From Methylomonas paludis (lineage in GTDB: Bacteria; Pseudomonadota; Gammaproteobacteria; Methylococcales; Methylomonadaceae), in the NCBI RefSeq assembly GCF_018734325.1, contig NZ_CP073754.1, forward strand, positions 682,001 through 746,000: DNA of 64,000 bases. The letters are read 5' to 3'. Positions within the stretch are counted from its first letter, which is position 1, and each line of letters starts with the position of its first letter. Position numbers and translations under genes: made by a program. Below, piece by piece: positions 1 through 64,000 of this stretch. The notes below the pieces were generated by a model, which did no database searches, had not been told where the DNA came from, and saw only the letters and a list, made by a program, of their open reading frames with translations.

Positions 1-142
1 GAACTAATGATTGGTGCCCGGTTGATTAAATCGTGAAAAAGCGGATTTATAAGCCAAACTGCCAATGAAATCAGGGAGGAATTTAAGGGGGAGTTGATGT
101 GGGATAGAAGTCGCTGACCCATTAGCCTAAGGCTGTCGAGAC

Positions 143-165
143 AAAAAAGCCCGCGCTTGGCGGGG
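143..165 (-). terminator. Rho-independent terminator after the DUF2442 gene
   Basis: Read on the minus strand, a CCCGC/GCGGG stem (150-154 with 160-164) with a 5-nt loop is followed by six T residues (143-148 as A on the plus strand). It lies 25 bp past the stop of the DUF2442 gene and fits as its terminator. Confidence 0.7.
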
Positions 166-189
166 TATATAAATCAACTAAGACTTAGA

Positions 190-609
190 CTATACAATGA
201 CAGGCTGATTGGTTCTACGTCGTCCACCGAGCTTGCCGTTTTCTCTAGCGGCTGCAACTTTAGCAGCAGTAGATGCTTTACCGCCTTTACGTCCTTGCTC
301 GACAAGCCACTGTTTAGAGCCTAAAAAGCCTTCGAGAAGAGCCGGTATGTAAATATCAGCATCCAGCTTGGGGAAGTGGATGCCAAGACCAGATGGTGTA
401 ACTTCAATATCGGTCAAATCAGCGGGGTGAGCATGCTCAAGCCCTTGGGCTGATTTTGGCGCAAAAGACAAATCCAAACCGGACGATAGCGCTATAACAA
501 TGCGAGAGATACGCCGGTCATATTTAACCGATACAATCGAAGGGAGAATTGCTTTTGCCTTTTTACCGCGTTGGTTCGCGGCCACAAATTCTTCTTTAGT
601 AATCGCCAT
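190..609 (-). CDS. DUF2442 domain protein
   Basis: A 139-residue protein of the DUF2442 family. Its N-terminal half has the short beta-rich DUF2442 core, and its C-terminus is basic (GKLGGRRRT). DUF2442 genes often sit directly after a DUF4160 gene, as here, in pairs that have been suggested to act as toxin-antitoxin modules; this is context, not proof. I chose the ATG at 609 (MAITKEEF) over the in-frame ATG at 651 because it overlaps the end of the upstream DUF4160 frame by 14 bp, as expected for translational coupling. The upstream partner is frameshifted, so the pair is probably not fully functional. The molecular function is unknown. Confidence 0.75.
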   Translation of the reverse strand: MAITKEEFVAANQRGKKAKAILPSIVSVKYDRRISRIVIALSSGLDLSFAPKSAQGLEHAHPADLTDIEVTPSGLGIHFPKLDADIYIPALLEGFLGSKQWLVEQGRKGGKASTAAKVAAARENGKLGGRRRTNQPVIV

Positions 610-846
610 GTATTTTTCTCCACTCGCCACACAGGGCGACTTTATGTTCAATTAAAGCTGCCAAAATGGCCGAAAGCTCTTTTTCATTGAATCCATAGTT
701 TTCTCTGAGTTTCACATTATTAACATCGCAAAGCAGCTTAAAAACAGCCTCATTGCCATTACCGATGACATGCACATGTGCGGGGGCCTGTGGTCGTTTG
801 GGTAGATGACGACACGCAGCCCGAATATTCTTAATACGGTTGGCAT
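596..846 (-). pseudogene. DUF4160 family gene with a frameshift
   Basis: Minus-strand translation from the ATG at 846 gives MPTVLRIFGLRVVIYPNDHR and then leaves frame at a run of five C (five G on the plus strand, about 782-786). A second frame continues with AHVHVIGNGNEAVFKLLCDV and ends KIHGDY at a stop at 598-596. Joined, the two halves match the DUF4160 pattern (N-terminal MPTVLR, then a HVHV motif). The shift lies exactly in a homopolymer, so it may be a true mutation, slippage or an assembly error. The gene precedes and overlaps the DUF2442 gene. Confidence 0.7.
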
Positions 847-882
847 ATTATAAGCTAAGTAGCTTGGGTTTATTAAGGTTTA

Positions 883-2579
883 CCTGAATCCGTGTTCCTT
901 TGGGTTTACGGGGTAGCCACTGCGTTTTTTACGCTTTTTTTAAAAAATAACGTTCCCCCATCACAGCTTAACTGCCGCCCATCAACCCCCTGACGGTAAA
1001 AATCCCACGTTTCTCCGGCTTTGCCGCTCTCCACGAGTGAAAAACCAGACATCCAGACAAGCAATCCTCTTCTCAATCCTGAGAATCAGCTCAAACCTTG
1101 CGTTTCCGTTTCTGTTTCCCAGGATTATCCCGATGCAAAGCCAGGCTGTACCACCAATCGCTCCTGCAAAAAAGCGAATACTTTAGCGACTGGCGAATCG
1201 TGCCCCAAATCAAGCCACCATTGCCGGGCCTTATGGATGACCTGAGCGGCTCGATACATGACTTCTTGCAGCACGGTTCGTAACCGCCGACGTTTTGCAG
1301 GATGGCGTATCGGTGCCAAGTGACCCGTCAAGCCCAGTTGACCAATCAGCCGCAAGCAGTTATAGGCCAGCATGCCCATTCTCAACAGGCAGTCGTTGGT
1401 CTCAAACTTACCTGAGGGTAACCGCTCCAAATCCAGGTCGGTTTTGAATTCCGAATGGAATTGCTCATGTGTACCGTGATCGCGATAGCGTTCAATGACC
1501 ATTTCCTCCGCTTCCTCCAGACTTGTCCACCAACCTTCCAGTTCTACCTCCGGCAACAACAGCATCTGTCCATGTTTATTCGTGGTGCGCTCAATGACCC
1601 GTATGACCAGTCTGAAATGACGAATCTGTTTTTTCCAGGCGCGTTCTACGATCAACGTCATTAACGCTTCCCGTTTACCGGGTCGTTTTTCAACAAAGGC
1701 TCCGGCTGCTTGTGCTTTTTCGACCCAAGCTGTTTTGTCCTGTTTTCTGGGATTCCATTTGACCAAGTAGTCAAAGCACCGATCCATAGCCGCCCAGCGC
1801 ACTTTCTCATCGGCGATGGCAAACAACAGCTTGGCGCTATCAAACCCTGAATCTTTGCGAAGCAGTACCGGTAAAGTCGGTGCAACCAAACGCTCAACGC
1901 GAGGAAATAGCCGCTCTAAAAAATAATCAATCTCCAGCGATGAATGCCAGCGACCGGGGCGTAACTCCAAGCCGACACACCAGCCCTCATTGCCTATATA
2001 CGCCGCAACCGGCGTATAACCATCCACACCTTGATAGGTTCGGCTGACCTCTTCCTTCTTGGTGCCACTCTGATCCATGACGAAGGTATCCAAATCCAGG
2101 CAGACGTAACCTTTATGGGGTGTGATCGGGGCTTGTATTCGCTCAATGAGTCGAATCGAACATTCGTCCAACGGTTCCAGTAGCTTACCGCTGATACGAT
2201 CAAGCCGTTGCCGCAGCCAGACACTGCCAGGAACCTTGCGTACATCCAATGCTTTCTTGAAAAAACGATCCTCACGAAACGGTTCAACTGCTTCGAAATC
2301 GCTTTTGCCTATACATAACAGACCGACCATCGTTTTCAATAAATCAGAGGTCTTAATCCCTTGGGATACCGGAATTTGTCCATCCACCACCGCTTCGACA
2401 TTGATGGCTTCCAGGCATTGGCCGATTAACGACAGCCCGGCATAGGAAGTCAGTTCCTTCTTGGATTCTTTTAGCTTAAAACGTGCCATAATCAAATTGG
2501 GTGAACACAGAAAGTCTATATTATACCTTATTTATCATTGGCTTATGCGTTATTATGCGAGCCTGAACACGGATTCAGG
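883..2579 (-). mobile_element. IS1380-type element, copy 1
   Basis: An intact 1697-bp insertion sequence. Both ends carry the 15-bp inverted repeat CCTGAATCCGTGTTC, and a 5-bp target duplication GTTTA flanks it (878-882 and 2580-2584). It holds one transposase gene on the minus strand. The copy at 58846-60542 has the same length, and its transposase translation is identical throughout. The element at 2648-4340 has the same ends but a diverged transposase. Confidence 0.93.
1125..2489 (-). CDS. IS1380-type transposase (copy 1)
   Basis: A 454-residue DDE transposase. Visible acidic motif candidates are D in CLDLDTFVMDQSG, D in LLRKDSGFDSA and E in HEQFHSEFKTD, in the order usual for IS1380/IS4-like enzymes. 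The length is normal for IS1380 transposases. The start is the ATG at 2489 (MARFKLKESKK); a TTG two codons upstream is also in frame. The gene fills the element except for about 240 bp behind the stop and 90 bp before the start. The translation matches the transposase at 59088-60452 along its whole length, which points to recent transposition. Confidence 0.93.
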   Translation of the reverse strand: MARFKLKESKKELTSYAGLSLIGQCLEAINVEAVVDGQIPVSQGIKTSDLLKTMVGLLCIGKSDFEAVEPFREDRFFKKALDVRKVPGSVWLRQRLDRISGKLLEPLDECSIRLIERIQAPITPHKGYVCLDLDTFVMDQSGTKKEEVSRTYQGVDGYTPVAAYIGNEGWCVGLELRPGRWHSSLEIDYFLERLFPRVERLVAPTLPVLLRKDSGFDSAKLLFAIADEKVRWAAMDRCFDYLVKWNPRKQDKTAWVEKAQAAGAFVEKRPGKREALMTLIVERAWKKQIRHFRLVIRVIERTTNKHGQMLLLPEVELEGWWTSLEEAEEMVIERYRDHGTHEQFHSEFKTDLDLERLPSGKFETNDCLLRMGMLAYNCLRLIGQLGLTGHLAPIRHPAKRRRLRTVLQEVMYRAAQVIHKARQWWLDLGHDSPVAKVFAFLQERLVVQPGFASG

Positions 2580-2647
2580 GTTTACCTTTGCGTCAAATAT
2601 ACAAGATTATTAATATTTTCATGTTTACTCAGTTTTTAAAAAAATAA
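2580..2647. other. 68-bp strip between two IS elements
   Basis: This AT-rich strip is all that remains of host sequence between IS copies 1 and 2. It starts with the GTTTA duplication of copy 1 and ends with the AATAA duplication of copy 2 (2643-2647). No gene is visible. Confidence 0.7.
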
Positions 2648-4340
2648 CCTGAATCCGTGTTCGTTTTTTTTATAAATAGTCATAAGTCAATGATAAAAAA
2701 GGTATAATATAGTTTTTCTATAGTCACCCGTTTTGATTATGGCACGTTTTAAGCTTAAAGAATCCAAAAAGGAACTTACCTCCTATGCCGGACTATCCTT
2801 GATCGGCCAGTGCCTGGAAGCGGTCAATGTCGAAGTGATGGTGGACGGTAGAATACCTGTTTCACAGGGTATCAAAACCTCGGATTTAGTCAAAACCACT
2901 GTTGGCCTTTTAAGTATAGGCAAAAGCGACTTCGAGGCTGTTGAGCCGTTTCGTGAAGATCGTTTTTTCAAGAAGGCATTGGATGTACGTAAGGTTCCCG
3001 GCAGCGTGTGGCTGCGGCAACGTCTTGATCGTGTCAGCGGCAGCCTGCTGGAGCCGGTGGATGATCTATCGATACGACTCATCGAACGAACAGAAGCCCC
3101 AATTACGCCGCATAAAGGCTACGTCTGTCTGGACATGGACACCTTCGTCATGGATCAGAGCGGTACCAAGAAGGAAGAGGTGAGTCGAACCTATCAGGGA
3201 GTGGATGGCTATACGCCTGTCGCGGCTTATTTGGGCAATGAAGGCTGGTGTATAGGATTGGAACTGCGTCCAGGCCGCTGGCATTCATCGCTGGAGATTG
3301 ATTATTTTCTAGAAAGGCTGTTTCCTCGAGTTGAGCGCTTGGTTGCACCGGGTTTGCCGTTGTTATTACGCAAAGACTCAGGGTTTGATAGCGCCAAACT
3401 GTTATTTACGGTTGCGGCTGAGAAAGAACGCTGGGCAGCCATGAACAGGCGCTTTGAATACTTGATCAAGTGGAATCCAAGACGGCAAGATAAGACATCC
3501 TGGTTAGAAAAAGCGGAAGCGGCCGGCGCCTTTGTTGAAAAACGCCCCGGTAAACGGGAAGCGTTAATGACACTGACGGTGGAACGTGCTTGGAAAAAAC
3601 AGACTCGCCCCTTCAGACTGGTCGTGCGGATCATTGAACGCACGAGCAATAAGCACGGCCAGATGCTATTACTGCCGGACATTCAACTGGAAGGCTGGTG
3701 GACGAGTCTGGAGGAACCCGAAGAAACCGTCATTGAACGCTACCGCGACCACGGCACCCATGAACAATTTCATTCGGAATTCAAAACTGACCTGGATATG
3801 GAACGCTTACCATCTGGAAAGTTTGAGACCAACGACTGTCTATTGAGAATGGGTATGTTTGCCTATAATTGCTTGCGACTGATTGGTCAACTGGGCTTGA
3901 CTGGCGACTTGGCGCCAATACGTCATCCGGCAAAACGACGGCGGTTACGAACGGTGCTGCAAGAAGTCATGTATCGAGCAGCCCAGGTGATCCACAAAGC
4001 CCGGCAATGGTGGCTGGACTTAGGGTGCGCCTCACCCGTGGCAAAAGTATTCGCTTATTTACAAGAGCGATTGGTGGTGCAGCCTGGCTTTGCATCAGGA
4101 TAAGCGGCGCGAAAGCTGAGATGCTGGTTACGAGCTGATTCTCCGGGTAGAGAAGAAGATTGCTTGTCTTGGCGTCAGGTTTTTCATCTGGCGATGCCGG
4201 CAATACCATGGAAACGATTGATTTTTGCGACTGAGGGCTTGATGAACGGCAGTTAAATTTCGATTGGTGGTAGATTTTTTTAAAAAACGCGTCTGAAACG
4301 CGACTGCCCTCACTTAAACCGAAAGGAACACGGATTCAGG
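2648..4340 (+). mobile_element. IS1380-type element, copy 2 (diverged isoform)
   Basis: A 1693-bp insertion sequence with the same 15-bp terminal inverted repeats as copy 1 and a 5-bp duplication AATAA (2643-2647 and 4341-4345). Its transposase differs from copies 1 and 3 at many positions spread over the protein, so it is a separate isoform that has coexisted with them. It lies in opposite orientation to copy 1. Confidence 0.92.
2739..4103 (+). CDS. IS1380-type transposase (copy 2, diverged)
   Basis: A 454-residue DDE transposase that aligns with the copy 1 protein without gaps but carries scattered substitutions, for example EAVNVEVMVDGRIP instead of EAINVEAVVDGQIP. The same acidic motif candidates are kept (LDMDTFVMDQSG, LLRKDSGFDS, HEQFHSEFKTD), so it may be active. 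Start at the ATG at 2739. About 237 bp of non-coding sequence follow before the right end of the element. Confidence 0.93.
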   Translation: MARFKLKESKKELTSYAGLSLIGQCLEAVNVEVMVDGRIPVSQGIKTSDLVKTTVGLLSIGKSDFEAVEPFREDRFFKKALDVRKVPGSVWLRQRLDRVSGSLLEPVDDLSIRLIERTEAPITPHKGYVCLDMDTFVMDQSGTKKEEVSRTYQGVDGYTPVAAYLGNEGWCIGLELRPGRWHSSLEIDYFLERLFPRVERLVAPGLPLLLRKDSGFDSAKLLFTVAAEKERWAAMNRRFEYLIKWNPRRQDKTSWLEKAEAAGAFVEKRPGKREALMTLTVERAWKKQTRPFRLVVRIIERTSNKHGQMLLLPDIQLEGWWTSLEEPEETVIERYRDHGTHEQFHSEFKTDLDMERLPSGKFETNDCLLRMGMFAYNCLRLIGQLGLTGDLAPIRHPAKRRRLRTVLQEVMYRAAQVIHKARQWWLDLGCASPVAKVFAYLQERLVVQPGFASG

Positions 4341-4395
4341 AATAAGGTAATTATTCACCGGATTCAAAGGTAGGCACTGTAGCCATTTTTGCTTT

Positions 4396-5013
4396 TCAGG
4401 CTTTGACCAAGCCCCGCCGCCAATACCAAACCCGCATCCCCAGCAACATCGTCAGTAGCCCGGCAAACACCAGCGGTTCGCTGATATCTTTTTTTACCAG
4501 CCAGATAAAATGGATTACCCCGGCGATACTGATGGGGTAAATCAGGCGATGCAGCCAGCGCCAGCGTTGCCCGCCCAGGCGGCGGATCAAGGCGGTGTTG
4601 GAGGTAATCGCCAGCGGAATCAGCAGTACAAATGCACCAAAGCCTATGGTGATGTAAGGGCGTTTGATAATATCGGCAGCGATGGCAGACCAATCGAAAA
4701 ACTGGTCCAACACCAGATAGGTAGCAAAATGCAGGCTGGCGTAGAAAAACGCAAACAGCCCCAGCATGCGGCGCATCCGGCCCGGCCATTGCCAGCGCGT
4801 TAAGCGCCGCAACGGTGTGGTGGTTAAGGTCAGCAGTAAAAAACTCAGCGCCCAGAAGCCGGTGTTGTGAGTTATTTTTTCAATTGGATTCGCCCCCAGA
4901 TTGTCATGCCAGGCTCTCAGCAGCAATCGGGTAAGCGGCAGCAAAGCCAAACTGAATATCAGCAGTTTCAGCCAGTCCAGAGATTTGACAGGTTTAGTCC
5001 GGCGTGCCATCAA
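4396..5013 (-). CDS. msrQ: Heme membrane subunit MsrQ
   Basis: A 205-residue inner-membrane b-type cytochrome of the ferric-reductase-like family. It passes electrons from the quinone pool or flavin reductase to MsrP, which repairs oxidised methionines in periplasmic proteins. Several hydrophobic segments are evident, and heme-ligand histidine candidates sit in them ([28 protein letters not shown]). The order msrP then msrQ with a 4-bp ATGA overlap (5010-5013) matches the usual operon. The N-terminus [14 protein letters not shown] is positively charged, which suits the cytoplasmic side. Confidence 0.9.
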
Positions 5014-5942
5014 AAATACTTGCTCAGGTCCATGCCGGTGTACATTGCTGCAACCTGTTCCGCATAGCCGTTAAACGGCAGGGTAGGGCGTTTCAAAAAT
5101 TCACCGATGCGGCGTTCTCGGGCCTGACTCCAGCGCGGATGATCTACCGCCGGATTCACATTGGCGTAAAACCCGTATTCATTCGGCCCGGCTTTCATCC
5201 AGGCCGTTTGCGGTTGCTGGCTGACCAGGCGGATGTTGACCAGGGCTTTGGCGCTTTTGAAGCCGTATTTCCACGGCACCACAATTCGTACCGGTGCGCC
5301 GTTTTGATTGCTGAGCATTTCCCCGTAAATGCCAAAGGTCAACAATGTCAACGGGTGCATGGCTTCATCCAGGCGCAAGCCTTCCCGGTACGGCCAGTCC
5401 AGCACTGGGTTCTTTTGTCCCGGCATTTGTTTGGGGTCGTATAAACTGGTGAATTCCACATATTTGGCATTACTGTTCGGTTCGGCTTTTTTTAGTAACG
5501 TAGCCAGGGAATAACCCAGCCAGGGTACTACCATAGACCAGGTTTCCACACAGCGCAGCCGGTAAACCCGCTCTTCCAGTGTGGCCAGTTTTATCAATTC
5601 GTCTATATCCAAAGTCAGCGGTTTGTTGACTTCACCATCAATGGTGACTGTCCAGGGGCGGGTGGATAGCGCCTGGCTGCGTACTGCCGGCGACTCTTTG
5701 TCGGTGCCGAATTCGTAATAATTGTTGTAATGACGGATGTCTTCCAATGGAGTCAGCTTCTCGGTTTGGTCACGCAAGGCGGCATCGTTAAAATTCAGCT
5801 TGTCCAGACTATAGGCGTTTCCAACAAACAAGGCCGAAACCGAGGCGGCCAAACTGCGCTGCATAAAATGGCGGCGCTGAAAAAAAACTTCTGCCGGGGT
5901 GATTTCGGCGGCAGGTATTGTCTGGCTTATCCGGGATTTCAT
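5010..5942 (-). CDS. msrP: Periplasmic methionine sulfoxide reductase MsrP
   Basis: A 310-residue molybdopterin enzyme of the sulfite-oxidase fold that reduces protein-bound methionine sulfoxide in the periplasm. A twin-arginine signal is visible near residues 23-45 (QRRHFMQRS followed by a small hydrophobic stretch and NAYS). The cysteine in YRLRCVETW is the expected molybdenum ligand. The C-terminal part has the conserved PWKYGFKS region. The length is close to that of E. coli MsrP. It is the first gene of the msrP-msrQ pair and overlaps msrQ by 4 bp. Confidence 0.92.
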
Positions 5943-6083
5943 CAGGTAATTTAAGCAATTATAGTTGTGAGTAAATGCCGGGGCTAATTTGCCGCTCCGG
6001 TGCTTTGCAAATAGATGGATTTCGCCATAAAAAATTCCCCGGTACAGAAACTAATTTTACGGCTTAGTCTGGCAAGTCAAGCA

Positions 6084-6102
6084 CTGCGGCATCATGCCGC
6101 AG
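6084..6102. repeat. Perfect 9-bp palindrome
   Basis: CTGCGGCAT and ATGCCGCAG are separated by one base. It sits in the 281-bp gap between the divergent msrP and prsT genes. It could be an operator or a small hairpin; no T-rich tail is attached that would make it a good terminator. Confidence 0.4.
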
Positions 6103-6223
6103 TTTGTTGTCGGCTGAGTGGCATGGAAAGGTAGACTGTGCCTAAGGTAAATGGGATAAAATAGCTAAGTAGGAAAAATAGTTCAATAAACATAACCCAA
6201 ACTTAAGCAGTATTGAGATTTAC

Positions 6224-8623
6224 ATGAAAATTAAACAAACGATTCTAAGAAACTTGGGCATAGTTGTGCTGGTCACTGGTTTAGTGGCTTGTGACAGCGC
6301 GGAAGAGCGTAAAGAAAAATATAAGGAAGAAGGTAAAGAATATCTGGCATCCGGCGATTACGACAAAGCGGTTCTGGCCTTTAAAAATGTACTACAGATT
6401 GATCCTAAAGACTGGGAAAATCATTATCTGATAGGCGAAGTATTAAGCAAACAAGGCAAAATTGAAGGCGCATTCCGGGAGTATTCAGGGGTAGTAAGCC
6501 AGGATGAAAATCATGTGATGGCACGGGTAAGGGTAGGACAATTGTTATTGTTAAACCGCGATTTACCAGGCGCCATCAAAATGGTAGACGAAGCGTTGGC
6601 CAAACAGCCGGACAATCTGGAAGCTCTGGTACTTAAAGCCGGTACCGAAGCGGCCTCCAATAATAGCGATGCGGCCATTACCACCATTGAAAAAGCTTTG
6701 CGGATTAGCCCTAATGATGTGTCCGCTACTTTGATGCTGGCTTCTATTTATGTCAGAACCGACCGCTTGGATAAAGCCATTAACTTGCTGCAAGCGGCTT
6801 TGGAAAAACAAGCCGATAATATCCCCCTGCATTCTATGTTAGTAGGTTTGTATGGCCGTAACCATCAGCTTGCCGATGCCGAAAATGAATTGGTAAACAT
6901 AGTTAAATTAAAGCCTAAAGAATTGCAATACCATAAAAATCTGGCTTTGTTTCAGTTAGCTAATAATCAACCCGATAAAGCTGAGGCCAGCTTACGGGCT
7001 GCCGTGGAAGAACTGCCGGATAGTGATGCCGCCAAAGCTTTGCTCGTGGATTTTCTGGTGGAAAAACGCAGCCCGGATATTGCTATCGCCGAGTTGTTGC
7101 CGATGATAGAAAAAAAACCGGAAGCGTATGAGCTGAAATTTAAACTGGTTAATGTTCAGTTGGCCAAAAAAGATGTGGATGGCGCCGAAGCTACATTAAA
7201 AGAAATTGCGGAACAGGATAAACACGGGCCTAGTGGAATTACTGCACGCAATAAATTGGCCACCATGTATTCACAAAGCCGACGTGTTGATGAAGCCAAA
7301 GTGCTGATCAAAGAAGTGCTGGAAGCCAATCCACGCGATACTGAAGCCTTGAATCTGCGCGGACAATTCAGTTTGGCTGAAAATAAAATACCGGAAGCGA
7401 TTTCTGATTTTCGTTCCGTGTTAGTCGATCAGCCCAATAATGTGGGTGTGTTGAAAATGCTGGCTGCAGCCCATCTGCGCAATAATGAAGAATCCCTGGC
7501 CCGTGAGAACATGGAAAAGGTGGTGGCATTAAAACCGAATGATGAAGTGGCTCGACTGGATTTATCCAGCCTGTTATTAAAAGCTGGGCAAAAAGAGCAA
7601 GCCAGACAGCAAATTGAGGGTTTGATAAAAGAAAATCCCAAAAGCATTAAAGGTTTGGAAGCCTTATTCAAATTTTATATTGTCGATAAGCAATGGGATA
7701 AGGCGCAGGAAACAGCTAAACGGGTTGAACAGCTGGATAGCAAAGATCCTACTGGTAATTATATGTCCGGTCTGGGTTATCAAGCGGCCAATAAACTGGA
7801 AGCGGCTGTCGAATCTTTTCAACAGGCAGTTGCTAAAAAACCTGATGCTATTGAACCACTGAATGAATTGATCAAAACCTATATGGTTTTAAAGCAGGAT
7901 GATAAGGCTATCGCCAAGTTGCAGCAGGTGGTCAAGCAGCAGCCCGATCATATTATCGCCTACAATTTATTGGGCGGTGTGTATTTGAGCGAGCAAAAAT
8001 ACGCGGAAGCGCGTAACGCATTTTTGAAAGCTCAGGAAGTCAAACCAGACTGGTATGTCACTTACCGGAGTTTGGCCTTGATTGAATTGAGCCAAAAAAA
8101 CCGTGCTGAAGCAATCAATATCCTTAAACAGGGTATCAGTAAAACCAAAGGTTCATTGGAACTGGTAGTGGATCTGGCGCGTTTGTATCAGGCGGAAGGC
8201 GATCACACCAAGGTATTGGCTTTGTATGAAGAATCATATAAAGCCCACCCTGATTCGGTGCTGGCAATTAATAATCTGGCCAGCTATATTTCCGATTATG
8301 CCGCCACTCCGGAAAATCTGGAACGCGCCGCCAAATTGGCCGAGCCGTTGTTAAAAATCAATAATGCCAGCCTGATAGACACGGTGGGCTGGATTGCCTA
8401 CAAACAGGGTAATTTAGCTAAAGCCAAAGAAGACATTATCAAAGCTTTGGAACTGGAGCCAAATTCACCAATCAGCCATTATCATTTAGGTATGGTATTG
8501 TATAAATTGAATGATAACAGCAAGGCAGCCGAGCATCTGCAAAAATCAGTCGATGCCAAACTGCTGTTCGAAGGCCTGGAAGAAGCCAAAGAAGTGCTGA
8601 AAAAAATCCAAAACGGCAAATAA
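6224..8623 (+). CDS. prsT: PEP-CTERM system TPR lipoprotein (PrsT-like)
   Basis: A 799-residue protein built almost entirely of TPR helical repeats. The first 23 residues form a lipoprotein signal ending in the lipobox LVAC, so the mature protein is likely anchored to a membrane by its cysteine. Its length, lipobox and continuous TPR array match the PrsT family linked to the XrtA/PEP-CTERM exosortase and exopolysaccharide systems of methylotrophs and other Proteobacteria. No exosortase or polysaccharide genes lie next to it here, so this assignment rests on family resemblance. A strong hairpin follows it. Another TPR lipoprotein of unknown function is the alternative. Confidence 0.75.
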   Translation: MKIKQTILRNLGIVVLVTGLVACDSAEERKEKYKEEGKEYLASGDYDKAVLAFKNVLQIDPKDWENHYLIGEVLSKQGKIEGAFREYSGVVSQDENHVMARVRVGQLLLLNRDLPGAIKMVDEALAKQPDNLEALVLKAGTEAASNNSDAAITTIEKALRISPNDVSATLMLASIYVRTDRLDKAINLLQAALEKQADNIPLHSMLVGLYGRNHQLADAENELVNIVKLKPKELQYHKNLALFQLANNQPDKAEASLRAAVEELPDSDAAKALLVDFLVEKRSPDIAIAELLPMIEKKPEAYELKFKLVNVQLAKKDVDGAEATLKEIAEQDKHGPSGITARNKLATMYSQSRRVDEAKVLIKEVLEANPRDTEALNLRGQFSLAENKIPEAISDFRSVLVDQPNNVGVLKMLAAAHLRNNEESLARENMEKVVALKPNDEVARLDLSSLLLKAGQKEQARQQIEGLIKENPKSIKGLEALFKFYIVDKQWDKAQETAKRVEQLDSKDPTGNYMSGLGYQAANKLEAAVESFQQAVAKKPDAIEPLNELIKTYMVLKQDDKAIAKLQQVVKQQPDHIIAYNLLGGVYLSEQKYAEARNAFLKAQEVKPDWYVTYRSLALIELSQKNRAEAINILKQGISKTKGSLELVVDLARLYQAEGDHTKVLALYEESYKAHPDSVLAINNLASYISDYAATPENLERAAKLAEPLLKINNASLIDTVGWIAYKQGNLAKAKEDIIKALELEPNSPISHYHLGMVLYKLNDNSKAAEHLQKSVDAKLLFEGLEEAKEVLKKIQNGK

Positions 8624-8634
8624 CAGCCGACCCA

Positions 8635-8674
8635 CCACCCTGCCGGGCTACCCAGTTGTAGCCCGGCAGGGTGG
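8635..8674 (+). terminator. Strong hairpin after prsT
   Basis: A perfect 17-bp stem (8635-8651 with 8658-8674) with a 6-nt loop lies 11 bp past the prsT stop codon. Only a short T-rich tail (TTT) follows, but stem strength and position support a terminator. Confidence 0.75.
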
Positions 8675-8772
8675 TTTACCGTTTCTGCAAAGCCGGAAGT
8701 CCCGGTTAATTTATTCAATCTAGTCTGAAGCTTGCATCGCAAGCGCAGCTGTACAGCTATCCATAAAAATCA

Positions 8773-9672
8773 ATGCAAATTCAGTGGTACCCCGGTCATA
8801 TGCACAAGGCCAATAAAGAGATCAAATCCAGTTTGCCGGATGTTGATTTATTGATCGAAGTGTTGGATGCCCGTATTCCGTTCAGCAGTCAAAATCCGCT
8901 GTTGGCGAAGTTGCGCGGTGACAAGCCCACCATCCGGGTGTTAACCAAAACCGATCTGGCCGACCCAGCCATTACCCGCTTATGGCAAGATTTTCTGGAG
9001 CAGGAGCAAGCTGTCAAAACCTTGGCGGTTACCACCAAGCACCCCGACAAGATTCGCCAGATTCTGGATTTATGTGCCCGCATGTTACCGGAAAAAGCGG
9101 CGGCCAATAAGGTGATCCGCACTATGATCGTCGGCATCCCTAATGTCGGTAAATCCACCATCATCAATGTATTGGCCGGTCGCATCATCGCTAAAACCGG
9201 TAATGAGCCGGCAGTCACCAAACAGCAGCAACGCATTAATCTGAAAAACAATATTGTGTTATCGGATACGCCCGGCGTGTTATGGCCCAATCTGGAAAGC
9301 CCTTATTGCGGTTATCGGCTGGCGGTTACCTCGGCGATTAAGGATACTGCGTTTCAATATGATGATATCGCCTTGTTTGCGCTGGAATATTTGTTAAAAA
9401 ATTATCCGGATCAGTTGCAACAGCGTTATCAATTGCCGGAATTGGCGAGAGAACCCTTAACCGTGCTGGAGGCAATTGGCTTAAAACGCGGCTGTTTGCG
9501 TGCCGGTCGTCAGATTGATCTAAACAAGGCGGCCAAATTGTTTTTGACCGAATTAAGAGCGGGTGGACTAGGGTCTATTAGTCTGGAAACCCCGGAAATG
9601 ATAGTTGTGGAATTAATGGAGCTGGCGACAACCCGCGAAGAAAAAGCGGCCAGAAAGGCCGCCCGGAAATGA
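8773..9672 (+). CDS. ylqF: Ribosome biogenesis GTPase, YlqF/RbgA type
   Basis: A 299-residue circularly permuted GTPase. The G motifs occur in permuted order: the G4-like TKTDLAD (about 57-63), then the P-loop GIPNVGKST (about 121-129), then DTPG (about 166-169). The N-terminus IQWYPGHMHKA is the family signature. In Bacillus RbgA acts in late assembly of the large ribosomal subunit; the same role is inferred here. It starts 149 bp after prsT behind a terminator and is probably transcribed separately. It ends head-to-head with nadA on the other strand. Confidence 0.9.
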   Translation: MQIQWYPGHMHKANKEIKSSLPDVDLLIEVLDARIPFSSQNPLLAKLRGDKPTIRVLTKTDLADPAITRLWQDFLEQEQAVKTLAVTTKHPDKIRQILDLCARMLPEKAAANKVIRTMIVGIPNVGKSTIINVLAGRIIAKTGNEPAVTKQQQRINLKNNIVLSDTPGVLWPNLESPYCGYRLAVTSAIKDTAFQYDDIALFALEYLLKNYPDQLQQRYQLPELAREPLTVLEAIGLKRGCLRAGRQIDLNKAAKLFLTELRAGGLGSISLETPEMIVVELMELATTREEKAARKAARK

Positions 9673-9684
9673 GTGTATAAGCTG

Positions 9685-10782
9685 TTAGGATGCGTTCAGC
9701 ATAGCGTCCAGCGCCTGCTTGGCATAACTGGCGGTTTGTGTATCGACTGAGATGCGGTTGACCACATGGCCGGCTGCCAGATTTTCCAGTACCCAGGCCA
9801 AATGCTGGGGATCGGTGCGAAACATAGTGGAGCACATGCTTAAGGTGGGTGCCATAAAATGCACCTGCTTGCCCTGAGCTTTACATTCCTGATTCAGCCG
9901 GTTGACCAGATTCAGCTCGGTTGCTACCAGCCAGCGGGTATGGTCTGGCGCTTCCCGGACAATTTTTAGAATGGTTTCCGTGGAGCCGATATAGTCGGAT
10001 TTTTGGCAGACTTCAAAACAGGCTTCCGGATGAGAAATCACCAAGGTTTCCGGGTAGCGTGCCAGGAAATCATCTATCTGTTCCGGCTGAAAAGCCTGAT
10101 GCACGGAACAAAAGCCTTTCCATAAAATAATTTTTGCCTCACGGATCTGTTGTTCGCTCAGACCGCCCTGGGGTTTATTGAAATCCCAAGTCACCATTTG
10201 TTCCAGTGGGATGCCCATTCGGTACCCGGTATTGCGGCCCAGATGTTGATCAGGGAAGAACAACACTTTTTCGCGTTGGGCAAAGCTCCAGTTCAGGATT
10301 TTTTCGGCATTAGAGGAAGTACAGACGATGCCACCATGTTCTCCGCAAAAACCTTTTAAATCCGCAGCGGAGTTGATATAGGTTACTGGCGTGACGGTGT
10401 TTTCCACGTCAATGATTTGCGCCAGTTGCTCCCAGCATTGCTGCACTTTCACTTTATTGGCCATATCGGCCATAGAGCAACCGGCAGCCAAGTCCGGCAG
10501 GATGGCGATTTGCTCGGGGCGCGATAAAATATCGGCCACTTCCGCCATGAAATGCACCCCGCAAAATACAATATACTCGGCCGCTGATAAGGCCGCTTCC
10601 CTGGATAATTTCAGTGAATCACCGTAAATATCGGCGTGTTTAAAAACTTCATCACGCTGATAATGATGGCCCAGAATAATACAGCGTGAACCGAGTTTTG
10701 CCTTGGCTGCGCTGATGCGGCTATCGCATTCGGCATCATCCAGCAGGGCATAAGCGTGTATGGGTAAAGCAGTGGTGGTCAT
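9685..10782 (-). CDS. nadA: Quinolinate synthase A
   Basis: A 365-residue [4Fe-4S] enzyme that condenses iminoaspartate with dihydroxyacetone phosphate to quinolinate in NAD synthesis. Visible signatures are GHHYQRDEVFKHADIYGDSLKLSREAA, the cysteine in VFCGVHFMAEVADILS, a central ICTSSNA region and MCSTMFRTDPQHL near the C-terminus, which supplies another cluster ligand. The length is normal for the long NadA form. A GAAGG ribosome site precedes the ATG. The downstream neighbour ylqF is convergent. Confidence 0.95.
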   Translation of the reverse strand: MTTTALPIHAYALLDDAECDSRISAAKAKLGSRCIILGHHYQRDEVFKHADIYGDSLKLSREAALSAAEYIVFCGVHFMAEVADILSRPEQIAILPDLAAGCSMADMANKVKVQQCWEQLAQIIDVENTVTPVTYINSAADLKGFCGEHGGIVCTSSNAEKILNWSFAQREKVLFFPDQHLGRNTGYRMGIPLEQMVTWDFNKPQGGLSEQQIREAKIILWKGFCSVHQAFQPEQIDDFLARYPETLVISHPEACFEVCQKSDYIGSTETILKIVREAPDHTRWLVATELNLVNRLNQECKAQGKQVHFMAPTLSMCSTMFRTDPQHLAWVLENLAAGHVVNRISVDTQTASYAKQALDAMLNAS

Positions 10783-10815
10783 GGACTAACCTTCTCACAG
10801 TAAGCACTAAAACCG

Positions 10816-10876
10816 GCTGGCACAGCCAGCTGGACAATTGTGGTCATCACCGGCCCGGCGCTTGTTAGTGCGCCGG
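10816..10876 (-). terminator. Two hairpins between aspS and nadA
   Basis: GCTGGC/GCCAGC (10816-10821 with 10825-10830) and CCGGCGC/GCGCCGG (10855-10861 with 10870-10876) lie between aspS and nadA, both transcribed leftward. Neither has a T-run, so termination is only possible. Confidence 0.4.
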
Positions 10877-10908
10877 ATCGGTATATCAGCCTGTCGGCAG
10901 ACAAAAAA

Positions 10909-12699
10909 TTAATGAGCTTTTTCGTCTTTGCCATCCGGCTTACGCAGTCTGATGCCTAATTCCTTTAATTGTTCCTCGCTGACTGGTGCCGGCGCATTGA
11001 ATAAAGGGCAGGCTGCTGTCTGAGTTTTTGGGAAGGCTATCACATCGCGGATCGAGCTGGCGCCTGTCATCAACATCACCAGTCTGTCCAGACCAAAAGC
11101 AATCCCTCCGTGAGGTGGCGCACCGTATTTCAGCGCATCCAGCAGGAAGCCGAATTTTTCCCGTGCTTCCGCTTCACTAATACCCAGGATTTTGAACACA
11201 ATTTGCTGCATTTCGGTGCGATTGATCCGGATGGAACCGCCGCCCACTTCAGTACCATTCAGCACCAAGTCATAAGCCCTGGATAATGCCGTGCCGGGGG
11301 TGGCTTGCAATTCTTCGGGTGAACAGCTGGGGGCTGTAAACGGATGGTGAATGGCACTGAAACGCTGGGCTTTTTCATCCCAGGCGAACATCGGGAAATC
11401 CACCACCCACAATGGTTTCCAGTCGCCGGTCAGCAGATTTCTGTCCAGGCCCAGTTTTACCCGTAAAGCACCCAGCGCTTCATTGACGATGTGAGCTTTA
11501 TCGGCACCAAAGAAAATCAGATCGCCGTTTTGAGCGCCCACTTTTGCCATGACTTTGGCCCAGACTTCATCGGGGGCAAACTTGACGATAGGCGATTGCA
11601 GGCCTTCGCTGCCGGCACTGAGATCGTTGACTTTAATATAAGCCAGACCTTTGGCGCCGTAAATGCCGACAAATTTGGTTAATTCATCAATATTGCTGCG
11701 GCTTAAATCACCGCCTTCAGGTAGACGCAATGCCACCACCCGGCCTGCCGGATCATTGGCCGGACCGGAAAATACCTTGAAATCCACTTCACGCATTTCA
11801 TCGGCAATATCCACCAGTTCCAGCGGAATCCGCAAATCAGGACGGTCAGAGCCAAAGCGGCGCATCGCTTCAGCATAAGTAATCACCGGAAATTTTTCAC
11901 CGAGATCGACATTGATAATATCGGCAAACAGGCCGCGGATCATGGTTTCCATGATATCCATGATGTTCTGTTCGCTCATGAACGAGGTTTCGATATCCAG
12001 TTGGGTAAATTCCGGCTGGCGATCGGCGCGCAAATCTTCGTCGCGGAAGCAGCGCACGATTTGATAATAGCGATCCATGCCGGCAATCATCAACAGCTGT
12101 TTGTAGAGCTGCGGTGATTGGGGCAAGGCAAAAAACGCATTTTGATGGGTGCGGCTGGGCACGATATAGTCGCGCGCACCTTCGGGGGTGGCTTTGGTTA
12201 AATACGGTGTTTCAATTTCAAAAAACTCGTTAGCATCCAGAAATTGACGCAGATAACGGCTGACATCGCGGCGCACTTTCATTTTTTGTTGCATGACGGT
12301 GCGACGCAAATCGATATAGCGGTACTTGAGCCGGGTTTCTTCATTAACCTCGATATCGCTTTCCAGCGGGAACGGCGGGGTTTCGGATTCATTAAGCACT
12401 TCAATATGCTTACCCAGCACTTCAATCTCACCGGTACCGATATTGGCGTTTTGGGTACCTTCCGGGCGATTACGCACTATGCCTTCAATACGGAGTACAT
12501 ATTCGCTACGGACATGTTCGGCAATGGCAAAACTGTCGGCAGCATCGGGATCAAACACCACCTGAACCAAGCCGGCACGGTCGCGCAAATCAATAAAAAT
12601 AACCCCACCGTGGTCACGGCGGCGGTGTACCCAGCCACACAAGGCAACGGTTTGACCAAGATGTTGGGTGTTCAGTTCTCCACACTTGTGGCTACGCAT
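10909..12699 (-). CDS. aspS: Aspartyl-tRNA synthetase
   Basis: A 596-residue class IIb tRNA synthetase. It starts with the OB-fold anticodon-binding domain ([41 protein letters not shown]). Class II motif 2 follows ([25 protein letters not shown]), then the bacterial GAD insertion, and motif 3 lies near the C-terminus ([13 protein letters not shown]). The length is that of the bacterial type. Like other bacterial AspRS it may be non-discriminating, which the sequence alone does not settle. A FmdB-type gene lies upstream in the same direction. Confidence 0.96.
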
Positions 12700-12908
12700 A
12701 ATGTTTCTCTAGATGGTAAGAAGATTTTTGGGCTGTGTTCAGGCAGTCCGGGTTATTTTTCTGGGCAAGACCAATTTGTCTGTCTGGCAATCTCATGCGC
12801 TGTCGCAGCCTATTCAGCTGTGCCGATAAGCCGGTTTCGGAGGGCAAGGCTAGGCAGTTGGCCATTAAAAGCCGGTAACTGCCGGATTCCGCATGGATAG
12901 ACAACGAG

Positions 12909-13178
12909 TTAGTGGCAAGCGCAACTACCGCTGCAACTTTTGCTGGCGGTGCTGGTTTCCGCAGGTTTCGTGTCGCCTGCTACATTCTTTTTGGTGCCGC
13001 TCTTAAAATCGGTTTCGTACCAGCCGGCACCTTTCAGACGAAAGCCGGCAGCAGAAATTTTCTTTTTCAATTCAGCTGCATCGCAGGCGGGGCAAATGAC
13101 TAAAGGTTCTGCGCCCAGTTTTTGTAAAGCTTCATGCACGTGTCCGCAGGCATTGCATTGATATTCGTAAATAGGCAT
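12909..13178 (-). CDS. FmdB-type zinc ribbon protein
   Basis: An 89-residue small protein starting MPIYEYQCNACGH, the signature of the FmdB regulatory family. Two CxxC pairs (CNAC and CPAC) form a zinc ribbon, and the C-terminus is also rich in cysteine (CSGSCACH). The ATG at 13178 is preferred over one four codons upstream because the family starts with MPIYEY. In many Proteobacteria this gene lies just before aspS, as here with a gap of about 209 bp. The exact role is unknown. Confidence 0.85.
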   Translation of the reverse strand: MPIYEYQCNACGHVHEALQKLGAEPLVICPACDAAELKKKISAAGFRLKGAGWYETDFKSGTKKNVAGDTKPAETSTASKSCSGSCACH

Positions 13179-13288
13179 CTGCTTCTCCAAATTAAAGCGT
13201 AATAACAGTTTACTAAGGGTTGATGTTTAATTTTTCAAGACCCTTGGTGATAGAATAAAAATACTATTTTAATAGAAACGTAGCCCTA

Positions 13289-14323
13289 ATGGATAGAATA
13301 AGCATTATACAGCCCGATGATTGGCATTTACACCTCAGAACCGGCTCTGTTTTAAACGCCGTTTTGGCGCATTCTGCCGCCCAGTTTGGTCGCGCCATCG
13401 TCATGCCTAATCTGCGTCCTCCGGTGACTACTGTGGCACAGGCTCAGCAATATCGTGCGGAAATTTTAAACGCTTTGCCGGTTGATGCTACATTTCAACC
13501 GCTGATGACTTTATACCTGACCGGAGCGACCTCTGCTGAAGAAATAGCCGCAGTGGCTGCTGCAGAATTCGTACACGGCTTCAAACTATATCCGGCAGGT
13601 GCCACCACCAATTCTGAGCATGGTGTTGCTGATATCCACAAAGTTTATCCGCTGTTTGCGCAGATGGAAAAGCTGGGTGTACCGCTGTTGCTGCATGGTG
13701 AAGTCACAGACAGCGATTACGATATATTTGATCGGGAAAAAATCTTTATTGATACTCACCTTACTGCTATTACCCGAGAATTTCCAGCGCTGAAAATTGT
13801 TCTGGAACATTTAACAACCCAGCAAGCCGTGGAGTTTGTCAGTGCCGCCAATATCAATGTTGCCGCCACGATTACCCCGCAGCATTTAAAATTTAATCGC
13901 AATGCCATGCTGGCCGGCGGGATACGCCCGCATTTCTATTGTTTGCCTATCCTGAAGCGGGAGACCCACCGTTTGGCCTTGGTGGCGGCGGCGACCAGCG
14001 GCAATGCCAAGTTTTTTCTCGGTACCGATAGTGCGCCACATTTAACCGGTCTTAAAGAAGCCGCCTGCGGTTGCGCCGGTTGTTATAACGCGCCGGTGGC
14101 GTTGGCCTTGTATGCAGAAGTGTTTGATCAGGCCGGAGCATTGGATAAACTGGAAGGCTTTGCCAGTTTTTATGGCGCGGATTTTTATGGTTTGCCGCGT
14201 AACACCCAACGTATTACCCTGCAAAAACAGCCCTGGAGGGTGCCGGATGCCTATCCGCTTGGGGCGGATACCATTACGCCGTTGCTGGCTGGTGAATCTT
14301 TAAGCTGGCAACTGGTTGCGTGA
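13289..14323 (+). CDS. pyrC: Dihydroorotase, class II
   Basis: A 344-residue zinc amidohydrolase that cyclises carbamoyl-aspartate to dihydroorotate in pyrimidine synthesis. Metal-site residues are visible in order: HLH in DDWHLHLRTG, the carbamylated lysine in HGFKLYPAGATTNS, histidines in LLHGEVTD and LEHLTT, and the aspartate in GTDSAPH. This matches the E. coli PyrC type. It is divergent from the FmdB gene. A membrane glycosyltransferase starts about 20 bp downstream and may be cotranscribed. Confidence 0.95.
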   Translation: MDRISIIQPDDWHLHLRTGSVLNAVLAHSAAQFGRAIVMPNLRPPVTTVAQAQQYRAEILNALPVDATFQPLMTLYLTGATSAEEIAAVAAAEFVHGFKLYPAGATTNSEHGVADIHKVYPLFAQMEKLGVPLLLHGEVTDSDYDIFDREKIFIDTHLTAITREFPALKIVLEHLTTQQAVEFVSAANINVAATITPQHLKFNRNAMLAGGIRPHFYCLPILKRETHRLALVAAATSGNAKFFLGTDSAPHLTGLKEAACGCAGCYNAPVALALYAEVFDQAGALDKLEGFASFYGADFYGLPRNTQRITLQKQPWRVPDAYPLGADTITPLLAGESLSWQLVA

Positions 14324-14344
14324 TAAAGCGCTTGGCCGCCGTTG

Positions 14345-15952
14345 ATGGATAAGCTAAGCGATACAGCCAGACAGCGTTTGTACGGCTGGGGAATTTGGCC
14401 GCTGTGGCTGCTATTGACCACCAGCCTGGTTTTTCGCAGCATTATTCCCATTGATGAAACCCGTTATCTGAGTGTGGCTTGGGAAATGTGGCTGCGCAAC
14501 GACTTCCTGGTGCCGTATCTAAACGGCCAGCCCTACAGCCATAAACCGCCCTTATTATTTTGGTTGATTCAAGGCGGCTGGGTGGTGTTTGGCCTGAACG
14601 AATGGTGGCCGCGTTTAGTTGGCCCCGGCTGTGCGTTAATCAATCTGTGGCTGAGCCGTAAATTAGCGTATAGATTGTGGCCGGATGCGCCTGAAGTCGG
14701 CTTGCTGACGCCGTGGATTTTAATCGCCACGCTGCTCTGGACTTTATTTGCCACAGCCGCCATGTTTGACATGCTGCTGGCAGATTGCGTGCTGTTGGCC
14801 ATGTTGGGACTGTTGGTCTTTAATCAAGGCCAGAGCGGAAAAGGCAGCCTGTATCTGGCTGTGGCTATCGGTTTGGGCCTGCTGGCCAAAGGCCCGGTGG
14901 TATTGCTGCACATCCTGCCGGTGGCTTTGTGGCTGAATTTTTGGCGGGGTGATTCCAAAATGGCGCCGAATTGGCTGGCTTTGCCCTGCGCTTTACTGGC
15001 CGGTATTGGTTTGGCTTTAGCTTGGGCTGTCCCGGCCGCCACATTCGGTGGGGCAGATTATGGCCAGGCCATCTTCTGGCATCAGACTGTGGATCGCACC
15101 ATAGGCACCGAGATACACGCTCGGCCGTTTTACTGGTATGTGCTGTTTTTGCCGCTGATTTTGTTTCCCTGGCTGGTCTGGTCACGGCTCTGGCAAAGCA
15201 GCCTGACAGTGCCTTGGCGGGCCGATCCCGGCCTTCGGTTTTGTCTGGTCTGGTTGCTCGGTGGGTTTAGCGTATTTTCCATATTGCCCAGTAAGCAAAT
15301 ACATTATCTGATTCCACTGTTGCCGGCATTTGCCTTATGGGTGGCCAGAATCATCAGCCGGCCCCATGCCCATGCAGATACCGGTGTTGACAAGATTATA
15401 CCGCTGGCTGTTGCCGGTATTGGTCTGGTGTTAATACTACTACCCTATCTGCCGGGCTTATCCAAACTGCATTGGACCCAAACCATTCAGCCCGGTTGGG
15501 GGCTGGCCGTATTTAGCATTGCGGTGTTGCAATTTTTGATTGTGCGCCTTAGCGGTAAACTTTCCTTACTATATCTGGCGGTGAGTATAGTAGTCGCCAT
15601 TGTGATTAGTTTTCGCTGTTTTTTTCAGTATAACGGCGCGGCTTATGATTTAAGGCCGGCGGCAGAACATTTAAAACGCCTGAACGAACAACATATCCCC
15701 TGCGTGTTTATTGGCAATTATCAAGGTCAATTGCATTTTCTGGGGCGTTTAAGTCAGCCCCTGGCAACCATTAACGCTAGCGAAATTATTGAATGGGCTC
15801 GCCGTCACCCGGAGGGTTATCTGATTTCTTTGGAAAAAAACCAGCCCACTGCCGTTGATTATCTGCAGCCACATCGAGAATCTTGGCTGGTATTCAGAAT
15901 GGCTGGCCGATTAACTGGTCCGCAGCTCTGGGCAAATCAAAAGTTGTGGTAA
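14345..15952 (+). CDS. Membrane glycosyltransferase, ArnT/GT39-like
   Basis: A 535-residue integral membrane protein with many hydrophobic segments. The first periplasmic loop holds PIDETRYLSVAWEMW, matching the DE-containing motif of ArnT and other GT39/GT83 enzymes that use polyprenyl-phosphate sugars. Such enzymes transfer a sugar to lipid A or another envelope target. Start at the ATG at 14345; a TTG one codon upstream is in frame. The next two genes (a GT2 transferase and a lipid A synthesis N-terminal-domain protein) form a functional set with it, as in arn-like lipid modification. The true substrate is unknown. Confidence 0.8.
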   Translation: MDKLSDTARQRLYGWGIWPLWLLLTTSLVFRSIIPIDETRYLSVAWEMWLRNDFLVPYLNGQPYSHKPPLLFWLIQGGWVVFGLNEWWPRLVGPGCALINLWLSRKLAYRLWPDAPEVGLLTPWILIATLLWTLFATAAMFDMLLADCVLLAMLGLLVFNQGQSGKGSLYLAVAIGLGLLAKGPVVLLHILPVALWLNFWRGDSKMAPNWLALPCALLAGIGLALAWAVPAATFGGADYGQAIFWHQTVDRTIGTEIHARPFYWYVLFLPLILFPWLVWSRLWQSSLTVPWRADPGLRFCLVWLLGGFSVFSILPSKQIHYLIPLLPAFALWVARIISRPHAHADTGVDKIIPLAVAGIGLVLILLPYLPGLSKLHWTQTIQPGWGLAVFSIAVLQFLIVRLSGKLSLLYLAVSIVVAIVISFRCFFQYNGAAYDLRPAAEHLKRLNEQHIPCVFIGNYQGQLHFLGRLSQPLATINASEIIEWARRHPEGYLISLEKNQPTAVDYLQPHRESWLVFRMAGRLTGPQLWANQKLW

Positions 15953-16127
15953 TTTTATCCGGCGTGCTTATAGGCACCCGTCTGTTAAAGGCGGGAACCT
16001 GGGGGCCGGTATCAAGTCAATAGCCGGAGCTGAAGTCGTTGCAACGCTTAACACCTGCATCGCCAAAATTAAATGTTTGTATTGGGGCGTTTGCTATAAT
16101 TGAAGGCTTTTTCAAGTTTTTGGGTTT

Positions 16128-16853
16128 ATGAAAATTTCTGTAGTAGTGCCGGTTCGAAATGAAGCCGAAAATGTCGAAACACTGATAGCGGAGATTGATC
16201 AGGTATTAAATTCGCTGGAAGGTTATGAAATGATTTTTGTCGATGACGGCAGTAGTGACGATACCGTGGCCAAGTTGCAGAGCCTGCTGCAAAACTATCC
16301 GGCATTGCGAGTCTTAAAACATCGGCATAACTGTGGTCAGAGTCGAGCTATCCATAGCGGTGTGCAGGCCGCGCGATTTAGTTGGATAGCCACACTGGAT
16401 GGTGACGGTCAGAACGATCCCGCTGATATTCCGGCCCTAATTGAAATTTGTCAGCAGCGTAATGATGATCAATTGTGGATGCTGGCCGGGTTTCGGCATC
16501 AGCGTCATGATACCGGCTGGCGGCAGTTTTCGTCCAAATTTGCCAATAGTGTGCGTCAGGCGATTTTACATGATCACACGCCGGACACCGGCTGCGGTTT
16601 GAAGTTATTCAGACGTGACCGCTATTTGAGTTTGCCTTATTTTGATCACTGTCATCGGTTTCTTCCGGCATTGATGCTAATGACCGGCGGGGAGGTGATT
16701 TCGGTCAAGGTCAATCACCGCATACGCAGATTCGGCAAATCCAATTATGGTACTTTGGATAGATTGCTGGTCGGCATTGTCGATATGTTGGGCATGATGT
16801 GGCTAAAAAAACGCTATAGTTTGCCGGTAGTGAGTGAGGTAACACGTGGATAA
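16128..16853 (+). CDS. GT2 glycosyltransferase, polyprenyl-phosphate type
   Basis: A 241-residue GT-A fold transferase without the C-terminal membrane helices of ArnC. It has the N-terminal VVVPVRNEAENVETL, IFVDDGSSDDT and the metal-binding-like ATLDGDGQNDP. It resembles dolichyl-phosphate mannose synthase and ArnC catalytic domains, which charge polyprenyl phosphate with a sugar. The gene overlaps the next one by 8 bp and follows the ArnT-like gene, so it probably makes that enzyme's donor. Confidence 0.82.
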   Translation: MKISVVVPVRNEAENVETLIAEIDQVLNSLEGYEMIFVDDGSSDDTVAKLQSLLQNYPALRVLKHRHNCGQSRAIHSGVQAARFSWIATLDGDGQNDPADIPALIEICQQRNDDQLWMLAGFRHQRHDTGWRQFSSKFANSVRQAILHDHTPDTGCGLKLFRRDRYLSLPYFDHCHRFLPALMLMTGGEVISVKVNHRIRRFGKSNYGTLDRLLVGIVDMLGMMWLKKRYSLPVVSEVTRG

Positions 16854-17124
16854 TGATAGTTTGTGGCTGGCATTCGGCTTTTTCGGGCAGGCCTTATTTT
16901 CGGGGCGCTTTGTGGTGCAATGGTTGGCTAGTGAACGTAAAAAGCGTAGCGTGATACCGGTATTGTTCTGGTATTTCAGTATTCTGGGCGGTATTACCCT
17001 ACTTATCTATGCCATCCATAAAAATGATCCGGTGTTTATTTTTGGGCAAGGCATCGGCTTGCTGATTTATTTTCGCAATCTGTATCTGATCTTGCGTTAT
17101 CACAGTCCGGAATTGTCCGAATAG
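16846..17124 (+). CDS. Lipid A biosynthesis N-terminal domain protein
   Basis: A 92-residue membrane protein with three hydrophobic segments. The motif GQALFSGRFVVQWLASERKKRSVIP is the signature of the LAB_N domain found at the N-terminus of some LpxB proteins and as stand-alone proteins beside GT2 genes. The start is a GTG at 16846 that overlaps the GT2 stop by 8 bp, so translation is coupled. A flippase-like or scaffold role for the lipid-linked sugar is a guess from context. Confidence 0.82.
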   Translation: MDNDSLWLAFGFFGQALFSGRFVVQWLASERKKRSVIPVLFWYFSILGGITLLIYAIHKNDPVFIFGQGIGLLIYFRNLYLILRYHSPELSE

Positions 17125-17168
17125 CTTAGTCACCAAATGGTGCCGACAATAATATTTAAGAGGGTAAT

Positions 17169-17594
17169 ATGCTCTGGTTAAAAGCCTTACATTTAATTTT
17201 TATGGTGACCTGGTTTGCCGGTTTATTCTATTTGCCGCGTTTGTTTGTTTATCACGCCATGAGTGATGACAGCATTAGCCGGGAGCGCTTTAAGGTCATG
17301 GAGTCCAAATTGTATTTCGGCATCATGACGCCAGGCATGATATTAACCCTGGGCTTTGGTGTTTACATGCTGGTTGATTATGCCTGGACACTTTATTCCG
17401 GTAGCTTATGGCTGCATTTAAAGCTTGGGCTATTGGCCTTGCTGGTGGCTTACCATTTGTATTGCTGGAAATGGCTGCTGGATTTTAAACATGACAGAAA
17501 CACCCGCAGTCATGTATTTTTTCGCTGGATTAATGAAATCCCGGTGCTATTCCTACTGGCTATAGTTTTCCTGGCTGTACTTAAACCGTTTTAG
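17169..17594 (+). CDS. hemJ: Protoporphyrinogen oxidase HemJ
   Basis: A 141-residue membrane protein with four hydrophobic segments. It has the HemJ signature near the start (LKALHLIFMVTWFAGLFYLPRLFVYH) and a conserved KLxL segment (LHLKLGLLALLVAYHLYCWKW). HemJ oxidises protoporphyrinogen IX to protoporphyrin IX in heme synthesis in bacteria that lack HemG and HemY. A ribosome site (AGAGGG) lies 6 bp before the ATG. It follows the LAB_N gene by 44 bp. Confidence 0.87.
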   Translation: MLWLKALHLIFMVTWFAGLFYLPRLFVYHAMSDDSISRERFKVMESKLYFGIMTPGMILTLGFGVYMLVDYAWTLYSGSLWLHLKLGLLALLVAYHLYCWKWLLDFKHDRNTRSHVFFRWINEIPVLFLLAIVFLAVLKPF

Positions 17595-17876
17595 CCCATT
17601 GCTTGAAAAAGTCGTGCTTATACCAGACAAATTCGGCTAACTGGCTGTACTGGCTAAGCTTAAGGTAGACGCTGCAGGCTGCGATTTGCTACAATACCCC
17701 AAATTTTATGGGTTCCATTAAAAAATAATAGCCGGAAATTCCTTGATGGGTAGACTGTCTCGGCGGTCTGCACAGATCAAGGTTCTAAATGGCAACAAAT
17801 TTATGTTTTGCTCGCCCGGAAACATGAACAGCGCATCTCGATACAAGTCTTTCACACTCATTTCGGAGAAAACTCT

Positions 17877-18890
17877 ATGGCAATTAAAGTTGCAATTAAC
17901 GGATATGGTCGTATTGGTCGCAACGTTCTGCGCGCCTTATACGAATCAGGTCGTACCAATGAAATTCAGATCGTGGCGATAAATGATTTAGGCGATTCCA
18001 AAACCAACGCCCACTTGACCAAATTTGATACCGTTCACGGCCGTTTCCCTTTCGAAGTTAGCGTCGATGGTGATTATATCGTGGTTAATGGCGACAAAAT
18101 TCGGGTTCTGGCAGAACGCGATCCGTCCAAATTGCCTTGGGCAGAATTAGGCATTGATGTTGTTCACGAATGTACCGGTTTTTTTACCAGTAAAGCCAAA
18201 GCTTCAGCCCATATTCAGGCCGGTGCCAAAAAAGTCATCATTTCCGCACCAGGCGGCAACGATGTCGATGCCACCATCGTTTTTGGTGTTAATGACAGTG
18301 TTCTGAAAGCGTCAGATACCGTCATCTCCAACGCCTCTTGCACCACCAACTGCTTGGCGCCGCTGGTTAAACCATTAATCGACAGCATCGGTGTTGATCA
18401 TGGTTTGATGACCACTATCCATTCCTACACCAACGACCAGGTGTTGACTGACGTCTATCATACCGATTTACACCGTGCCCGTTCTGCAACTCAATCCATG
18501 ATTCCTACCAAAACCGGTGCAGCTGCAGCGGTAGGTTTGGTACTGCCGGAAATGCTGGGCAAACTGGATGGTTTTGCTATGCGCGTACCGACTATCAACG
18601 TCTCTGTTGTGGATTTGACTTTCCAGGCTTCCAGAAACACCACTAAGGAAGAAATCGACAGCGTACTGCGTGCAGCTGCTGCCGGTCCGCTTAAAGGCAT
18701 TCTGGCTATCAATGACGAGCCTTTGGTCTCTTCCGATTTTAACCACAATCCGCATTCATCCATTTACGAAGCGTCCTTAACCAAGGTCATCAGCGGCAAC
18801 TTTGTTAAAGTATTGTCCTGGTACGATAACGAGTGGGGTTTCTCAAACCGGATGCTCGATACTACCGTCGCCTTATTCAACGCCAAATAA
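17877..18890 (+). CDS. gap: Glyceraldehyde-3-phosphate dehydrogenase
   Basis: A 337-residue glycolytic enzyme. The N-terminal [10 protein letters not shown] nucleotide-binding motif and the catalytic [12 protein letters not shown] with its cysteine are present, and the C-terminal [13 protein letters not shown] is complete. I chose the ATG at 17877 ([11 protein letters not shown]), which has a GGAG site upstream; an in-frame upstream start at 17808 would add a tail the family lacks. The gene ends 9 bp before pyk, so the two form an operon for lower glycolysis. The 282 bp in front hold its promoter region. Confidence 0.96.
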
Positions 18891-18899
18891 AGGGTATTC

Positions 18900-20345
18900 A
18901 TGCAGTTAAAGAGAACCAAAATCCTGGCTACGCTAGGGCCTGCCACCGATAAGCCCGGCGTTTTGGAAGGCTTGTTCGATGCGGGAATTGATGTTGTGCG
19001 GCTTAACTTCTCGCACGGCTCGGCACAAGATCATATCAATCGTGCAGAACGCGTCAGAGAGCTCAGCAAAAAAACCGGACGCCGGGTTGGCATTCTGGCC
19101 GATTTGCAAGGTCCCAAAATTCGCATTGAGCGTTTTAAAGACTCCAAAATCTGGCTGGAAGAAGGCCAGGATTTTGCGCTCGATATCAATCTTGGCAAAA
19201 CCGACGGTGACAACACTCAGGTAGGTATCAGCTATGAGCCCTTGGCCAGAGAAGTACGGCCCGGCACCCGGTTGCTGCTTGATGATGGCCGGGTAGTGTT
19301 GGACGTGGTTAAAGTCGAAAACAACACCAGGGTATTCACCAAGGTTGTTGTCGGTGGTGATCTGTCCAACAACAAAGGCATCAACCTGCTGGGTGGCGGT
19401 CTGTCGGCGGCGGCTTTAACCGAAAAAGACAAAGAAGACATCAAAACCATCGCAATCATCAGTGCTGATTATGTGGCCATTTCATTTCCGCGCACCGGCG
19501 CAGATATGGAAGAAGCCCGTGCTCTGCTGGAAGCCGAAGGCTGCTATGCCGGTCTGGTGGCCAAAGTGGAACGTGCCGAAGCTATGGACGTAATCGACGA
19601 GATCATTCTGGCCTCAGACGCCATTATGGTAGCGCGCGGCGATTTGGGTGTGGAAATTGGCGATGCCAATTTGCCGGCTGCACAAAAACTGCTGATCAAA
19701 CGTTCCAGAGAACTGAATCGGGTGGTGATTACCGCTACCCAGATGATGGAGTCCATGATAGAAAATCCTATCCCGACTCGCGCCGAAGTGTTTGACGTGG
19801 CCAATGCCATCGTCGACGGCACCGATGCCATCATGCTGTCCGCAGAAACCGCTTCCGGCAAACATCCGATTAAAGCGGTGGAAGCCATGGTGCGTATCTG
19901 TCTGGAAACTGAAAAACAACCGAGTGTGGTCACTTCTCAACACCGTATGGCCGATAGCTTCAGCCGGGTTGATGAAGGCATAGCCATGTCTGCTATGTAT
20001 TTGGCCAATCACACTAAAATCAGCGGTATTGCTTCCTTAACTGAAACTGGTTCCACCACTTTGTGGATGTCCCGTATCAGTTCCGGTATTCCGATATTTG
20101 CCTTTAGTAGTCATGAGAAAACCCTGGGCCGCGTCACTTTATACAGAGGTGTGTTCCCCATCCCGTTTACCCATGAAAAAATGGCTAACGCCGATGTCAA
20201 TCACTACATCATCGACAAGTTGAAAACGCGCGGTGTGGTCAATGTCGGCGACTCCTTCATTATCACCAAAGGCGATGCCACCGGTCATATCGGCGGCACC
20301 AACTCCCTGAAAGTGATCACTGTTGGCGAAGATCCGATCCGTTAG
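18900..20345 (+). CDS. pyk: Pyruvate kinase
   Basis: A 481-residue enzyme that makes ATP and pyruvate from phosphoenolpyruvate. It has the N-terminal RTKILATLGPATD, the catalytic region MVARGDLGVEIG, and ATQMMESMIENPIPTRAEVFDVANAIVDGTDAIMLSAETA. The C-terminal regulatory domain is complete. Its close pairing with gap suggests joint expression. In serine-cycle organisms pyruvate kinase competes with PEP carboxylase for phosphoenolpyruvate. A strong terminator follows. Confidence 0.96.
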   Translation: MQLKRTKILATLGPATDKPGVLEGLFDAGIDVVRLNFSHGSAQDHINRAERVRELSKKTGRRVGILADLQGPKIRIERFKDSKIWLEEGQDFALDINLGKTDGDNTQVGISYEPLAREVRPGTRLLLDDGRVVLDVVKVENNTRVFTKVVVGGDLSNNKGINLLGGGLSAAALTEKDKEDIKTIAIISADYVAISFPRTGADMEEARALLEAEGCYAGLVAKVERAEAMDVIDEIILASDAIMVARGDLGVEIGDANLPAAQKLLIKRSRELNRVVITATQMMESMIENPIPTRAEVFDVANAIVDGTDAIMLSAETASGKHPIKAVEAMVRICLETEKQPSVVTSQHRMADSFSRVDEGIAMSAMYLANHTKISGIASLTETGSTTLWMSRISSGIPIFAFSSHEKTLGRVTLYRGVFPIPFTHEKMANADVNHYIIDKLKTRGVVNVGDSFIITKGDATGHIGGTNSLKVITVGEDPIR

Positions 20346-20350
20346 TCCTG

Positions 20351-20380
20351 ACAAACTCCCCGGCCTGCCGGGGAGTTTGT
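20351..20380 (+). terminator. Terminator after gap-pyk
   Basis: A perfect 14-bp stem (20351-20364 with 20367-20380) with a 2-nt spacer, a few bases past the pyk stop. Real pairing would open some central bases. The T-rich right arm ends TTTGTTCC. Confidence 0.8.
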
Positions 20381-20417
20381 TCCAGTCTCAATCAATAATC
20401 AATCCAATGTAGCCTTG

Positions 20418-20567
20418 ATGCAGCAACGCGGAATCGAGGGCTTGGCTATGCCTATCGTGGTTGCCATTATCTCTGGAGGAACAGCGATGCTTGCGTTCAA
20501 AAAAGAAATCGTCGAATGGATTGTAAATAGAGGACACGCCTGCCCAAAATTTGGAAATGTAAAATAG
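20418..20567 (+). CDS. Small hypothetical protein, 49 aa
   Basis: An ORF of 49 residues that looks coding: a start-proximal segment (MQQRGIEGLAMPIVVAIISG), a hydrophobic helix, then a charged region with EIVEWIVNRGHACP. A family is not recognised. The single CP motif hints at a cut-off zinc-binding tail, so this may be a truncated protein. It lies in a decaying intergenic region after the pyk terminator. Confidence 0.35.
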   Translation: MQQRGIEGLAMPIVVAIISGGTAMLAFKKEIVEWIVNRGHACPKFGNVK

Positions 20568-20923
20568 AAAGCAGAGTGTGGCTGGCGTATAGTTTTCGAT
20601 CACAATAATGGTGCCTATTGTTCATATTCTACACAAATCTTTACGATTAGCCTTATTAATAGACTTGCCAACACAAACATTGGGGGCTTGTCTTTACCTA
20701 TTGGACCAACCGCATGATCTTGGGCGACAGTCTGCAAGTTATGACCAGAACAGCCTAATTTTGCGCGCCATCAAAGTAAGATGCGTCAGCCTTACGAATT
20801 CTGAAGCCTATATAATAACGGCATCAGCTTGATGGCTTATCGATTGGACGATAATATAGTGACCGATCAATGCAGTTTTACAGATAGGTTGACAATCACG
20901 GCACTCATAATGCAGAGGTAAGT
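20568..20923. other. Intergenic stretch without a convincing gene
   Basis: A 74-codon plus-strand frame (20608-20832) exists but has no ribosome site or family resemblance, so I do not call it. The region lies between two decayed loci and may itself be gene debris. Confidence 0.4.
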
Positions 20924-21142
20924 ATGTTAAAAAGTTACGAAGCAACCTTAGATCACGGTCAAATCAAATGGTTGGGCGAAACACCCATAATCGCATCAGC
21001 TCGCATCCTCGTCACCATACTCGAAGAATCCCAACCTAAAACCAAGCGCTGTCCACCGGTCTCCATTGCCGGCAAAGGTAATACCGTAGCCGATATTGTC
21101 AGCCCCATCTCCGACCTGGAGGACTGGGAATGCCTGAAATAA
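20924..21142 (+). CDS. Antitoxin-like protein upstream of a PIN toxin
   Basis: A 72-residue protein (MLKSYEATLDHGQIKWLGE...ARILVTILEE) of the kind found just before PIN-domain toxin genes. The N-terminal part suggests a short beta-strand domain and the C-terminal tail (VSPISDLEDWECLK) looks like the toxin-neutralising segment. A GAGG site precedes the ATG. The PIN gene starts 13 bp before its end, typical for a toxin-antitoxin pair. The toxin carries an in-frame stop, so this antitoxin is probably an orphan. Confidence 0.65.
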   Translation: MLKSYEATLDHGQIKWLGETPIIASARILVTILEESQPKTKRCPPVSIAGKGNTVADIVSPISDLEDWECLK

Positions 21143-21534
21143 TCGTGCTGGACACCCATATTTGGTTTTGGTGGATAAGCCAGTAGTACCAGCGATTTCC
21201 GAACCAATGGCTCATCCTCATCGAAACCGCCGATCATGTCGTTGTTTCGCCGGTTTCCTGTTTTGAAATTGCTCTGGCCCAGCAACGCGGCAAATTGAAC
21301 TTACCTTGCCCAGTCGGTGACTGGCTGCAACTAGCGCTTGAGCCGTCGGGCGTGGAGTTATTGCCGTTGACAGCAGCCATTGCTGCGCGTGCCGTCACGT
21401 TGTCGCCAGTCCATAAAGACCCTTTTGATCGATTGATCATCGCCACGGCTCTGGAACATCAAGCCCGTCTTGCCAGCGTCGATAGCGTATTTCCAAATTA
21501 CCAAGAACTCGAATCCTGCCGCTTGCAAGCCTAA
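21130..21534 (+). pseudogene. PIN-domain toxin gene with an in-frame stop
   Basis: From the ATG at 21130 the frame reads MPEIIVLDTHIWFWWISQ and then hits TAG at 21184-21186. The same frame continues through a complete PIN domain (VVVSPVSCFEIALAQQRGK and HKDPFDRLIIATALEH) to a stop at 21534. Acidic RNase residues are still visible: D in VLDTH, E in CFEIA, D in DPFDR. One base change would restore the gene. A downstream restart would lose the first catalytic aspartate, so the toxin is probably inactive. Confidence 0.8.
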
Positions 21535-21604
21535 ATTACAAGCCTAAATTAATGGCTAACCCCCCCCAAAAAACACCCTCGGTCAACTCAGCATCGCAAC
21601 TCTG

Positions 21605-21755
21605 ATCCACGATGCTACCCGTAAAACTCCCCGCCGCCGAATACCAGACAGTGGATGGCCAGAGAAGAGCAAAATCCGATTCGCTTAATGAGCCCCGCAA
21701 CCGCGACCCGCACCTGGTTTGACGCGGCAAGGACGAACAGGACTGGTCGGATTGA
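21605..21755 (+). pseudogene. Shredded N-terminal remnant of a type III adenine methyltransferase (Mod-like)
   Basis: Fragments in different plus-strand frames line up in the order I know from Mod-type site-specific DNA methyltransferases: IHDATRKT, AAEYQTVD, NPIRL, PRNRDPHLV, then RGKDEQDWSD. At least three frameshifts and an in-frame stop break it, and nothing downstream continues the gene. The assignment is from memory of the family and needs a translated search. Confidence 0.5.
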
Positions 21756-21898
21756 ATAAGCCGTGGGGAAGTGCCTTCTGAGTTTATTGTGATTTGAACA
21801 ACCGTTAGAATTCTAACTGGTTAAAGCGTTACCTCAAATCAGAAAACTGCTTTTCGGAAAGGATTTACTCAAAAATCCTTCTTAAATGTGCATATCCC

Positions 21899-22870
21899 CT
21901 AAACCACCCGGTCCGGCAACTCCCCACCCGCAAAATACGCCTCCAGATTAGCCAGCACCTTTTCCCCCATCGCGGTGCGGGTGGCAATGGTCGCGCTGCC
22001 TAAATGCGGTAATAGCGAGACATTTTCCAGGTTCAAAAAGCCGGGATGGATATTAGGTTCACCTTCGTAGACATCCAGGCCGGCACCGGCAATGCCTTTT
22101 TCCTGTAACACTTTGATCAAAGCCGAGCTATCCACCACATCACCGCGCGCGGTATTGATCAAATGCGCGCTAGGTTTCATTAAACTCAAGCGCTCAGCAT
22201 TGATTAAATGCCGGGTTTCATTGCCGCCGGGGCAGTGCAGTGAGACATAATCGCAGTGCGGCAGCATGGCTTCGATACTGTCACAGCGCACCGCCTGCAA
22301 ATCATCCACAATGGCCTGTTCCGCCGGACTGGGTTTGACATACAGAATTTTCATACCAAAGCCGTGATGGGCTTTTCTGGCTACCGCCTGGGCAATCCGG
22401 CCAAAGCCGATCAGGCCCAGCGTGGCACCGGTCACGTCGCTGCTCATCATATGAGTAGGACACCAGCCTGTCCAGCCACCGGCTCGTACCAGACGGTCGC
22501 CTTCCGCGCCGCGCCGCGCCGACATCAGCAGCAAAGTCATGGCAATATCTGCAGTACTTTCGGTCAATACGCCGGGGGTGTTGGTAACGATCAAGCCCTG
22601 CTGTTTGGCGGCATTGATGTCGATATGGTTATAGCCGACACCAAAATTGCCCAAAATCTTGCAGCGCTTGTTGGCGACATTCAACACTTCCGCAGGAAGG
22701 CTGTCGCAGACAGTGGGGCAGACGGCATCGTAATTTTGCAGCGCTGCCTGAAATTCGGCAAGGCTGAAGGGGTGATCATCAAGATTCAAGGTCAGCTCAT
22801 AGCGCTCTTGCAGCTTGGCTTCAACAGAGGCCGGCCAGCGGCGGGTAATCAGAACTTTAGGTTTGCTCAT
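21899..22870 (-). CDS. hprA: Hydroxypyruvate/glyoxylate reductase
   Basis: A 323-residue NAD(P)-dependent D-2-hydroxyacid dehydrogenase that reduces hydroxypyruvate to glycerate in the serine cycle. It has the Rossmann motif GLIGFGRIAQAVARKA, the SLHCPGGNETRHLIN region, INTARGDVVD with the catalytic arginine, and LPHLGSAT with the catalytic histidine. I chose the ATG at 22870 (MSKPKVLITRRW) over one 13 codons upstream. It lies 63 bp after the aminotransferase gene that makes its substrate, which supports this role over other family members. Confidence 0.88.
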   Translation of the reverse strand: MSKPKVLITRRWPASVEAKLQERYELTLNLDDHPFSLAEFQAALQNYDAVCPTVCDSLPAEVLNVANKRCKILGNFGVGYNHIDINAAKQQGLIVTNTPGVLTESTADIAMTLLLMSARRGAEGDRLVRAGGWTGWCPTHMMSSDVTGATLGLIGFGRIAQAVARKAHHGFGMKILYVKPSPAEQAIVDDLQAVRCDSIEAMLPHCDYVSLHCPGGNETRHLINAERLSLMKPSAHLINTARGDVVDSSALIKVLQEKGIAGAGLDVYEGEPNIHPGFLNLENVSLLPHLGSATIATRTAMGEKVLANLEAYFAGGELPDRVV

Positions 22871-22933
22871 GACATTGCCTGCTTGTAAAGATGCCAAACC
22901 GGGCAGCATAGCCCGGTTTGGCCGACTAGGGGT

Positions 22934-24097
22934 TTAAGCTGTAGCGCGATAATACTCCAGTGCCGCACCAACGCCACTGCCGGGCTGGATGGCTATGCCG
23001 CTGTCCAGCAGCGCCATTTCCACGCCGGCAATCGCGCCCAGCAACGACACATCGTTCATGTCGCCAATATGGCCGATACGGAATACTTTGCCGGAGACTT
23101 CACTCAAACCAGCACCCAAAGAAATATTGTATTTTTTAAAAGCAATGCTGATGACTTCGCGGGCATCTTTGTCGGCCGGTACTACAATAGCCGTAACCGT
23201 ATCCGATTCAAAACCAGGTTGGGCGCAGATTTCCAGGCCCCAGGCCGCCACGGCGCGGCGCACACCTTCCGCCAGCCGGTGATGACGGGCGTAAATATTG
23301 TCTATGCCTTCAGCCAGTAGCAGTTCCAGCGATTTACGTAAACCGTGCAGCATTGGTGTCGATGGCGTATAAGGTGTATAACCGTCTTTATTGGTGTTGA
23401 TCTGATCCTGCAATGACAAAAACGCGCGGGGGTAAGTGCTGGTGCTGGCAGCCGCCAACGCTTTTTGGCTGAAGGCCAGAATCGCCGCACCGGCCGGCAG
23501 CATAAAGCCTTTTTGTGAACCGCTGATCGCTGCGTCCACACCCCAATCGTCATGACGGAATTCAATGCTGGCAATGGAACTAACGCCATCCACAAACAGC
23601 AGTGCCGGGTGATTGGCGGCATCCAGGGCTTTGCGCACCCCGCCGATATCGCTGGTAACGCCAGTCGATGTTTCGTTATGTGTCGCCAACACTGCCTTGA
23701 TTTCGTGGCCGGTATCGGCTTTCAGGCGTGCTTCCAGGTCATCCAGCGGGATGCCTTTGCCCCATTCAACTTCGTGGAATTCAACAGTAAAGCCCAGACG
23801 TTTGGCCATTTCAATCCATAAATGACTGAACTGGCCAAACCGGTAAATCAGCACTTTATCGCCGGGGTTTAAGCAATTGGTCAGCGCCACTTCCCAGCCG
23901 GCAGTACCGGTGGCTGGAAACACGAAGCATTGGCCGGTTTCAGTACGGAAGATTTTTTTCAGATCAGCCAGAATCGGTTTGAACAGGTCTGGAAAAATCG
24001 GTGAACGGTGATCTTCCATCGGCAGGTGCATGGCACTCAGCACTTCGTGCGGGGTATTGGTGGGACCGGGGATAAATAAATGATTACGACCTGCCAT
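22934..24097 (-). CDS. sga: Serine-glyoxylate aminotransferase
   Basis: A 387-residue PLP enzyme of class V aminotransferases. It converts serine plus glyoxylate to hydroxypyruvate plus glycine, the entry of the serine cycle. The PLP lysine is in ISGSQKGFMLP, and the N-terminal FIPGPTNTPHEVL is the SgaA/AGXT signature. It is transcribed leftward together with hprA and divergently from mcl. Type I methanotrophs carry such genes as a partial cycle beside the RuMP pathway. Confidence 0.93.
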   Translation of the reverse strand: MAGRNHLFIPGPTNTPHEVLSAMHLPMEDHRSPIFPDLFKPILADLKKIFRTETGQCFVFPATGTAGWEVALTNCLNPGDKVLIYRFGQFSHLWIEMAKRLGFTVEFHEVEWGKGIPLDDLEARLKADTGHEIKAVLATHNETSTGVTSDIGGVRKALDAANHPALLFVDGVSSIASIEFRHDDWGVDAAISGSQKGFMLPAGAAILAFSQKALAAASTSTYPRAFLSLQDQINTNKDGYTPYTPSTPMLHGLRKSLELLLAEGIDNIYARHHRLAEGVRRAVAAWGLEICAQPGFESDTVTAIVVPADKDAREVISIAFKKYNISLGAGLSEVSGKVFRIGHIGDMNDVSLLGAIAGVEMALLDSGIAIQPGSGVGAALEYYRATA

Positions 24098-24469
24098 CAG
24101 GCTTCTCCTTTAATAAAATAGATTGATTGCGTTCCAGTGGCAGCAGCGGAAAATCGGACAGGAATGATACCTGGCACAGGCTTTTCCGGCATAGCTGAGA
24201 CGTGGCGGCCTGTAAAGCTGACCACTCGGCGTGCCTGCCGGATAAGGCAGTGCTGTGGATACGCAGATTAAAACCTAGCGATATTGTCATATTTATCTGC
24301 ATTCGGCAAGTGTTTCAGCCGGCTTTTACCCAGGTTTTTTAGCCAAACAGCCAATTTCATTGGATTGGGAAGATTGACATTAGCGGCTCTAAAAGTAAAA
24401 TGTCAGATTGTTTTGTCTTAGCCGGACAGGCGTCTCTTTAGTCAATCTAAATTTATAGGAATCCAATAC
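24098..24469. other. Divergent intergenic region sga/mcl
   Basis: This 372-bp gap must hold the promoters for sga-hprA (leftward) and mcl-mtkAB (rightward). I see no gene, no clear repeat and no operator that I can name. Confidence 0.5.
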
Positions 24470-25423
24470 ATGAGTCATACACTATATGTGGCCAATACCC
24501 AACGTGTACAGCGCTGCGAATTGGCGGTGCCAGGGTCGAATCCCGACATGTTCGAAAAAGCCCTGAAAAGCGGTGTAGACTTCGTATTTCTTGATCTGGA
24601 AGATGCCGTTGCTCCGGATGACAAGCTGCAGGCCCGCAAAAATGTGATTCAGGCCATTAACGATCTGGACTGGGCCGGCCACGGCATTACCCTGTCGGTA
24701 CGTATCAACGGTCTGGATACGCAATTTATGGTGCGCGATGTGGTGGATCTGGTTGAACAGGCCGGCGCAAAAATCGACACCTTGCTCATTCCCAAAGTGG
24801 GCGTCTATGGTGACGTTTATATGGTGGAAGCCATGCTCAACCAGTTGGAAATGCAACAAGGTTTGAAAAATAAAATCGGTATCGAGTGTCTGATCGAAAC
24901 CGCACTGGGGATGGCCAATGTTGAAGACATCGCCAAACAGGGTGCGCTCGGTGGCCGGGTGGAAGCTCTGCATTTCGGTGTGGCCGACTATGCTGCCAGC
25001 AACCGGGCACGCACCGTCAATATCGGTGGTCTTAACCCCGATTATCCGGGCGACCAATGGCATGCGGCCATCAGCCGTATGACCGTGGCTTGCCGCGCCT
25101 ATGGCCTGCGGCCTATCGATGGCCCGTTTGGCGACATCAAAGATCCCGACGGCTTTAAAGCCGCCGCCCGTCGTGCTGCTGCGCTGGGTTGCGAGGGTAA
25201 ATGGGCTATCCATCCTTCTCAAGTGGCGTTGGCGAATGAAGTGTTCACCCCGCCGCCGGCTGAAGTTGACAAAGCCAAGCGTATTCTGATTGCCCTGCAG
25301 GAAGCCGCTGCCCAGGGTAAAGGCGCTGCCGCGCTGGATGGCCGCTTGATAGATGCCGCCTCTGAGCGGATGGCCAATAATATCGTGCGTGCCGCCGAAG
25401 CCATTGCAGCTAAAAGCCGCTAG
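24470..25423 (+). CDS. mcl: Malyl-CoA lyase (CitE family)
   Basis: A 317-residue TIM-barrel lyase that splits malyl-CoA to acetyl-CoA and glyoxylate. CitE-family signatures are visible: RCELAVPGSNPDMFEKA, DFVFLDLEDAVAPDDK with acidic metal ligands, IGIECLIETALGMANVEDIA, and KWAIHPSQV near the end. Placement directly before malate thiokinase, which makes its substrate, supports malyl-CoA lyase over citrate lyase. It is the first gene of mcl-mtkA-mtkB. Confidence 0.94.
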   Translation: MSHTLYVANTQRVQRCELAVPGSNPDMFEKALKSGVDFVFLDLEDAVAPDDKLQARKNVIQAINDLDWAGHGITLSVRINGLDTQFMVRDVVDLVEQAGAKIDTLLIPKVGVYGDVYMVEAMLNQLEMQQGLKNKIGIECLIETALGMANVEDIAKQGALGGRVEALHFGVADYAASNRARTVNIGGLNPDYPGDQWHAAISRMTVACRAYGLRPIDGPFGDIKDPDGFKAAARRAAALGCEGKWAIHPSQVALANEVFTPPPAEVDKAKRILIALQEAAAQGKGAAALDGRLIDAASERMANNIVRAAEAIAAKSR

Positions 25424-25507
25424 GCAGCATAGTTGCAAAAATTCAGTCCGATCTATGCATCGGGCTGAGATTTTTAATGAATTCCAAAATTAATTTAGAG
25501 AGATGCG

Positions 25508-26689
25508 ATGGATATTCATGAGTATCAAGCCAAACAGTTATTAGCTGAATACGGTGTCAAAATTGCCGACGGTGGCCTGGCTTACAGTCCGGAAGATGCC
25601 GTGCAGCGTACCCGCGAAATCGGTGGTAATGTCTGGGTTGTCAAAGCCCAAATCCACTCCGGTGCGCGCGGCAAAGCCGGTGGTATCAAAATCTGCAAAA
25701 CCCACGACGAAGTCTGGGATGCCGCCGAAAAACTGCTGGGCAGACGTTTGGTTACCCATCAAACCGGTGCCGCCGGAAAAGTCTGTTTGCGTTTGTATAT
25801 CGAAGCCGGCACCGATATCGCCAAAGAACTGTATTTCAGTCTGCTGGTCGATCGTGCCAAAGAACGCATCGTCATGGTGGGTTCAGCGCAAGGCGGCATG
25901 GATATCGAAGAATTGGCGGAAACCAATCCGGATGCCATCAAGAAAATTTATATCGAGCCGGCTGTCGGCCTTCAGGACTTTCAGGCCCGCGAAATGGCTT
26001 TTGCTTTGGGCCTGGAAGCAGATCAAATCCAGCACGCCGTAAAACTCATTCAGGGCAGTTATAGAGCCATGCGTGATCTGGATGCCAATATGCTGGAAAT
26101 CAATCCGTTGGTAGTGACAGCGCATGGCGAGCTGGTGGCACTGGATGCCAAAATGGGCTTTGACGACAACGCCCTGTTCCGCCGGCAAAGAATTTCCGAA
26201 TTGCGTGACAAAACCCAGGAAGACCCCCGCGAAATGGCGGCGGCTGATCGCGGCCTGAGCTATGTTGGATTGGATGGCGACATCGGTTGCATGATCAATG
26301 GCGCAGGTTTGGCTATGGCCACTATGGACATGATCAAACTGGCCGGCGGCGAACCGGCCAATTTTCTGGATGTCGGCGGCGGTGCGTCTGCCGAACGCAC
26401 CGAAAAAGCGTTTCGCATGGTATTGGCGGATGCCAATGTCAAAGCCATGCTGGTCAATATCTTTGCCGGTATCAACCGTTGCGACTGGATCGCCGAAGGT
26501 GTGGTGCAGGCCGTAAAAAATATCGACATGAAAGTGCCTTTGATCGTACGTCTGTCCGGCACCAATGTCGAACAAGGCCGGAAAATCATCGCAGACAGTG
26601 GTTTGCCTATCATTATGGCGGATACCCTGGCGGAAGCTGCCGAAAAAGCCGTGCAAGCCCGTAACGAAGTCGTCGCAAAACTAGCTTAA
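25508..26689 (+). CDS. mtkA: Malate-CoA ligase (malate thiokinase) beta subunit
   Basis: A 393-residue ATP-grasp protein homologous to succinyl-CoA synthetase beta. It starts [19 protein letters not shown] and has [16 protein letters not shown] and a C-terminal [16 protein letters not shown] segment. With MtkB it activates malate to malyl-CoA using ATP. The neighbours mcl and mtkB distinguish it from the TCA enzyme SucC. It lies 84 bp after mcl and 9 bp before mtkB. Confidence 0.93.
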
Positions 26690-26698
26690 GGAACTCAC

Positions 26699-27589
26699 AT
26701 GGCAATTTTTATCGATAAACAAACCCGAATTATCGTCCAGGGGTTTACCGGCAAAATCGGCAGTTTTCATGCTCAAGACATGATTAACTACGGCTCCAAC
26801 GTGGTTGGCGGCATTACCCCCGGCAAAGGTGGGCAAAAACATCTGGATCGGCCAGTGTTCAATACTGTCCGCGAAGCAGTGGAACAGGCCGGTGCCGAAG
26901 CCAGCATCGTGTTTGTACCGCCGGCTTACGCTGCCGATTCCATCATGGAAGCCGCTGAAGCCGGCATTAAATACTGTGTGGCCATTACCGATGGAATCCC
27001 CACTCAGGATATGATGAAAGTCAAAATTTTCCTGAGCCGTTTTCCCAAAGAACAGCGCATGGTGCTCACCGGCCCCAATTGTGCCGGCACCATCAGTCCC
27101 GGTAAGTCCATGCTGGGTATTATGCCTGGTCATATTTATATCCCCGGCAATGTTGGTATTGTTGGCCGTTCCGGTACGCTGGGCTATGAAGCGGCAGATC
27201 AGATGAAATCACTGGGTATCGGTGTCTCCAGCTCGGTAGGGATAGGCGGCGACCCAATTAACGGCAGCTCACACCGCGATATTCTGGAAAAGTTTGAAAC
27301 CGATCCGGAAACCAAAGTAGTGGTCATGATAGGCGAAATCGGCGGCCCTCAGGAAGTAGAGGCTGGTTTGTTTGCCAAAGAACACATGAGCAAGCCCTTA
27401 GTGGCTTATATTGCCGGCTTGACTGCGCCCAAAGGTCGGCGCATGGGTCATGCCGGGGCCATTATTTCTGCCAGCGGCGAATCGGCCGCAGAAAAAGTCG
27501 CTATTCTGCAGGAACTGGGTGTCACCATAGCCCCAACTCCGGCGGCAATGGGGGAGACCGTTGCCAAAGTGTTGGCAAAATTGGGTTAA
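26699..27589 (+). CDS. mtkB: Malate-CoA ligase (malate thiokinase) alpha subunit
   Basis: A 296-residue CoA-binding subunit homologous to SucD. It has the N-terminal IIVQGFTGKIGSFHAQ, a GPNCAGTISPGKSMLGIMPGHIY segment, and GRRMGHAGAIIS with the histidine that is phosphorylated in the family. An AAGGA site precedes the ATG. It completes the mcl-mtkA-mtkB operon, and a terminator follows. PEP carboxylase and glycerate kinase, often linked in alphaproteobacterial clusters, are not here. Confidence 0.94.
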   Translation: MAIFIDKQTRIIVQGFTGKIGSFHAQDMINYGSNVVGGITPGKGGQKHLDRPVFNTVREAVEQAGAEASIVFVPPAYAADSIMEAAEAGIKYCVAITDGIPTQDMMKVKIFLSRFPKEQRMVLTGPNCAGTISPGKSMLGIMPGHIYIPGNVGIVGRSGTLGYEAADQMKSLGIGVSSSVGIGGDPINGSSHRDILEKFETDPETKVVVMIGEIGGPQEVEAGLFAKEHMSKPLVAYIAGLTAPKGRRMGHAGAIISASGESAAEKVAILQELGVTIAPTPAAMGETVAKVLAKLG

Positions 27590-27607
27590 AACGGCTTAAT
27601 TACTTCG

Positions 27608-27633
27608 AAAAGCCCGCTTAATGTGGGCTTTTT
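27608..27633 (+). terminator. Rho-independent terminator after mtkB
   Basis: AAAAGCCCGC pairs with GTGGGCTTTT across a short loop, with T residues at the end of the right arm (27629-27633). It lies about 20 bp after the mtkB stop. Confidence 0.85.
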
Positions 27634-27702
27634 GCTAAATTATGTTAGGCTTGTCCGTTCAGCCGTCATCTCGACGATATCTTTAAACAGAATACTCACG
27701 GC

Positions 27703-30700
27703 ATGAATTCCGATCAACTCAGCAAACATCTGACCCAATTTCAGGCCTTGCCGCTTGAACTGCAAAGTATTGTCAAAGTGCTGGCGGTTTATCACGACTA
27801 TATTTCCCTGACCAGCCTCAGCAAATGCCTGTATAGCCTCGGTATCAAAGACGGCAGTAAAATGGTGAAAGCCGAATCCATCAAAGCGCGTATCAAACCT
27901 TTGATCAAAGAAGGCCTGCTCCAGGAAAACGCCAAGCCGGGCGGCACCCGCTGCGCACGCAGCATAGCTGAGTTGATAGTCAGGCATATGGTTGATGTCG
28001 GCGAGTTTGAAAAATATGCCGAACTGGTTATCAGGGAAAGCGGTTATGGCGGCGGGTATTACCGCTATCACAGTATTGAAGAATGTATACGTGAAGTCAG
28101 AATCCATTTCTATCGGGGCGATTACGATCAAGTTGAGTCCAGCCTCAAGCTGGGTGAACGCTATCCCGGCAAAGTACCCGATCGCATTGAGCTATATCTG
28201 GCCTGGTTTCTTAATCCACTGGATCTGGACTGGTTTCGGCGCCATCATCCCGTTTTGCTGGTCGAATTAGCCGCTTTTGCCGGCATCCATCAGCAAGTTT
28301 ATTGCTACCGCCATGCCGAGTTGAGTGATTTTTTGCAACAGACCCTGGAAAGTCCGGAAGGCCGCGAATCCGGGTTCCTGGCCAGAGTGGTGCTTGAGCT
28401 CCAATTCATGCGTGGTGAATGGCAAGACTTGCCGCCGCAATTGCTGGGTGTCAGCGAACCGGAGTTACTGGCCATGAACGCCATGCTGGTATTCATGCAG
28501 GGTCAATATTTGGCAGCTATCAATCTGTATGAAACAGCGTTGGCTCAGCTGCGCAAAAAATCCGGGCAGCGTAATCTATATTTTTACGGGTTAGCCGGGG
28601 TGTTTTACCCGTTGGTCATTTTAAAAAACGCCGATATCAAACAGCGCAACAAATTAGCCACCCTGCTGAACCAGGCCATTAAGCTCAACGGTTATTGGAC
28701 GGGGGTTTATCAATATCTCAGCCATTATCTGCAGTTTTTACAGGGTGACTTATCCAAACGCCAGTTATTGCTGGGTATTGATGTCACACACAGGATACAT
28801 AGCGGTTTTAGAGAAAGTGGTGGGCCGGATACTCTGTATACCGCACCATTATTACAGCATGTATTTTTACTGCTGATTAAATTCTGGATCAAAACTGATT
28901 TCCAGACGCGAGTGATCCCGCAAGATCAGCAGCTCTACAGTTATTTGACCAATAACGGCTATTTATGGCCGGCCGCCGAACTGGCCAAAGTCTTTTCCAC
29001 ACTGGAACCCATTCGGGGGCAGCAATGGCAAAGCCGGTTTTTTGAGCAGCGCCCGCTGGCACTGGCTGATTTATTTGTCAGCCGGCCCGATTGGGAACTG
29101 GCTTTGGATGCCCTGGCGTTTTTGCCGGTTACCGACAAAAAAACCGATACCGGTCAGCCAACCAAGGCCACCCGTTTGGTGTGGCTAGTCAGTCATGATG
29201 AAAAAAATCACACGCTTAACCTATCCCCCCGCGAACAAAAACAGCAGGCCAAAGGTCAGTGGAGCGCCGGACGTGCCATTGCTTTAAAAAGACTGGCTCA
29301 GGAAACCGTTGGTTTTGATTACATCACCGAGCAGGATTTAAAACTGTGCGCCCATATCAAAGAATATCGTGATACCAGTTGGTATGGCAAAGGCACTTTT
29401 TTCGAATTTGATAATGGCGTCCCGGATGCTTTGATAGGCCATCCGGCGCTGTTTCTGCAGGATGCTCCGGAAGTGCGGGTCGAAGTGGTAAAAGGCAATG
29501 TTGAGCTGCACGTAAAAAAGCTCAGTAAGGGCGATAAAATCAAAATCCAGCTTGAACCGCAGCCTTATCATGAGCAAAAGTTCTATATAGTCAAAGAAAC
29601 GCCTACCCGTTGGCGGGTAGTTGAGTTCAATGCCGATCATCACCGAATCTTCGGGGTGTTGGGCGCACAAGGCCTGGAAGTACCGCTCTCCGCCAAAGAC
29701 AGAGTATTGCAAACCCTGACCAGTATTTCCGGATTGTTGACTGTGCATTCCGATATCGGCGGCAACGCCGGTAGTGCCGCCCAAATTCAGGCCGACTCCA
29801 CCCCGCGTATCCACTTGTTACCGCTGGGCGAAGGCTTACGGGTCTCGCTGCTGACCCGGCCATTTACCAATGCCGGCAGTTATTTTCAGCCGGGGCAGGG
29901 CGGTATCAGCGTGCTGGCCGAAATCGACGGCAAACCGCTACAGGCCAAGCGCGATTTAAAACTGGAGAAACAGCGCGCCGAGCGAGTCCTGGCCGCCTGT
30001 CCAATCCTGCAACAGGCCGAACGCGATGCCGGCGGCGATTGGTTACTGGACAGCGCTGAATCCTGTCTCGAGCTATTACTGGAAATCCAGGCTCTGCCCG
30101 AAGGCGAGTCCCTGCTGGAATGGCCGGAAGGGGTACGGTTTCGCTTATTGGGGCAAAGTAGTGGTTCCGGTTTTAGTATGCAGATCAAACAGGATAACGA
30201 CTGGTTTGCCTTGCAGGGCGAGTTAAAAGTCAATAACGATACCGTTGTCGAAATTCAGCAGTTATTGGGCCTGCTCAATAATGGACAAAGCCGCTTTCTG
30301 CAGCTCAAAGATGGACAGTTCTTGGCATTGACCGATGAATTTCGCCGCCGGCTTCAAGAGCTCAAAGCTTATACTGAGCAAAGCGGTAAAAAACTGCGCA
30401 TTAATCCGCTGGCAGCTCTCAATCTGGAGCAGTGGCAGGAACAGGCCGATATTAAAGCCGACAAACACTGGCAAGCCCATCTCCAACGCCTAAAGGCCGC
30501 CCGCGACTACCAGCCGCAACTGCCATCCACTTTTCAGGCTGAATTACGTGATTATCAAATTGACGGCTATAACTGGCTGGCTCGCCTAGCTTATTGGGGA
30601 GTGGGAGCTTGCCTGGCCGATGATATGGGTCTGGGCAAAACCGTTCAAGGTTTGGCTTTGCTGGTGGAACGAGCACCACTAGGCCCGAGTTTGATCATAG

Positions 30701-31923
30701 CCCCCACTTCGGTATGCATGAACTGGGAAAACGAAGCCCACCGTTTTGCGCCGACCCTAAATCCCATTGTCCTCGGCAGTGGCGACCGCCAGCGCCTGAT
30801 CGACAATCTGGCGCCGTTTGATTTGCTGATTTGCAGCTATGGTTTGCTGCAACAGGAACAGGTCGCGGAAATGCTGGCCGGGCTTAGTTTCAGCACCGCC
30901 ATCCTCGATGAAGCCCAAGCCATAAAAAATATTGCCACCCGCCGTTCTCAGGGCGCCATGAATTTGCAGGCCGGGTTTAAAATCATCATGACCGGCACCC
31001 CACTGGAAAACCATCTGGGTGAATTATGGAATTTGTTCCGTTTCATCAATCCCGGACTGTTGGGCTCACTGGAGCAATACCAGAAACGTTTTGCCGGCCC
31101 GATCGAACGCGATCATAATCCCGAAGCGCGTTTCCAGCTTAAAAAACTGATACAGCCCTTCATTTTGCGCCGCACCAAAACCCAGGTGTTGCAGGAATTG
31201 CCGCCACGTACCGAAATCCCGGTGTATGTGGAATTAAGCCCCGAAGAAACCGCTTTTTATGAAGCCCTGCGCCGGGAAAGCCTGGCAATTTTGACCGGCA
31301 TTGATGCGCCGCCCGGCCACAAGCATTTGCAAATTCTGGCTGCCATCACCAAATTACGCCGTAGTTGCTGTAATAGTCGGCTGGTGAATGCTGATTTAGG
31401 GCTGCCCAGCAGCAAACTGGCTGCGTTTGCCGAAATTGTGGACGATCTGCTGGATAATCGCCATAAAGCGCTGGTCTTCAGTCAGTTTGTCGATCATTTG
31501 CAATTGATCAAAGAATATGTTGAGCAGCGTGGCATCCCCTATCAATATCTGGATGGCTCTACGCCTGCTAAAGAGCGGCAATTGCGGGTCGATGCCTTTC
31601 AGCGCGGCGAAGGCGAACTGTTTTTAATCAGTCTCAAAGCCGGTGGTGTGGGCTTAAACCTGACCGCCGCCGACTATGTCATCCATATGGATCCCTGGTG
31701 GAACCCTGCCGTGGAAGATCAGGCTTCAGATCGCGCTCACCGGATGGGTCAGTTGCGGCCAGTCACCATTTACCGGATGATAGCCAAAAACACTATCGAA
31801 GAAAAGATCGTGGCCTTGCACAGCCATAAACGCGATTTGGCCGATAGTTTATTGGATGGCGCAGATATCAGCGCCAAGGTATCGGCGGACGATTTATTGA
31901 GTTTGATGCGTGGGGAAAGCTAA
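27703..31923 (+). CDS. Large SNF2-family DEAD/DEAH ATPase
   Basis: A 1406-residue protein. The last 450 or so residues form a full SNF2/Swi2 motor: ELRDYQIDGYNWLARL, ADDMGLGKTVQGLALL (Walker A), ILDEAQAIKN (Walker B, DEAQ), MTGTPLENHLGELW, then helicase C motifs LVFSQFVDHLQLI, LISLKAGGVGLNLTAADYVIHMDPWWNP and QASDRAHRMGQ. The first 900 or so residues hold no domain I recognise; parts look helical and repeat-like. Such proteins remodel protein-DNA complexes, as RapA does with RNA polymerase, but the target is unknown. The end overlaps the convergent GntR gene by 4 bp. Confidence 0.85.
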   Translation: MNSDQLSKHLTQFQALPLELQSIVKVLAVYHDYISLTSLSKCLYSLGIKDGSKMVKAESIKARIKPLIKEGLLQENAKPGGTRCARSIAELIVRHMVDVGEFEKYAELVIRESGYGGGYYRYHSIEECIREVRIHFYRGDYDQVESSLKLGERYPGKVPDRIELYLAWFLNPLDLDWFRRHHPVLLVELAAFAGIHQQVYCYRHAELSDFLQQTLESPEGRESGFLARVVLELQFMRGEWQDLPPQLLGVSEPELLAMNAMLVFMQGQYLAAINLYETALAQLRKKSGQRNLYFYGLAGVFYPLVILKNADIKQRNKLATLLNQAIKLNGYWTGVYQYLSHYLQFLQGDLSKRQLLLGIDVTHRIHSGFRESGGPDTLYTAPLLQHVFLLLIKFWIKTDFQTRVIPQDQQLYSYLTNNGYLWPAAELAKVFSTLEPIRGQQWQSRFFEQRPLALADLFVSRPDWELALDALAFLPVTDKKTDTGQPTKATRLVWLVSHDEKNHTLNLSPREQKQQAKGQWSAGRAIALKRLAQETVGFDYITEQDLKLCAHIKEYRDTSWYGKGTFFEFDNGVPDALIGHPALFLQDAPEVRVEVVKGNVELHVKKLSKGDKIKIQLEPQPYHEQKFYIVKETPTRWRVVEFNADHHRIFGVLGAQGLEVPLSAKDRVLQTLTSISGLLTVHSDIGGNAGSAAQIQADSTPRIHLLPLGEGLRVSLLTRPFTNAGSYFQPGQGGISVLAEIDGKPLQAKRDLKLEKQRAERVLAACPILQQAERDAGGDWLLDSAESCLELLLEIQALPEGESLLEWPEGVRFRLLGQSSGSGFSMQIKQDNDWFALQGELKVNNDTVVEIQQLLGLLNNGQSRFLQLKDGQFLALTDEFRRRLQELKAYTEQSGKKLRINPLAALNLEQWQEQADIKADKHWQAHLQRLKAARDYQPQLPSTFQAELRDYQIDGYNWLARLAYWGVGACLADDMGLGKTVQGLALLVERAPLGPSLIIAPTSVCMNWENEAHRFAPTLNPIVLGSGDRQRLIDNLAPFDLLICSYGLLQQEQVAEMLAGLSFSTAILDEAQAIKNIATRRSQGAMNLQAGFKIIMTGTPLENHLGELWNLFRFINPGLLGSLEQYQKRFAGPIERDHNPEARFQLKKLIQPFILRRTKTQVLQELPPRTEIPVYVELSPEETAFYEALRRESLAILTGIDAPPGHKHLQILAAITKLRRSCCNSRLVNADLGLPSSKLAAFAEIVDDLLDNRHKALVFSQFVDHLQLIKEYVEQRGIPYQYLDGSTPAKERQLRVDAFQRGEGELFLISLKAGGVGLNLTAADYVIHMDPWWNPAVEDQASDRAHRMGQLRPVTIYRMIAKNTIEEKIVALHSHKRDLADSLLDGADISAKVSADDLLSLMRGES

Positions 31924-32717
31924 ACTTGCAATTTCACCCGGTAGGTATAAGCATCGCCCCGAAAAGTACCTTCCACATATTCCACCATCGGCCCGGCGAC
32001 CGAATAGGTTTTGCGCTTTAACAACAAACAGGGCTCAGGTTTATCAAAGCCAAAAGCCTCGGCCTCGACCTGATTATTCATCACCGCCTCTATGCTCTGG
32101 TCGGCATGGGTCAGGATAATGCCGCAATGCTCCTGCAAAAAAGCATAGGCCGATCCCGATACATCCCAATTTGCCAATTCCGGGGCCAGGGTCAAGTCAT
32201 ACCAGGCACACTCTCGCGATAGCGGTATCTCATCGCCCAGGCGAATGCGCACCAGTTTTAAAAATTCGGCAGTGGAAGGTCGGCCAAACAGGGAAGATAC
32301 CGTGCGATCCTGAACAATAGCTCTTTCCAGCAACAGCGTCGACGGTTGCATACCCAGTTCACGCATTTCCTCGGTAAAACCCTTCAGACGTCCCATTTGT
32401 GGGCTGATACGCGGTGGTGATTTAACCTTTACGCCCAGGCGGCCATGAGTGCTGATGTGATCCTGAGCGCGTAATTCATCATAACAGCGGCGCACCGTGG
32501 TGCGGCTAATGTTCAGGGCTTCGGCCAAAGTACGTTCCGAAGGCAGGCTAAAGCCTTCGGGTATTTCACCGGATAATATCATCCAGGAAATTCGATTCAA
32601 CAGTTGCTGGTAAACCGGCTCGGAAACGCCGGGGTCGGGCCTTAAGCGCTCGATAAAACTGGAACTGTCTTTGGGCGGGTATTCAGTGTGGTGGGGTAGA
32701 TGGCTTTGATTCAGCAT
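31920..32717 (-). CDS. GntR-family regulator with UTRA domain
   Basis: A 265-residue regulator. An N-terminal winged helix-turn-helix of GntR type covers about residues 35-100 (GEIPEGFSLPSERTLAEALNISRTTVRRCYDELRAQDHI). A C-terminal UTRA ligand-binding domain follows (RIRLGDEIPLSRECAWYDLTLAPEL...LLLKRKTYSVAGPMVEYVEGTFRGDAYTYRVKLQV), as in the HutC subfamily. The ligand and targets are unknown. It faces away from nrdJ and shares the 472-bp upstream region, but that region's best operator is an NrdR site, so a link to nrdJ is not implied. Confidence 0.87.
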   Translation of the reverse strand: MLNQSHLPHHTEYPPKDSSSFIERLRPDPGVSEPVYQQLLNRISWMILSGEIPEGFSLPSERTLAEALNISRTTVRRCYDELRAQDHISTHGRLGVKVKSPPRISPQMGRLKGFTEEMRELGMQPSTLLLERAIVQDRTVSSLFGRPSTAEFLKLVRIRLGDEIPLSRECAWYDLTLAPELANWDVSGSAYAFLQEHCGIILTHADQSIEAVMNNQVEAEAFGFDKPEPCLLLKRKTYSVAGPMVEYVEGTFRGDAYTYRVKLQV

Positions 32718-33045
32718 ATCTCGGTGTTTAATTGATCTTGGGTTGGCTTAACAAGTCAGACCATCAGTAGAGCGGTGAGTTCATAGCTAAATGTGTAAGT
32801 TACATTACATATTACCATGCTTATTTTATAATATTTAGTCAATAAAAATCAATGGCTTAAATGTTTTAAATCCTGGTTTGGCGGATTTGGACATTAGTCC
32901 GGATTTAATTGATGTCTTTTTATTCAGCTTGAGCCGGTAAATTAGAGAGGCATGATTGCGATTTGTTTAAGTTTTCAAGCTAAGTTATTGAACTGTAATA
33001 AGTGCTGATAGTTTCTGCTGGTCACAGAGAAAAACCTTGGCAAAA

Positions 33046-33092
33046 ACACAATATATTGTGTTAATATATTTTAAAAATACTATATGCGGTGT
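33046..33092 (+). promoter_or_regulatory. Pair of NrdR boxes before nrdJ
   Basis: ACACAATATATTGTGT (33046-33061) is a perfect palindrome that fits the NrdR consensus. A weaker box, ATACTATATGCGGTGT (33077-33092), starts 31 bp later, three helical turns, which is the usual tandem spacing. NrdR represses ribonucleotide reductase genes when dATP is high. The pair lies about 100 bp before the reductase start. The rest of the 472-bp gap (32718-33189) is AT-rich and shows no gene. Confidence 0.85.
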
Positions 33093-33189
33093 TGTTGCGC
33101 ATGATGACTTTTAATCAATACGCTTCAATAGCTTAGCCCGCTCCGGCTAGGCAGCAGGTTTTAATGTTTAAATAGCCCAGGGAATCCGA

Positions 33190-35340
33190 ATGACCGCCAA
33201 ACTTCATGTCGTTACGCCAAACAATGTTGAAATTCCGTTGCAAAGCGCCTCGCTGGACATCTGGGACAGTAAATATCGCTTAAAAACCAAGGACGGCAAA
33301 GCCATCGATGCCAATATCGATGAAACCTATCAGCGGGTTGCCAAAGCCTTGGCTGGGGTTGAGTCTAGCAAAGCCTTGCAGGACAAATGTTATAAAGAAT
33401 TTTTATGGGCGCTACGCAAAGGCGTTATTCCCGCCGGTCGAATTATCTCCAACGCCGGAGCGCTGGCGCATAAACCGGCCACTTCTACCATCAATTGTAC
33501 CGTGTCCGGCATCATCGAAGATTCTATGGACGATATTCTCGGTAAAGTTCACGAAGCTGGATTAACCCTGAAAGCCGGCTGCGGAATAGGCTACGAGTTT
33601 TCTACCTTGCGCCCCAAAGATGCTTATGTATCAGGGGCCGGTGCATATACTTCAGGGCCGCTGTCGTTTATGGATATTTATGACAAAATGTGTTTCACCG
33701 TGTCTTCAGCGGGTGGCCGGCGTGGTGCCCAAATGGCCACTTTTGATGTCGCCCATCCCGATGTGGTGGAGTTCATTCGCGCCAAACGCGAAAACGGCCG
33801 TTTGCGCCAGTTCAATCTGTCGCTGCTGATTACCAGCAGCTTTGTCGAAGCAGTAAAAAACAATCAGCCCTGGCCGTTGTCGTTTCCGGTTAGCGCCCGG
33901 GAAGTGGCTGCCGACCAGCTTGATCTCAATGATACCAAAACCATCGTCTGGCGCGATCTGCCCAACAAAAAAGGCTATGTGGTCAACGAAGCCGGCCTGG
34001 TGGCCTGCCGGATCAGCAAAGTCATTCCGGCCCGGCGTTTGTGGGACATCATCATGTCATCCACTTATGATTATGCCGAGCCTGGTTTCATTTTGATCGA
34101 CAAAGTCAACGAAATGAACAATAACTGGTTTTGCGAGCATATTCGTGCCACCAATCCTTGCGGAGAACAACCTTTACCGCCTTATGGCAGTTGCCTGCTG
34201 GGTTCCATCAATCTGACCCATTTCATCGAAAAGCCCTTCAGTAAAGATGCCAGCTTCGATTGGGACAGCTACCGTAAAACCATCCGCATATTTACCCGCA
34301 TGTTGGACAATGTCGTCGAAATTAACGGCCTGCCCCTGGAAAAACAGCGCGAAGAAATCATTGGCAAACGTCGTCACGGTATGGGCTATCTGGGTTTGGG
34401 TTCCACCATCACCATGCTGGGATTGCAATACGGTGGTCAGGAGTCCTTGGCTTTTACCGAAGAAGTCACCAAAGTACTGGCTGTGGAGGGCTGGAAAGCC
34501 GGTTTGGAACTGGCTAAGGAAAAAGGCCCGGCTCCAATTATGGAGCAACTGTTTACCGTGACCGGCGAACTGCTGCACAAACGCCCGGAAATGATTCAAG
34601 ATGGTTATAAACTGGGTGATCAGGTGCCCGGCAAAGTTTTGCATGCCAAATACAGCCGCTATATGCAAAAAATTGCTCAGGAGGAACCGCAATTGGTCAG
34701 CGAACTGGCCGAAGTAGGCTGTCGTTTCACCCACCATAGCTCCATCGCCCCTACCGGCACCATTTCCCTGTCACTGGCCAATAACGCCAGCAACGGCATC
34801 GAACCGAGTTTTGCCCACCATTATTCGCGTAATGTGATCCGCGAAGGTAAAAAATCCAAAGAAAAGATCGACGTCTATTCCTATGAACTGCTGGCCTACC
34901 GGCACTTGGTCAATCCGGAAGCTATCCCGTACACTGAACGCCCGGAACAACAATTGCCGGCTTACTTTATTGCCGCTGATGATGTCACCCCCAAACAGCA
35001 TGTCGATATCCAGGCTGCAGCCCAAAAATGGATAGATTCTTCCATTTCTAAAACCGCTAACGTACCAACCGACTATCCGTATGAAGATTTTAAAACTATC
35101 TACGAATACGCTTACGAACAAGGTCTGAAAGGCTGCACCACTTTCCGCTTTAATCCGGAAGCCTTTCAGGGGGTACTGGTCAAGGAATCCGATCTGGAAA
35201 ACACTACATATCAATTCACCCTGGAAGACGGCCATGTCGTGGAACTGAAGGGCAATGAAGAAGTGGAATACGATGGCGAAATTCACAGCGCCGCCAATTT
35301 GTTTGATGCCTTGAAAGAAGGCTATTACGGTAAGTTTTAA
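33190..35340 (+). CDS. nrdJa: Class II (B12-dependent) ribonucleotide reductase, catalytic part
   Basis: A 716-residue adenosylcobalamin-dependent reductase that makes deoxyribonucleotides and works with or without oxygen. The active-site segment NPCGEQPLPPYGSCLLGSINL carries the conserved N, C and E, and GRIISNAGAL and TINCTVSGI hold the substrate-site region. It lacks the C-terminal cysteine tail, which is encoded by the next gene 11 bp downstream, so this is the split nrdJa-nrdJb arrangement known from Pseudomonas. NrdR boxes precede it. Activity requires vitamin B12 made or taken up by the cell. Confidence 0.92.
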   Translation: MTAKLHVVTPNNVEIPLQSASLDIWDSKYRLKTKDGKAIDANIDETYQRVAKALAGVESSKALQDKCYKEFLWALRKGVIPAGRIISNAGALAHKPATSTINCTVSGIIEDSMDDILGKVHEAGLTLKAGCGIGYEFSTLRPKDAYVSGAGAYTSGPLSFMDIYDKMCFTVSSAGGRRGAQMATFDVAHPDVVEFIRAKRENGRLRQFNLSLLITSSFVEAVKNNQPWPLSFPVSAREVAADQLDLNDTKTIVWRDLPNKKGYVVNEAGLVACRISKVIPARRLWDIIMSSTYDYAEPGFILIDKVNEMNNNWFCEHIRATNPCGEQPLPPYGSCLLGSINLTHFIEKPFSKDASFDWDSYRKTIRIFTRMLDNVVEINGLPLEKQREEIIGKRRHGMGYLGLGSTITMLGLQYGGQESLAFTEEVTKVLAVEGWKAGLELAKEKGPAPIMEQLFTVTGELLHKRPEMIQDGYKLGDQVPGKVLHAKYSRYMQKIAQEEPQLVSELAEVGCRFTHHSSIAPTGTISLSLANNASNGIEPSFAHHYSRNVIREGKKSKEKIDVYSYELLAYRHLVNPEAIPYTERPEQQLPAYFIAADDVTPKQHVDIQAAAQKWIDSSISKTANVPTDYPYEDFKTIYEYAYEQGLKGCTTFRFNPEAFQGVLVKESDLENTTYQFTLEDGHVVELKGNEEVEYDGEIHSAANLFDALKEGYYGKF

Positions 35341-35351
35341 GCGAGGGCATC

Positions 35352-36023
35352 ATGACACATAAAATCAGCCAAAAAATTGTCAGCTATAAAGTGCTGACTA
35401 AGGACAACACCGCAACGGTTCCGGAACCGCAAAAATCGCTGGAGAGTATGCATGAAAATGTCGAGCGCCCGGAAATGTTGCTGGGCTCGACCTACAAAAT
35501 CAAAACCCCGCAATCGGAACATGCGCTGTATATCACCATCAACGATATGTTGCTGAATCAAGGTACCCCGCATGAAGAGCGTCGTCCCTACGAAATCTTC
35601 ATCAACTCCAAAAACATGGAGCATTTTCAGTGGGTGTTGGCATTAACCAGGGTAATCTCGGCAGTATTTCGTAAAGGCGGAGACGCCTGTTTTCTGGTGG
35701 AAGAATTAAAAGCCGTATTCGATCCGCGCGGTGGATACTTCAAAAAAGGCGGGGTATTCATGCCTTCACTGGTCGCAGAAATCGGCTACGCCATTGAAGC
35801 GCATATGAAACACATCGGCATGATTAAACCCACTGCCATGACCGATCACCAGAAACAGTTTCTGGCCGAAAAACGCCGCGAATTTGAAGCCTTGCACGGC
35901 GACAGCAATGAGCAATCCTTCCCGGAAAAAGCCGTGCTCTGTAATAAATGCAGTACCAAGGCTATGGTGCTGATGGACGGCTGCATGACCTGTTTGAACT
36001 GCGGTGACAGCAAATGCGGTTAA
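35352..36023 (+). CDS. nrdJb: Class II ribonucleotide reductase, C-terminal part (TSCPD domain)
   Basis: A 223-residue protein that supplies the C-terminal portion of the split class II reductase. It contains a TSCPD-like domain (YEIFINSKNMEHFQWVLALTRVISAVFRKGGD) and ends in a cysteine-rich tail (CNKCSTKAMVLMDGCMTCLNCGDSKCG). That tail should bind zinc and re-reduce the active-site disulfide by the terminal cysteine pair. It follows nrdJa by 11 bp in one operon. Confidence 0.88.
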   Translation: MTHKISQKIVSYKVLTKDNTATVPEPQKSLESMHENVERPEMLLGSTYKIKTPQSEHALYITINDMLLNQGTPHEERRPYEIFINSKNMEHFQWVLALTRVISAVFRKGGDACFLVEELKAVFDPRGGYFKKGGVFMPSLVAEIGYAIEAHMKHIGMIKPTAMTDHQKQFLAEKRREFEALHGDSNEQSFPEKAVLCNKCSTKAMVLMDGCMTCLNCGDSKCG

Positions 36024-36182
36024 GGCTGATATTAAGCATCGCATAATGCCTGAACGGTTTGGGTTTTGTCCTTCAGCCCAAACCGATAGCCAATTAGCTG
36101 CCAGCAATTATCCTGCCAATTGCACTTTTCCTGAAAACTTGTATAGTAACAACTATATATAGTTATCCACACCATCATTATC

Positions 36183-37046
36183 ATGTATTTTTCCAGCAGC
36201 CAATGGCTGCCCAGTCCGCAAACCTTGCCGGCACAGCGCAATATCTTTGCCGTAGGCGATATTCACGGTCATTATCAGGCCTTAACCGCTCTCAATGCCG
36301 TCATCGCTATGGAAATAGCCGCCCAGCCCGAACTGGAACATACAGTGATATATCTGGGGGATTATATTGATCGTGGCCCGAACTCCCAAAAAGTTCTGGA
36401 AATTCTGCAAGCCGGCCCGCACCAGAATGTGGAAACCATTTTCCTGCGCGGCAATCATGAACAATTTTTAATCGATCTGCTCAAGTTTCAGCCCTGGGTG
36501 GATGATGATTATCTGGAATGCTGGCATGAAAACGGCGGTGATACCACGCTGCGAGATTTACAGATTAGCGATTATCTGCATTTACGTTATACCTCGGCCG
36601 GATTGCAGACCTTAAGCAGCAAAATAGCCAAGGCGCTAGGCCCTGATCTGGCCCAATTTTTGAACAAACTGCAAGCAATTCACCGTATCGGCAATTATGT
36701 GTTTGTTCACGCCGGGGTAGACCCGCAAAAGCCGCTGGCCGCTCAATCTGAACAAGAGTTTTTGTGGATCAGAACGCCATTTATGCAGGGTGGCAGTGAC
36801 TGGCAACACGACTTCACCGCAGTGCACGGTCATAGCATTACCATTCCCAGTGTTTATCCGCACCGCATCAGTGTCGATGCCGGCTGTTATCACACCGGGA
36901 TGCTTTGCGCCGTGCAAATTCGTGGTGACAAATTGCGCTTTATTCGCGTCACCCAGCAGCCGAATTATGTCTGGAAACATGATTTTTTAGGTAAGGATCA
37001 TTGGCAGTGGAGTGAAGCCAGGCCGGTTGTTGCTGATTTTGCTTAG
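36183..37046 (+). CDS. PPP-type metallophosphoesterase
   Basis: A 287-residue calcineurin-like phosphatase. The three metal motifs are in order: GDIHGHY, GDYIDRGPNS and LRGNHEQF, followed by histidines in FVHAGVDP and AVHGHS. This is the bacterial serine/threonine phosphatase type (PrpA-like), which can also act on dinucleotide polyphosphates. The substrate is not shown by the sequence. It sits 159 bp after nrdJb. Confidence 0.88.
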   Translation: MYFSSSQWLPSPQTLPAQRNIFAVGDIHGHYQALTALNAVIAMEIAAQPELEHTVIYLGDYIDRGPNSQKVLEILQAGPHQNVETIFLRGNHEQFLIDLLKFQPWVDDDYLECWHENGGDTTLRDLQISDYLHLRYTSAGLQTLSSKIAKALGPDLAQFLNKLQAIHRIGNYVFVHAGVDPQKPLAAQSEQEFLWIRTPFMQGGSDWQHDFTAVHGHSITIPSVYPHRISVDAGCYHTGMLCAVQIRGDKLRFIRVTQQPNYVWKHDFLGKDHWQWSEARPVVADFA

Positions 37047-37209
37047 CGGCTATTTACAAACTGAAAAATTATGGAATACTGATGAAGGCCGATAAATGAA
37101 TTCAGAGGAGTCTATACACAAAAGCCTGTTGTCTTAACCATCACTAGGATGCGGAGTTTAATGCAGACTTTCGGCTAATACAAAAATTACAATTATGCTG
37201 GAGGTACTT

Positions 37210-37545
37210 ATGTCAAGAATCATCTATTTAGTCAGTTTTTTACTGCTTGCAGTCAGTAGTGGAGTCTTTGCAGAACCCCATGCCGATGCCGCCCTGGAAG
37301 CTACCAACAAAGCCGTTTTGCACGGTAAATCTGGTCATGTCTCCTTGCTGGTCGAATACGCCCAAACAGCGCTGGAACAAGCCAAACAAGGTGCTGCAGT
37401 CGCCAAGGACGAAGCCAAAATCCATATGGATGCCGCCGTAAAATCGCTGGACGAAACTATTCAACACGGCAAAACCGGCCATGTTGCTATCGCCACCAAA
37501 TCAGCCGAAGCTGCCGTGACCCATCTCCAAGAAGGGAATAAATAA
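37210..37545 (+). CDS. smbP: Small periplasmic metal-binding protein, SmbP-like
   Basis: A 111-residue protein with an N-terminal signal peptide ending SSGVFA before EPHADAALEA. The mature part is helical and contains two related segments with HGKSGH and HGKTGH, the pattern of SmbP from Nitrosomonas, which binds copper and other metals. The start is the ATG at 37210, five codons inside the longer frame, because GGAGG lies just before it. A role in copper handling would suit a methanotroph but is inferred. A terminator follows. Confidence 0.82.
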   Translation: MSRIIYLVSFLLLAVSSGVFAEPHADAALEATNKAVLHGKSGHVSLLVEYAQTALEQAKQGAAVAKDEAKIHMDAAVKSLDETIQHGKTGHVAIATKSAEAAVTHLQEGNK

Positions 37546-37570
37546 ACCTTCCCGCCACTTTTAGAACTGC

Positions 37571-37612
37571 ATCTAACAGCCGGCATCTTGGGGTGTCGGC
37601 TGTTAGATTTTA
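37571..37612 (+). terminator. Terminator after smbP
   Basis: ATCTAACAGCCG (37571-37582) pairs with CGGCTGTTAGAT (37597-37608), with further partial pairing inside and a T-run behind (37608-37611). Confidence 0.8.
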
Positions 37613-37633
37613 CCAAGTTCAACGTATCCTTAT

Positions 37634-37726
37634 AACTACTCAGCATTCAGGTATCGCTTTAAAAAACAGGCAGTTGTAGGATGTGCTAAACGCAGGGCAG
37701 CGCATCATTATTTATGCTGAATAATT
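37634..37726. repeat. MITE-like element, short copy
   Basis: Begins with AACTACTCAG and ends with CTGAATAATT, an imperfect inverted copy (8 of 10). Its first 75 or so bases align with the element at 51024-51151 at roughly three of four positions, including ATGTGC.AAAC and GCAG.GCAT. No coding capacity. It touches the stop codon of the dipeptidase gene. Confidence 0.6.
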
Positions 37727-38411
37727 ACAACCCAACAAACTCAACCACCCCATAAACCGCAACCTGCCCGCATCGGCTGGCCCAAAACTGATTACCATAA
37801 TCAAAATGCCACCATTCTTCCGGGTAATTGCTCAAGCCTTGTGCGCCCAGCACGTCCAGCAATAATTGGCGGTTATCCCGCTGCAGATGCTCCTGCCGGC
37901 TTAGCTTGGGTAAACGGCTGAAATAGTCGGTATGAGAACGGAAGCTGAATTCATCAAAAGCACTGCCCATATCCAGCAGGCGGCCTTCGGTATCAATTAG
38001 GGTTAAATCCACCGCACCGCCGGTTAAATGCGGGGAAGGGCAGCTCGGTTCGGTATTGGGAAAGGACACAAAAATCTGGGTTTGCGCCAGCAACTCAGCG
38101 GCCGGCCAATCAGGGTGTTTGGCGTGCAGTTCGGCTTGATACTGATCAAACAGATAGCGTTGTACAGTAACCGGTCGCCAGCCGTCAAATACATACAAGC
38201 GCAAATCATTCGGCAACTGCTGGGCGGCACGGGCTAAACGCCGGGCTACTGAATCGCGCACATAACACTCAGCCAAGCTACCCGGAATTTGCCAAGCAAA
38301 ATAAGTGGCGCCGGAGCTGATTTTATCCGGCGCATAATGGCGTACATCAACCAAAGCTTCGCCGTTGTCAACGATAGGCACTTTCCGCCAGTCGTCGGTA
38401 GCGGCGGTCAT
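37725..38411 (-). CDS. ddpX: D-alanyl-D-alanine dipeptidase (VanX/DdpX family)
   Basis: A 228-residue zinc dipeptidase that cleaves D-Ala-D-Ala. The zinc and catalytic motifs are visible: SPHLTGGAVDLTL (SxHxxGxAxD type) and EWWHFDYG. It has no clear signal peptide, so it likely works in the cytoplasm, recycling D-Ala from peptidoglycan turnover. VanX of vancomycin resistance is the same family, but no vanH, vanA or vanRS genes are near. It starts 2 bp after the stop of the CysJ-like gene, so the two are cotranscribed, an unexpected pairing. Confidence 0.87.
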   Translation of the reverse strand: MTAATDDWRKVPIVDNGEALVDVRHYAPDKISSGATYFAWQIPGSLAECYVRDSVARRLARAAQQLPNDLRLYVFDGWRPVTVQRYLFDQYQAELHAKHPDWPAAELLAQTQIFVSFPNTEPSCPSPHLTGGAVDLTLIDTEGRLLDMGSAFDEFSFRSHTDYFSRLPKLSRQEHLQRDNRQLLLDVLGAQGLSNYPEEWWHFDYGNQFWASRCGQVAVYGVVEFVGL

Positions 38412-38413
38412 GC

Positions 38414-40153
38414 TTAATACACGTCGCGGACGTAACGCTTGTCTTTTTTCAGCTGATTGACATACTCAACCGCTTCCAGCAGACTTTTTTTGCCGTGAAT
38501 GCGGATTACCTCATGCAGAGCTTGATCAACGTCTTTGGCCATTCGATAAGCGTCACCGCAAACAAAGAAATAACCGCCTTGTTCCAGCCAGGCATACAAC
38601 TCCGCACCATGTTCTATCATGCGATCCTGGACATAGATTTTCTGTTCCTGGTCACGGGAGAAGGCCAAATCCAGCCTGGTCAGCACGCCTTCAGCCTGTA
38701 AGGTCTCGATTTCTTCGCGATAGATAAAATCGGTTGCCGCATTGCGGTCACCAAAAAACAACCAGTTTTTACCGCTAGCCTGACGGAACTGGCGTTCCTG
38801 CAAAAAAGCGCGGAATGGTGCTATACCGGTGCCGGGGCCGACCATAATCATCGGCAGGCTGTCATCACTGGGTACTCTGAAATTGCTGTTGGGCGAGAAA
38901 AATATTTTTACATCAGTATCTGCAGTCACCAGATCGGCCAGATAAGTTGAGCACACCCCTTTATGCTGGCGGCCATGACCAGAGTAACGCACACTGGCTA
39001 CGGTCAAGTGCACAGTATCAGGATGTTTTTTGCCGCTGGAGGAAATCGAATAAGCCCGGTGCTGCAGCGGTTTTAACAGACGCAGAAATTCGGCGGCAGA
39101 AAACTCGGCGCCAGGAAACTGCAGCAGTAAATCCAGAATATCGCGGCCCCATAAATAAGCGGACAGTTTTTCCTTATCGCCGCTGTTGAGCAGAGCATTC
39201 AGTTCCTGATCACCGGAACGTTTGGCAATTTCTTCCAAAAACTCTTTGCCAGGCAGTTTTATTTCATAATAACTGCGTAAAGCTTCCGCTACTGTTAATA
39301 ATTCGCCATTCACAGGTTCTTCTTCGTCACCGTTGCAGTTCAAAGCCTGGAGAATATCTTGGACCAAATCCGGACAGTTGCTGGGTATGACACACAGGGC
39401 ATCGCCAGCTTCATAACTCAGATCGGAGCCGGCTATGGAAATTTCGTAATGGCGGGTTTCTTTGGAAGAATCCAGCGCCGTCAAAATCCGGTTGACCTGT
39501 AATTTGGCCGGAAACGGATTTTTACGGTTATAAGTTGATTTGGCGGCAGGTGCATCGGTATCAATTACCGCTACCGTCTCGGCGCCCTCGGCCATTAACG
39601 GTATTACCTCGCTTAGCCATTGTGCGGCAGGAGCCTCAAAATCCACATCACAATTGACCCGATCAAAAATACGCGTTGCGCCCAATTCCTGCAAACGATT
39701 ATCCCAATCAATACCGGCCTGACAGAATAAATCATAACTGGTATCGCCTAAAGCCAGCACCGAATAATTGATGCCTTCCAGATTCGGCGCAGCTTCGCTA
39801 TTAGCGGCATCCCACAGCAGCTCGGCATTATCCGGCATGGCCCCTTCGCCGTAAGTACTGGTGATAATCAGCAGATAAGCCATACCAGCCAATTGACCGA
39901 TTTCAACCTTATCCATGCTTTTAACGATGGGCAGCAAACCATGACTTTTGGCTTTGGCAGCAGCATCGTTGGCCAGAGATTCAGAATTGCCGGTTTGAGT
40001 GCCGTACAGAATATGCAGGACACGGGCATTGCTTTGATTGACACTACTGGCGCTATGCAGCATGTGGCTATGCATGCCGGCAAAAAAACCGGCCAGCCAG
40101 GCGCGTTGGGTATCACTATAAGGAGCGTTTTCTGGGATAAAAGGTGCTTTCAT
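38414..40153 (-). CDS. cysJ: Diflavin reductase, CysJ-like (sulfite reductase flavoprotein)
   Basis: A 579-residue protein with an N-terminal FMN flavodoxin domain (ILYGTQTGNSESLANDAAAKA), a FAD-binding domain (YEAGDALCVIPSN, RAYSISSS, GVCSTYLADL) and an NADPH domain (MVGPGTGIAPFRAFLQER). It ends KRYVRDVY, like CysJ. It would pass electrons from NADPH to a sulfite reductase hemoprotein, but no cysI is in the window, so another acceptor is possible. It lies 92 bp downstream of gltB in the same direction. Confidence 0.85.
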   Translation of the reverse strand: MKAPFIPENAPYSDTQRAWLAGFFAGMHSHMLHSASSVNQSNARVLHILYGTQTGNSESLANDAAAKAKSHGLLPIVKSMDKVEIGQLAGMAYLLIITSTYGEGAMPDNAELLWDAANSEAAPNLEGINYSVLALGDTSYDLFCQAGIDWDNRLQELGATRIFDRVNCDVDFEAPAAQWLSEVIPLMAEGAETVAVIDTDAPAAKSTYNRKNPFPAKLQVNRILTALDSSKETRHYEISIAGSDLSYEAGDALCVIPSNCPDLVQDILQALNCNGDEEEPVNGELLTVAEALRSYYEIKLPGKEFLEEIAKRSGDQELNALLNSGDKEKLSAYLWGRDILDLLLQFPGAEFSAAEFLRLLKPLQHRAYSISSSGKKHPDTVHLTVASVRYSGHGRQHKGVCSTYLADLVTADTDVKIFFSPNSNFRVPSDDSLPMIMVGPGTGIAPFRAFLQERQFRQASGKNWLFFGDRNAATDFIYREEIETLQAEGVLTRLDLAFSRDQEQKIYVQDRMIEHGAELYAWLEQGGYFFVCGDAYRMAKDVDQALHEVIRIHGKKSLLEAVEYVNQLKKDKRYVRDVY

Positions 40154-40245
40154 TTTATTACCATGGTTAGACAGTTATGACTGTCCAGTCACAAAATTTG
40201 AGTCATGCCTATCCGGCCGGGGGTGTTGCCACCCCAAGACACAGA

Positions 40246-43200
40246 TCAGGCTGGCTCGCTTTCCAACAGGCCTTGAACGATAGCCAGACTTTCCAGACTG
40301 GCCAAGTTTTTATCCACTGTAGGTACACCGGCCAAGGCGGCACGATTGATGTTATCCTGTTCGATAATCCAGGCCGTAGAGCCTATCGAATAAATGCTTT
40401 GCACATCGCGCAGCATTAAAGTGGTTTTATAATCGCTCAAACGTTTTGCCGCCATCATGGCCGCTAGTTGCTCATCCGTATATTGGCTGTAAGCTTCGCG
40501 GATATTCTTGATCAATTCATCTTGAAGCTTGCGCGGTCTGTCAATGATCAATTGATAAGCTTGCTTTTCTATCTGTTCCGCGGTGGCAGTGATGCCGGCT
40601 TTAAGCAATTGTTCTTTAGCCAGTTGTTGGGCTTTGTCTATCACTGCAAAACTGTTGATCAGTTTCAGGGTCAGTTCGCCATCCGTTTCCCCATAACCGG
40701 GAATCGCACCGGCAAACAAGGCAGTTTTATGTTGATAAGCCTGTTTGATCTGAGCAATTTGCTGCTGAGCAAACGCGACAGCCAGCTCTTCTATCATGGC
40801 TTTGCGATCCATGGTTTGACTCAGGAATTCCGCAGTCTGGGTTTTATACAACCATAAGGGCAGAGCATATTTGAAATGATGGCGTTCAACCGACCAGTTG
40901 GCCAAAATGGCTTTGGCTTTTTCCGAACCGGTATGCTCGATATGCTGTTCCAACATGTACAGAATATACTGTTCATGGCTGGCTGCGGCACTGGATGCCT
41001 CGCTCACGCTATGAATAGATACCGAGCTGGCATCATACAGACCAGACAATCGATTATCAGGGTCGTATTGATAAGCATTACCGCCGGACATACCGGTGCA
41101 GAAGCCTTTACCAAATCCGCCCAGATTCAGCACCGCGCCGTTAATCATATATTCGCAGCCAAAATCGCCCACACCTTCCACAACCGCCATTGCACCGGAG
41201 TTACGTACTGCGAAGCGGTCACCAGCCTCGCCATTGACAAACAGCTTGCCGCCAGATGCGCCGAACAGGGCAAAGTTGCCGATCAGCACATTCTGGCCGG
41301 GCAGATTGGAACCGCCACCAGGCGATTTGATCACTATTACGCCACCGCAAGCGGTTTTGCCCACGCCATCGTTACAGGTACCGGTATGTTCCAAGCGCAT
41401 GCCATCGTTATTAAAGGCAGCATAACTTTGTCCGGCTGAACCATAAGTACGCACAATAATGCTGTCATCCGGCAGATAACGGCGGCCATGCTGATTGGTA
41501 TAAATCAGCGGGTTGGCAGCAATTTCTTCAGGGCTTAATTCGTAAGCCAGTAAGCGCTCCACATCGATTGCCGTTTGGCCGCCTACCGATTTATTGCGGT
41601 TATTCAGTTTAAATTCCGGACCTTCAATAATCACTTGAGAACGTTTGTGCTCAAATAACTCGGTTTTGACTTTAGCAAAAATTTTATCGTCTATGGCAAA
41701 ATCTTTTTCCAGATACACCGGCTCAGCAATTTTAATTACTGCCACTTTGGTCAGCAGTTTTTGCAAATGCAGCTGGCCTATCATATTCGGATGATTAATC
41801 AAATGTAACAGCTCGGTTTTACCGCGAATTTCCTGTAGACTGCTATAGCCCAGATCAGCCAGAATTTCCCGAACTTCGTGGGCCAGATTCATAAAATACT
41901 GGGCCAGAACCCGTGGATCACCTTTAAACTCTTCATGTGCGGTGGTCAAGCCGGCCGGACAGCGAATATTACAGTTTTTCGCCATCACGCACCGCAGCAT
42001 CATTAGCGCCGTGGTGCCGAATTCAAACGAATCGCCGCCCAGGATAGCTGATTTAACCACATCCACGCCATTTTGATGAGCAGCACTGCAACGTAAAATC
42101 ACCTTGTCACGCAGACCGTTAACCGCCAATGCCTGATGGACTTCGGCAATACCGATTTCCGGCGAACGCCCAGTGTTTTTCAGACTGGTCACCGCTGCCG
42201 CGCCGGTGCCGCCGGTGTTGCCGGCCACGTTAATCACATCTGCGCCGGCTTTCGCCACACCCACCGCGATGGTGCCTATGCCTTCAGAAGACACCAGTTT
42301 GACTACTACTCGCACCCGGGCGGCTTTGGCATCGTGAATTAATTGGCCTAAATCCTCAATCGAGTAAGTGTCGTGATGCGGTGGCGGGCTTACCAGTTCC
42401 ACCTTGGGTGTACCGCCACGTAAGGCGGCAATTTCAACCGACACTTTTGGCGCCGGTAACTGACCGCCTTCACCTGGTTTTGCACCCTGACCGATTTTGA
42501 TTTCAATTTCCTCCAGATTAGGATCGGCCAGATAACCGGCCCAGACGCCAAAGCGGCCGGAAGCAAATTGTTTGATTTTACTGGAGCGAATGGTGCCAAA
42601 CCGGCTGGAATGTTCACCGCCTTCCCCGGAGTTACTCATCGCGCCGGCGATATTGGTACCTTGAGCCACTGCTTCATGTGCTTCGGCCAGCAAAGCGCCA
42701 TGACTCATCGCGCCGGATGCCAGTTTTGCCGTAATTTCATGAGCAGGCTGCACCTTGGCCAGAGCGATAGGTTCACGGCTGCTGAGGATGTTGCTAAGAT
42801 ACTGATAAGCCAGGCTGTTCTGATCAGCCACCGTCACGCTCAGATCATCAGTGCCGATAGTCAACTTAAACGCATCTGCACCAAAACGTGCGGATAAATG
42901 CGCGGCCAGCGCCTGTAAGCGTGCTGAACTGGATTGGCCGCTGAAACGGATTTTGAACTGCTGGGTATCAACAGTGCTGACCTGCAAGCCGCGAATCACA
43001 TAATTATTATTGCCGAGCAGATTCTGGCTACCCAGCAATTTATCAAACTCTGCCTGAGTTTCAGCGCTGCTGATATCAGCTGGAAATGCCATGACATCCC
43101 GCAAAGCAGCTGGTCGTTTAGCTCGTTCCAGAGACAGATTATGTGTGAAGCTGCGGTAAGCTGGGGTAATACCAAAACCGTCAATCTGAGCCGGAGTACG

Positions 43201-45729
43201 TTTTTCGTAACCAAAATCCAGATAGGCCGTATCGCTGGCCGCGCTGGCCTGCGGTTGGGGAATATACAGAATGGCCTCATCGGTCATATTGATATATTCA
43301 CGTACTGCAGTATTGCCAAAAGTATGTCCCGCGCCTTCTTGACGCTCTTTGAACAGACCCAGGAACGGAATATCGTTTTCATCCTGTACCGACAAGGCTT
43401 TATGGTGCCATTCGGTAGCGCTGGCAGCAATATCGGTATAACGGGCGCCGCCTACCGATGCATGAATATTGGGAAAATAACGTTTCAGATTATCTTCATC
43501 AGTATCCAGATAATTGGATTCAAAAAACTCGCCGCCGATATAGCTTTCTGCGGTACACAGGCCGAATTTGCCCATGGTTTTCATCAGCGATTTTTCCACG
43601 CCTTTCTGATAATTGTATAAGGCTTTTTCACGTGCAGCTTGATCGGCATATTCGGTCAATACCCGGTTATGCACACTGACTGGACAAATCGCCGAAGCGC
43701 CAAAGCCCAGAATGGTAGCCACATCATGGGGACTGACAGCTTGGCCGGTTTCCATGATCAATGAAGAGTTAAAGCGTAAACCCTGTTTAACCAATTGCTG
43801 ATTGGCGGCAGCTACCATCAGCAGGGCCGGAATGGCTGCCCGTTGGGTGCTGATATTGACATCGCTAAGAATAATAATCCCAACATTGTCACGTGCTGCT
43901 GCAGCAACTTGATCGGCTACCAACTGCACGGCTTGCTCCAGGGCATGCTCATTCTTGGCGGCACTATCAAAGTCCGGGCTGTACAGCATTTCCAGCGTCA
44001 CCGTTTTTACCCGGTCCTGACGACGGATTTGTTCAAGCTGGGTACGTTGCAGAATCGGTGTTTCTATCATCAACTGCTGGCTTTGCTCAGCAGAAAAGGT
44101 AGGTTTCGCTCCCAAGGCGACCCGTAAGGTCATACCATCACTTTCTCGCAGCGAATCCAGCGGTGGATTGGTCACCTGAGCAAAACGCTGGCTGAAATAG
44201 CGGAACATGCCGCCTTCTGAGCCGCTTAAAGCATTAGGAGTTAGTCCGTAACCCATTGCCGTGACTTTTTCCAAGCCGGTTTGCAGGATCGGGTCAAGCA
44301 GAAATTTAAAACTTTCCTGATTCAGCGAATAAGCGGTATGGCGCTGGTTAATACCCAGACTGTGGTCATTGCTGATGTCGGCAAATTCAACTTTTGGTAA
44401 ATCGCGGATATGAATGCAGCGTGCTTTAAGTAGCGCTTGGTAATTTTTGGCTTTAGCCAGTTTTTCCAGAACCTGATGGCTGTCCAGAGATTCGCCGGTA
44501 CTGTGATCAAAATACACCATACCGCCGGCTTCAATCCGGCCACGCCGTAATACTTCTTCAGGTGGAAAGTCGATTTGACCTGCTTCCGACATCACCGCCA
44601 GATAGTCGGTGGTTTCCACTGAACGTAATGGCCTTAAGCCTAGTCTGTCCAGGCGAGCGCCAACCCGGATACCATCGTTGAAAACCAGCGCGGCCGGACC
44701 ATCGTTTTTTTCCTCGTACAGGCTGAAATATTCCAGCATCGCCCGTACTTCCTCAGATAGAGAGTTGTCGTTTTCCCAGGCCGGCGGCATCATCGCTAAA
44801 ATGGCTGTGACTATGTCCAGACCATCTTCATTAATGCGGCGGGTCAAGGTTTGATCCAGACGACCAGAGTCCGATTGGCCGCGCGGGAATACCAAATGCT
44901 TGTTGTTTTGTCTGGCGATTGCGTTTTCGCTCAGCCGGTTTTTCTTATCGGTGTTCAGCTCGCCGTTATGTGCCATATAACGGAAGGGTTGGGCCATAGT
45001 AGTGGCCGGCGCGGTATTGGTGGAAAATCGGGTATGGAAAAACAGCGTGCTGATTTCATGGTCAGTGTCGTACAAATCCACAAAATATGGGATCACCTCA
45101 CCCGAATTCAAGCGGCCTTTGTAAACCTGAGTACGCGAACTCATGGACAGCGGATAAAAACCGCTTAGCTCAGAACGCACAAAACTGGCGGCCTCTATCG
45201 CTAACAGCGCTTTTTGAATATGGCTTTCAAACAGTTCATGTTTGGCGGTTTTCAAGTGCTGTGGCCGACCGAAAATCACCTGTTTGATATTTAATTGGGC
45301 TTTGCGGGCAGCTTCATTGATTTTGCTGGCGTCAACCGGCACATCCCGCCATTTAATAATAGGTAAATCAAATTCAAGAAAATGTTTTTCGATCAGATCG
45401 GTGGCTTCCCGATCATACTGCAAATGATTTTCCGGATAAAAGAAGTTGGCTACGCCAAAATCACCCAGCTCCAGTGTGGCCAGGGCGGTAATCTTGCGGA
45501 AGAATTTTAAGGACAGGTCTATATTCACTCCGGCGCCGTCACCGATACCCTCGGCGCTCATGCCGCCACGATGCGGGATAGTACAAAGCGCCTGATGTGA
45601 CAAAGTCAGCACATCATGGGTTTGCTTGCTGTCTTTACGGGTAATAAAACCAACCCCGCAGCTATCCTGCGATAAATCGGCATCGTAAAGCATGGGTGTT
45701 GCATTGTTTTTCTGGGCGGTTTTATTCAT
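40246..45729 (-). CDS. gltB: Glutamate synthase large subunit, extended form
   Basis: An 1827-residue GltB homolog. After a propeptide of about 23 residues the amidotransferase nucleophile is in DSCGVGFITRKD. The central and FMN domains follow (SNSGEGGEHSSRFGTIRSSKIKQFASGRFGVWAGYL, KPGEGGQLPAPKV), then the iron-sulfur cysteines in CVMAKNCNIRCPAGLTT and a complete GXGXG helix domain. Typical GltB has about 1500 residues; here roughly 200 extra residues follow position 1630, with more inserted before the FMN domain. No gltD lies beside it, so the electron donor is unclear. Confidence 0.9.
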   Translation of the reverse strand: MNKTAQKNNATPMLYDADLSQDSCGVGFITRKDSKQTHDVLTLSHQALCTIPHRGGMSAEGIGDGAGVNIDLSLKFFRKITALATLELGDFGVANFFYPENHLQYDREATDLIEKHFLEFDLPIIKWRDVPVDASKINEAARKAQLNIKQVIFGRPQHLKTAKHELFESHIQKALLAIEAASFVRSELSGFYPLSMSSRTQVYKGRLNSGEVIPYFVDLYDTDHEISTLFFHTRFSTNTAPATTMAQPFRYMAHNGELNTDKKNRLSENAIARQNNKHLVFPRGQSDSGRLDQTLTRRINEDGLDIVTAILAMMPPAWENDNSLSEEVRAMLEYFSLYEEKNDGPAALVFNDGIRVGARLDRLGLRPLRSVETTDYLAVMSEAGQIDFPPEEVLRRGRIEAGGMVYFDHSTGESLDSHQVLEKLAKAKNYQALLKARCIHIRDLPKVEFADISNDHSLGINQRHTAYSLNQESFKFLLDPILQTGLEKVTAMGYGLTPNALSGSEGGMFRYFSQRFAQVTNPPLDSLRESDGMTLRVALGAKPTFSAEQSQQLMIETPILQRTQLEQIRRQDRVKTVTLEMLYSPDFDSAAKNEHALEQAVQLVADQVAAAARDNVGIIILSDVNISTQRAAIPALLMVAAANQQLVKQGLRFNSSLIMETGQAVSPHDVATILGFGASAICPVSVHNRVLTEYADQAAREKALYNYQKGVEKSLMKTMGKFGLCTAESYIGGEFFESNYLDTDEDNLKRYFPNIHASVGGARYTDIAASATEWHHKALSVQDENDIPFLGLFKERQEGAGHTFGNTAVREYINMTDEAILYIPQPQASAASDTAYLDFGYEKRTPAQIDGFGITPAYRSFTHNLSLERAKRPAALRDVMAFPADISSAETQAEFDKLLGSQNLLGNNNYVIRGLQVSTVDTQQFKIRFSGQSSSARLQALAAHLSARFGADAFKLTIGTDDLSVTVADQNSLAYQYLSNILSSREPIALAKVQPAHEITAKLASGAMSHGALLAEAHEAVAQGTNIAGAMSNSGEGGEHSSRFGTIRSSKIKQFASGRFGVWAGYLADPNLEEIEIKIGQGAKPGEGGQLPAPKVSVEIAALRGGTPKVELVSPPPHHDTYSIEDLGQLIHDAKAARVRVVVKLVSSEGIGTIAVGVAKAGADVINVAGNTGGTGAAAVTSLKNTGRSPEIGIAEVHQALAVNGLRDKVILRCSAAHQNGVDVVKSAILGGDSFEFGTTALMMLRCVMAKNCNIRCPAGLTTAHEEFKGDPRVLAQYFMNLAHEVREILADLGYSSLQEIRGKTELLHLINHPNMIGQLHLQKLLTKVAVIKIAEPVYLEKDFAIDDKIFAKVKTELFEHKRSQVIIEGPEFKLNNRNKSVGGQTAIDVERLLAYELSPEEIAANPLIYTNQHGRRYLPDDSIIVRTYGSAGQSYAAFNNDGMRLEHTGTCNDGVGKTACGGVIVIKSPGGGSNLPGQNVLIGNFALFGASGGKLFVNGEAGDRFAVRNSGAMAVVEGVGDFGCEYMINGAVLNLGGFGKGFCTGMSGGNAYQYDPDNRLSGLYDASSVSIHSVSEASSAAASHEQYILYMLEQHIEHTGSEKAKAILANWSVERHHFKYALPLWLYKTQTAEFLSQTMDRKAMIEELAVAFAQQQIAQIKQAYQHKTALFAGAIPGYGETDGELTLKLINSFAVIDKAQQLAKEQLLKAGITATAEQIEKQAYQLIIDRPRKLQDELIKNIREAYSQYTDEQLAAMMAAKRLSDYKTTLMLRDVQSIYSIGSTAWIIEQDNINRAALAGVPTVDKNLASLESLAIVQGLLESEPA

Positions 45730-46119
45730 TAGCTATCCAGATCCTGTCGTACCGGTTTAATGCACGCTACCGGGTTGTCACCGGGCAGACATGCTGTTTA
45801 TGGTGTTTCTGCCTGCTGCGTGTTAGAGTCACGTTAGTGGCGACTAAAACCAGCGTATGTCTTAAGTGATTTTCGGTTAGCGAAACTCACTAATGATACC
45901 ACGCACAGCAAGCGCTGTCATGCCTTGCAATCCAAAATGGCAGCGAATCGCTTAGGTTTATATCGTTGTGCGAGTTTGAAGCTGGGCATCTGCGTAATTT
46001 AATCAAAAAACAGCGTGTTAATGGTCTGTAGGGCTCATCATACATGACAATACAAAAAATTAAATACGTTATATGCATAGATTTCGGCTTTATTTTTAAA
46101 CTTTTAAAGAAGTATCGGT
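45730..46119. other. Divergent intergenic region gltB/ubi hydroxylase
   Basis: A 390-bp gap with the promoters of both divergent genes. I see no gene or strong hairpin. The part next to the hydroxylase gene is AT-rich. Confidence 0.5.
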
Positions 46120-47334
46120 ATGCAACAAGAATTTGATGTAGTGGTTGTGGGTGGCGGCATGGTCGGTGCTGCGGTCGCCTGTTGTTTGGGCGGCAGCAAT
46201 TTACAGGTGGCTGTTATTGAAGCGCAGACTCCAGCCGAGTTTTCCGCAGAGCAGCCCCATGATCTGAGAGTTTCGGCTTTGAGTATTGCCTCCAAAAAAA
46301 TACTGGAGAGTATAGGAGCCTGGCCGGGCATCCTGGCGCGGCGCGCCTGTCCGTTTCGGCGCATGCGGGTATGGGAAAATCAGGGTGACACCACTTTTAA
46401 CAGCAATGATATCGCCTATCCTGAGTTGGGTTATATCGTCGAAAACCGCATTACCCAGTTGGCCTTGCTGGAAACACTCGGCCAGTTCAGCAATATCCAG
46501 CTGTTTATGCCGCAAACTATCAGCAAAATCAACTATACGGCAGCGGGTTCCAGCATTCAACTGGCAGACGGCAGCACCTTGCAAGCCAAACTGTTGGTAG
46601 CTGCTGACGGCGGCCAATCACGGCTCAGACAAACTGTCGGTATCGGTGTGACCAGTTGGGATTATAATCAGCACGCGCTGGTGATTTATCTGGAAACAGC
46701 CTACCCGCAACAAGATATAACCTGGCAGCGTTTCCTCCCCAGCGGTCCTCAGGCTTTTTTACCGCTCACCGGCCACTACGGCTCTATCGTCTGGTATCAC
46801 AATCCCGATGAAGTACGGCGTCTGCAAGCCTTGCCGTATCAACAGCTTCAGGCTGAATTGGTTGCGGCTTTTCCGGACTGCCTGGGTGAAATCAAACAAA
46901 TCCTCGGCGTCACCAGCTTTCCACTCAAACGCCAGCATGCCCAGCATTACGTCAAACCTGGGGTAGCCCTGGTCGGCGATGCTGCGCACATGATCAATCC
47001 GCTGGCCGGGCAGGGGGTCAATATCGGCTTTCTGGATGCCGCCGCTCTGGCTGAAGTATTAATACAAGCCGAACAGCAAGGTAAAAACATTGCCGACCTT
47101 GGGGTGTTGCAGCAATACGAAAAACTGCGCCGTAACCAGAATTTGAAAATGATGACCGTGATGGATATGTTCTACCGTTTTTTCAGCAACGACATTCTGC
47201 CGGTGAAACTGCTCAGAAACATAGGCTTGGGTTTTGCCCAGCACATCACTCCATTACGCATCAAAGTCATGAAAGAAGCCATGGGCCTGGAAGGCAGTTT
47301 GCCCAAACTGGCGCGTGGTCAAACCTTGAACTGA
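46120..47334 (+). CDS. FAD monooxygenase of ubiquinone synthesis (UbiH/UbiF/VisC family)
   Basis: A 404-residue flavin hydroxylase. It has the N-terminal FAD motif VVVGGGMVGAAVACCL, the family DG motif (LVAADGGQSRLRQ) and the second FAD motif GVALVGDAAHMINPLAGQGVNIGFLDA. These enzymes hydroxylate the ring of ubiquinone precursors. Which position it acts on (UbiF-, UbiH- or UbiI-like) cannot be settled by eye; the spacing and the MDMFYRFFSND segment favour the UbiF/UbiI side. It stands alone between terminator-like hairpins and a divergent gltB. Confidence 0.87.
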   Translation: MQQEFDVVVVGGGMVGAAVACCLGGSNLQVAVIEAQTPAEFSAEQPHDLRVSALSIASKKILESIGAWPGILARRACPFRRMRVWENQGDTTFNSNDIAYPELGYIVENRITQLALLETLGQFSNIQLFMPQTISKINYTAAGSSIQLADGSTLQAKLLVAADGGQSRLRQTVGIGVTSWDYNQHALVIYLETAYPQQDITWQRFLPSGPQAFLPLTGHYGSIVWYHNPDEVRRLQALPYQQLQAELVAAFPDCLGEIKQILGVTSFPLKRQHAQHYVKPGVALVGDAAHMINPLAGQGVNIGFLDAAALAEVLIQAEQQGKNIADLGVLQQYEKLRRNQNLKMMTVMDMFYRFFSNDILPVKLLRNIGLGFAQHITPLRIKVMKEAMGLEGSLPKLARGQTLN

Positions 47335-47349
47335 AGCTGATCTGATGTT

Positions 47350-47415
47350 GCGTGGACAGTTTTTTGAGTCCACGCCAACACCTGGTGAAGTTATATCCAC
47401 CCTCGCGTAGGGTGG
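47350..47415 (+). terminator. Two hairpins after the hydroxylase gene
   Basis: GCGTGGAC/GTCCACGC (47350-47357 with 47368-47375) with a T-rich loop, then CCACCCT/AGGGTGG (47397-47403 with 47409-47415). They lie between convergent genes and could end transcription from both sides. No T-run follows either. Confidence 0.5.
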
Positions 47416-47499
47416 GTTAGATGTACTCCCAAATAGCGCTTATTTCGACAAAACTTTCCCGCACATCGTAACCCAGCGCTCTGTATTTCCAGGCTAATG

Positions 47500-47808
47500 T
47501 TAGCCAGCCAGATCGACTTGTACCAAAACCCAGGGCTTTACCACCACAGCCCAGACGCTGCGTTGTTCATCCAGCCAGGCTTGAGCTTGGGTGTCACTCA
47601 CCAATCCCACCAATCCGGTTTCCAGCCAACTCGCCACCTGGGTTTTATTGTCGGCAGCAAACTCACACGCCACCTCAACCAGATCCAGTTTATCACTCAC
47701 GGCAACCGCCAGACCTCCGGCAAAAAAGCGCAATAACTCCGCCCAGGCGATGCGTGAAGTTTCTAGATTAACTTTGGCTTTTTCCAGCGAAATGTCAGCA
47801 GCAGTCAT
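47500..47808 (-). CDS. DUF2288 family protein
   Basis: A 102-residue protein with the DUF2288 pattern: AKVNLETSRIAWAELLRFFAGGLAVAVSDKLDLVEVACEFAADNK and a C-terminal WAVVVKPWVLVQ. It is cytoplasmic by appearance. Function unknown. It is convergent with the Ubi hydroxylase gene and divergent from the TPR-like gene. Confidence 0.85.
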   Translation of the reverse strand: MTAADISLEKAKVNLETSRIAWAELLRFFAGGLAVAVSDKLDLVEVACEFAADNKTQVASWLETGLVGLVSDTQAQAWLDEQRSVWAVVVKPWVLVQVDLAG

Positions 47809-47956
47809 TAAAATTGTCCAGTATCAAAAGGATGCGGTAAGATTGGCAGTTATTTTAGCGCACCGAAAACCGTTTGAATAACCATAAGCACAAAAACCGG
47901 CCTCAATCAGCCAATTCAACAGTTTTTAAAATATTAACAGCTCTCGGGAGTAGGGT

Positions 47957-48664
47957 ATGTCCATCATTAACTCATTAACCAAACGCTCAACACTGGATGC
48001 CGCCATCAAACAAATCGGCAAAGCCCGCAAAAGCGAAGCCGGTTTGGCTGAACAACTCTACAAGGGGGCTTATCAAGGCTTTGCCAAAGTCATCTCCGAT
48101 AATCTCACCATTTCCCAAGCCTTGTACTATTGGGGATTCGGTCTGCTCCATCAGGCAGAACAACAAGATCCCGAGCAGGCTATAGCCACTTTGGAAGATG
48201 CCGTATCCAAATTTTCTTTCTGTCTGCTCATCGCCCCCCATTACCTTGGTGCGGCTATCGATGGCGGTGTGGCCTATATGACACTGGCTCGGCTTAGCAC
48301 TACGGAAGCAAAACCGCGACTATACAGCAAGGCAGAGCAGTTCTTTGAAACAGCCGGCGAAATCCAGAAAGGCAGCGCTGCCTACAATCTGGCCTGCATC
48401 TACGCACTTAAAGGTGACGAAACCGCCTGTCTGAACGCCTTAACCCTGGCCAGACAAACCGGTAGTCTGCCAGACGAGCCGGTCATCCTTCAGGACTCCG
48501 ACTTAGCCAGTATCATTGAAACCGACTGGTTCAAACAATTTATTGCCGATCTGCACACTCAACCGGCAGTCGCAGCAAGCACCAAAACAGAAGCCGTAGA
48601 CATAGATTACGAACCCAAAATGAAGTTGAAAAAAAGCGAAGACTTTGATTATTACTCCAAATAA
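47957..48664 (+). CDS. TPR-like hypothetical protein
   Basis: A 235-residue, mostly helical protein. Helical pairs with TPR character are visible (ALYYWGFGLLHQAEQQDPEQAIATLEDAV, RLYSKAEQFFETAGEIQKGSAAYNLACIYALKGDETACLNALTLA). The last 35 residues are charged and look unstructured. No signal peptide. A GGGAG site precedes the ATG. I do not recognise a specific family; it is probably a protein-interaction module. Confidence 0.6.
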   Translation: MSIINSLTKRSTLDAAIKQIGKARKSEAGLAEQLYKGAYQGFAKVISDNLTISQALYYWGFGLLHQAEQQDPEQAIATLEDAVSKFSFCLLIAPHYLGAAIDGGVAYMTLARLSTTEAKPRLYSKAEQFFETAGEIQKGSAAYNLACIYALKGDETACLNALTLARQTGSLPDEPVILQDSDLASIIETDWFKQFIADLHTQPAVAASTKTEAVDIDYEPKMKLKKSEDFDYYSK

Positions 48665-49098
48665 CTAAGTCCTGCTAGCCTCCTTTTTTTATTGATGCCG
48701 CTGGTTTGGTTTAAGAATTGTTTTGCGCTTAAGCCAAACAGCTGATTCCCCGCAGTTGTCATTACGGCTGATGCTTTGTGCCATGCCCATGCGATCTAAT
48801 GCCCACGATATTCTTGCCGGCATACTGGGTAACACTCCCAAACAAGTCGATCTCGACATTCTAGCCAGTCCGGCAATATTCATACTCAGCTGATATTTTA
48901 AATGCCGGGTTTATTAAACCTTTTAGTTTGTGCTGGTATATTCGTGAGTATTTGTTGTCATTAATGTGTAATAACGCCAATTTTCAAGGTATTATAAAAA
49001 TCATGATAGAATCAGTTGGTCTGTTAATAAGTAATTGTGGCTTAATAGATGGATTAATTAAACGGTATTTAATTTGAAATTAAACAGGAGTGTTGATT
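48665..49098. other. Intergenic region before the tail-spike-like gene
   Basis: A 434-bp AT-rich stretch. A short plus-strand frame near 48784-48894 (MPMRSNAHDILAGILGNTPKQVDLDILASPA) could be a gene remnant, but I cannot place it. No hairpin terminator is evident apart from a T-run at 48682-48690. The last 150 bp probably hold the promoter of the next gene. Confidence 0.4.
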
Positions 49099-50952
49099 AT
49101 GGCCTTAGTAATTGCAGATCGAGTAAGGGAAAGCAGTACAACAACAGGAACAGGCTCAATTAGTCTAGGTGGTGCTGTCACTGGCTATCAGACCTTTTTG
49201 TCAGCTATCGGCAGTGGCAATACCACTTATTACCTCATTTCAAACACCACCAACTCCGAGTGGGAATACGGCATAGGTACGGTAAGCTCAGGCACCTTAT
49301 CCCGCAGTACCGTCATCAGTTCCAGCAATCTTGGCGCTGTGGTCAATTTCACTGCCGGTGCTAAAGACGTATTGTGTTCAATTCCAGTTGAGAAAGCAGT
49401 CTATCTGGATGCCAATGGCAATGTTGTGCCAAACTCAGCCGCAGTTAGTGTTAAAGATTTTGGTGCAGTTGGAAATGGAGTAACCGATGATACGGTGGCT
49501 ATTCAGGCGGCATTGACATATATTGCCTCTGTCAGCGCAGTTGGGCCTTTGCCGCCAGATTTTTCCAATAAGCCTACCTTATATTTCCCGCATGGGGTGT
49601 ATCTTGTATCCACACCATTTGCAGCAATAACATTTAATGGCCTTCATATAAAAGGTGAAGGTGTTAATACTTCGGTAATCTATTACACAGGCACCTCAAA
49701 TTCGCCTTTATTTGATATTGGGTCGTTTTCAACAGCACCAACTGATATATTTAATGGGCCGATAGGTACTCATTTTGAAAATATTTCTTTGCTTGGCCTT
49801 TCCTCGCAAACAGCCGGCGCCCGCAAATCACAGGGCATCAGATGTTCCGGTGGTGGCAGTCTGACAATCGAGAATGTGCTTGTTGAGTATTTCGCTTATG
49901 GTGTAAATTGCCCTTATGGTGGAGATTTTAATTCATACATCAATCTTTCGGTTTCATATTGTGACGTAGGCGTATACCAAGGGCCAGGGGGACAACAATG
50001 GTATTCGGCCAATCTTAATGTTTTTGGTAGCGAAGAAGGGATTGTTATTGATAGAGCCGTTCATGGACACTTTGCTATGCCTATTCTCAATAGCAATCAT
50101 CTGCGCGGGGTTTTATTTGAATGCTTAACTGAAGCGACAACACGTCAATTAACAACATTACCCGGAGGTGGCGGTGGAATCGGTTTCTTTGGCGACTATG
50201 TATTTGATACGCCCTGGCTGGAGTCAAATGCCGGCGGCTTAGGGGCTAATTTTGTAACAACGCACTATTTTGAAAACAGAAATGGCGGAAGTGATGCTTA
50301 TAGAAATATTGTAATCAATAATCCATTTGTGGTGGCCGGGGCGTCTGGCAGTGCAATAACAACATCAATTTTTGGCTCAACTTCAGGTTTGACTGCTCAA
50401 AATGTAACTATTAACAATCTGCGATTTAGCGGGACAATTAGTTATGTGTTTTATCAGCCATTTGGCAGTCTACTTAATGGCTTTAGTGTTCAAAATGGAT
50501 ACTCCACCCCGGCTATTTCAGATAATACCAGTTATACTTATAATCAATACACGGCAGCCAGCGACATTAAGCATACTTCATCGCCATTTATAAGAGAAAC
50601 GGCGGCTATTGACGGTGTCAATAGAATCCAAGAAGTTATTGATATGACGGATCTTTTTATAAAATGGAATTTTTGGCTGGCGTCATCATCTTATATCACA
50701 AGACTTTCTTTCGATGTGCAAAACAGAAAAATTTGTTTTGGCGATATATCATCCGGTAATGATCCAATTATAAATCACGGTAGTTATAACGCAATGCCAA
50801 CAACAGGGTCGTGGGCAAAAGGCAGTTTTATATATAATATCAATCCCGTGGTGGCGTCAAATAGAATATTATTGGGTTGGTCAAGATTAACAACTGGGTC
50901 AGCAAATGTTGCCGGAACAGACTGGGTGCCATGTTATGTATCAACCGTATAA
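49099..50952 (+). CDS. Phage tail-spike-like protein with pectate lyase fold
   Basis: A 617-residue protein. The first 105 or so residues (ADRVRESSTTTGTGSISLGGAVTGYQTFLSAIGSGNTTYYLI...WEYGIGTV) match the N-terminal domain found in phage structural proteins. After that VSVKDFGAVGNGVTDDTVAIQAAL is the entry motif of the pectate-lyase-3 beta-helix of tail spikes, followed by G- and N-rich beta-helix turns. Such proteins bind or cleave surface polysaccharide. The ATG at 49099 fits the AGGAG site at 49086-49090. No other phage gene is near; it may be a moron or a fragment of a lost prophage. The low GC matches the neighbouring acyltransferase. Confidence 0.78.
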   Translation: MALVIADRVRESSTTTGTGSISLGGAVTGYQTFLSAIGSGNTTYYLISNTTNSEWEYGIGTVSSGTLSRSTVISSSNLGAVVNFTAGAKDVLCSIPVEKAVYLDANGNVVPNSAAVSVKDFGAVGNGVTDDTVAIQAALTYIASVSAVGPLPPDFSNKPTLYFPHGVYLVSTPFAAITFNGLHIKGEGVNTSVIYYTGTSNSPLFDIGSFSTAPTDIFNGPIGTHFENISLLGLSSQTAGARKSQGIRCSGGGSLTIENVLVEYFAYGVNCPYGGDFNSYINLSVSYCDVGVYQGPGGQQWYSANLNVFGSEEGIVIDRAVHGHFAMPILNSNHLRGVLFECLTEATTRQLTTLPGGGGGIGFFGDYVFDTPWLESNAGGLGANFVTTHYFENRNGGSDAYRNIVINNPFVVAGASGSAITTSIFGSTSGLTAQNVTINNLRFSGTISYVFYQPFGSLLNGFSVQNGYSTPAISDNTSYTYNQYTAASDIKHTSSPFIRETAAIDGVNRIQEVIDMTDLFIKWNFWLASSSYITRLSFDVQNRKICFGDISSGNDPIINHGSYNAMPTTGSWAKGSFIYNINPVVASNRILLGWSRLTTGSANVAGTDWVPCYVSTV

Positions 50953-51023
50953 ACGGGCAATTGATATGTGCACCAGCTTAAGCCAGTGCTTGTTTAGCTA
51001 ATTAAACAAGGTAATATTTTGGT

Positions 51024-51151
51024 AACTACTCAGTATCCAATTATCTTTTTACAAAACAAAAAGTAGTGTGATGTGCAAAACCTAGTGCAGTGCATGATTC
51101 GAAGCAAAGTAATTGGTTAAAATGCATTATAAAAATTTGTGCTGAGTAGTT
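51024..51151. repeat. MITE-like element with 10-bp terminal inverted repeats
   Basis: AACTACTCAG (51024-51033) and CTGAGTAGTT (51142-51151) are perfect inverted repeats around a 108-bp AT-rich core without coding capacity. The left half is clearly related to the element at 37634-37726. It looks like a non-autonomous mobile element. Confidence 0.6.
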
Positions 51152-51180
51152 GCTTTTTTTAAAAAACACCAGGAGGGTTA

Positions 51181-52296
51181 GTGAATAAGGGTTTTTCTTC
51201 TATCTTAAATGCTTCACGCTGGATTGCTGCATTGCTTGTTTTGGTTGGACATGTACGTCATTTGGTTTTCGCAGATTTAAAAGATGTAGCGCAGCCTAAT
51301 TTAATCGATAAAGCTTTTTATTTTTTTACTGGTTTAGCTTCAGAAGCCGTCACGATTTTTTTTGTGGTGAGCGGATTGCTGGTTGGGGGCTTAACATTAG
51401 AGAAATTTAGAGTAGGCGCGTCGCTAGGCTTGAAGGATTATTTTATTCATAGATTTTCAAGAATATATATAGTGTATATTCCCACCCTTTTGATTGGTGT
51501 AGTCATATATCATATGGTAACTTATTTTCAATTGAGTGGAGAAGTAAGCGGTCATACTGATATATTGACCCTTTTAGGAAATTTGGCAATGCTACAAAAC
51601 ATTATCGTAGATGTTTTTGGTAATAATCATCCTTTATGGAGTTTGGCCTATGAGTGGTGGTTCTATTGTATATGGGCATTTGCCATTGGTATTTTGTTTT
51701 ATAGTGGATTGACCCGCTATATTTCTTTATTTTTGTTGGCTTTATTGCTGGTTTTTTTGCCCAATTCAATTTATCTATCGCTGCCGGTGTGGTTACTTGG
51801 TGTTGCGACTTTTTATTACGCAGGCTCCAATTTGCCTAAGCCCCATCCCGTTTTTGGCGTTGGGGTTTTTTTAGTTGTACTTGTGGTTTCTCGGCTTAGT
51901 CATAATGTTTATAATGTAGTTGCACAGGAGCCTGCGTATATTCAATTCGCCAGAGCTTCCGGATTGGGGGTGGCCTATTTATTAGCCTTGGCTAGTTGTT
52001 ATAGGTTGGAAACCCCGCTGTGGTTGGATCGCTTAAACGAGAAATTAGCTTCTTTTTCATATTCATTATATTTGATCCATTATCCATTAATGTTTCTAGT
52101 GGTTGCCTTAGTAGAAAAATATCTGGACATAAAATCATTCCAACAACCATCATTAATGGCTTATTTGTATTTTGCAGTTGTTTCAATTATTCTTTATTTA
52201 TTTTCGTATTTGTTTTCACTCATAACAGAAAAACACACCTACAAATTAATAAAACTATTGAGATTAATCATCCTAAAGCCATCAAATAAGAATTAA
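51181..52296 (+). CDS. Acyltransferase 3 family membrane protein
   Basis: A 371-residue protein with about ten hydrophobic segments. The family signature is at the start (LNASRWIAALLVLVGHVRHLVF, with the catalytic histidine in GH) and HPLWSLAYEWWFYCIWAF lies in the middle. Family members acetylate sugars of O-antigen, exopolysaccharide or Nod factors. The start is a GTG at 51181 with a strong AGGAGGG site. GC is low and no polysaccharide operon is near, so it may have been acquired with the tail-spike-like gene. Confidence 0.85.
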   Translation: MNKGFSSILNASRWIAALLVLVGHVRHLVFADLKDVAQPNLIDKAFYFFTGLASEAVTIFFVVSGLLVGGLTLEKFRVGASLGLKDYFIHRFSRIYIVYIPTLLIGVVIYHMVTYFQLSGEVSGHTDILTLLGNLAMLQNIIVDVFGNNHPLWSLAYEWWFYCIWAFAIGILFYSGLTRYISLFLLALLLVFLPNSIYLSLPVWLLGVATFYYAGSNLPKPHPVFGVGVFLVVLVVSRLSHNVYNVVAQEPAYIQFARASGLGVAYLLALASCYRLETPLWLDRLNEKLASFSYSLYLIHYPLMFLVVALVEKYLDIKSFQQPSLMAYLYFAVVSIILYLFSYLFSLITEKHTYKLIKLLRLIILKPSNKN

Positions 52297-52398
52297 CAGG
52301 CTGTCGATTTTATTTGCCCGGCAAGTTGTATGAAATCATAGCGCTAAAGAGTTTATAATCGCCCAAGCATTTGTTATATATTCCAACGGAATGATTTT

Positions 52399-52593
52399 AT
52401 GCGCAGCGCAGACATCACCCAAGACAAACTCTTTAGCTATCGGACATTGGAACAACGGATTCCCAAAGACAGTTGGTGGAGTACCTCGAATTCAATCTGT
52501 TGTATCGCTGGTTTGTGGCTGGCGCTGGATGATAAGGTCTGGCATCACTTCTCCTTCAGCTATTGTCCAATCAATTCATCCAAACGACACTAA
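52399..52593 (+). pseudogene. Remnant of an IS5-type transposase
   Basis: MRSADITQDKLFSYRTLEQRIPKD matches the start of IS5-like transposases. A large internal part is missing, then LVEYLEFNLLYRWFV appears in a second frame and LALDDKVWHHFSFS returns to the first. It ends within 200 bp. An internal deletion and frameshifts make it clearly dead. It borders the CRISPR adaptation genes. Confidence 0.8.
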
Positions 52594-52598
52594 ACCAC

Positions 52599-52913
52599 CT
52601 AACTGCCGGTAAACAGCAAATTAACACCCCTGCTGAACAACAGCACATCCTCAGGAAAATATTGGCGTCCCAGCATCACACAAGCCGCCCGACTCGGCAA
52701 ACGATAACAACGCACATCATCCTCCTTAACCGCAATCAAACTGCCAATATTATCCAGCAAGCCCAACAGTCTACGCCGCTTCATGACTACCGTAAAAACC
52801 GAATATTGCACAGGTAAGCCCTGTTTTTTTAACAGCCTATGCACCTTTCCCAAGCGCCGGGGATTAGCAATATCATAAGCAATCAAATACAGGCCATACT
52901 CACTGTCAGCCAT
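52599..52913 (-). CDS. cas2: Cas2-like protein B
   Basis: A 104-residue protein with the Cas2 ferredoxin-like pattern: LYLIAYDIANPRRLGKVHRLLKKQGLPVQYSVFTVVM, where D14 is the conserved metal ligand. In typical adaptation a Cas2 dimer bridges two Cas1 dimers and sets spacer length. Its start overlaps the stop of cas1B by one base (TAATG), so translation is coupled. It is the last gene of the operon and differs strongly from Cas2A, so it is not a recent duplicate. Confidence 0.9.
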   Translation of the reverse strand: MADSEYGLYLIAYDIANPRRLGKVHRLLKKQGLPVQYSVFTVVMKRRRLLGLLDNIGSLIAVKEDDVRCYRLPSRAACVMLGRQYFPEDVLLFSRGVNLLFTGS

Positions 52914-53653
52914 TAGCTAATCGCCAGTAAAAATTGCTGTAATTTGCTTAATGTGCTTCTAAACAGTGTATAAAGCCGTTCGGAACGCAGCTCAAACATT
53001 TCAGCCAATTCCGGCATAGTCAGTACGCCATCGCCACCGCGCATTAATAACAGTACATAAAAATCCCACGCCAGCAGCCGGCTAAAATCAGCCGCCAAAT
53101 TTAAGCTTTCACCCAGTAATGACTCATGATGGGTAAATCCCGCATCGGCCAACCAAATTAATAACTCACTATGCAAAAAGCTTTCCAGTAAATTCGCAGC
53201 CTGCTTATCATCTGCTGATAAATTTAACAGCAGCAAGCCCCGTAACTCCATTACTGTAACCTCCCGCCAATCCGCCATGCCTATCCGTCTTGCAAAGCTG
53301 CGCACCGCCAGCTTTTCCATAGACAAATACCAGTTGCCATAAAGTTCGATACCATCTGCCCGTGTCAGTAAATCCAGTAAACGCTGTGCCAAAAATTGTC
53401 GTTCACCTCCAGGCCCTAGCCAGCGTGCCCGCACCTCACCATTAGCTTCCAAAAACAGCAAATTAATGCCGGCATCCGCACATGCCAGTAAAGCCGACAT
53501 AGACCATTCCACCATCCCTTTGCACACCACTCGCGAAATTCGCGGCAGTGGAAACAACTGATCTGCCTTACCCGCCACCACTATCCTTAACGCCGGATCA
53601 TCCAGCACCACCCGGCATCCACCGGAGCAACCCTCAAGATACAAGGGCCGCAT
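52913..53653 (-). CDS. Divergent Cas1-like protein B
   Basis: A 246-residue protein with Cas1 architecture: an N-terminal beta domain (RPLYLEGCSGGCRVVLDDPALRIVVAGKADQLFPLPRISRVVCKG...ADAGINLLFLEANGEVRARWLGP, residues 2-82) and a helical C-terminal domain. The GxEG glutamate motif of Cas1 is absent. A region AGFTHHESLLGESLNLAADF (172-190) resembles the H/D part of the active site, with H175/H176 and D189, but the acidic residue after it is lost. Start at the ATG at 53653, with GAGG 6 bp upstream, inside the end of cas1A. It may be a structural, inactive partner of Cas1A. Confidence 0.72.
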   Translation of the reverse strand: MRPLYLEGCSGGCRVVLDDPALRIVVAGKADQLFPLPRISRVVCKGMVEWSMSALLACADAGINLLFLEANGEVRARWLGPGGERQFLAQRLLDLLTRADGIELYGNWYLSMEKLAVRSFARRIGMADWREVTVMELRGLLLLNLSADDKQAANLLESFLHSELLIWLADAGFTHHESLLGESLNLAADFSRLLAWDFYVLLLMRGGDGVLTMPELAEMFELRSERLYTLFRSTLSKLQQFLLAIS

Positions 53654-54608
53654 CAGCCGCCTCATAAACCAGAACATAACGTTTAGCCAGTGCATAAGCA
53701 TAGCGCCGTAACAATCGCCGCGCAGGGGCTGCCTGCGATTCATAATAGGCATAAAAAATCTGCCTTCCGGCTTTATTTAACAAACACCGGCCATTATCAT
53801 CACTAAAATGTTCTACCCTTAACTGTCGTTCCCGGAATAAGTGCCAGACCCAGCCATCCACGACAGGCCTCAACGGCTCCATCAAATCACAAGCCAAAGA
53901 CTCCCGGCCAAAACTCAGATCATGAAAAAATCCTAGCATGGAGTCCAAACCTACAATATGGCACGCTCTGACTGCATCGTAATGCAGCAAGGTATAGCCC
54001 AGTGACAAACACACATTAACCGGATCAGGCGGCGGTCGCTTTTTTCGGCCATTAAAATTTAACGAACCGGCGAATAAATGTTGATAACCACCAAAAAAAG
54101 CCGCAGCCGCAGCTCCCTCATATCCGCGTAAACTAGCTAGTGACACCACAAAACCATCTTCCCGCAACTGACCTATAATGTGGCTTAAAGTATCCAGTGC
54201 AGACTTCAGCGGCAAGCGCAAATCCGCACGTCTCGCCAATGCTTCTCGCAATAAACGCTGCTGGCCGCGTATTTTAACCAATACCAGCCAACGCGCCAGC
54301 GGCACTCGCAATTCATCAGCCATACTCAACTTATATTGACCTAAACGCCTTATGGTATCCCCATGCGACCGGCTAGACAGTATGGCAGTTGCTTCAGTAT
54401 TACGTCCAGAAAGCACCAATAAACCAATATTACGTTCCGACAAAGCGCCCAATATTCGACTTTCCATCTGCACATTACCCCGCATCACCACTCTATCCAG
54501 TAAATGCAAAGGCACGGTACCTTTTTTGTCACCATCCTCATACAAAGCCAATGCCTGGCCATCCAGCTTCAAAGCCAAGTTTTTTCTATCCAGATATAAA
54601 CAGCCCAT
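53634..54608 (-). CDS. cas1: CRISPR integrase Cas1 (A)
   Basis: A 324-residue Cas1, the metal-dependent integrase that inserts new spacers. The N-terminal beta domain covers roughly residues 1-80. The helical domain carries the active site: E164 in RGYEGAAAAAF, H229 in GFFHDLSFGRESLACDLMEP, and D241 and E244 in the same block. All key residues are present. It starts 3 bp after cas2A and overlaps cas1B by 20 bp. The subtype cannot be read with certainty, but the nearby CARF effectors point to type III. Confidence 0.95.
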   Translation of the reverse strand: MGCLYLDRKNLALKLDGQALALYEDGDKKGTVPLHLLDRVVMRGNVQMESRILGALSERNIGLLVLSGRNTEATAILSSRSHGDTIRRLGQYKLSMADELRVPLARWLVLVKIRGQQRLLREALARRADLRLPLKSALDTLSHIIGQLREDGFVVSLASLRGYEGAAAAAFFGGYQHLFAGSLNFNGRKKRPPPDPVNVCLSLGYTLLHYDAVRACHIVGLDSMLGFFHDLSFGRESLACDLMEPLRPVVDGWVWHLFRERQLRVEHFSDDNGRCLLNKAGRQIFYAYYESQAAPARRLLRRYAYALAKRYVLVYEAADAALVS

Positions 54609-54611
54609 AAA

Positions 54612-54896
54612 CTATCCCACATAAAAAAACGAACCATCCTGAGGTAACACCGCCTTTCCCAAAGTACGGACATACTTGGCACCTTGCAATTCCAGCAAAA
54701 TAAAACGATCTTCTTCAGGGTTAATAACTTCGGCAATAGCATCCAGTAAATCAGCTTTTTCCGCTGCACTTAAAAAGCATTCAAATACAGACTTCTGACC
54801 GCCTGACGCATAGCTTCGCAATACATAAAGCGCTTTACGCAAACGCCGATTGCAGGAAATATCGTAAGCTGCTAAATATAATTGCCGATTAGTCAT
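54612..54896 (-). CDS. cas2: Cas2-like protein A
   Basis: A 94-residue Cas2: QLYLAAYDISCNRRLRKALYVLRSYASGGQKSVFECFLS, with D12 as the conserved metal ligand. The ATG at 54896 (MTNRQLYLAAYD) is preferred over one four codons upstream. It is the first gene of the operon cas2A-cas1A-cas1B-cas2B and lies 96 bp from the distal end of the array, on the same strand as the inferred array transcript. Confidence 0.92.
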   Translation of the reverse strand: MTNRQLYLAAYDISCNRRLRKALYVLRSYASGGQKSVFECFLSAAEKADLLDAIAEVINPEEDRFILLELQGAKYVRTLGKAVLPQDGSFFYVG

Positions 54897-54992
54897 GGGA
54901 TACAACATACTCGCAATGTCAACGCAAGTCAGTAGTTCGCAAGCTTGTCAACCTTAGCGGTACTGTGCAGGAATAGTTTGGCAAGAGCGGTT

Positions 54993-57900
54993 GATTTGAT
55001 CGCTTCTTAATAAAGTCATTTGTTTAAATATTAAGGTTTTGAGAAAACTTACCGTAAAAGCAGTCTTAATCCCTTCTTAATAAGGTCATTTGTTTAAATC
55101 TACAGAGGTAGTTGATATTCACTCTAAAAATGAGTCTTAATCCCTTCTTAATAAGGTCATTTGTTTAAATAAAACTTCAACTTATATTAGGGGATTAAAA
55201 TGAAGTCTTAATCCCTTCTTAATAAGGTCATTTGTTTAAATAACTGCGGTTTTAGTTGACTGTATGCGTCCATCTGTCTTAATCCCTTCTTAATAAGGTC
55301 ATTTGTTTAAATCTGCTCAAGCTGTTGTTGATGCTGAGAATTTATCCGTCTTAATCCCTTCTTAATAAGGTCATTTGTTTAAATTTAAACATACACCGAG
55401 CACATGCTATTTTGTGTCTTAATCCCTTCTTAATAAGGTCATTTGTTTAAATGCTTGGAAGACGCGAAACTGGAAGAAGCTGCTTTGTCTTAATCCCTTC
55501 TTAATAAGGTCATTTGTTTAAATGGCGGCTGAAGCAATAGAATACGAAGCAAAATTCGTCTTAATCCCTTCTTAATAAGGTCATTTGTTTAAATCGATTT
55601 TGTTGCTGATTTTGATATTAATATCAGTCTTAATCCCTTCTTAATAAGGTCATTTGTTTAAATTTGGACGCTGAAGCGCTTGAAATGATGGATATAAAGT
55701 CTTAATCCCTTCTTAATAAGGTCATTTGTTTAAATCTCAGACCGGACAAATTTGTGCGCTGAAATTAGTCTTAATCCCTTCTTAATAAGGTCATTTGTTT
55801 AAATGGCGATTACGTTCGTCACGCTGCCAACACGCGGTCTTAATCCCTTCTTAATAAGGTCATTTGTTTAAATAACAATAAACGACGAATCACCCGCTAA
55901 TTACGGTCTTAATCCCTTCTTAATAAGGTCATTTGTTTAAATAAATAAGCACTGACACTCGCTATTCTCAGTATGAGGTCTTAATCCCTTCTTAATAAGG
56001 TCATTTGTTTAAATTTATTTAGCATAAGGGGAAAAACATGAAAACTCGTCTTAATCCCTTCTTAATAAGGTCATTTGTTTAAATAGAAAAAAACCTGCCT
56101 GACGATATTGAGTTCGTCTTAATCCCTTCTTAATAAGGTCATTTGTTTAAATAAAAAAGAGAGAGAGAGTCATGGAAAACATATATGTGTCTTAATCCCT
56201 TCTTAATAAGGTCATTTGTTTAAATATACAGCCGCTGTATGCATTCTCTGTTAGAGAGGTCTTAATCCCTTCTTAATAAGGTCATTTGTTTAAATAAATA
56301 CGACCTAATGTACCAATTGAAGATAAGGTCTTAATCCCTTCTTAATAAGGTCATTTGTTTAAATGTTTATGAGAAGTATTGAAGAAGAAATCCTGGACGT
56401 CTTAATCCCTTCTTAATAAGGTCATTTGTTTAAATAACAGTTAGCGGCAGACAATGTAAACCGTATTTAGGTCTTAATCCCTTCTTAATAAGGTCATTTG
56501 TTTAAATCGCAAAGCGAGAGCTTCAGCCGGACATCCTGGATTGGGTCTTAATCCCTTCTTAATAAGGTCATTTGTTTAAATCCAAACTATTCCATCTGGA
56601 ATAACTATCTGCAGTAGTCTTAATCCCTTCTTAATAAGGTCATTTGTTTAAATTTGATTCAGCATAAGCAAACCCTCTGATACCAGTCTTAATCCCTTCT
56701 TAATAAGGTCATTTGTTTAAATTACTCAATCACCTACTACACAGCAACTTCAACAATGTCTTAATCCCTTCTTAATAAGGTCATTTGTTTAAATAAAAGG
56801 TGAAAAACAATGGAAAATATATATGTGTCTTAATCCCTTCTTAATAAGGTCATTTGTTTAAATTCATAATTTAAAACTAAACAGGAGAAGATCATGGTCT
56901 TAATCCCTTCTTAATAAGGTCATTTGTTTAAATTAAAGTAGAGATAAATAAGGGGTCGTCGCTTAAGTCTTAATCCCTTCTTAATAAGGTCATTTGTTTA
57001 AATACCACACCAACCTTGAAAGGAAATTAACATGGCAGTCTTAATCCCTTCTTAATAAGGTCATTTGTTTAAATTATCTTCCGTTCACCGTGCCTGCAAA
57101 GTAGCAGGGTCTTAATCCCTTCTTAATAAGGTCATTTGTTTAAATTTTTTGAGCTAGTATAATTGAACTCAACGAATCGGTCTTAATCCCTTCTTAATAA
57201 GGTCATTTGTTTAAATCGCACAATTTAGTGACCCCAATTTTAATAGTAATTGTCTTAATCCCTTCTTAATAAGGTCATTTGTTTAAATGAAATTTATATT
57301 TACAATGCAGTTGGACACATGGTCTTAATCCCTTCTTAATAAGGTCATTTGTTTAAATAAAAAAATGACCATTCGTCAATTAGTTGACGAATGTCTTAAT
57401 CCCTTCTTAATAAGGTCATTTGTTTAAATTATTGGCTGGAGCGGAAACTCTTTTTCCCTTCTCGGTCTTAATCCCTTCTTAATAAGGTCATTTGTTTAAA
57501 TACCCATAAACGAAGAATTCATTGGCTATTTAGGTCTTAATCCCTTCTTAATAAGGTCATTTGTTTAAATAGCTTTCCATCCCCGAAGATGATGTGAAGA
57601 TACGTCTTAATCCCTTCTTAATAAGGTCATTTGTTTAAATAGATGATCTTGGCTGCCATCACGAGGGAAGTGGAGTCTTAATCCCTTCTTAATAAGGTCA
57701 TTTGTTTAAATAACTGATGTTAGCTACTTTAGAAGAGCTAGGCAAGTCTTAATCCCTTCTTAATAAGGTCATTTGTTTAAATGATCTTGTAGATGGAACA
57801 ATGGATGGTGCGTCTTAATCCCTTCTTAATAAGGTCATTTGTTTAAATGTGAGCGTGGAAAGCTCATTGCCATCTTATTGCGTCTTAATCCCTTCTTAAT

Positions 57901-58845
57901 AAGGTCATTTGTTTAAATACACATTGACAGCCATGCTAATGTCTCAATGGGTGTCTTAATCCCTTCTTAATAAGGTCATTTGTTTAAATTAAAAAATCAG
58001 ATTTGGCCCATGTTATGCATGAGTCGTCTTAATCCCTTCTTAATAAGGTCATTTGTTTAAATAATACCCTCAGGTTAATTTTGAAATAGTGGCTTGTCTT
58101 AATCCCTTCTTAATAAGGTCATTTGTTTAAATAACAAGCGATGAACTGACTAAAGGGGAAATGGATGTCTTAATCCCTTCTTAATAAGGTCATTTGTTTA
58201 AATTCAAACTTGACCGCGATTAAAAAACTACCTGAAGTCTTAATCCCTTCTTAATAAGGTCATTTGTTTAAATTATATTTGGTAGTGCGCATTGCGGTCA
58301 ATGTTGGCCAGTCTTAATCCCTTCTTAATAAGGTCATTTGTTTAAATAATGGCAACACTCACTATTAAAAAATCAGATTTGGTCTTAATCCCTTCTTAAT
58401 AAGGTCATTTGTTTAAATTGAAATGATCCTCAGTGCTATTACAAGGGAAGTGGAGTCTTAATCCCTTCTTAATAAGGTCATTTGTTTAAATGCAAGTTCC
58501 ACAACCTTGATAGCGTAGTAGCGTCTTAATCCCTTCTTAATAAGGTCATTTGTTTAAATAGCAAAAGTATGAAAGTGGATACGTTTTGTATCCGTCTTAA
58601 TCCCTTCTTAATAAGGTCATTTGTTTAAATAAACAGCGTAAATTTAATAGTCGTGATGATATGATGTCTTAATCCCTTCTTAATAAGGTCATTTGTTTAA
58701 ATAACACATCATGTTACAAGATACTATAAAGTTTACCGGTCTTAATCCCTTCTTAATAAGGTCATTTGTTTAAATCCCGGCTCATTGTCCAATGGCTGAC
58801 GATGCATGGGTCTTAATCCCTTCTTAATAAGGTCATTTGTTTAAA
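54993..58845 (-). CRISPR. CRISPR array, distal part: 55 repeats, 54 spacers
   Basis: Repeats of 37 bp (plus strand GTCTTAATCCCTT ... CATTTGTTTAAAT) occur every 66-74 bp; spacers are 29-37 bp. The first repeat on the left (54993-55029) has five mismatches, which marks the old, trailer end. The array is therefore inferred to be transcribed leftward. The crRNA-sense repeat then ends GGGATTAAGAC and gives an 8-nt tag ATTAAGAC, close to the common ATTGAAAC-type tag. The last repeat (from 58810) is cut after 36 bases by an IS1380 element and finishes beyond it. Confidence 0.98.
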
Positions 58846-60542
58846 CCTGAATCCGTGTTCCTTTGGGTTTACGGGGTAGCCACTGCGTTTTTTACGCTTT
58901 TTTTAAAAAATAACGTTCCCCCATCACAGCTTAACTGCCGCCCATCAACCCCCTGACGGTAAAAATCCCACGTTTCTCCGGCTTTGCCGCTCTCCACGAG
59001 TGAAAAACCAGACATCCAGACAAGCAATCCTCTTCTCAATCCTGAGAATCAGCTCAAACCTTGCGTTTCCGTTTCTGTTTCCCAGGATTATCCCGATGCA
59101 AAGCCAGGCTGTACCACCAATCGCTCCTGCAAAAAAGCGAATACTTTAGCGACTGGCGAATCGTGCCCCAAATCAAGCCACCATTGCCGGGCCTTATGGA
59201 TGACCTGAGCGGCTCGATACATGACTTCTTGCAGCACGGTTCGTAACCGCCGACGTTTTGCAGGATGGCGTATCGGTGCCAAGTGACCCGTCAAGCCCAG
59301 TTGACCAATCAGCCGCAAGCAGTTATAGGCCAGCATGCCCATTCTCAACAGGCAGTCGTTGGTCTCAAACTTACCTGAGGGTAACCGCTCCAAATCCAGG
59401 TCGGTTTTGAATTCCGAATGGAATTGCTCATGTGTACCGTGATCGCGATAGCGTTCAATGACCATTTCCTCCGCTTCCTCCAGACTTGTCCACCAACCTT
59501 CCAGTTCTACCTCCGGCAACAACAGCATCTGTCCATGTTTATTCGTGGTGCGCTCAATGACCCGTATGACCAGTCTGAAATGACGAATCTGTTTTTTCCA
59601 GGCGCGTTCTACGATCAACGTCATTAACGCTTCCCGTTTACCGGGTCGTTTTTCAACAAAGGCTCCGGCTGCTTGTGCTTTTTCGACCCAAGCTGTTTTG
59701 TCCTGTTTTCTGGGATTCCATTTGACCAAGTAGTCAAAGCACCGATCCATAGCCGCCCAGCGCACTTTCTCATCGGCGATGGCAAACAACAGCTTGGCGC
59801 TATCAAACCCTGAATCTTTGCGAAGCAGTACCGGTAAAGTCGGTGCAACCAAACGCTCAACGCGAGGAAATAGCCGCTCTAAAAAATAATCAATCTCCAG
59901 CGATGAATGCCAGCGACCGGGGCGTAACTCCAAGCCGACACACCAGCCCTCATTGCCTATATACGCCGCAACCGGCGTATAACCATCCACACCTTGATAG
60001 GTTCGGCTGACCTCTTCCTTCTTGGTGCCACTCTGATCCATGACGAAGGTATCCAAATCCAGGCAGACGTAACCTTTATGGGGTGTGATCGGGGCTTGTA
60101 TTCGCTCAATGAGTCGAATCGAACATTCGTCCAACGGTTCCAGTAGCTTACCGCTGATACGATCAAGCCGTTGCCGCAGCCAGACACTGCCAGGAACCTT
60201 GCGTACATCCAATGCTTTCTTGAAAAAACGATCCTCACGAAACGGTTCAACTGCTTCGAAATCGCTTTTGCCTATACATAACAGACCGACCATCGTTTTC
60301 AATAAATCAGAGGTCTTAATCCCTTGGGATACCGGAATTTGTCCATCCACCACCGCTTCGACATTGATGGCTTCCAGGCATTGGCCGATTAACGACAGCC
60401 CGGCATAGGAAGTCAGTTCCTTCTTGGATTCTTTTAGCTTAAAACGTGCCATAATCAAATTGGGTGAACACAGAAAGTCTATATTATACCTTATTTATCA
60501 TTGGCTTATGCGTTATTATGCGAGCCTGAACACGGATTCAGG
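58846..60542 (-). mobile_element. IS1380-type element, copy 3, inside a CRISPR repeat
   Basis: 1697 bp, with 15-bp inverted repeats CCTGAATCCGTGTTC at both ends. The target duplication TTAAA (58841-58845 and 60543-60547) comes from the TTTAAAT end of a CRISPR repeat. It has the length of copy 1 (883-2579), and the transposase translations are identical, so the insertion is recent. It may reduce leftward transcription into the 54 distal spacers. Confidence 0.96.
59088..60452 (-). CDS. IS1380-type transposase (copy 3)
   Basis: A 454-residue DDE transposase identical in translation to the one at 1125-2489. It is transcribed leftward, in the same direction as the inferred array transcript, so its promoter could even drive the distal array part. 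Start at the ATG at 60452. The acidic motif candidates LDLDTFVMDQSG, LLRKDSGFDSA and HEQFHSEFKTD are intact. Confidence 0.93.
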   Translation of the reverse strand: MARFKLKESKKELTSYAGLSLIGQCLEAINVEAVVDGQIPVSQGIKTSDLLKTMVGLLCIGKSDFEAVEPFREDRFFKKALDVRKVPGSVWLRQRLDRISGKLLEPLDECSIRLIERIQAPITPHKGYVCLDLDTFVMDQSGTKKEEVSRTYQGVDGYTPVAAYIGNEGWCVGLELRPGRWHSSLEIDYFLERLFPRVERLVAPTLPVLLRKDSGFDSAKLLFAIADEKVRWAAMDRCFDYLVKWNPRKQDKTAWVEKAQAAGAFVEKRPGKREALMTLIVERAWKKQIRHFRLVIRVIERTTNKHGQMLLLPEVELEGWWTSLEEAEEMVIERYRDHGTHEQFHSEFKTDLDLERLPSGKFETNDCLLRMGMLAYNCLRLIGQLGLTGHLAPIRHPAKRRRLRTVLQEVMYRAAQVIHKARQWWLDLGHDSPVAKVFAFLQERLVVQPGFASG

Positions 60543-60962
60543 TTAAATATTACAGAAACTCGCGGATAAGCAACTAGCTAGGGGTCTTAATCCCTTCTTA
60601 ATAAGGTCATTTGTTTAAATTAGCACCTACGGAAAAGAAGTTCTGTGCTACGTCTTAATCCCTTCTTAATAAGGTCATTTGTTTAAATATATTCATTGTC
60701 AACCATCTCTATAATGGATCCGGTCTTAATCCCTTCTTAATAAGGTCATTTGTTTAAATAATAATTTTACTTAAGCCGATCAATCAACTGTCTTAATCCC
60801 TTCTTAATAAGGTCATTTGTTTAAATTTAAGCGGCGAAACCATCAAAGCATGGTTGTCTTAATCCCTTCTTAATAAGGTCATTTGTTTAAATGTTATGTT
60901 GCAGTGGGTATTGCGGTCAATGTTGGTCTTAATCCCTTCTTAATAAGGTCATTTGTTTAAAT
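60543..60962 (-). CRISPR. CRISPR array, leader-proximal part: 6 repeats and 6 spacers
   Basis: After the IS, the duplicated TTAAA and one T restore the end of the interrupted repeat (60543-60548). Six spacers then alternate with six intact repeats starting at 60584, 60652, 60723, 60790, 60856 and 60926. The right end repeat is perfect, unlike the left end, which supports the leader lying on this side. These six spacers would be the newest. The last one (60893-60925) shares its target motif with an older spacer (58274-58310). Confidence 0.97.
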
Positions 60963-61028
60963 AGCTTTGCATTTTTTCTCCTTTTTTATCAATATATTAC
61001 ATGCTGGGTTGACAGGATTTTTCATTTT
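60963..61028 (-). promoter_or_regulatory. Candidate CRISPR leader
   Basis: A 66-bp AT-rich stretch between the last perfect repeat and the stop codon of the CARF nuclease gene. Being next to the intact end of the array and opposite the degenerate end, it is the leader position. It is short for a leader, so promoter elements may lie inside the upstream gene or the array may be read through from it. I see no clear -35/-10 pair. Confidence 0.5.
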
Positions 61029-62162
61029 TTAAAAGTTATCTTTTTTACTTAGCCAATGTTCTAGGTGTTGGTGTAAATTGCGTAATTCGCTGTGACAGCA
61101 TAGCTCAATTTTAAGTTCTTTGGCACGGGCTAGACTGGATTTTTCCAACCGGTTAAAACTAACCAGCATGGCCTTGCTTTGCAGGCCGCCCATTAAGTCC
61201 CGCAAGCTGTCCAGTTTATATAAAATGTCAGTATCATTATTCTCTTTAAATCGTTTGGTTTTACACTCAATAATATGCAGGCTATTAGCATAAATTAAGC
61301 CGATATCAATTTCATTTTTAACTGGATTAGCTGAGGCTGATTGCCTCTCAATGGTAATGTTATTTGCAATATCTTGTATACCTTTGGATTTTTTTAGTTT
61401 TAAGCATAAGCCATAAGCATAACTTTCCAGCCAGCCGCCATTAGCCGTAAAGCGTGCTGTTTCATTGCTAAAAGTTAATCGGTGACCATTTATTGTGCAT
61501 AAACCTGCTGCTGCAAAAATATCAAATATGTCCCACAAATGTGGTCTTGCTTGTGGCCCATCTTCGATTTCAACGCATAGTTGCTGGTTTTTGGCCTTTA
61601 GTGCCAGGTAATTAAGGGTACCCAGTTCATTTGCATAAATGCCCATATTATTCACCAAAGTTTCGGTTAATTTGTGGACTGGTGCAATGACGCCAGTGTG
61701 ATCGGGCATATTAATCAAATCTGCGCCGTAAGCGGAAAGGTAGTCTTTAAGTTTGAGGTGTTGGGCCAATGCTTGAGGTTTATTTTTTGGGTATAGCCAG
61801 ATTAACTGATCTTGGACATAAAATACTGGATGCTTAAATTCTCTAAACACATCGTAGGCCGCAATTGCCATCGGTTTGGTCCCCCCGGTTGCGTTTAAGG
61901 CAATTTCACCGGGTTTATAGGCATCCAGTATATCCAATATCAGATTCTGCATGGCTTCTATGTTGAGGGGGTCGGTAACCCGATAGCGTTCCACTTGTAT
62001 GCCTTTGGGTTTCAGAATGTTTTGCAGAGCATTGGCCTGGGCCTGCATTTTATCGCTGACCAGCATAATCACTTTAGCCGGGCGCAGTTCCTTATCCAGC
62101 AAGGGCGTTAGATTAGGTATCGGTTGTTCAGAAATCAGGATTAACTGGGTAGTAATAGGCAT
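61029..62162 (-). CDS. can2: CARF-PD-(D/E)XK nuclease, Can2/Card1-like (DUF1887)
   Basis: A 377-residue CRISPR ancillary effector. The N-terminal CARF domain has the ligand loop NATGGTKPMAI (90-100), the middle is a winged-helix-like linker, and the C-terminal nuclease has E246 in GGWLESYAY, D286 in NEIDIGLIY, and E299 and K301 in IIECKTKR. Family members are switched on by cyclic oligoadenylate made by Cas10 and then cut nucleic acids. It starts 5 bp after the next gene's stop (62168), in one operon. Its presence implies a type III Cas10 nearby, outside the window. Confidence 0.88.
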   Translation of the reverse strand: MPITTQLILISEQPIPNLTPLLDKELRPAKVIMLVSDKMQAQANALQNILKPKGIQVERYRVTDPLNIEAMQNLILDILDAYKPGEIALNATGGTKPMAIAAYDVFREFKHPVFYVQDQLIWLYPKNKPQALAQHLKLKDYLSAYGADLINMPDHTGVIAPVHKLTETLVNNMGIYANELGTLNYLALKAKNQQLCVEIEDGPQARPHLWDIFDIFAAAGLCTINGHRLTFSNETARFTANGGWLESYAYGLCLKLKKSKGIQDIANNITIERQSASANPVKNEIDIGLIYANSLHIIECKTKRFKENNDTDILYKLDSLRDLMGGLQSKAMLVSFNRLEKSSLARAKELKIELCCHSELRNLHQHLEHWLSKKDNF

Positions 62163-62167
62163 CTCTG

Positions 62168-63457
62168 TTAACCGGTTACTAAGTTTAGGCCATCATTATT
62201 TGGTAATTGTGGCGGCAATTGGGGGATACCGGCCTGCTTGGCTTCGGCCAGTAACACGGGTAAAAAGCACTGTTCTATCCAGGTATTGACAGATTCCCAA
62301 GCCTGACGGTTGATGGGAGCAAAACCGTGCGCCAATATGGAACTATTTCGAGTTTGGAGGTGGTGAAGCAGATTTTCCTTTTGGGTATTAAAAAAGGCAG
62401 TCGCCGGCCCATCAGTTTTTATCGCCACCAGTTGCCAGGCATTGTGAAGTGCGGCCTGCCATTGCCCCTCCCTATTTTGGGTTAAACTCAAACCGGCTGG
62501 TATCTGCTCTGCCGGCACGTTTGCGGTTTCGATACCGGTCTGGCTAAGTAACAGCCATTGCGCAGTCCACTCCAGCAAACGGTAAATCCGGGCGATGGCA
62601 TCGTCATAACGGCCTTGCGCGGCACGGCGCTGGGCATTAAGGTATAAGTCCAGCAATCGGGCTGCGGTTTGTTTTGTGGCGTTTAGATCGTTAAGCCGCG
62701 TTGCGCAGCCAATATAGCGCCTTTGCTCATTATTTAAAGTACCGGCCTGTTTTTGCAATATATCCAAGGCCATTGGATGATTAAAATTATCCCATTCGGC
62801 AAAAGCTCGGCTCAGTTCACGAAAACGGGTATATTGGCTACGTAACTTTGGGCTGGTTGGCGCAGTAATTTGCCGCAAGCCTTCATAGGCTTCGCTGTAG
62901 GCGTAACGCGACCAGGCCTGCCGAAACGGTGCTATCTGTCGCTCAAACCGGATTTGGGAGCTGTTGGCCTGCGCACTGTATTGGGAACCGTCGTAAACTT
63001 TAATTAAATCGGCACGGCTGCCGGTGACCAGTTGCAGCTTGACTTCCGGCCATTCCAGTGCCGCCATTACCAGCCCGGCGCTCATGGATTTAGTGCCGCC
63101 TGTGTAGTCGGCGATGATATGGGCCCCTGGAAAACGCTGGGCCAAGGTTTGCAATTCGACGGTACAAGTTTGATAGATAGCGTCAAGATCGTCCGCTATG
63201 CTGATGCAAACTTGGTATTGATCTGTGTTTAATCCGGTTTGGGTGGGGATATTCGGTAAAGTGGGTTTGGCATCGGTAAATTGCGCCTTAATACAGTTAC
63301 CCACGCCGATAATTTGCACTTTCGAACCCGGCTGACCACTGGCCAGGTCTTTATCGGTGCAGATAAACACCACATGATCAGGCCGTACTTCGTTAATGGC
63401 GCTGACGATGGGCTGATGGCTGCCGCCAACAGTGCAAATGAGTATGGTAGGGGTCAT
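62168..63457 (-). CDS. CARF-HEPN protein, TIGR02710-like
   Basis: A 429-residue protein starting MTPTILICTVGGSHQPIVSAI, the strand-loop start of a CARF domain. DYTGGTKSMSAGLVMAAL (117-134) is the second ligand motif. The C-terminal helical part holds R370-N371 ... H377 (RNSSILAH), an Rx6H motif typical of HEPN ribonucleases. The pattern fits the Cas02710 family, a cyclic-oligoadenylate-activated RNase relative of Csm6. The ATG at 63457 is preferred over one 31 codons upstream that would overlap the previous gene. It is cotranscribed with the Can2-like gene. Confidence 0.85.
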   Translation of the reverse strand: MTPTILICTVGGSHQPIVSAINEVRPDHVVFICTDKDLASGQPGSKVQIIGVGNCIKAQFTDAKPTLPNIPTQTGLNTDQYQVCISIADDLDAIYQTCTVELQTLAQRFPGAHIIADYTGGTKSMSAGLVMAALEWPEVKLQLVTGSRADLIKVYDGSQYSAQANSSQIRFERQIAPFRQAWSRYAYSEAYEGLRQITAPTSPKLRSQYTRFRELSRAFAEWDNFNHPMALDILQKQAGTLNNEQRRYIGCATRLNDLNATKQTAARLLDLYLNAQRRAAQGRYDDAIARIYRLLEWTAQWLLLSQTGIETANVPAEQIPAGLSLTQNREGQWQAALHNAWQLVAIKTDGPATAFFNTQKENLLHHLQTRNSSILAHGFAPINRQAWESVNTWIEQCFLPVLLAEAKQAGIPQLPPQLPNNDGLNLVTG

Positions 63458-63491
63458 GGTATATGGTGTTTGTCCCAACTTCTTTTCAAAG

Positions 63492-64000
63492 TTACAAGTT
63501 TTTGAGTAATTCCTTGGCCTTGGCATTTTTTGCCGCCCCAATGTAGTCAAGAAGTAATTTAGCCACTACCAATAACTCGGCTTTAGCTTCATCTGGCCAA
63601 TCGCTGGCTTTTGTCACCAGTGCGCGTAAAGCCGTATAAAGCGGCCCACCGATTTGTTCGCGCACTTTGCTGTTTTGCTTTTGGCTTAACAGTTGTCTTA
63701 ATACTTCAATTTGCCTTTGTTCGTCGCTCATTATGGCAAGTCGCCGTTGCTCGGCCTGTGCTTCAATGCGTTTCTTTTCCGCATCTGCCTTTTCTTCTGC
63801 TATACGTTCCAATCGTTCTGATTCTTCCCGTTGGCGCTTATCTGCCGCCGTTACGCGTTTTTCAGCCAGATCCGATATGTGGGCGGCCAATTTTTCCGCC
63901 CACAGCCGCGCGTCAGCAGTATGCTGCTCGCACAATTCAGCTAATTCCGTCCAATCTGGAGCAGAGGCATCACCGGGTGAGATCTCTACCAGTACCCAGC
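63492..64000 (-). CDS. Coiled-coil protein, cut by the window edge
   Basis: The open frame runs to the window end; 169 residues are visible and the start lies beyond. Near the edge it reads WVLVEISPGDASAPDWTELAEL. A long charged coiled coil follows (EKRVTAADKRQREESERLERIAEEKADAEKKRIEAQAEQRR). It ends in a small helical domain (GPLYTALRALVTKASDWPDEAKAELLVVAKLLLDYIGAAKNAKAKELLKNL). I do not recognise the family. It lies 34 bp before the CARF-HEPN gene on the same strand and is probably part of the CRISPR operon. A TTG at 63935 could serve as an internal start but the frame clearly extends further. Confidence 0.6.
   Translation of the reverse strand, partial: WVLVEISPGDASAPDWTELAELCEQHTADARLWAEKLAAHISDLAEKRVTAADKRQREESERLERIAEEKADAEKKRIEAQAEQRRLAIMSDEQRQIEVLRQLLSQKQNSKVREQIGGPLYTALRALVTKASDWPDEAKAELLVVAKLLLDYIGAAKNAKAKELLKNL

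Follow-up and report, generated by a model that had tools for sequence, protein, structure and literature searches.

The window analysed here is a stretch of 64,000 nucleotides from the genome of the methane-oxidising bacterium Methylomonas paludis, and its minus strand carries four ORFs in the order cas2A-cas1A-cas1B-cas2B, a CRISPR array and the beginning of a type III-A gene set (Table 1). The initial annotation had described four minus-strand genes that overlap or nearly touch, and this is confirmed: cas2A and cas1A are separated by 3 nt, whereas cas1A overlaps cas1B by 20 nt and cas1B overlaps cas2B by 1 nt. The same order is repeated in related genomes, and hence exceeds what chance would produce. 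The length of cas2A is counted from the conserved start, a longer ORF opening at 54908. A longer ORF of cas1B, open from 53752, is unsupported, and the start is set at 53653 because the homologues begin at that Met.

Table 1. Adaptation genes, CRISPR array and adjoining genes of the window
Feature	Position	Strand	Basis
cas2A, first operon gene, 94 aa	54612..54896	-	Pfam Cas2, 50.9 bits
cas1A, catalytically complete Cas1, 324 aa	53634..54608	-	Pfam Cas1, 238 bits
cas1B, shortened Cas1 paralogue without catalytic residues, 246 aa	52913..53653	-	Pfam Cas1, 29.2 bits
cas2B, last operon gene, 104 aa	52599..52913	-	Pfam Cas2, 53.1 bits
CRISPR array, 61 repeats of 37 nt	54993..60962	-	59 of 61 repeats perfect
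IS1380-family transposase in array	59088..60458	-	NCBIfam NF033539, 338.7 bits
Card1-like CARF nuclease	61029..62162	-	Pfam Card1_endonuc, 121 bits; CARF_Card1, 67 bits
Csm6/Csx1-type CARF-HEPN protein	62168..63550	-	TIGR02710, 198 bits; Csm6 HEPN, 102.3 bits
csm5, 3' end	63492..64000	-	PADLOC scan of L057 and ORFs

The array contains 59 perfect repeats, one with 1 mismatch and a last one, next to cas2A, with 5. Its leader is taken to be at the 60962 end, and the operon likely adjoins the old end. Between the repeats lie 59 spacers of 29-37 nt and a single interval of 1737 nt that contains the insertion sequence, and the IS1380 copy most likely interrupts one spacer. An active site in Cas1A, the metal-binding Asp of the Cas2 proteins and a neighbouring array of 61 repeats are all present, as expected of an adaptation module.

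Beyond the window edge, the extended locus (L057) carries csm4, csm3, csm2, cas10/csm1, a CARF gene and cas6 in the same orientation as the window genes, and the type III-A set is complete, with Cas10/Csm1, Csm2-Csm5 and Cas6 all detected there by PADLOC. A PIN-domain gene (PF01850) stands between csm3 and csm4, outside the window (L057:8198-8599; G000 C1:748197-748598). No reverse transcriptase was found among 8 proteins of the window (Pfam, NCBIfam and PADLOC) or 8 proteins of L057 (PADLOC, one also with Pfam). The genome is a single contig of 3.67 Mb with a second CRISPR locus of type I-F (PADLOC) and a further locus labelled I-E-like from its gene order and repeat. The stretch beside the operon at 49090-52296 encodes a pectate-lyase-like protein (PF12708) that may be a phage tailspike, together with an acyltransferase-3 protein (PF01757).

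Conservation and shared inheritance of the module

The full cas2A-cas1A-cas1B-cas2B order on one strand is found in 48 of 58 de-duplicated loci, with nine others partial (several of them cut off at contig or locus ends) and one, L022, rearranged as cas1A-cas2A-cas1B-cas2B. In none of the 58 does cas2B precede cas1B. A locus was removed as a duplicate only when residues 6-100 of its cas1B were identical to those of another, and near-copies therefore persist in these counts. One of the full loci, L054, has its cas1B in two pieces. The homologues of Cas1B and Cas2B thus occur in conserved synteny, contrary to the outcome that the initial annotation had named as evidence against its proposal. With start codons chosen by homology, cas1A and cas1B overlap in 30/55 junctions and cas1B and cas2B in 42/55, and cas2A is spaced 0-30 nt from cas1A in 45/52. 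The gap between cas1A and cas1B exceeds 30 nt in 15 of 55 loci, with a maximum of 1054. In L033 (1651-2439) and L037 (3933-4712), a histidine-kinase-like gene (HisKA and HATPase_c) is located between the two. In L011 and L055, both among the 58 loci, and in L034, which is listed with L011, cas1B directly follows cas2A and a recognisable cas1A is absent.

Within the family, 31 of 201 genomes have a Cas1B match, and the loci of 20 of these were retrieved. The 31 named loci come from Methylococcales (among them Methylobacter, Methylotuvimicrobium and Crenothrix), Nitrosomonas and unplaced proteobacteria, and the hosts thus include methanotrophs; the module is present in Methylotuvimicrobium buryatense 5G (L047). 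A protein search returned at least 278 relatives at E ≤0.001, and the Cas1B sequence of L085 recurs unchanged in a Mariprofundaceae protein. A scan of the class gave matches in 21/369 genomes, 18 being second Cas1 genes and three ordinary Cas1; the profile matches dropped as ordinary Cas1 are L077-L079 and L089. In the phylum samples, the Cas1B-type locus occurs in 7/299 genomes (of eight that matched, one was an ordinary Cas1 and was left out) and in the same 7/398, the window's genome included; in the latter sample 49 matched, and only the seven with ≥88 bits were counted, the others being partial matches of ≤51 bits. Among seven pattern matches on viral contigs, none encodes a Cas1B relative.

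The reverse search gives a similar association. A Cas1A profile run on 339 genomes of the class separates 19 loci at 364-477 bits from the next matches at ≤244, and cas1B is present in 18 of the 19, the exception (L122) having cas2A, cas1A and cas2B only. Two incomplete cas1 genes with lower matches to the profile may belong to the same group: a contig-end piece beside a cas2A in L128, and a cas1 split by a stop in L149, a III-A locus with cas2A and cas2B and without cas1B. In a class sample of 321, Csm3 exceeds its cut-off in nine genomes, six of which (G000, G010, G268, G336, G399 and G495) carry the module. No natural fusion of Cas2A, Cas1A, Cas1B or Cas2B was found among 349 ORFs with a match.

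All four genes are under purifying selection, with median dN/dS of 0.094 for cas2A, 0.092 for cas1A, 0.151 for cas1B and 0.142 for cas2B (118 pairs, with usable dS in 84, 60, 53 and 73, respectively). Cas1B is fast-evolving, its mean pairwise identity being 0.36 as against 0.54 for Cas1A. In a tree of 65 Cas1 proteins, one branch separates the 24 Cas1A from all other sequences (94/89) and another does so for the 24 Cas1B (100/99); seven subgroups are common to both, and several Cas1B branches are long. The distances of Cas1A and Cas1B correlate at 0.957, and as all six gene pairs lie at 0.90-0.96, the correlations indicate joint inheritance rather than contacts between particular partners.

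Active sites and folds of the Cas1 and Cas2 proteins

The active site of Cas1A is complete in the window protein (E164, H229, D241 and E244), and across 47 loci the first three residues are kept in all, while the E244 column has E in 45 and D in two. Cas1B retains D alone in the window. Across the 47 loci, the Cas1B residues at the Cas1A columns are H for H229 in 2/47, E or D for E244 in 4/47 and D for D241 in 36/47, and the E164 region is unalignable. Hence the earlier statement that Cas1A has the full active site and Cas1B does not stands.

All four operon proteins exceed their Pfam cut-offs. The Pfam Cas1 match of Cas1B passes the cut-off of 22.3 bits and covers the N-terminal domain only; that of Cas2B to Pfam Cas2 is also above cut-off, so that the profile search proposed in the initial annotation recovers both proteins. 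Cas1B also matches the PADLOC-DB profile PDLC01185 (30.2 bits, E 8e-8), for which no curated cut-off is given, over positions 12-71 of 246. Single-sequence phmmer of Cas1B against PDB sequences gave no match up to E 10, and profile A2 reached a Cas1 there (7mi4, E 6e-5). Profile-profile comparison of Cas1B gave probabilities of 98.1 and 99.2, the latter with hhalign against Cas1A. The AlphaFold2 model of Cas1B (pLDDT 90.0) has both domains of the Cas1 fold and gives structural matches to Cas1, which is the opposite of the missing Cas1 fold that would have counted against the earlier proposal. A chance similarity of Cas1B to Cas1 was rejected on the profile-profile comparison together with the predicted structure.

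The Cas2A family is 94 aa long in 43/47 loci and has a GGQKS motif. The metal Asp of the YD motif is present in 47/47 Cas2A and 47/47 Cas2B proteins, in line with the earlier observation of this motif in both; the accompanying remark that the two have otherwise little in common was too strong, as they share 34% identity over 89 aa (E 8e-11).

Related loci, effectors and spacers

Four loci (L139, L140, L141 and L144) have two different cas2 genes ahead of one cas1. In three of them (L140, L141 and L144) a gene with the RVT_1 domain (PF00078) directly follows cas1, as it also does in L143, where cas2 was unrecognised. The cas1 genes of the two-cas2 loci score 213-234 bits with the Cas1A profile and rank among its next-best matches, and other loci at similar scores have one ordinary cas2. 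In a Cas2 tree that is unrooted and built from few columns, Cas2A is joined by the first Cas2 of these loci (92/85) and Cas2B by the second (98/92). As both Cas2 paralogues are found in loci with one cas1, the Cas2 pair is probably older than Cas1B, gene exchange between loci being the alternative. The likeness to the window locus extends to the repeats of L139-L141, which have a similar 3' end; the two-cas2 loci differ in having no Cas1B and, in three of them, the reverse transcriptase gene, and their Cas1 is not placed nearest to Cas1A in the Cas1 tree. Such relatives are possible intermediates in how an integrase becomes asymmetric.

The repeats end in AAGGGATTAAGAC in 21 of the 24 arrays beside the module; those of L098 and L101 end in GGGATTACGAC, and L039 has a fragment only. 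The ends are dissimilar to the module's in L142, L146 and L147, which lie near single-cas2 cas1 genes. Similar repeats occur in L160, L161 and L162, with no adaptation genes in the stretch read. Csm3 stands near the module in the window's genome and in L027, L039, L040, L042, L054, L090, L108 and L163, and Cmr proteins in L091, L097 and L099. Hence, where effectors were read, the module accompanies type III effectors of both kinds, III-A and III-B. No I-E or I-F genes were found beside the module in a search that used the window genome's own genes as queries over stretches of unequal length.

The spacers of the window array have no match in 50,697 phage records. Over 718 spacers from 19 four-gene arrays, the purine fraction is 0.540 on the target-sense strand (p 7e-30); repeated spacers were counted once, and L033, L034, L039, L041 and L108, with three or four recognised copies, were left out. 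By thirds from the leader, it is 0.546, 0.532 and 0.540 (12 of the 19 arrays). An RBS+ATG motif is found in 47/718 spacers on the target-sense strand and in nine on the other (19 arrays, the window's included), which makes an enrichment for gene starts possible. In the four-gene arrays the spacers lean towards an antisense orientation relative to transcripts, and the arrays resemble a functional type III memory. The tendency is absent from I-E and I-C-like arrays: 42 I-E spacers of the same genome have a fraction of 0.503, and two arrays that we label I-C-like give 0.494 (99 spacers) and 0.504 (19). The two-cas2 loci contribute three arrays, with a fraction of 0.519 (p 0.09, 61 spacers), and the values of five further comparison arrays, of 4-15 spacers each, lie between 0.499 and 0.599. 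A set of four arrays chosen as examples of type III with ordinary adaptation reaches 0.545 (84 spacers), but it is weak: Csm3 is over cut-off only in the genome of L164, the single values scatter (0.481, 0.534, 0.540 and 0.613), and the repeats were oriented by assumed 3' ends. As this set lacks Cas1B and has the same bias, strand bias was rejected as a sign of Cas1B function; it fits type III generally.

A candidate heteromeric integrase

Copies of one Cas1 chain take both the catalytic and the non-catalytic roles in Cas1-Cas2 complexes. According to the available part of one source, the canonical complex consists of four Cas1 and two Cas2 (PMC9048733); the window shares with it the Cas1A active site, Cas2 and a CRISPR array, but has two Cas1 and two Cas2 genes, and one of its Cas1 is without catalytic residues. 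The portions available on the Cas6-RT-Cas1-Cas2 complex (PDB 7kft/7kfu) tell a catalytic Cas1a apart from a non-catalytic Cas1b within one assembly, an idea of two seats that the window locus may share; there, however, both seats are filled by copies of one chain and the RT is fused, whereas no RT was seen here (PMC8102632). In the accessible text on an Antarctic contig, MtG-4_NODE_208, the gene string cas2-cas1-cas1-RT-csm3gr7(x3)-cas10 is given, which names one Cas2 and is likened to the window by gene string, not by sequence (PMC11742911).

The initial annotation knew of no described system with this layout and allowed that databases may hold one. The latter part proved right: PADLOC describes PDLC01185 as 'Cas1, diverged variant, second in the loci', and hence the gene is known to curators. 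Cas1B resembles it in profile match and in second-cas1 position, and eight of 299 genomes match, seven of them with this locus type (the window's included, and one of the seven cut by a contig end); the profile is a name without a function, and its match spans under a third of the window protein. A functional description of a two-Cas1, two-Cas2 layout was not found in the literature searched, which excluded subscription papers and supplements, and may exist. Term matching in the accessible text of PMC5513706, PMC5541045 and PMC11229360 did not return the layout, and the first of these weighs little because even 'cas2' was unmatched there. Two apparent matches to 'diverged cas1' in the available text of PMC12669027 read 'diverged Cas10'. 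The gene set is judged to be a new and conserved form of the Cas1-Cas2 adaptation module.

Because many related bacteria retain the gene set, it probably encodes a functional machine, an asymmetric variant of one that is normally uniform. The reading preferred here, with a probability of about 0.6, is that all four proteins assemble into a single heteromeric integrase, which inserts spacers for type III-A CRISPR and in which Cas1B takes the non-catalytic seat, a place that a dead, shortened and tightly coupled Cas1 paralogue would fit. Cas1A would be the catalytic subunit and would have Cas1B as its partner within every Cas1 dimer, instead of another copy of itself as in ordinary systems. Cas2A and Cas2B would make a heterodimeric core, and the asymmetry would serve prespacer capture or orientation. 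We infer the co-assembly, the seat of Cas1B and the role of the asymmetry from the conserved order, the gene overlaps, the low dN/dS, the co-inheritance, the Cas1B fold, the Cas2 grouping and the Cas1a/Cas1b division reported for the Cas6-RT-Cas1-Cas2 complex. Against these count the loci without cas1B (L122 and L149) or a recognisable cas1A (L011 and L055), the split cas1B of L054, the cas1A-cas1B gaps of up to 1054, the fast evolution of Cas1B and the lack of fusions. The hetero-oligomeric integrase suggested by the initial annotation is thus the best reading, but a joined Cas1A-Cas1B AlphaFold2 model has a pTM of 0.55 and does not place the two confidently, so no interface is predicted with confidence. 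The Cas1B half matches Cas1 chains B/D. The earlier example of one pair for capture or orientation and one for catalysis would be one of several possible divisions of labour.

To our knowledge, type III systems are PAM-less and how orientation is fixed in them is an open question. A more detailed version of the heteromeric integrase, offered tentatively, is that the Cas2A-Cas2B heterodimer distinguishes the two ends and Cas1B always occupies the non-catalytic seat. The orientation of type III prespacers would then be encoded in the subunits rather than depend on a PAM or on Cas4. Such a machine may have arisen stepwise, from two Cas2 and one Cas1 (often with an RT), followed by a Cas1 duplicate that lost catalysis.

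The same four subunits could be arranged otherwise, each end of the complex having its own pair: Cas2A would carry a Cas1A dimer and, opposite, Cas2B a Cas1B dimer. The inactive Cas1B side would grip one end of the prespacer, and a single end would then integrate first, which would fix the orientation. The genes are paired as cas2A-cas1A and cas1B-cas2B, and the asymmetry of the Cas2 pair is itself ancient; however, the junctions do not favour these pairs and, since full insertion of a spacer takes two strand transfers, an end without any activity would depend on help or on exchange, which makes this arrangement unlikely. It is less likely still that Cas1B and Cas2B form a regulator that binds Cas1A-Cas2A or the leader and restrains integration. 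A lost active site in a kept fold would suit such a role, but tight coupling and conserved order suit stoichiometric subunits better, and the metal Asp of Cas2B is invariant.

A comparably low probability is given to Cas1B as a replacement for an RT partner, both perhaps presenting prespacers, which may be transcript-derived, to the same Cas2A/Cas2B-Cas1 core. The RVT_1 gene of L140, L141, L143 and L144 occupies the place directly after cas1 that cas1B has here, and the spacers tend to be antisense to transcripts; yet the fold of Cas1B is that of Cas1 and not of a polymerase, and the weak comparison set without Cas1B has the same strand bias. It is very improbable that Cas1B and Cas2B are duplicates that have lost their function and are decaying. 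Cas1B is short, diverged and without its active site, and it is missing or split in three of the loci above (L122, L149 and L054), but the dN/dS of cas1B and cas2B is low (medians 0.15 and 0.14, maxima 0.42 and 0.54) and both proteins occur in many families. The dN/dS and the synteny together disfavour a pseudogene reading.

For the heteromeric integrase, separate genes for the two Cas1 roles and the two Cas2 positions would let each seat be mutated and tagged independently. It also follows that database entries titled 'CRISPR-associated endonuclease Cas1' include proteins without the active site.
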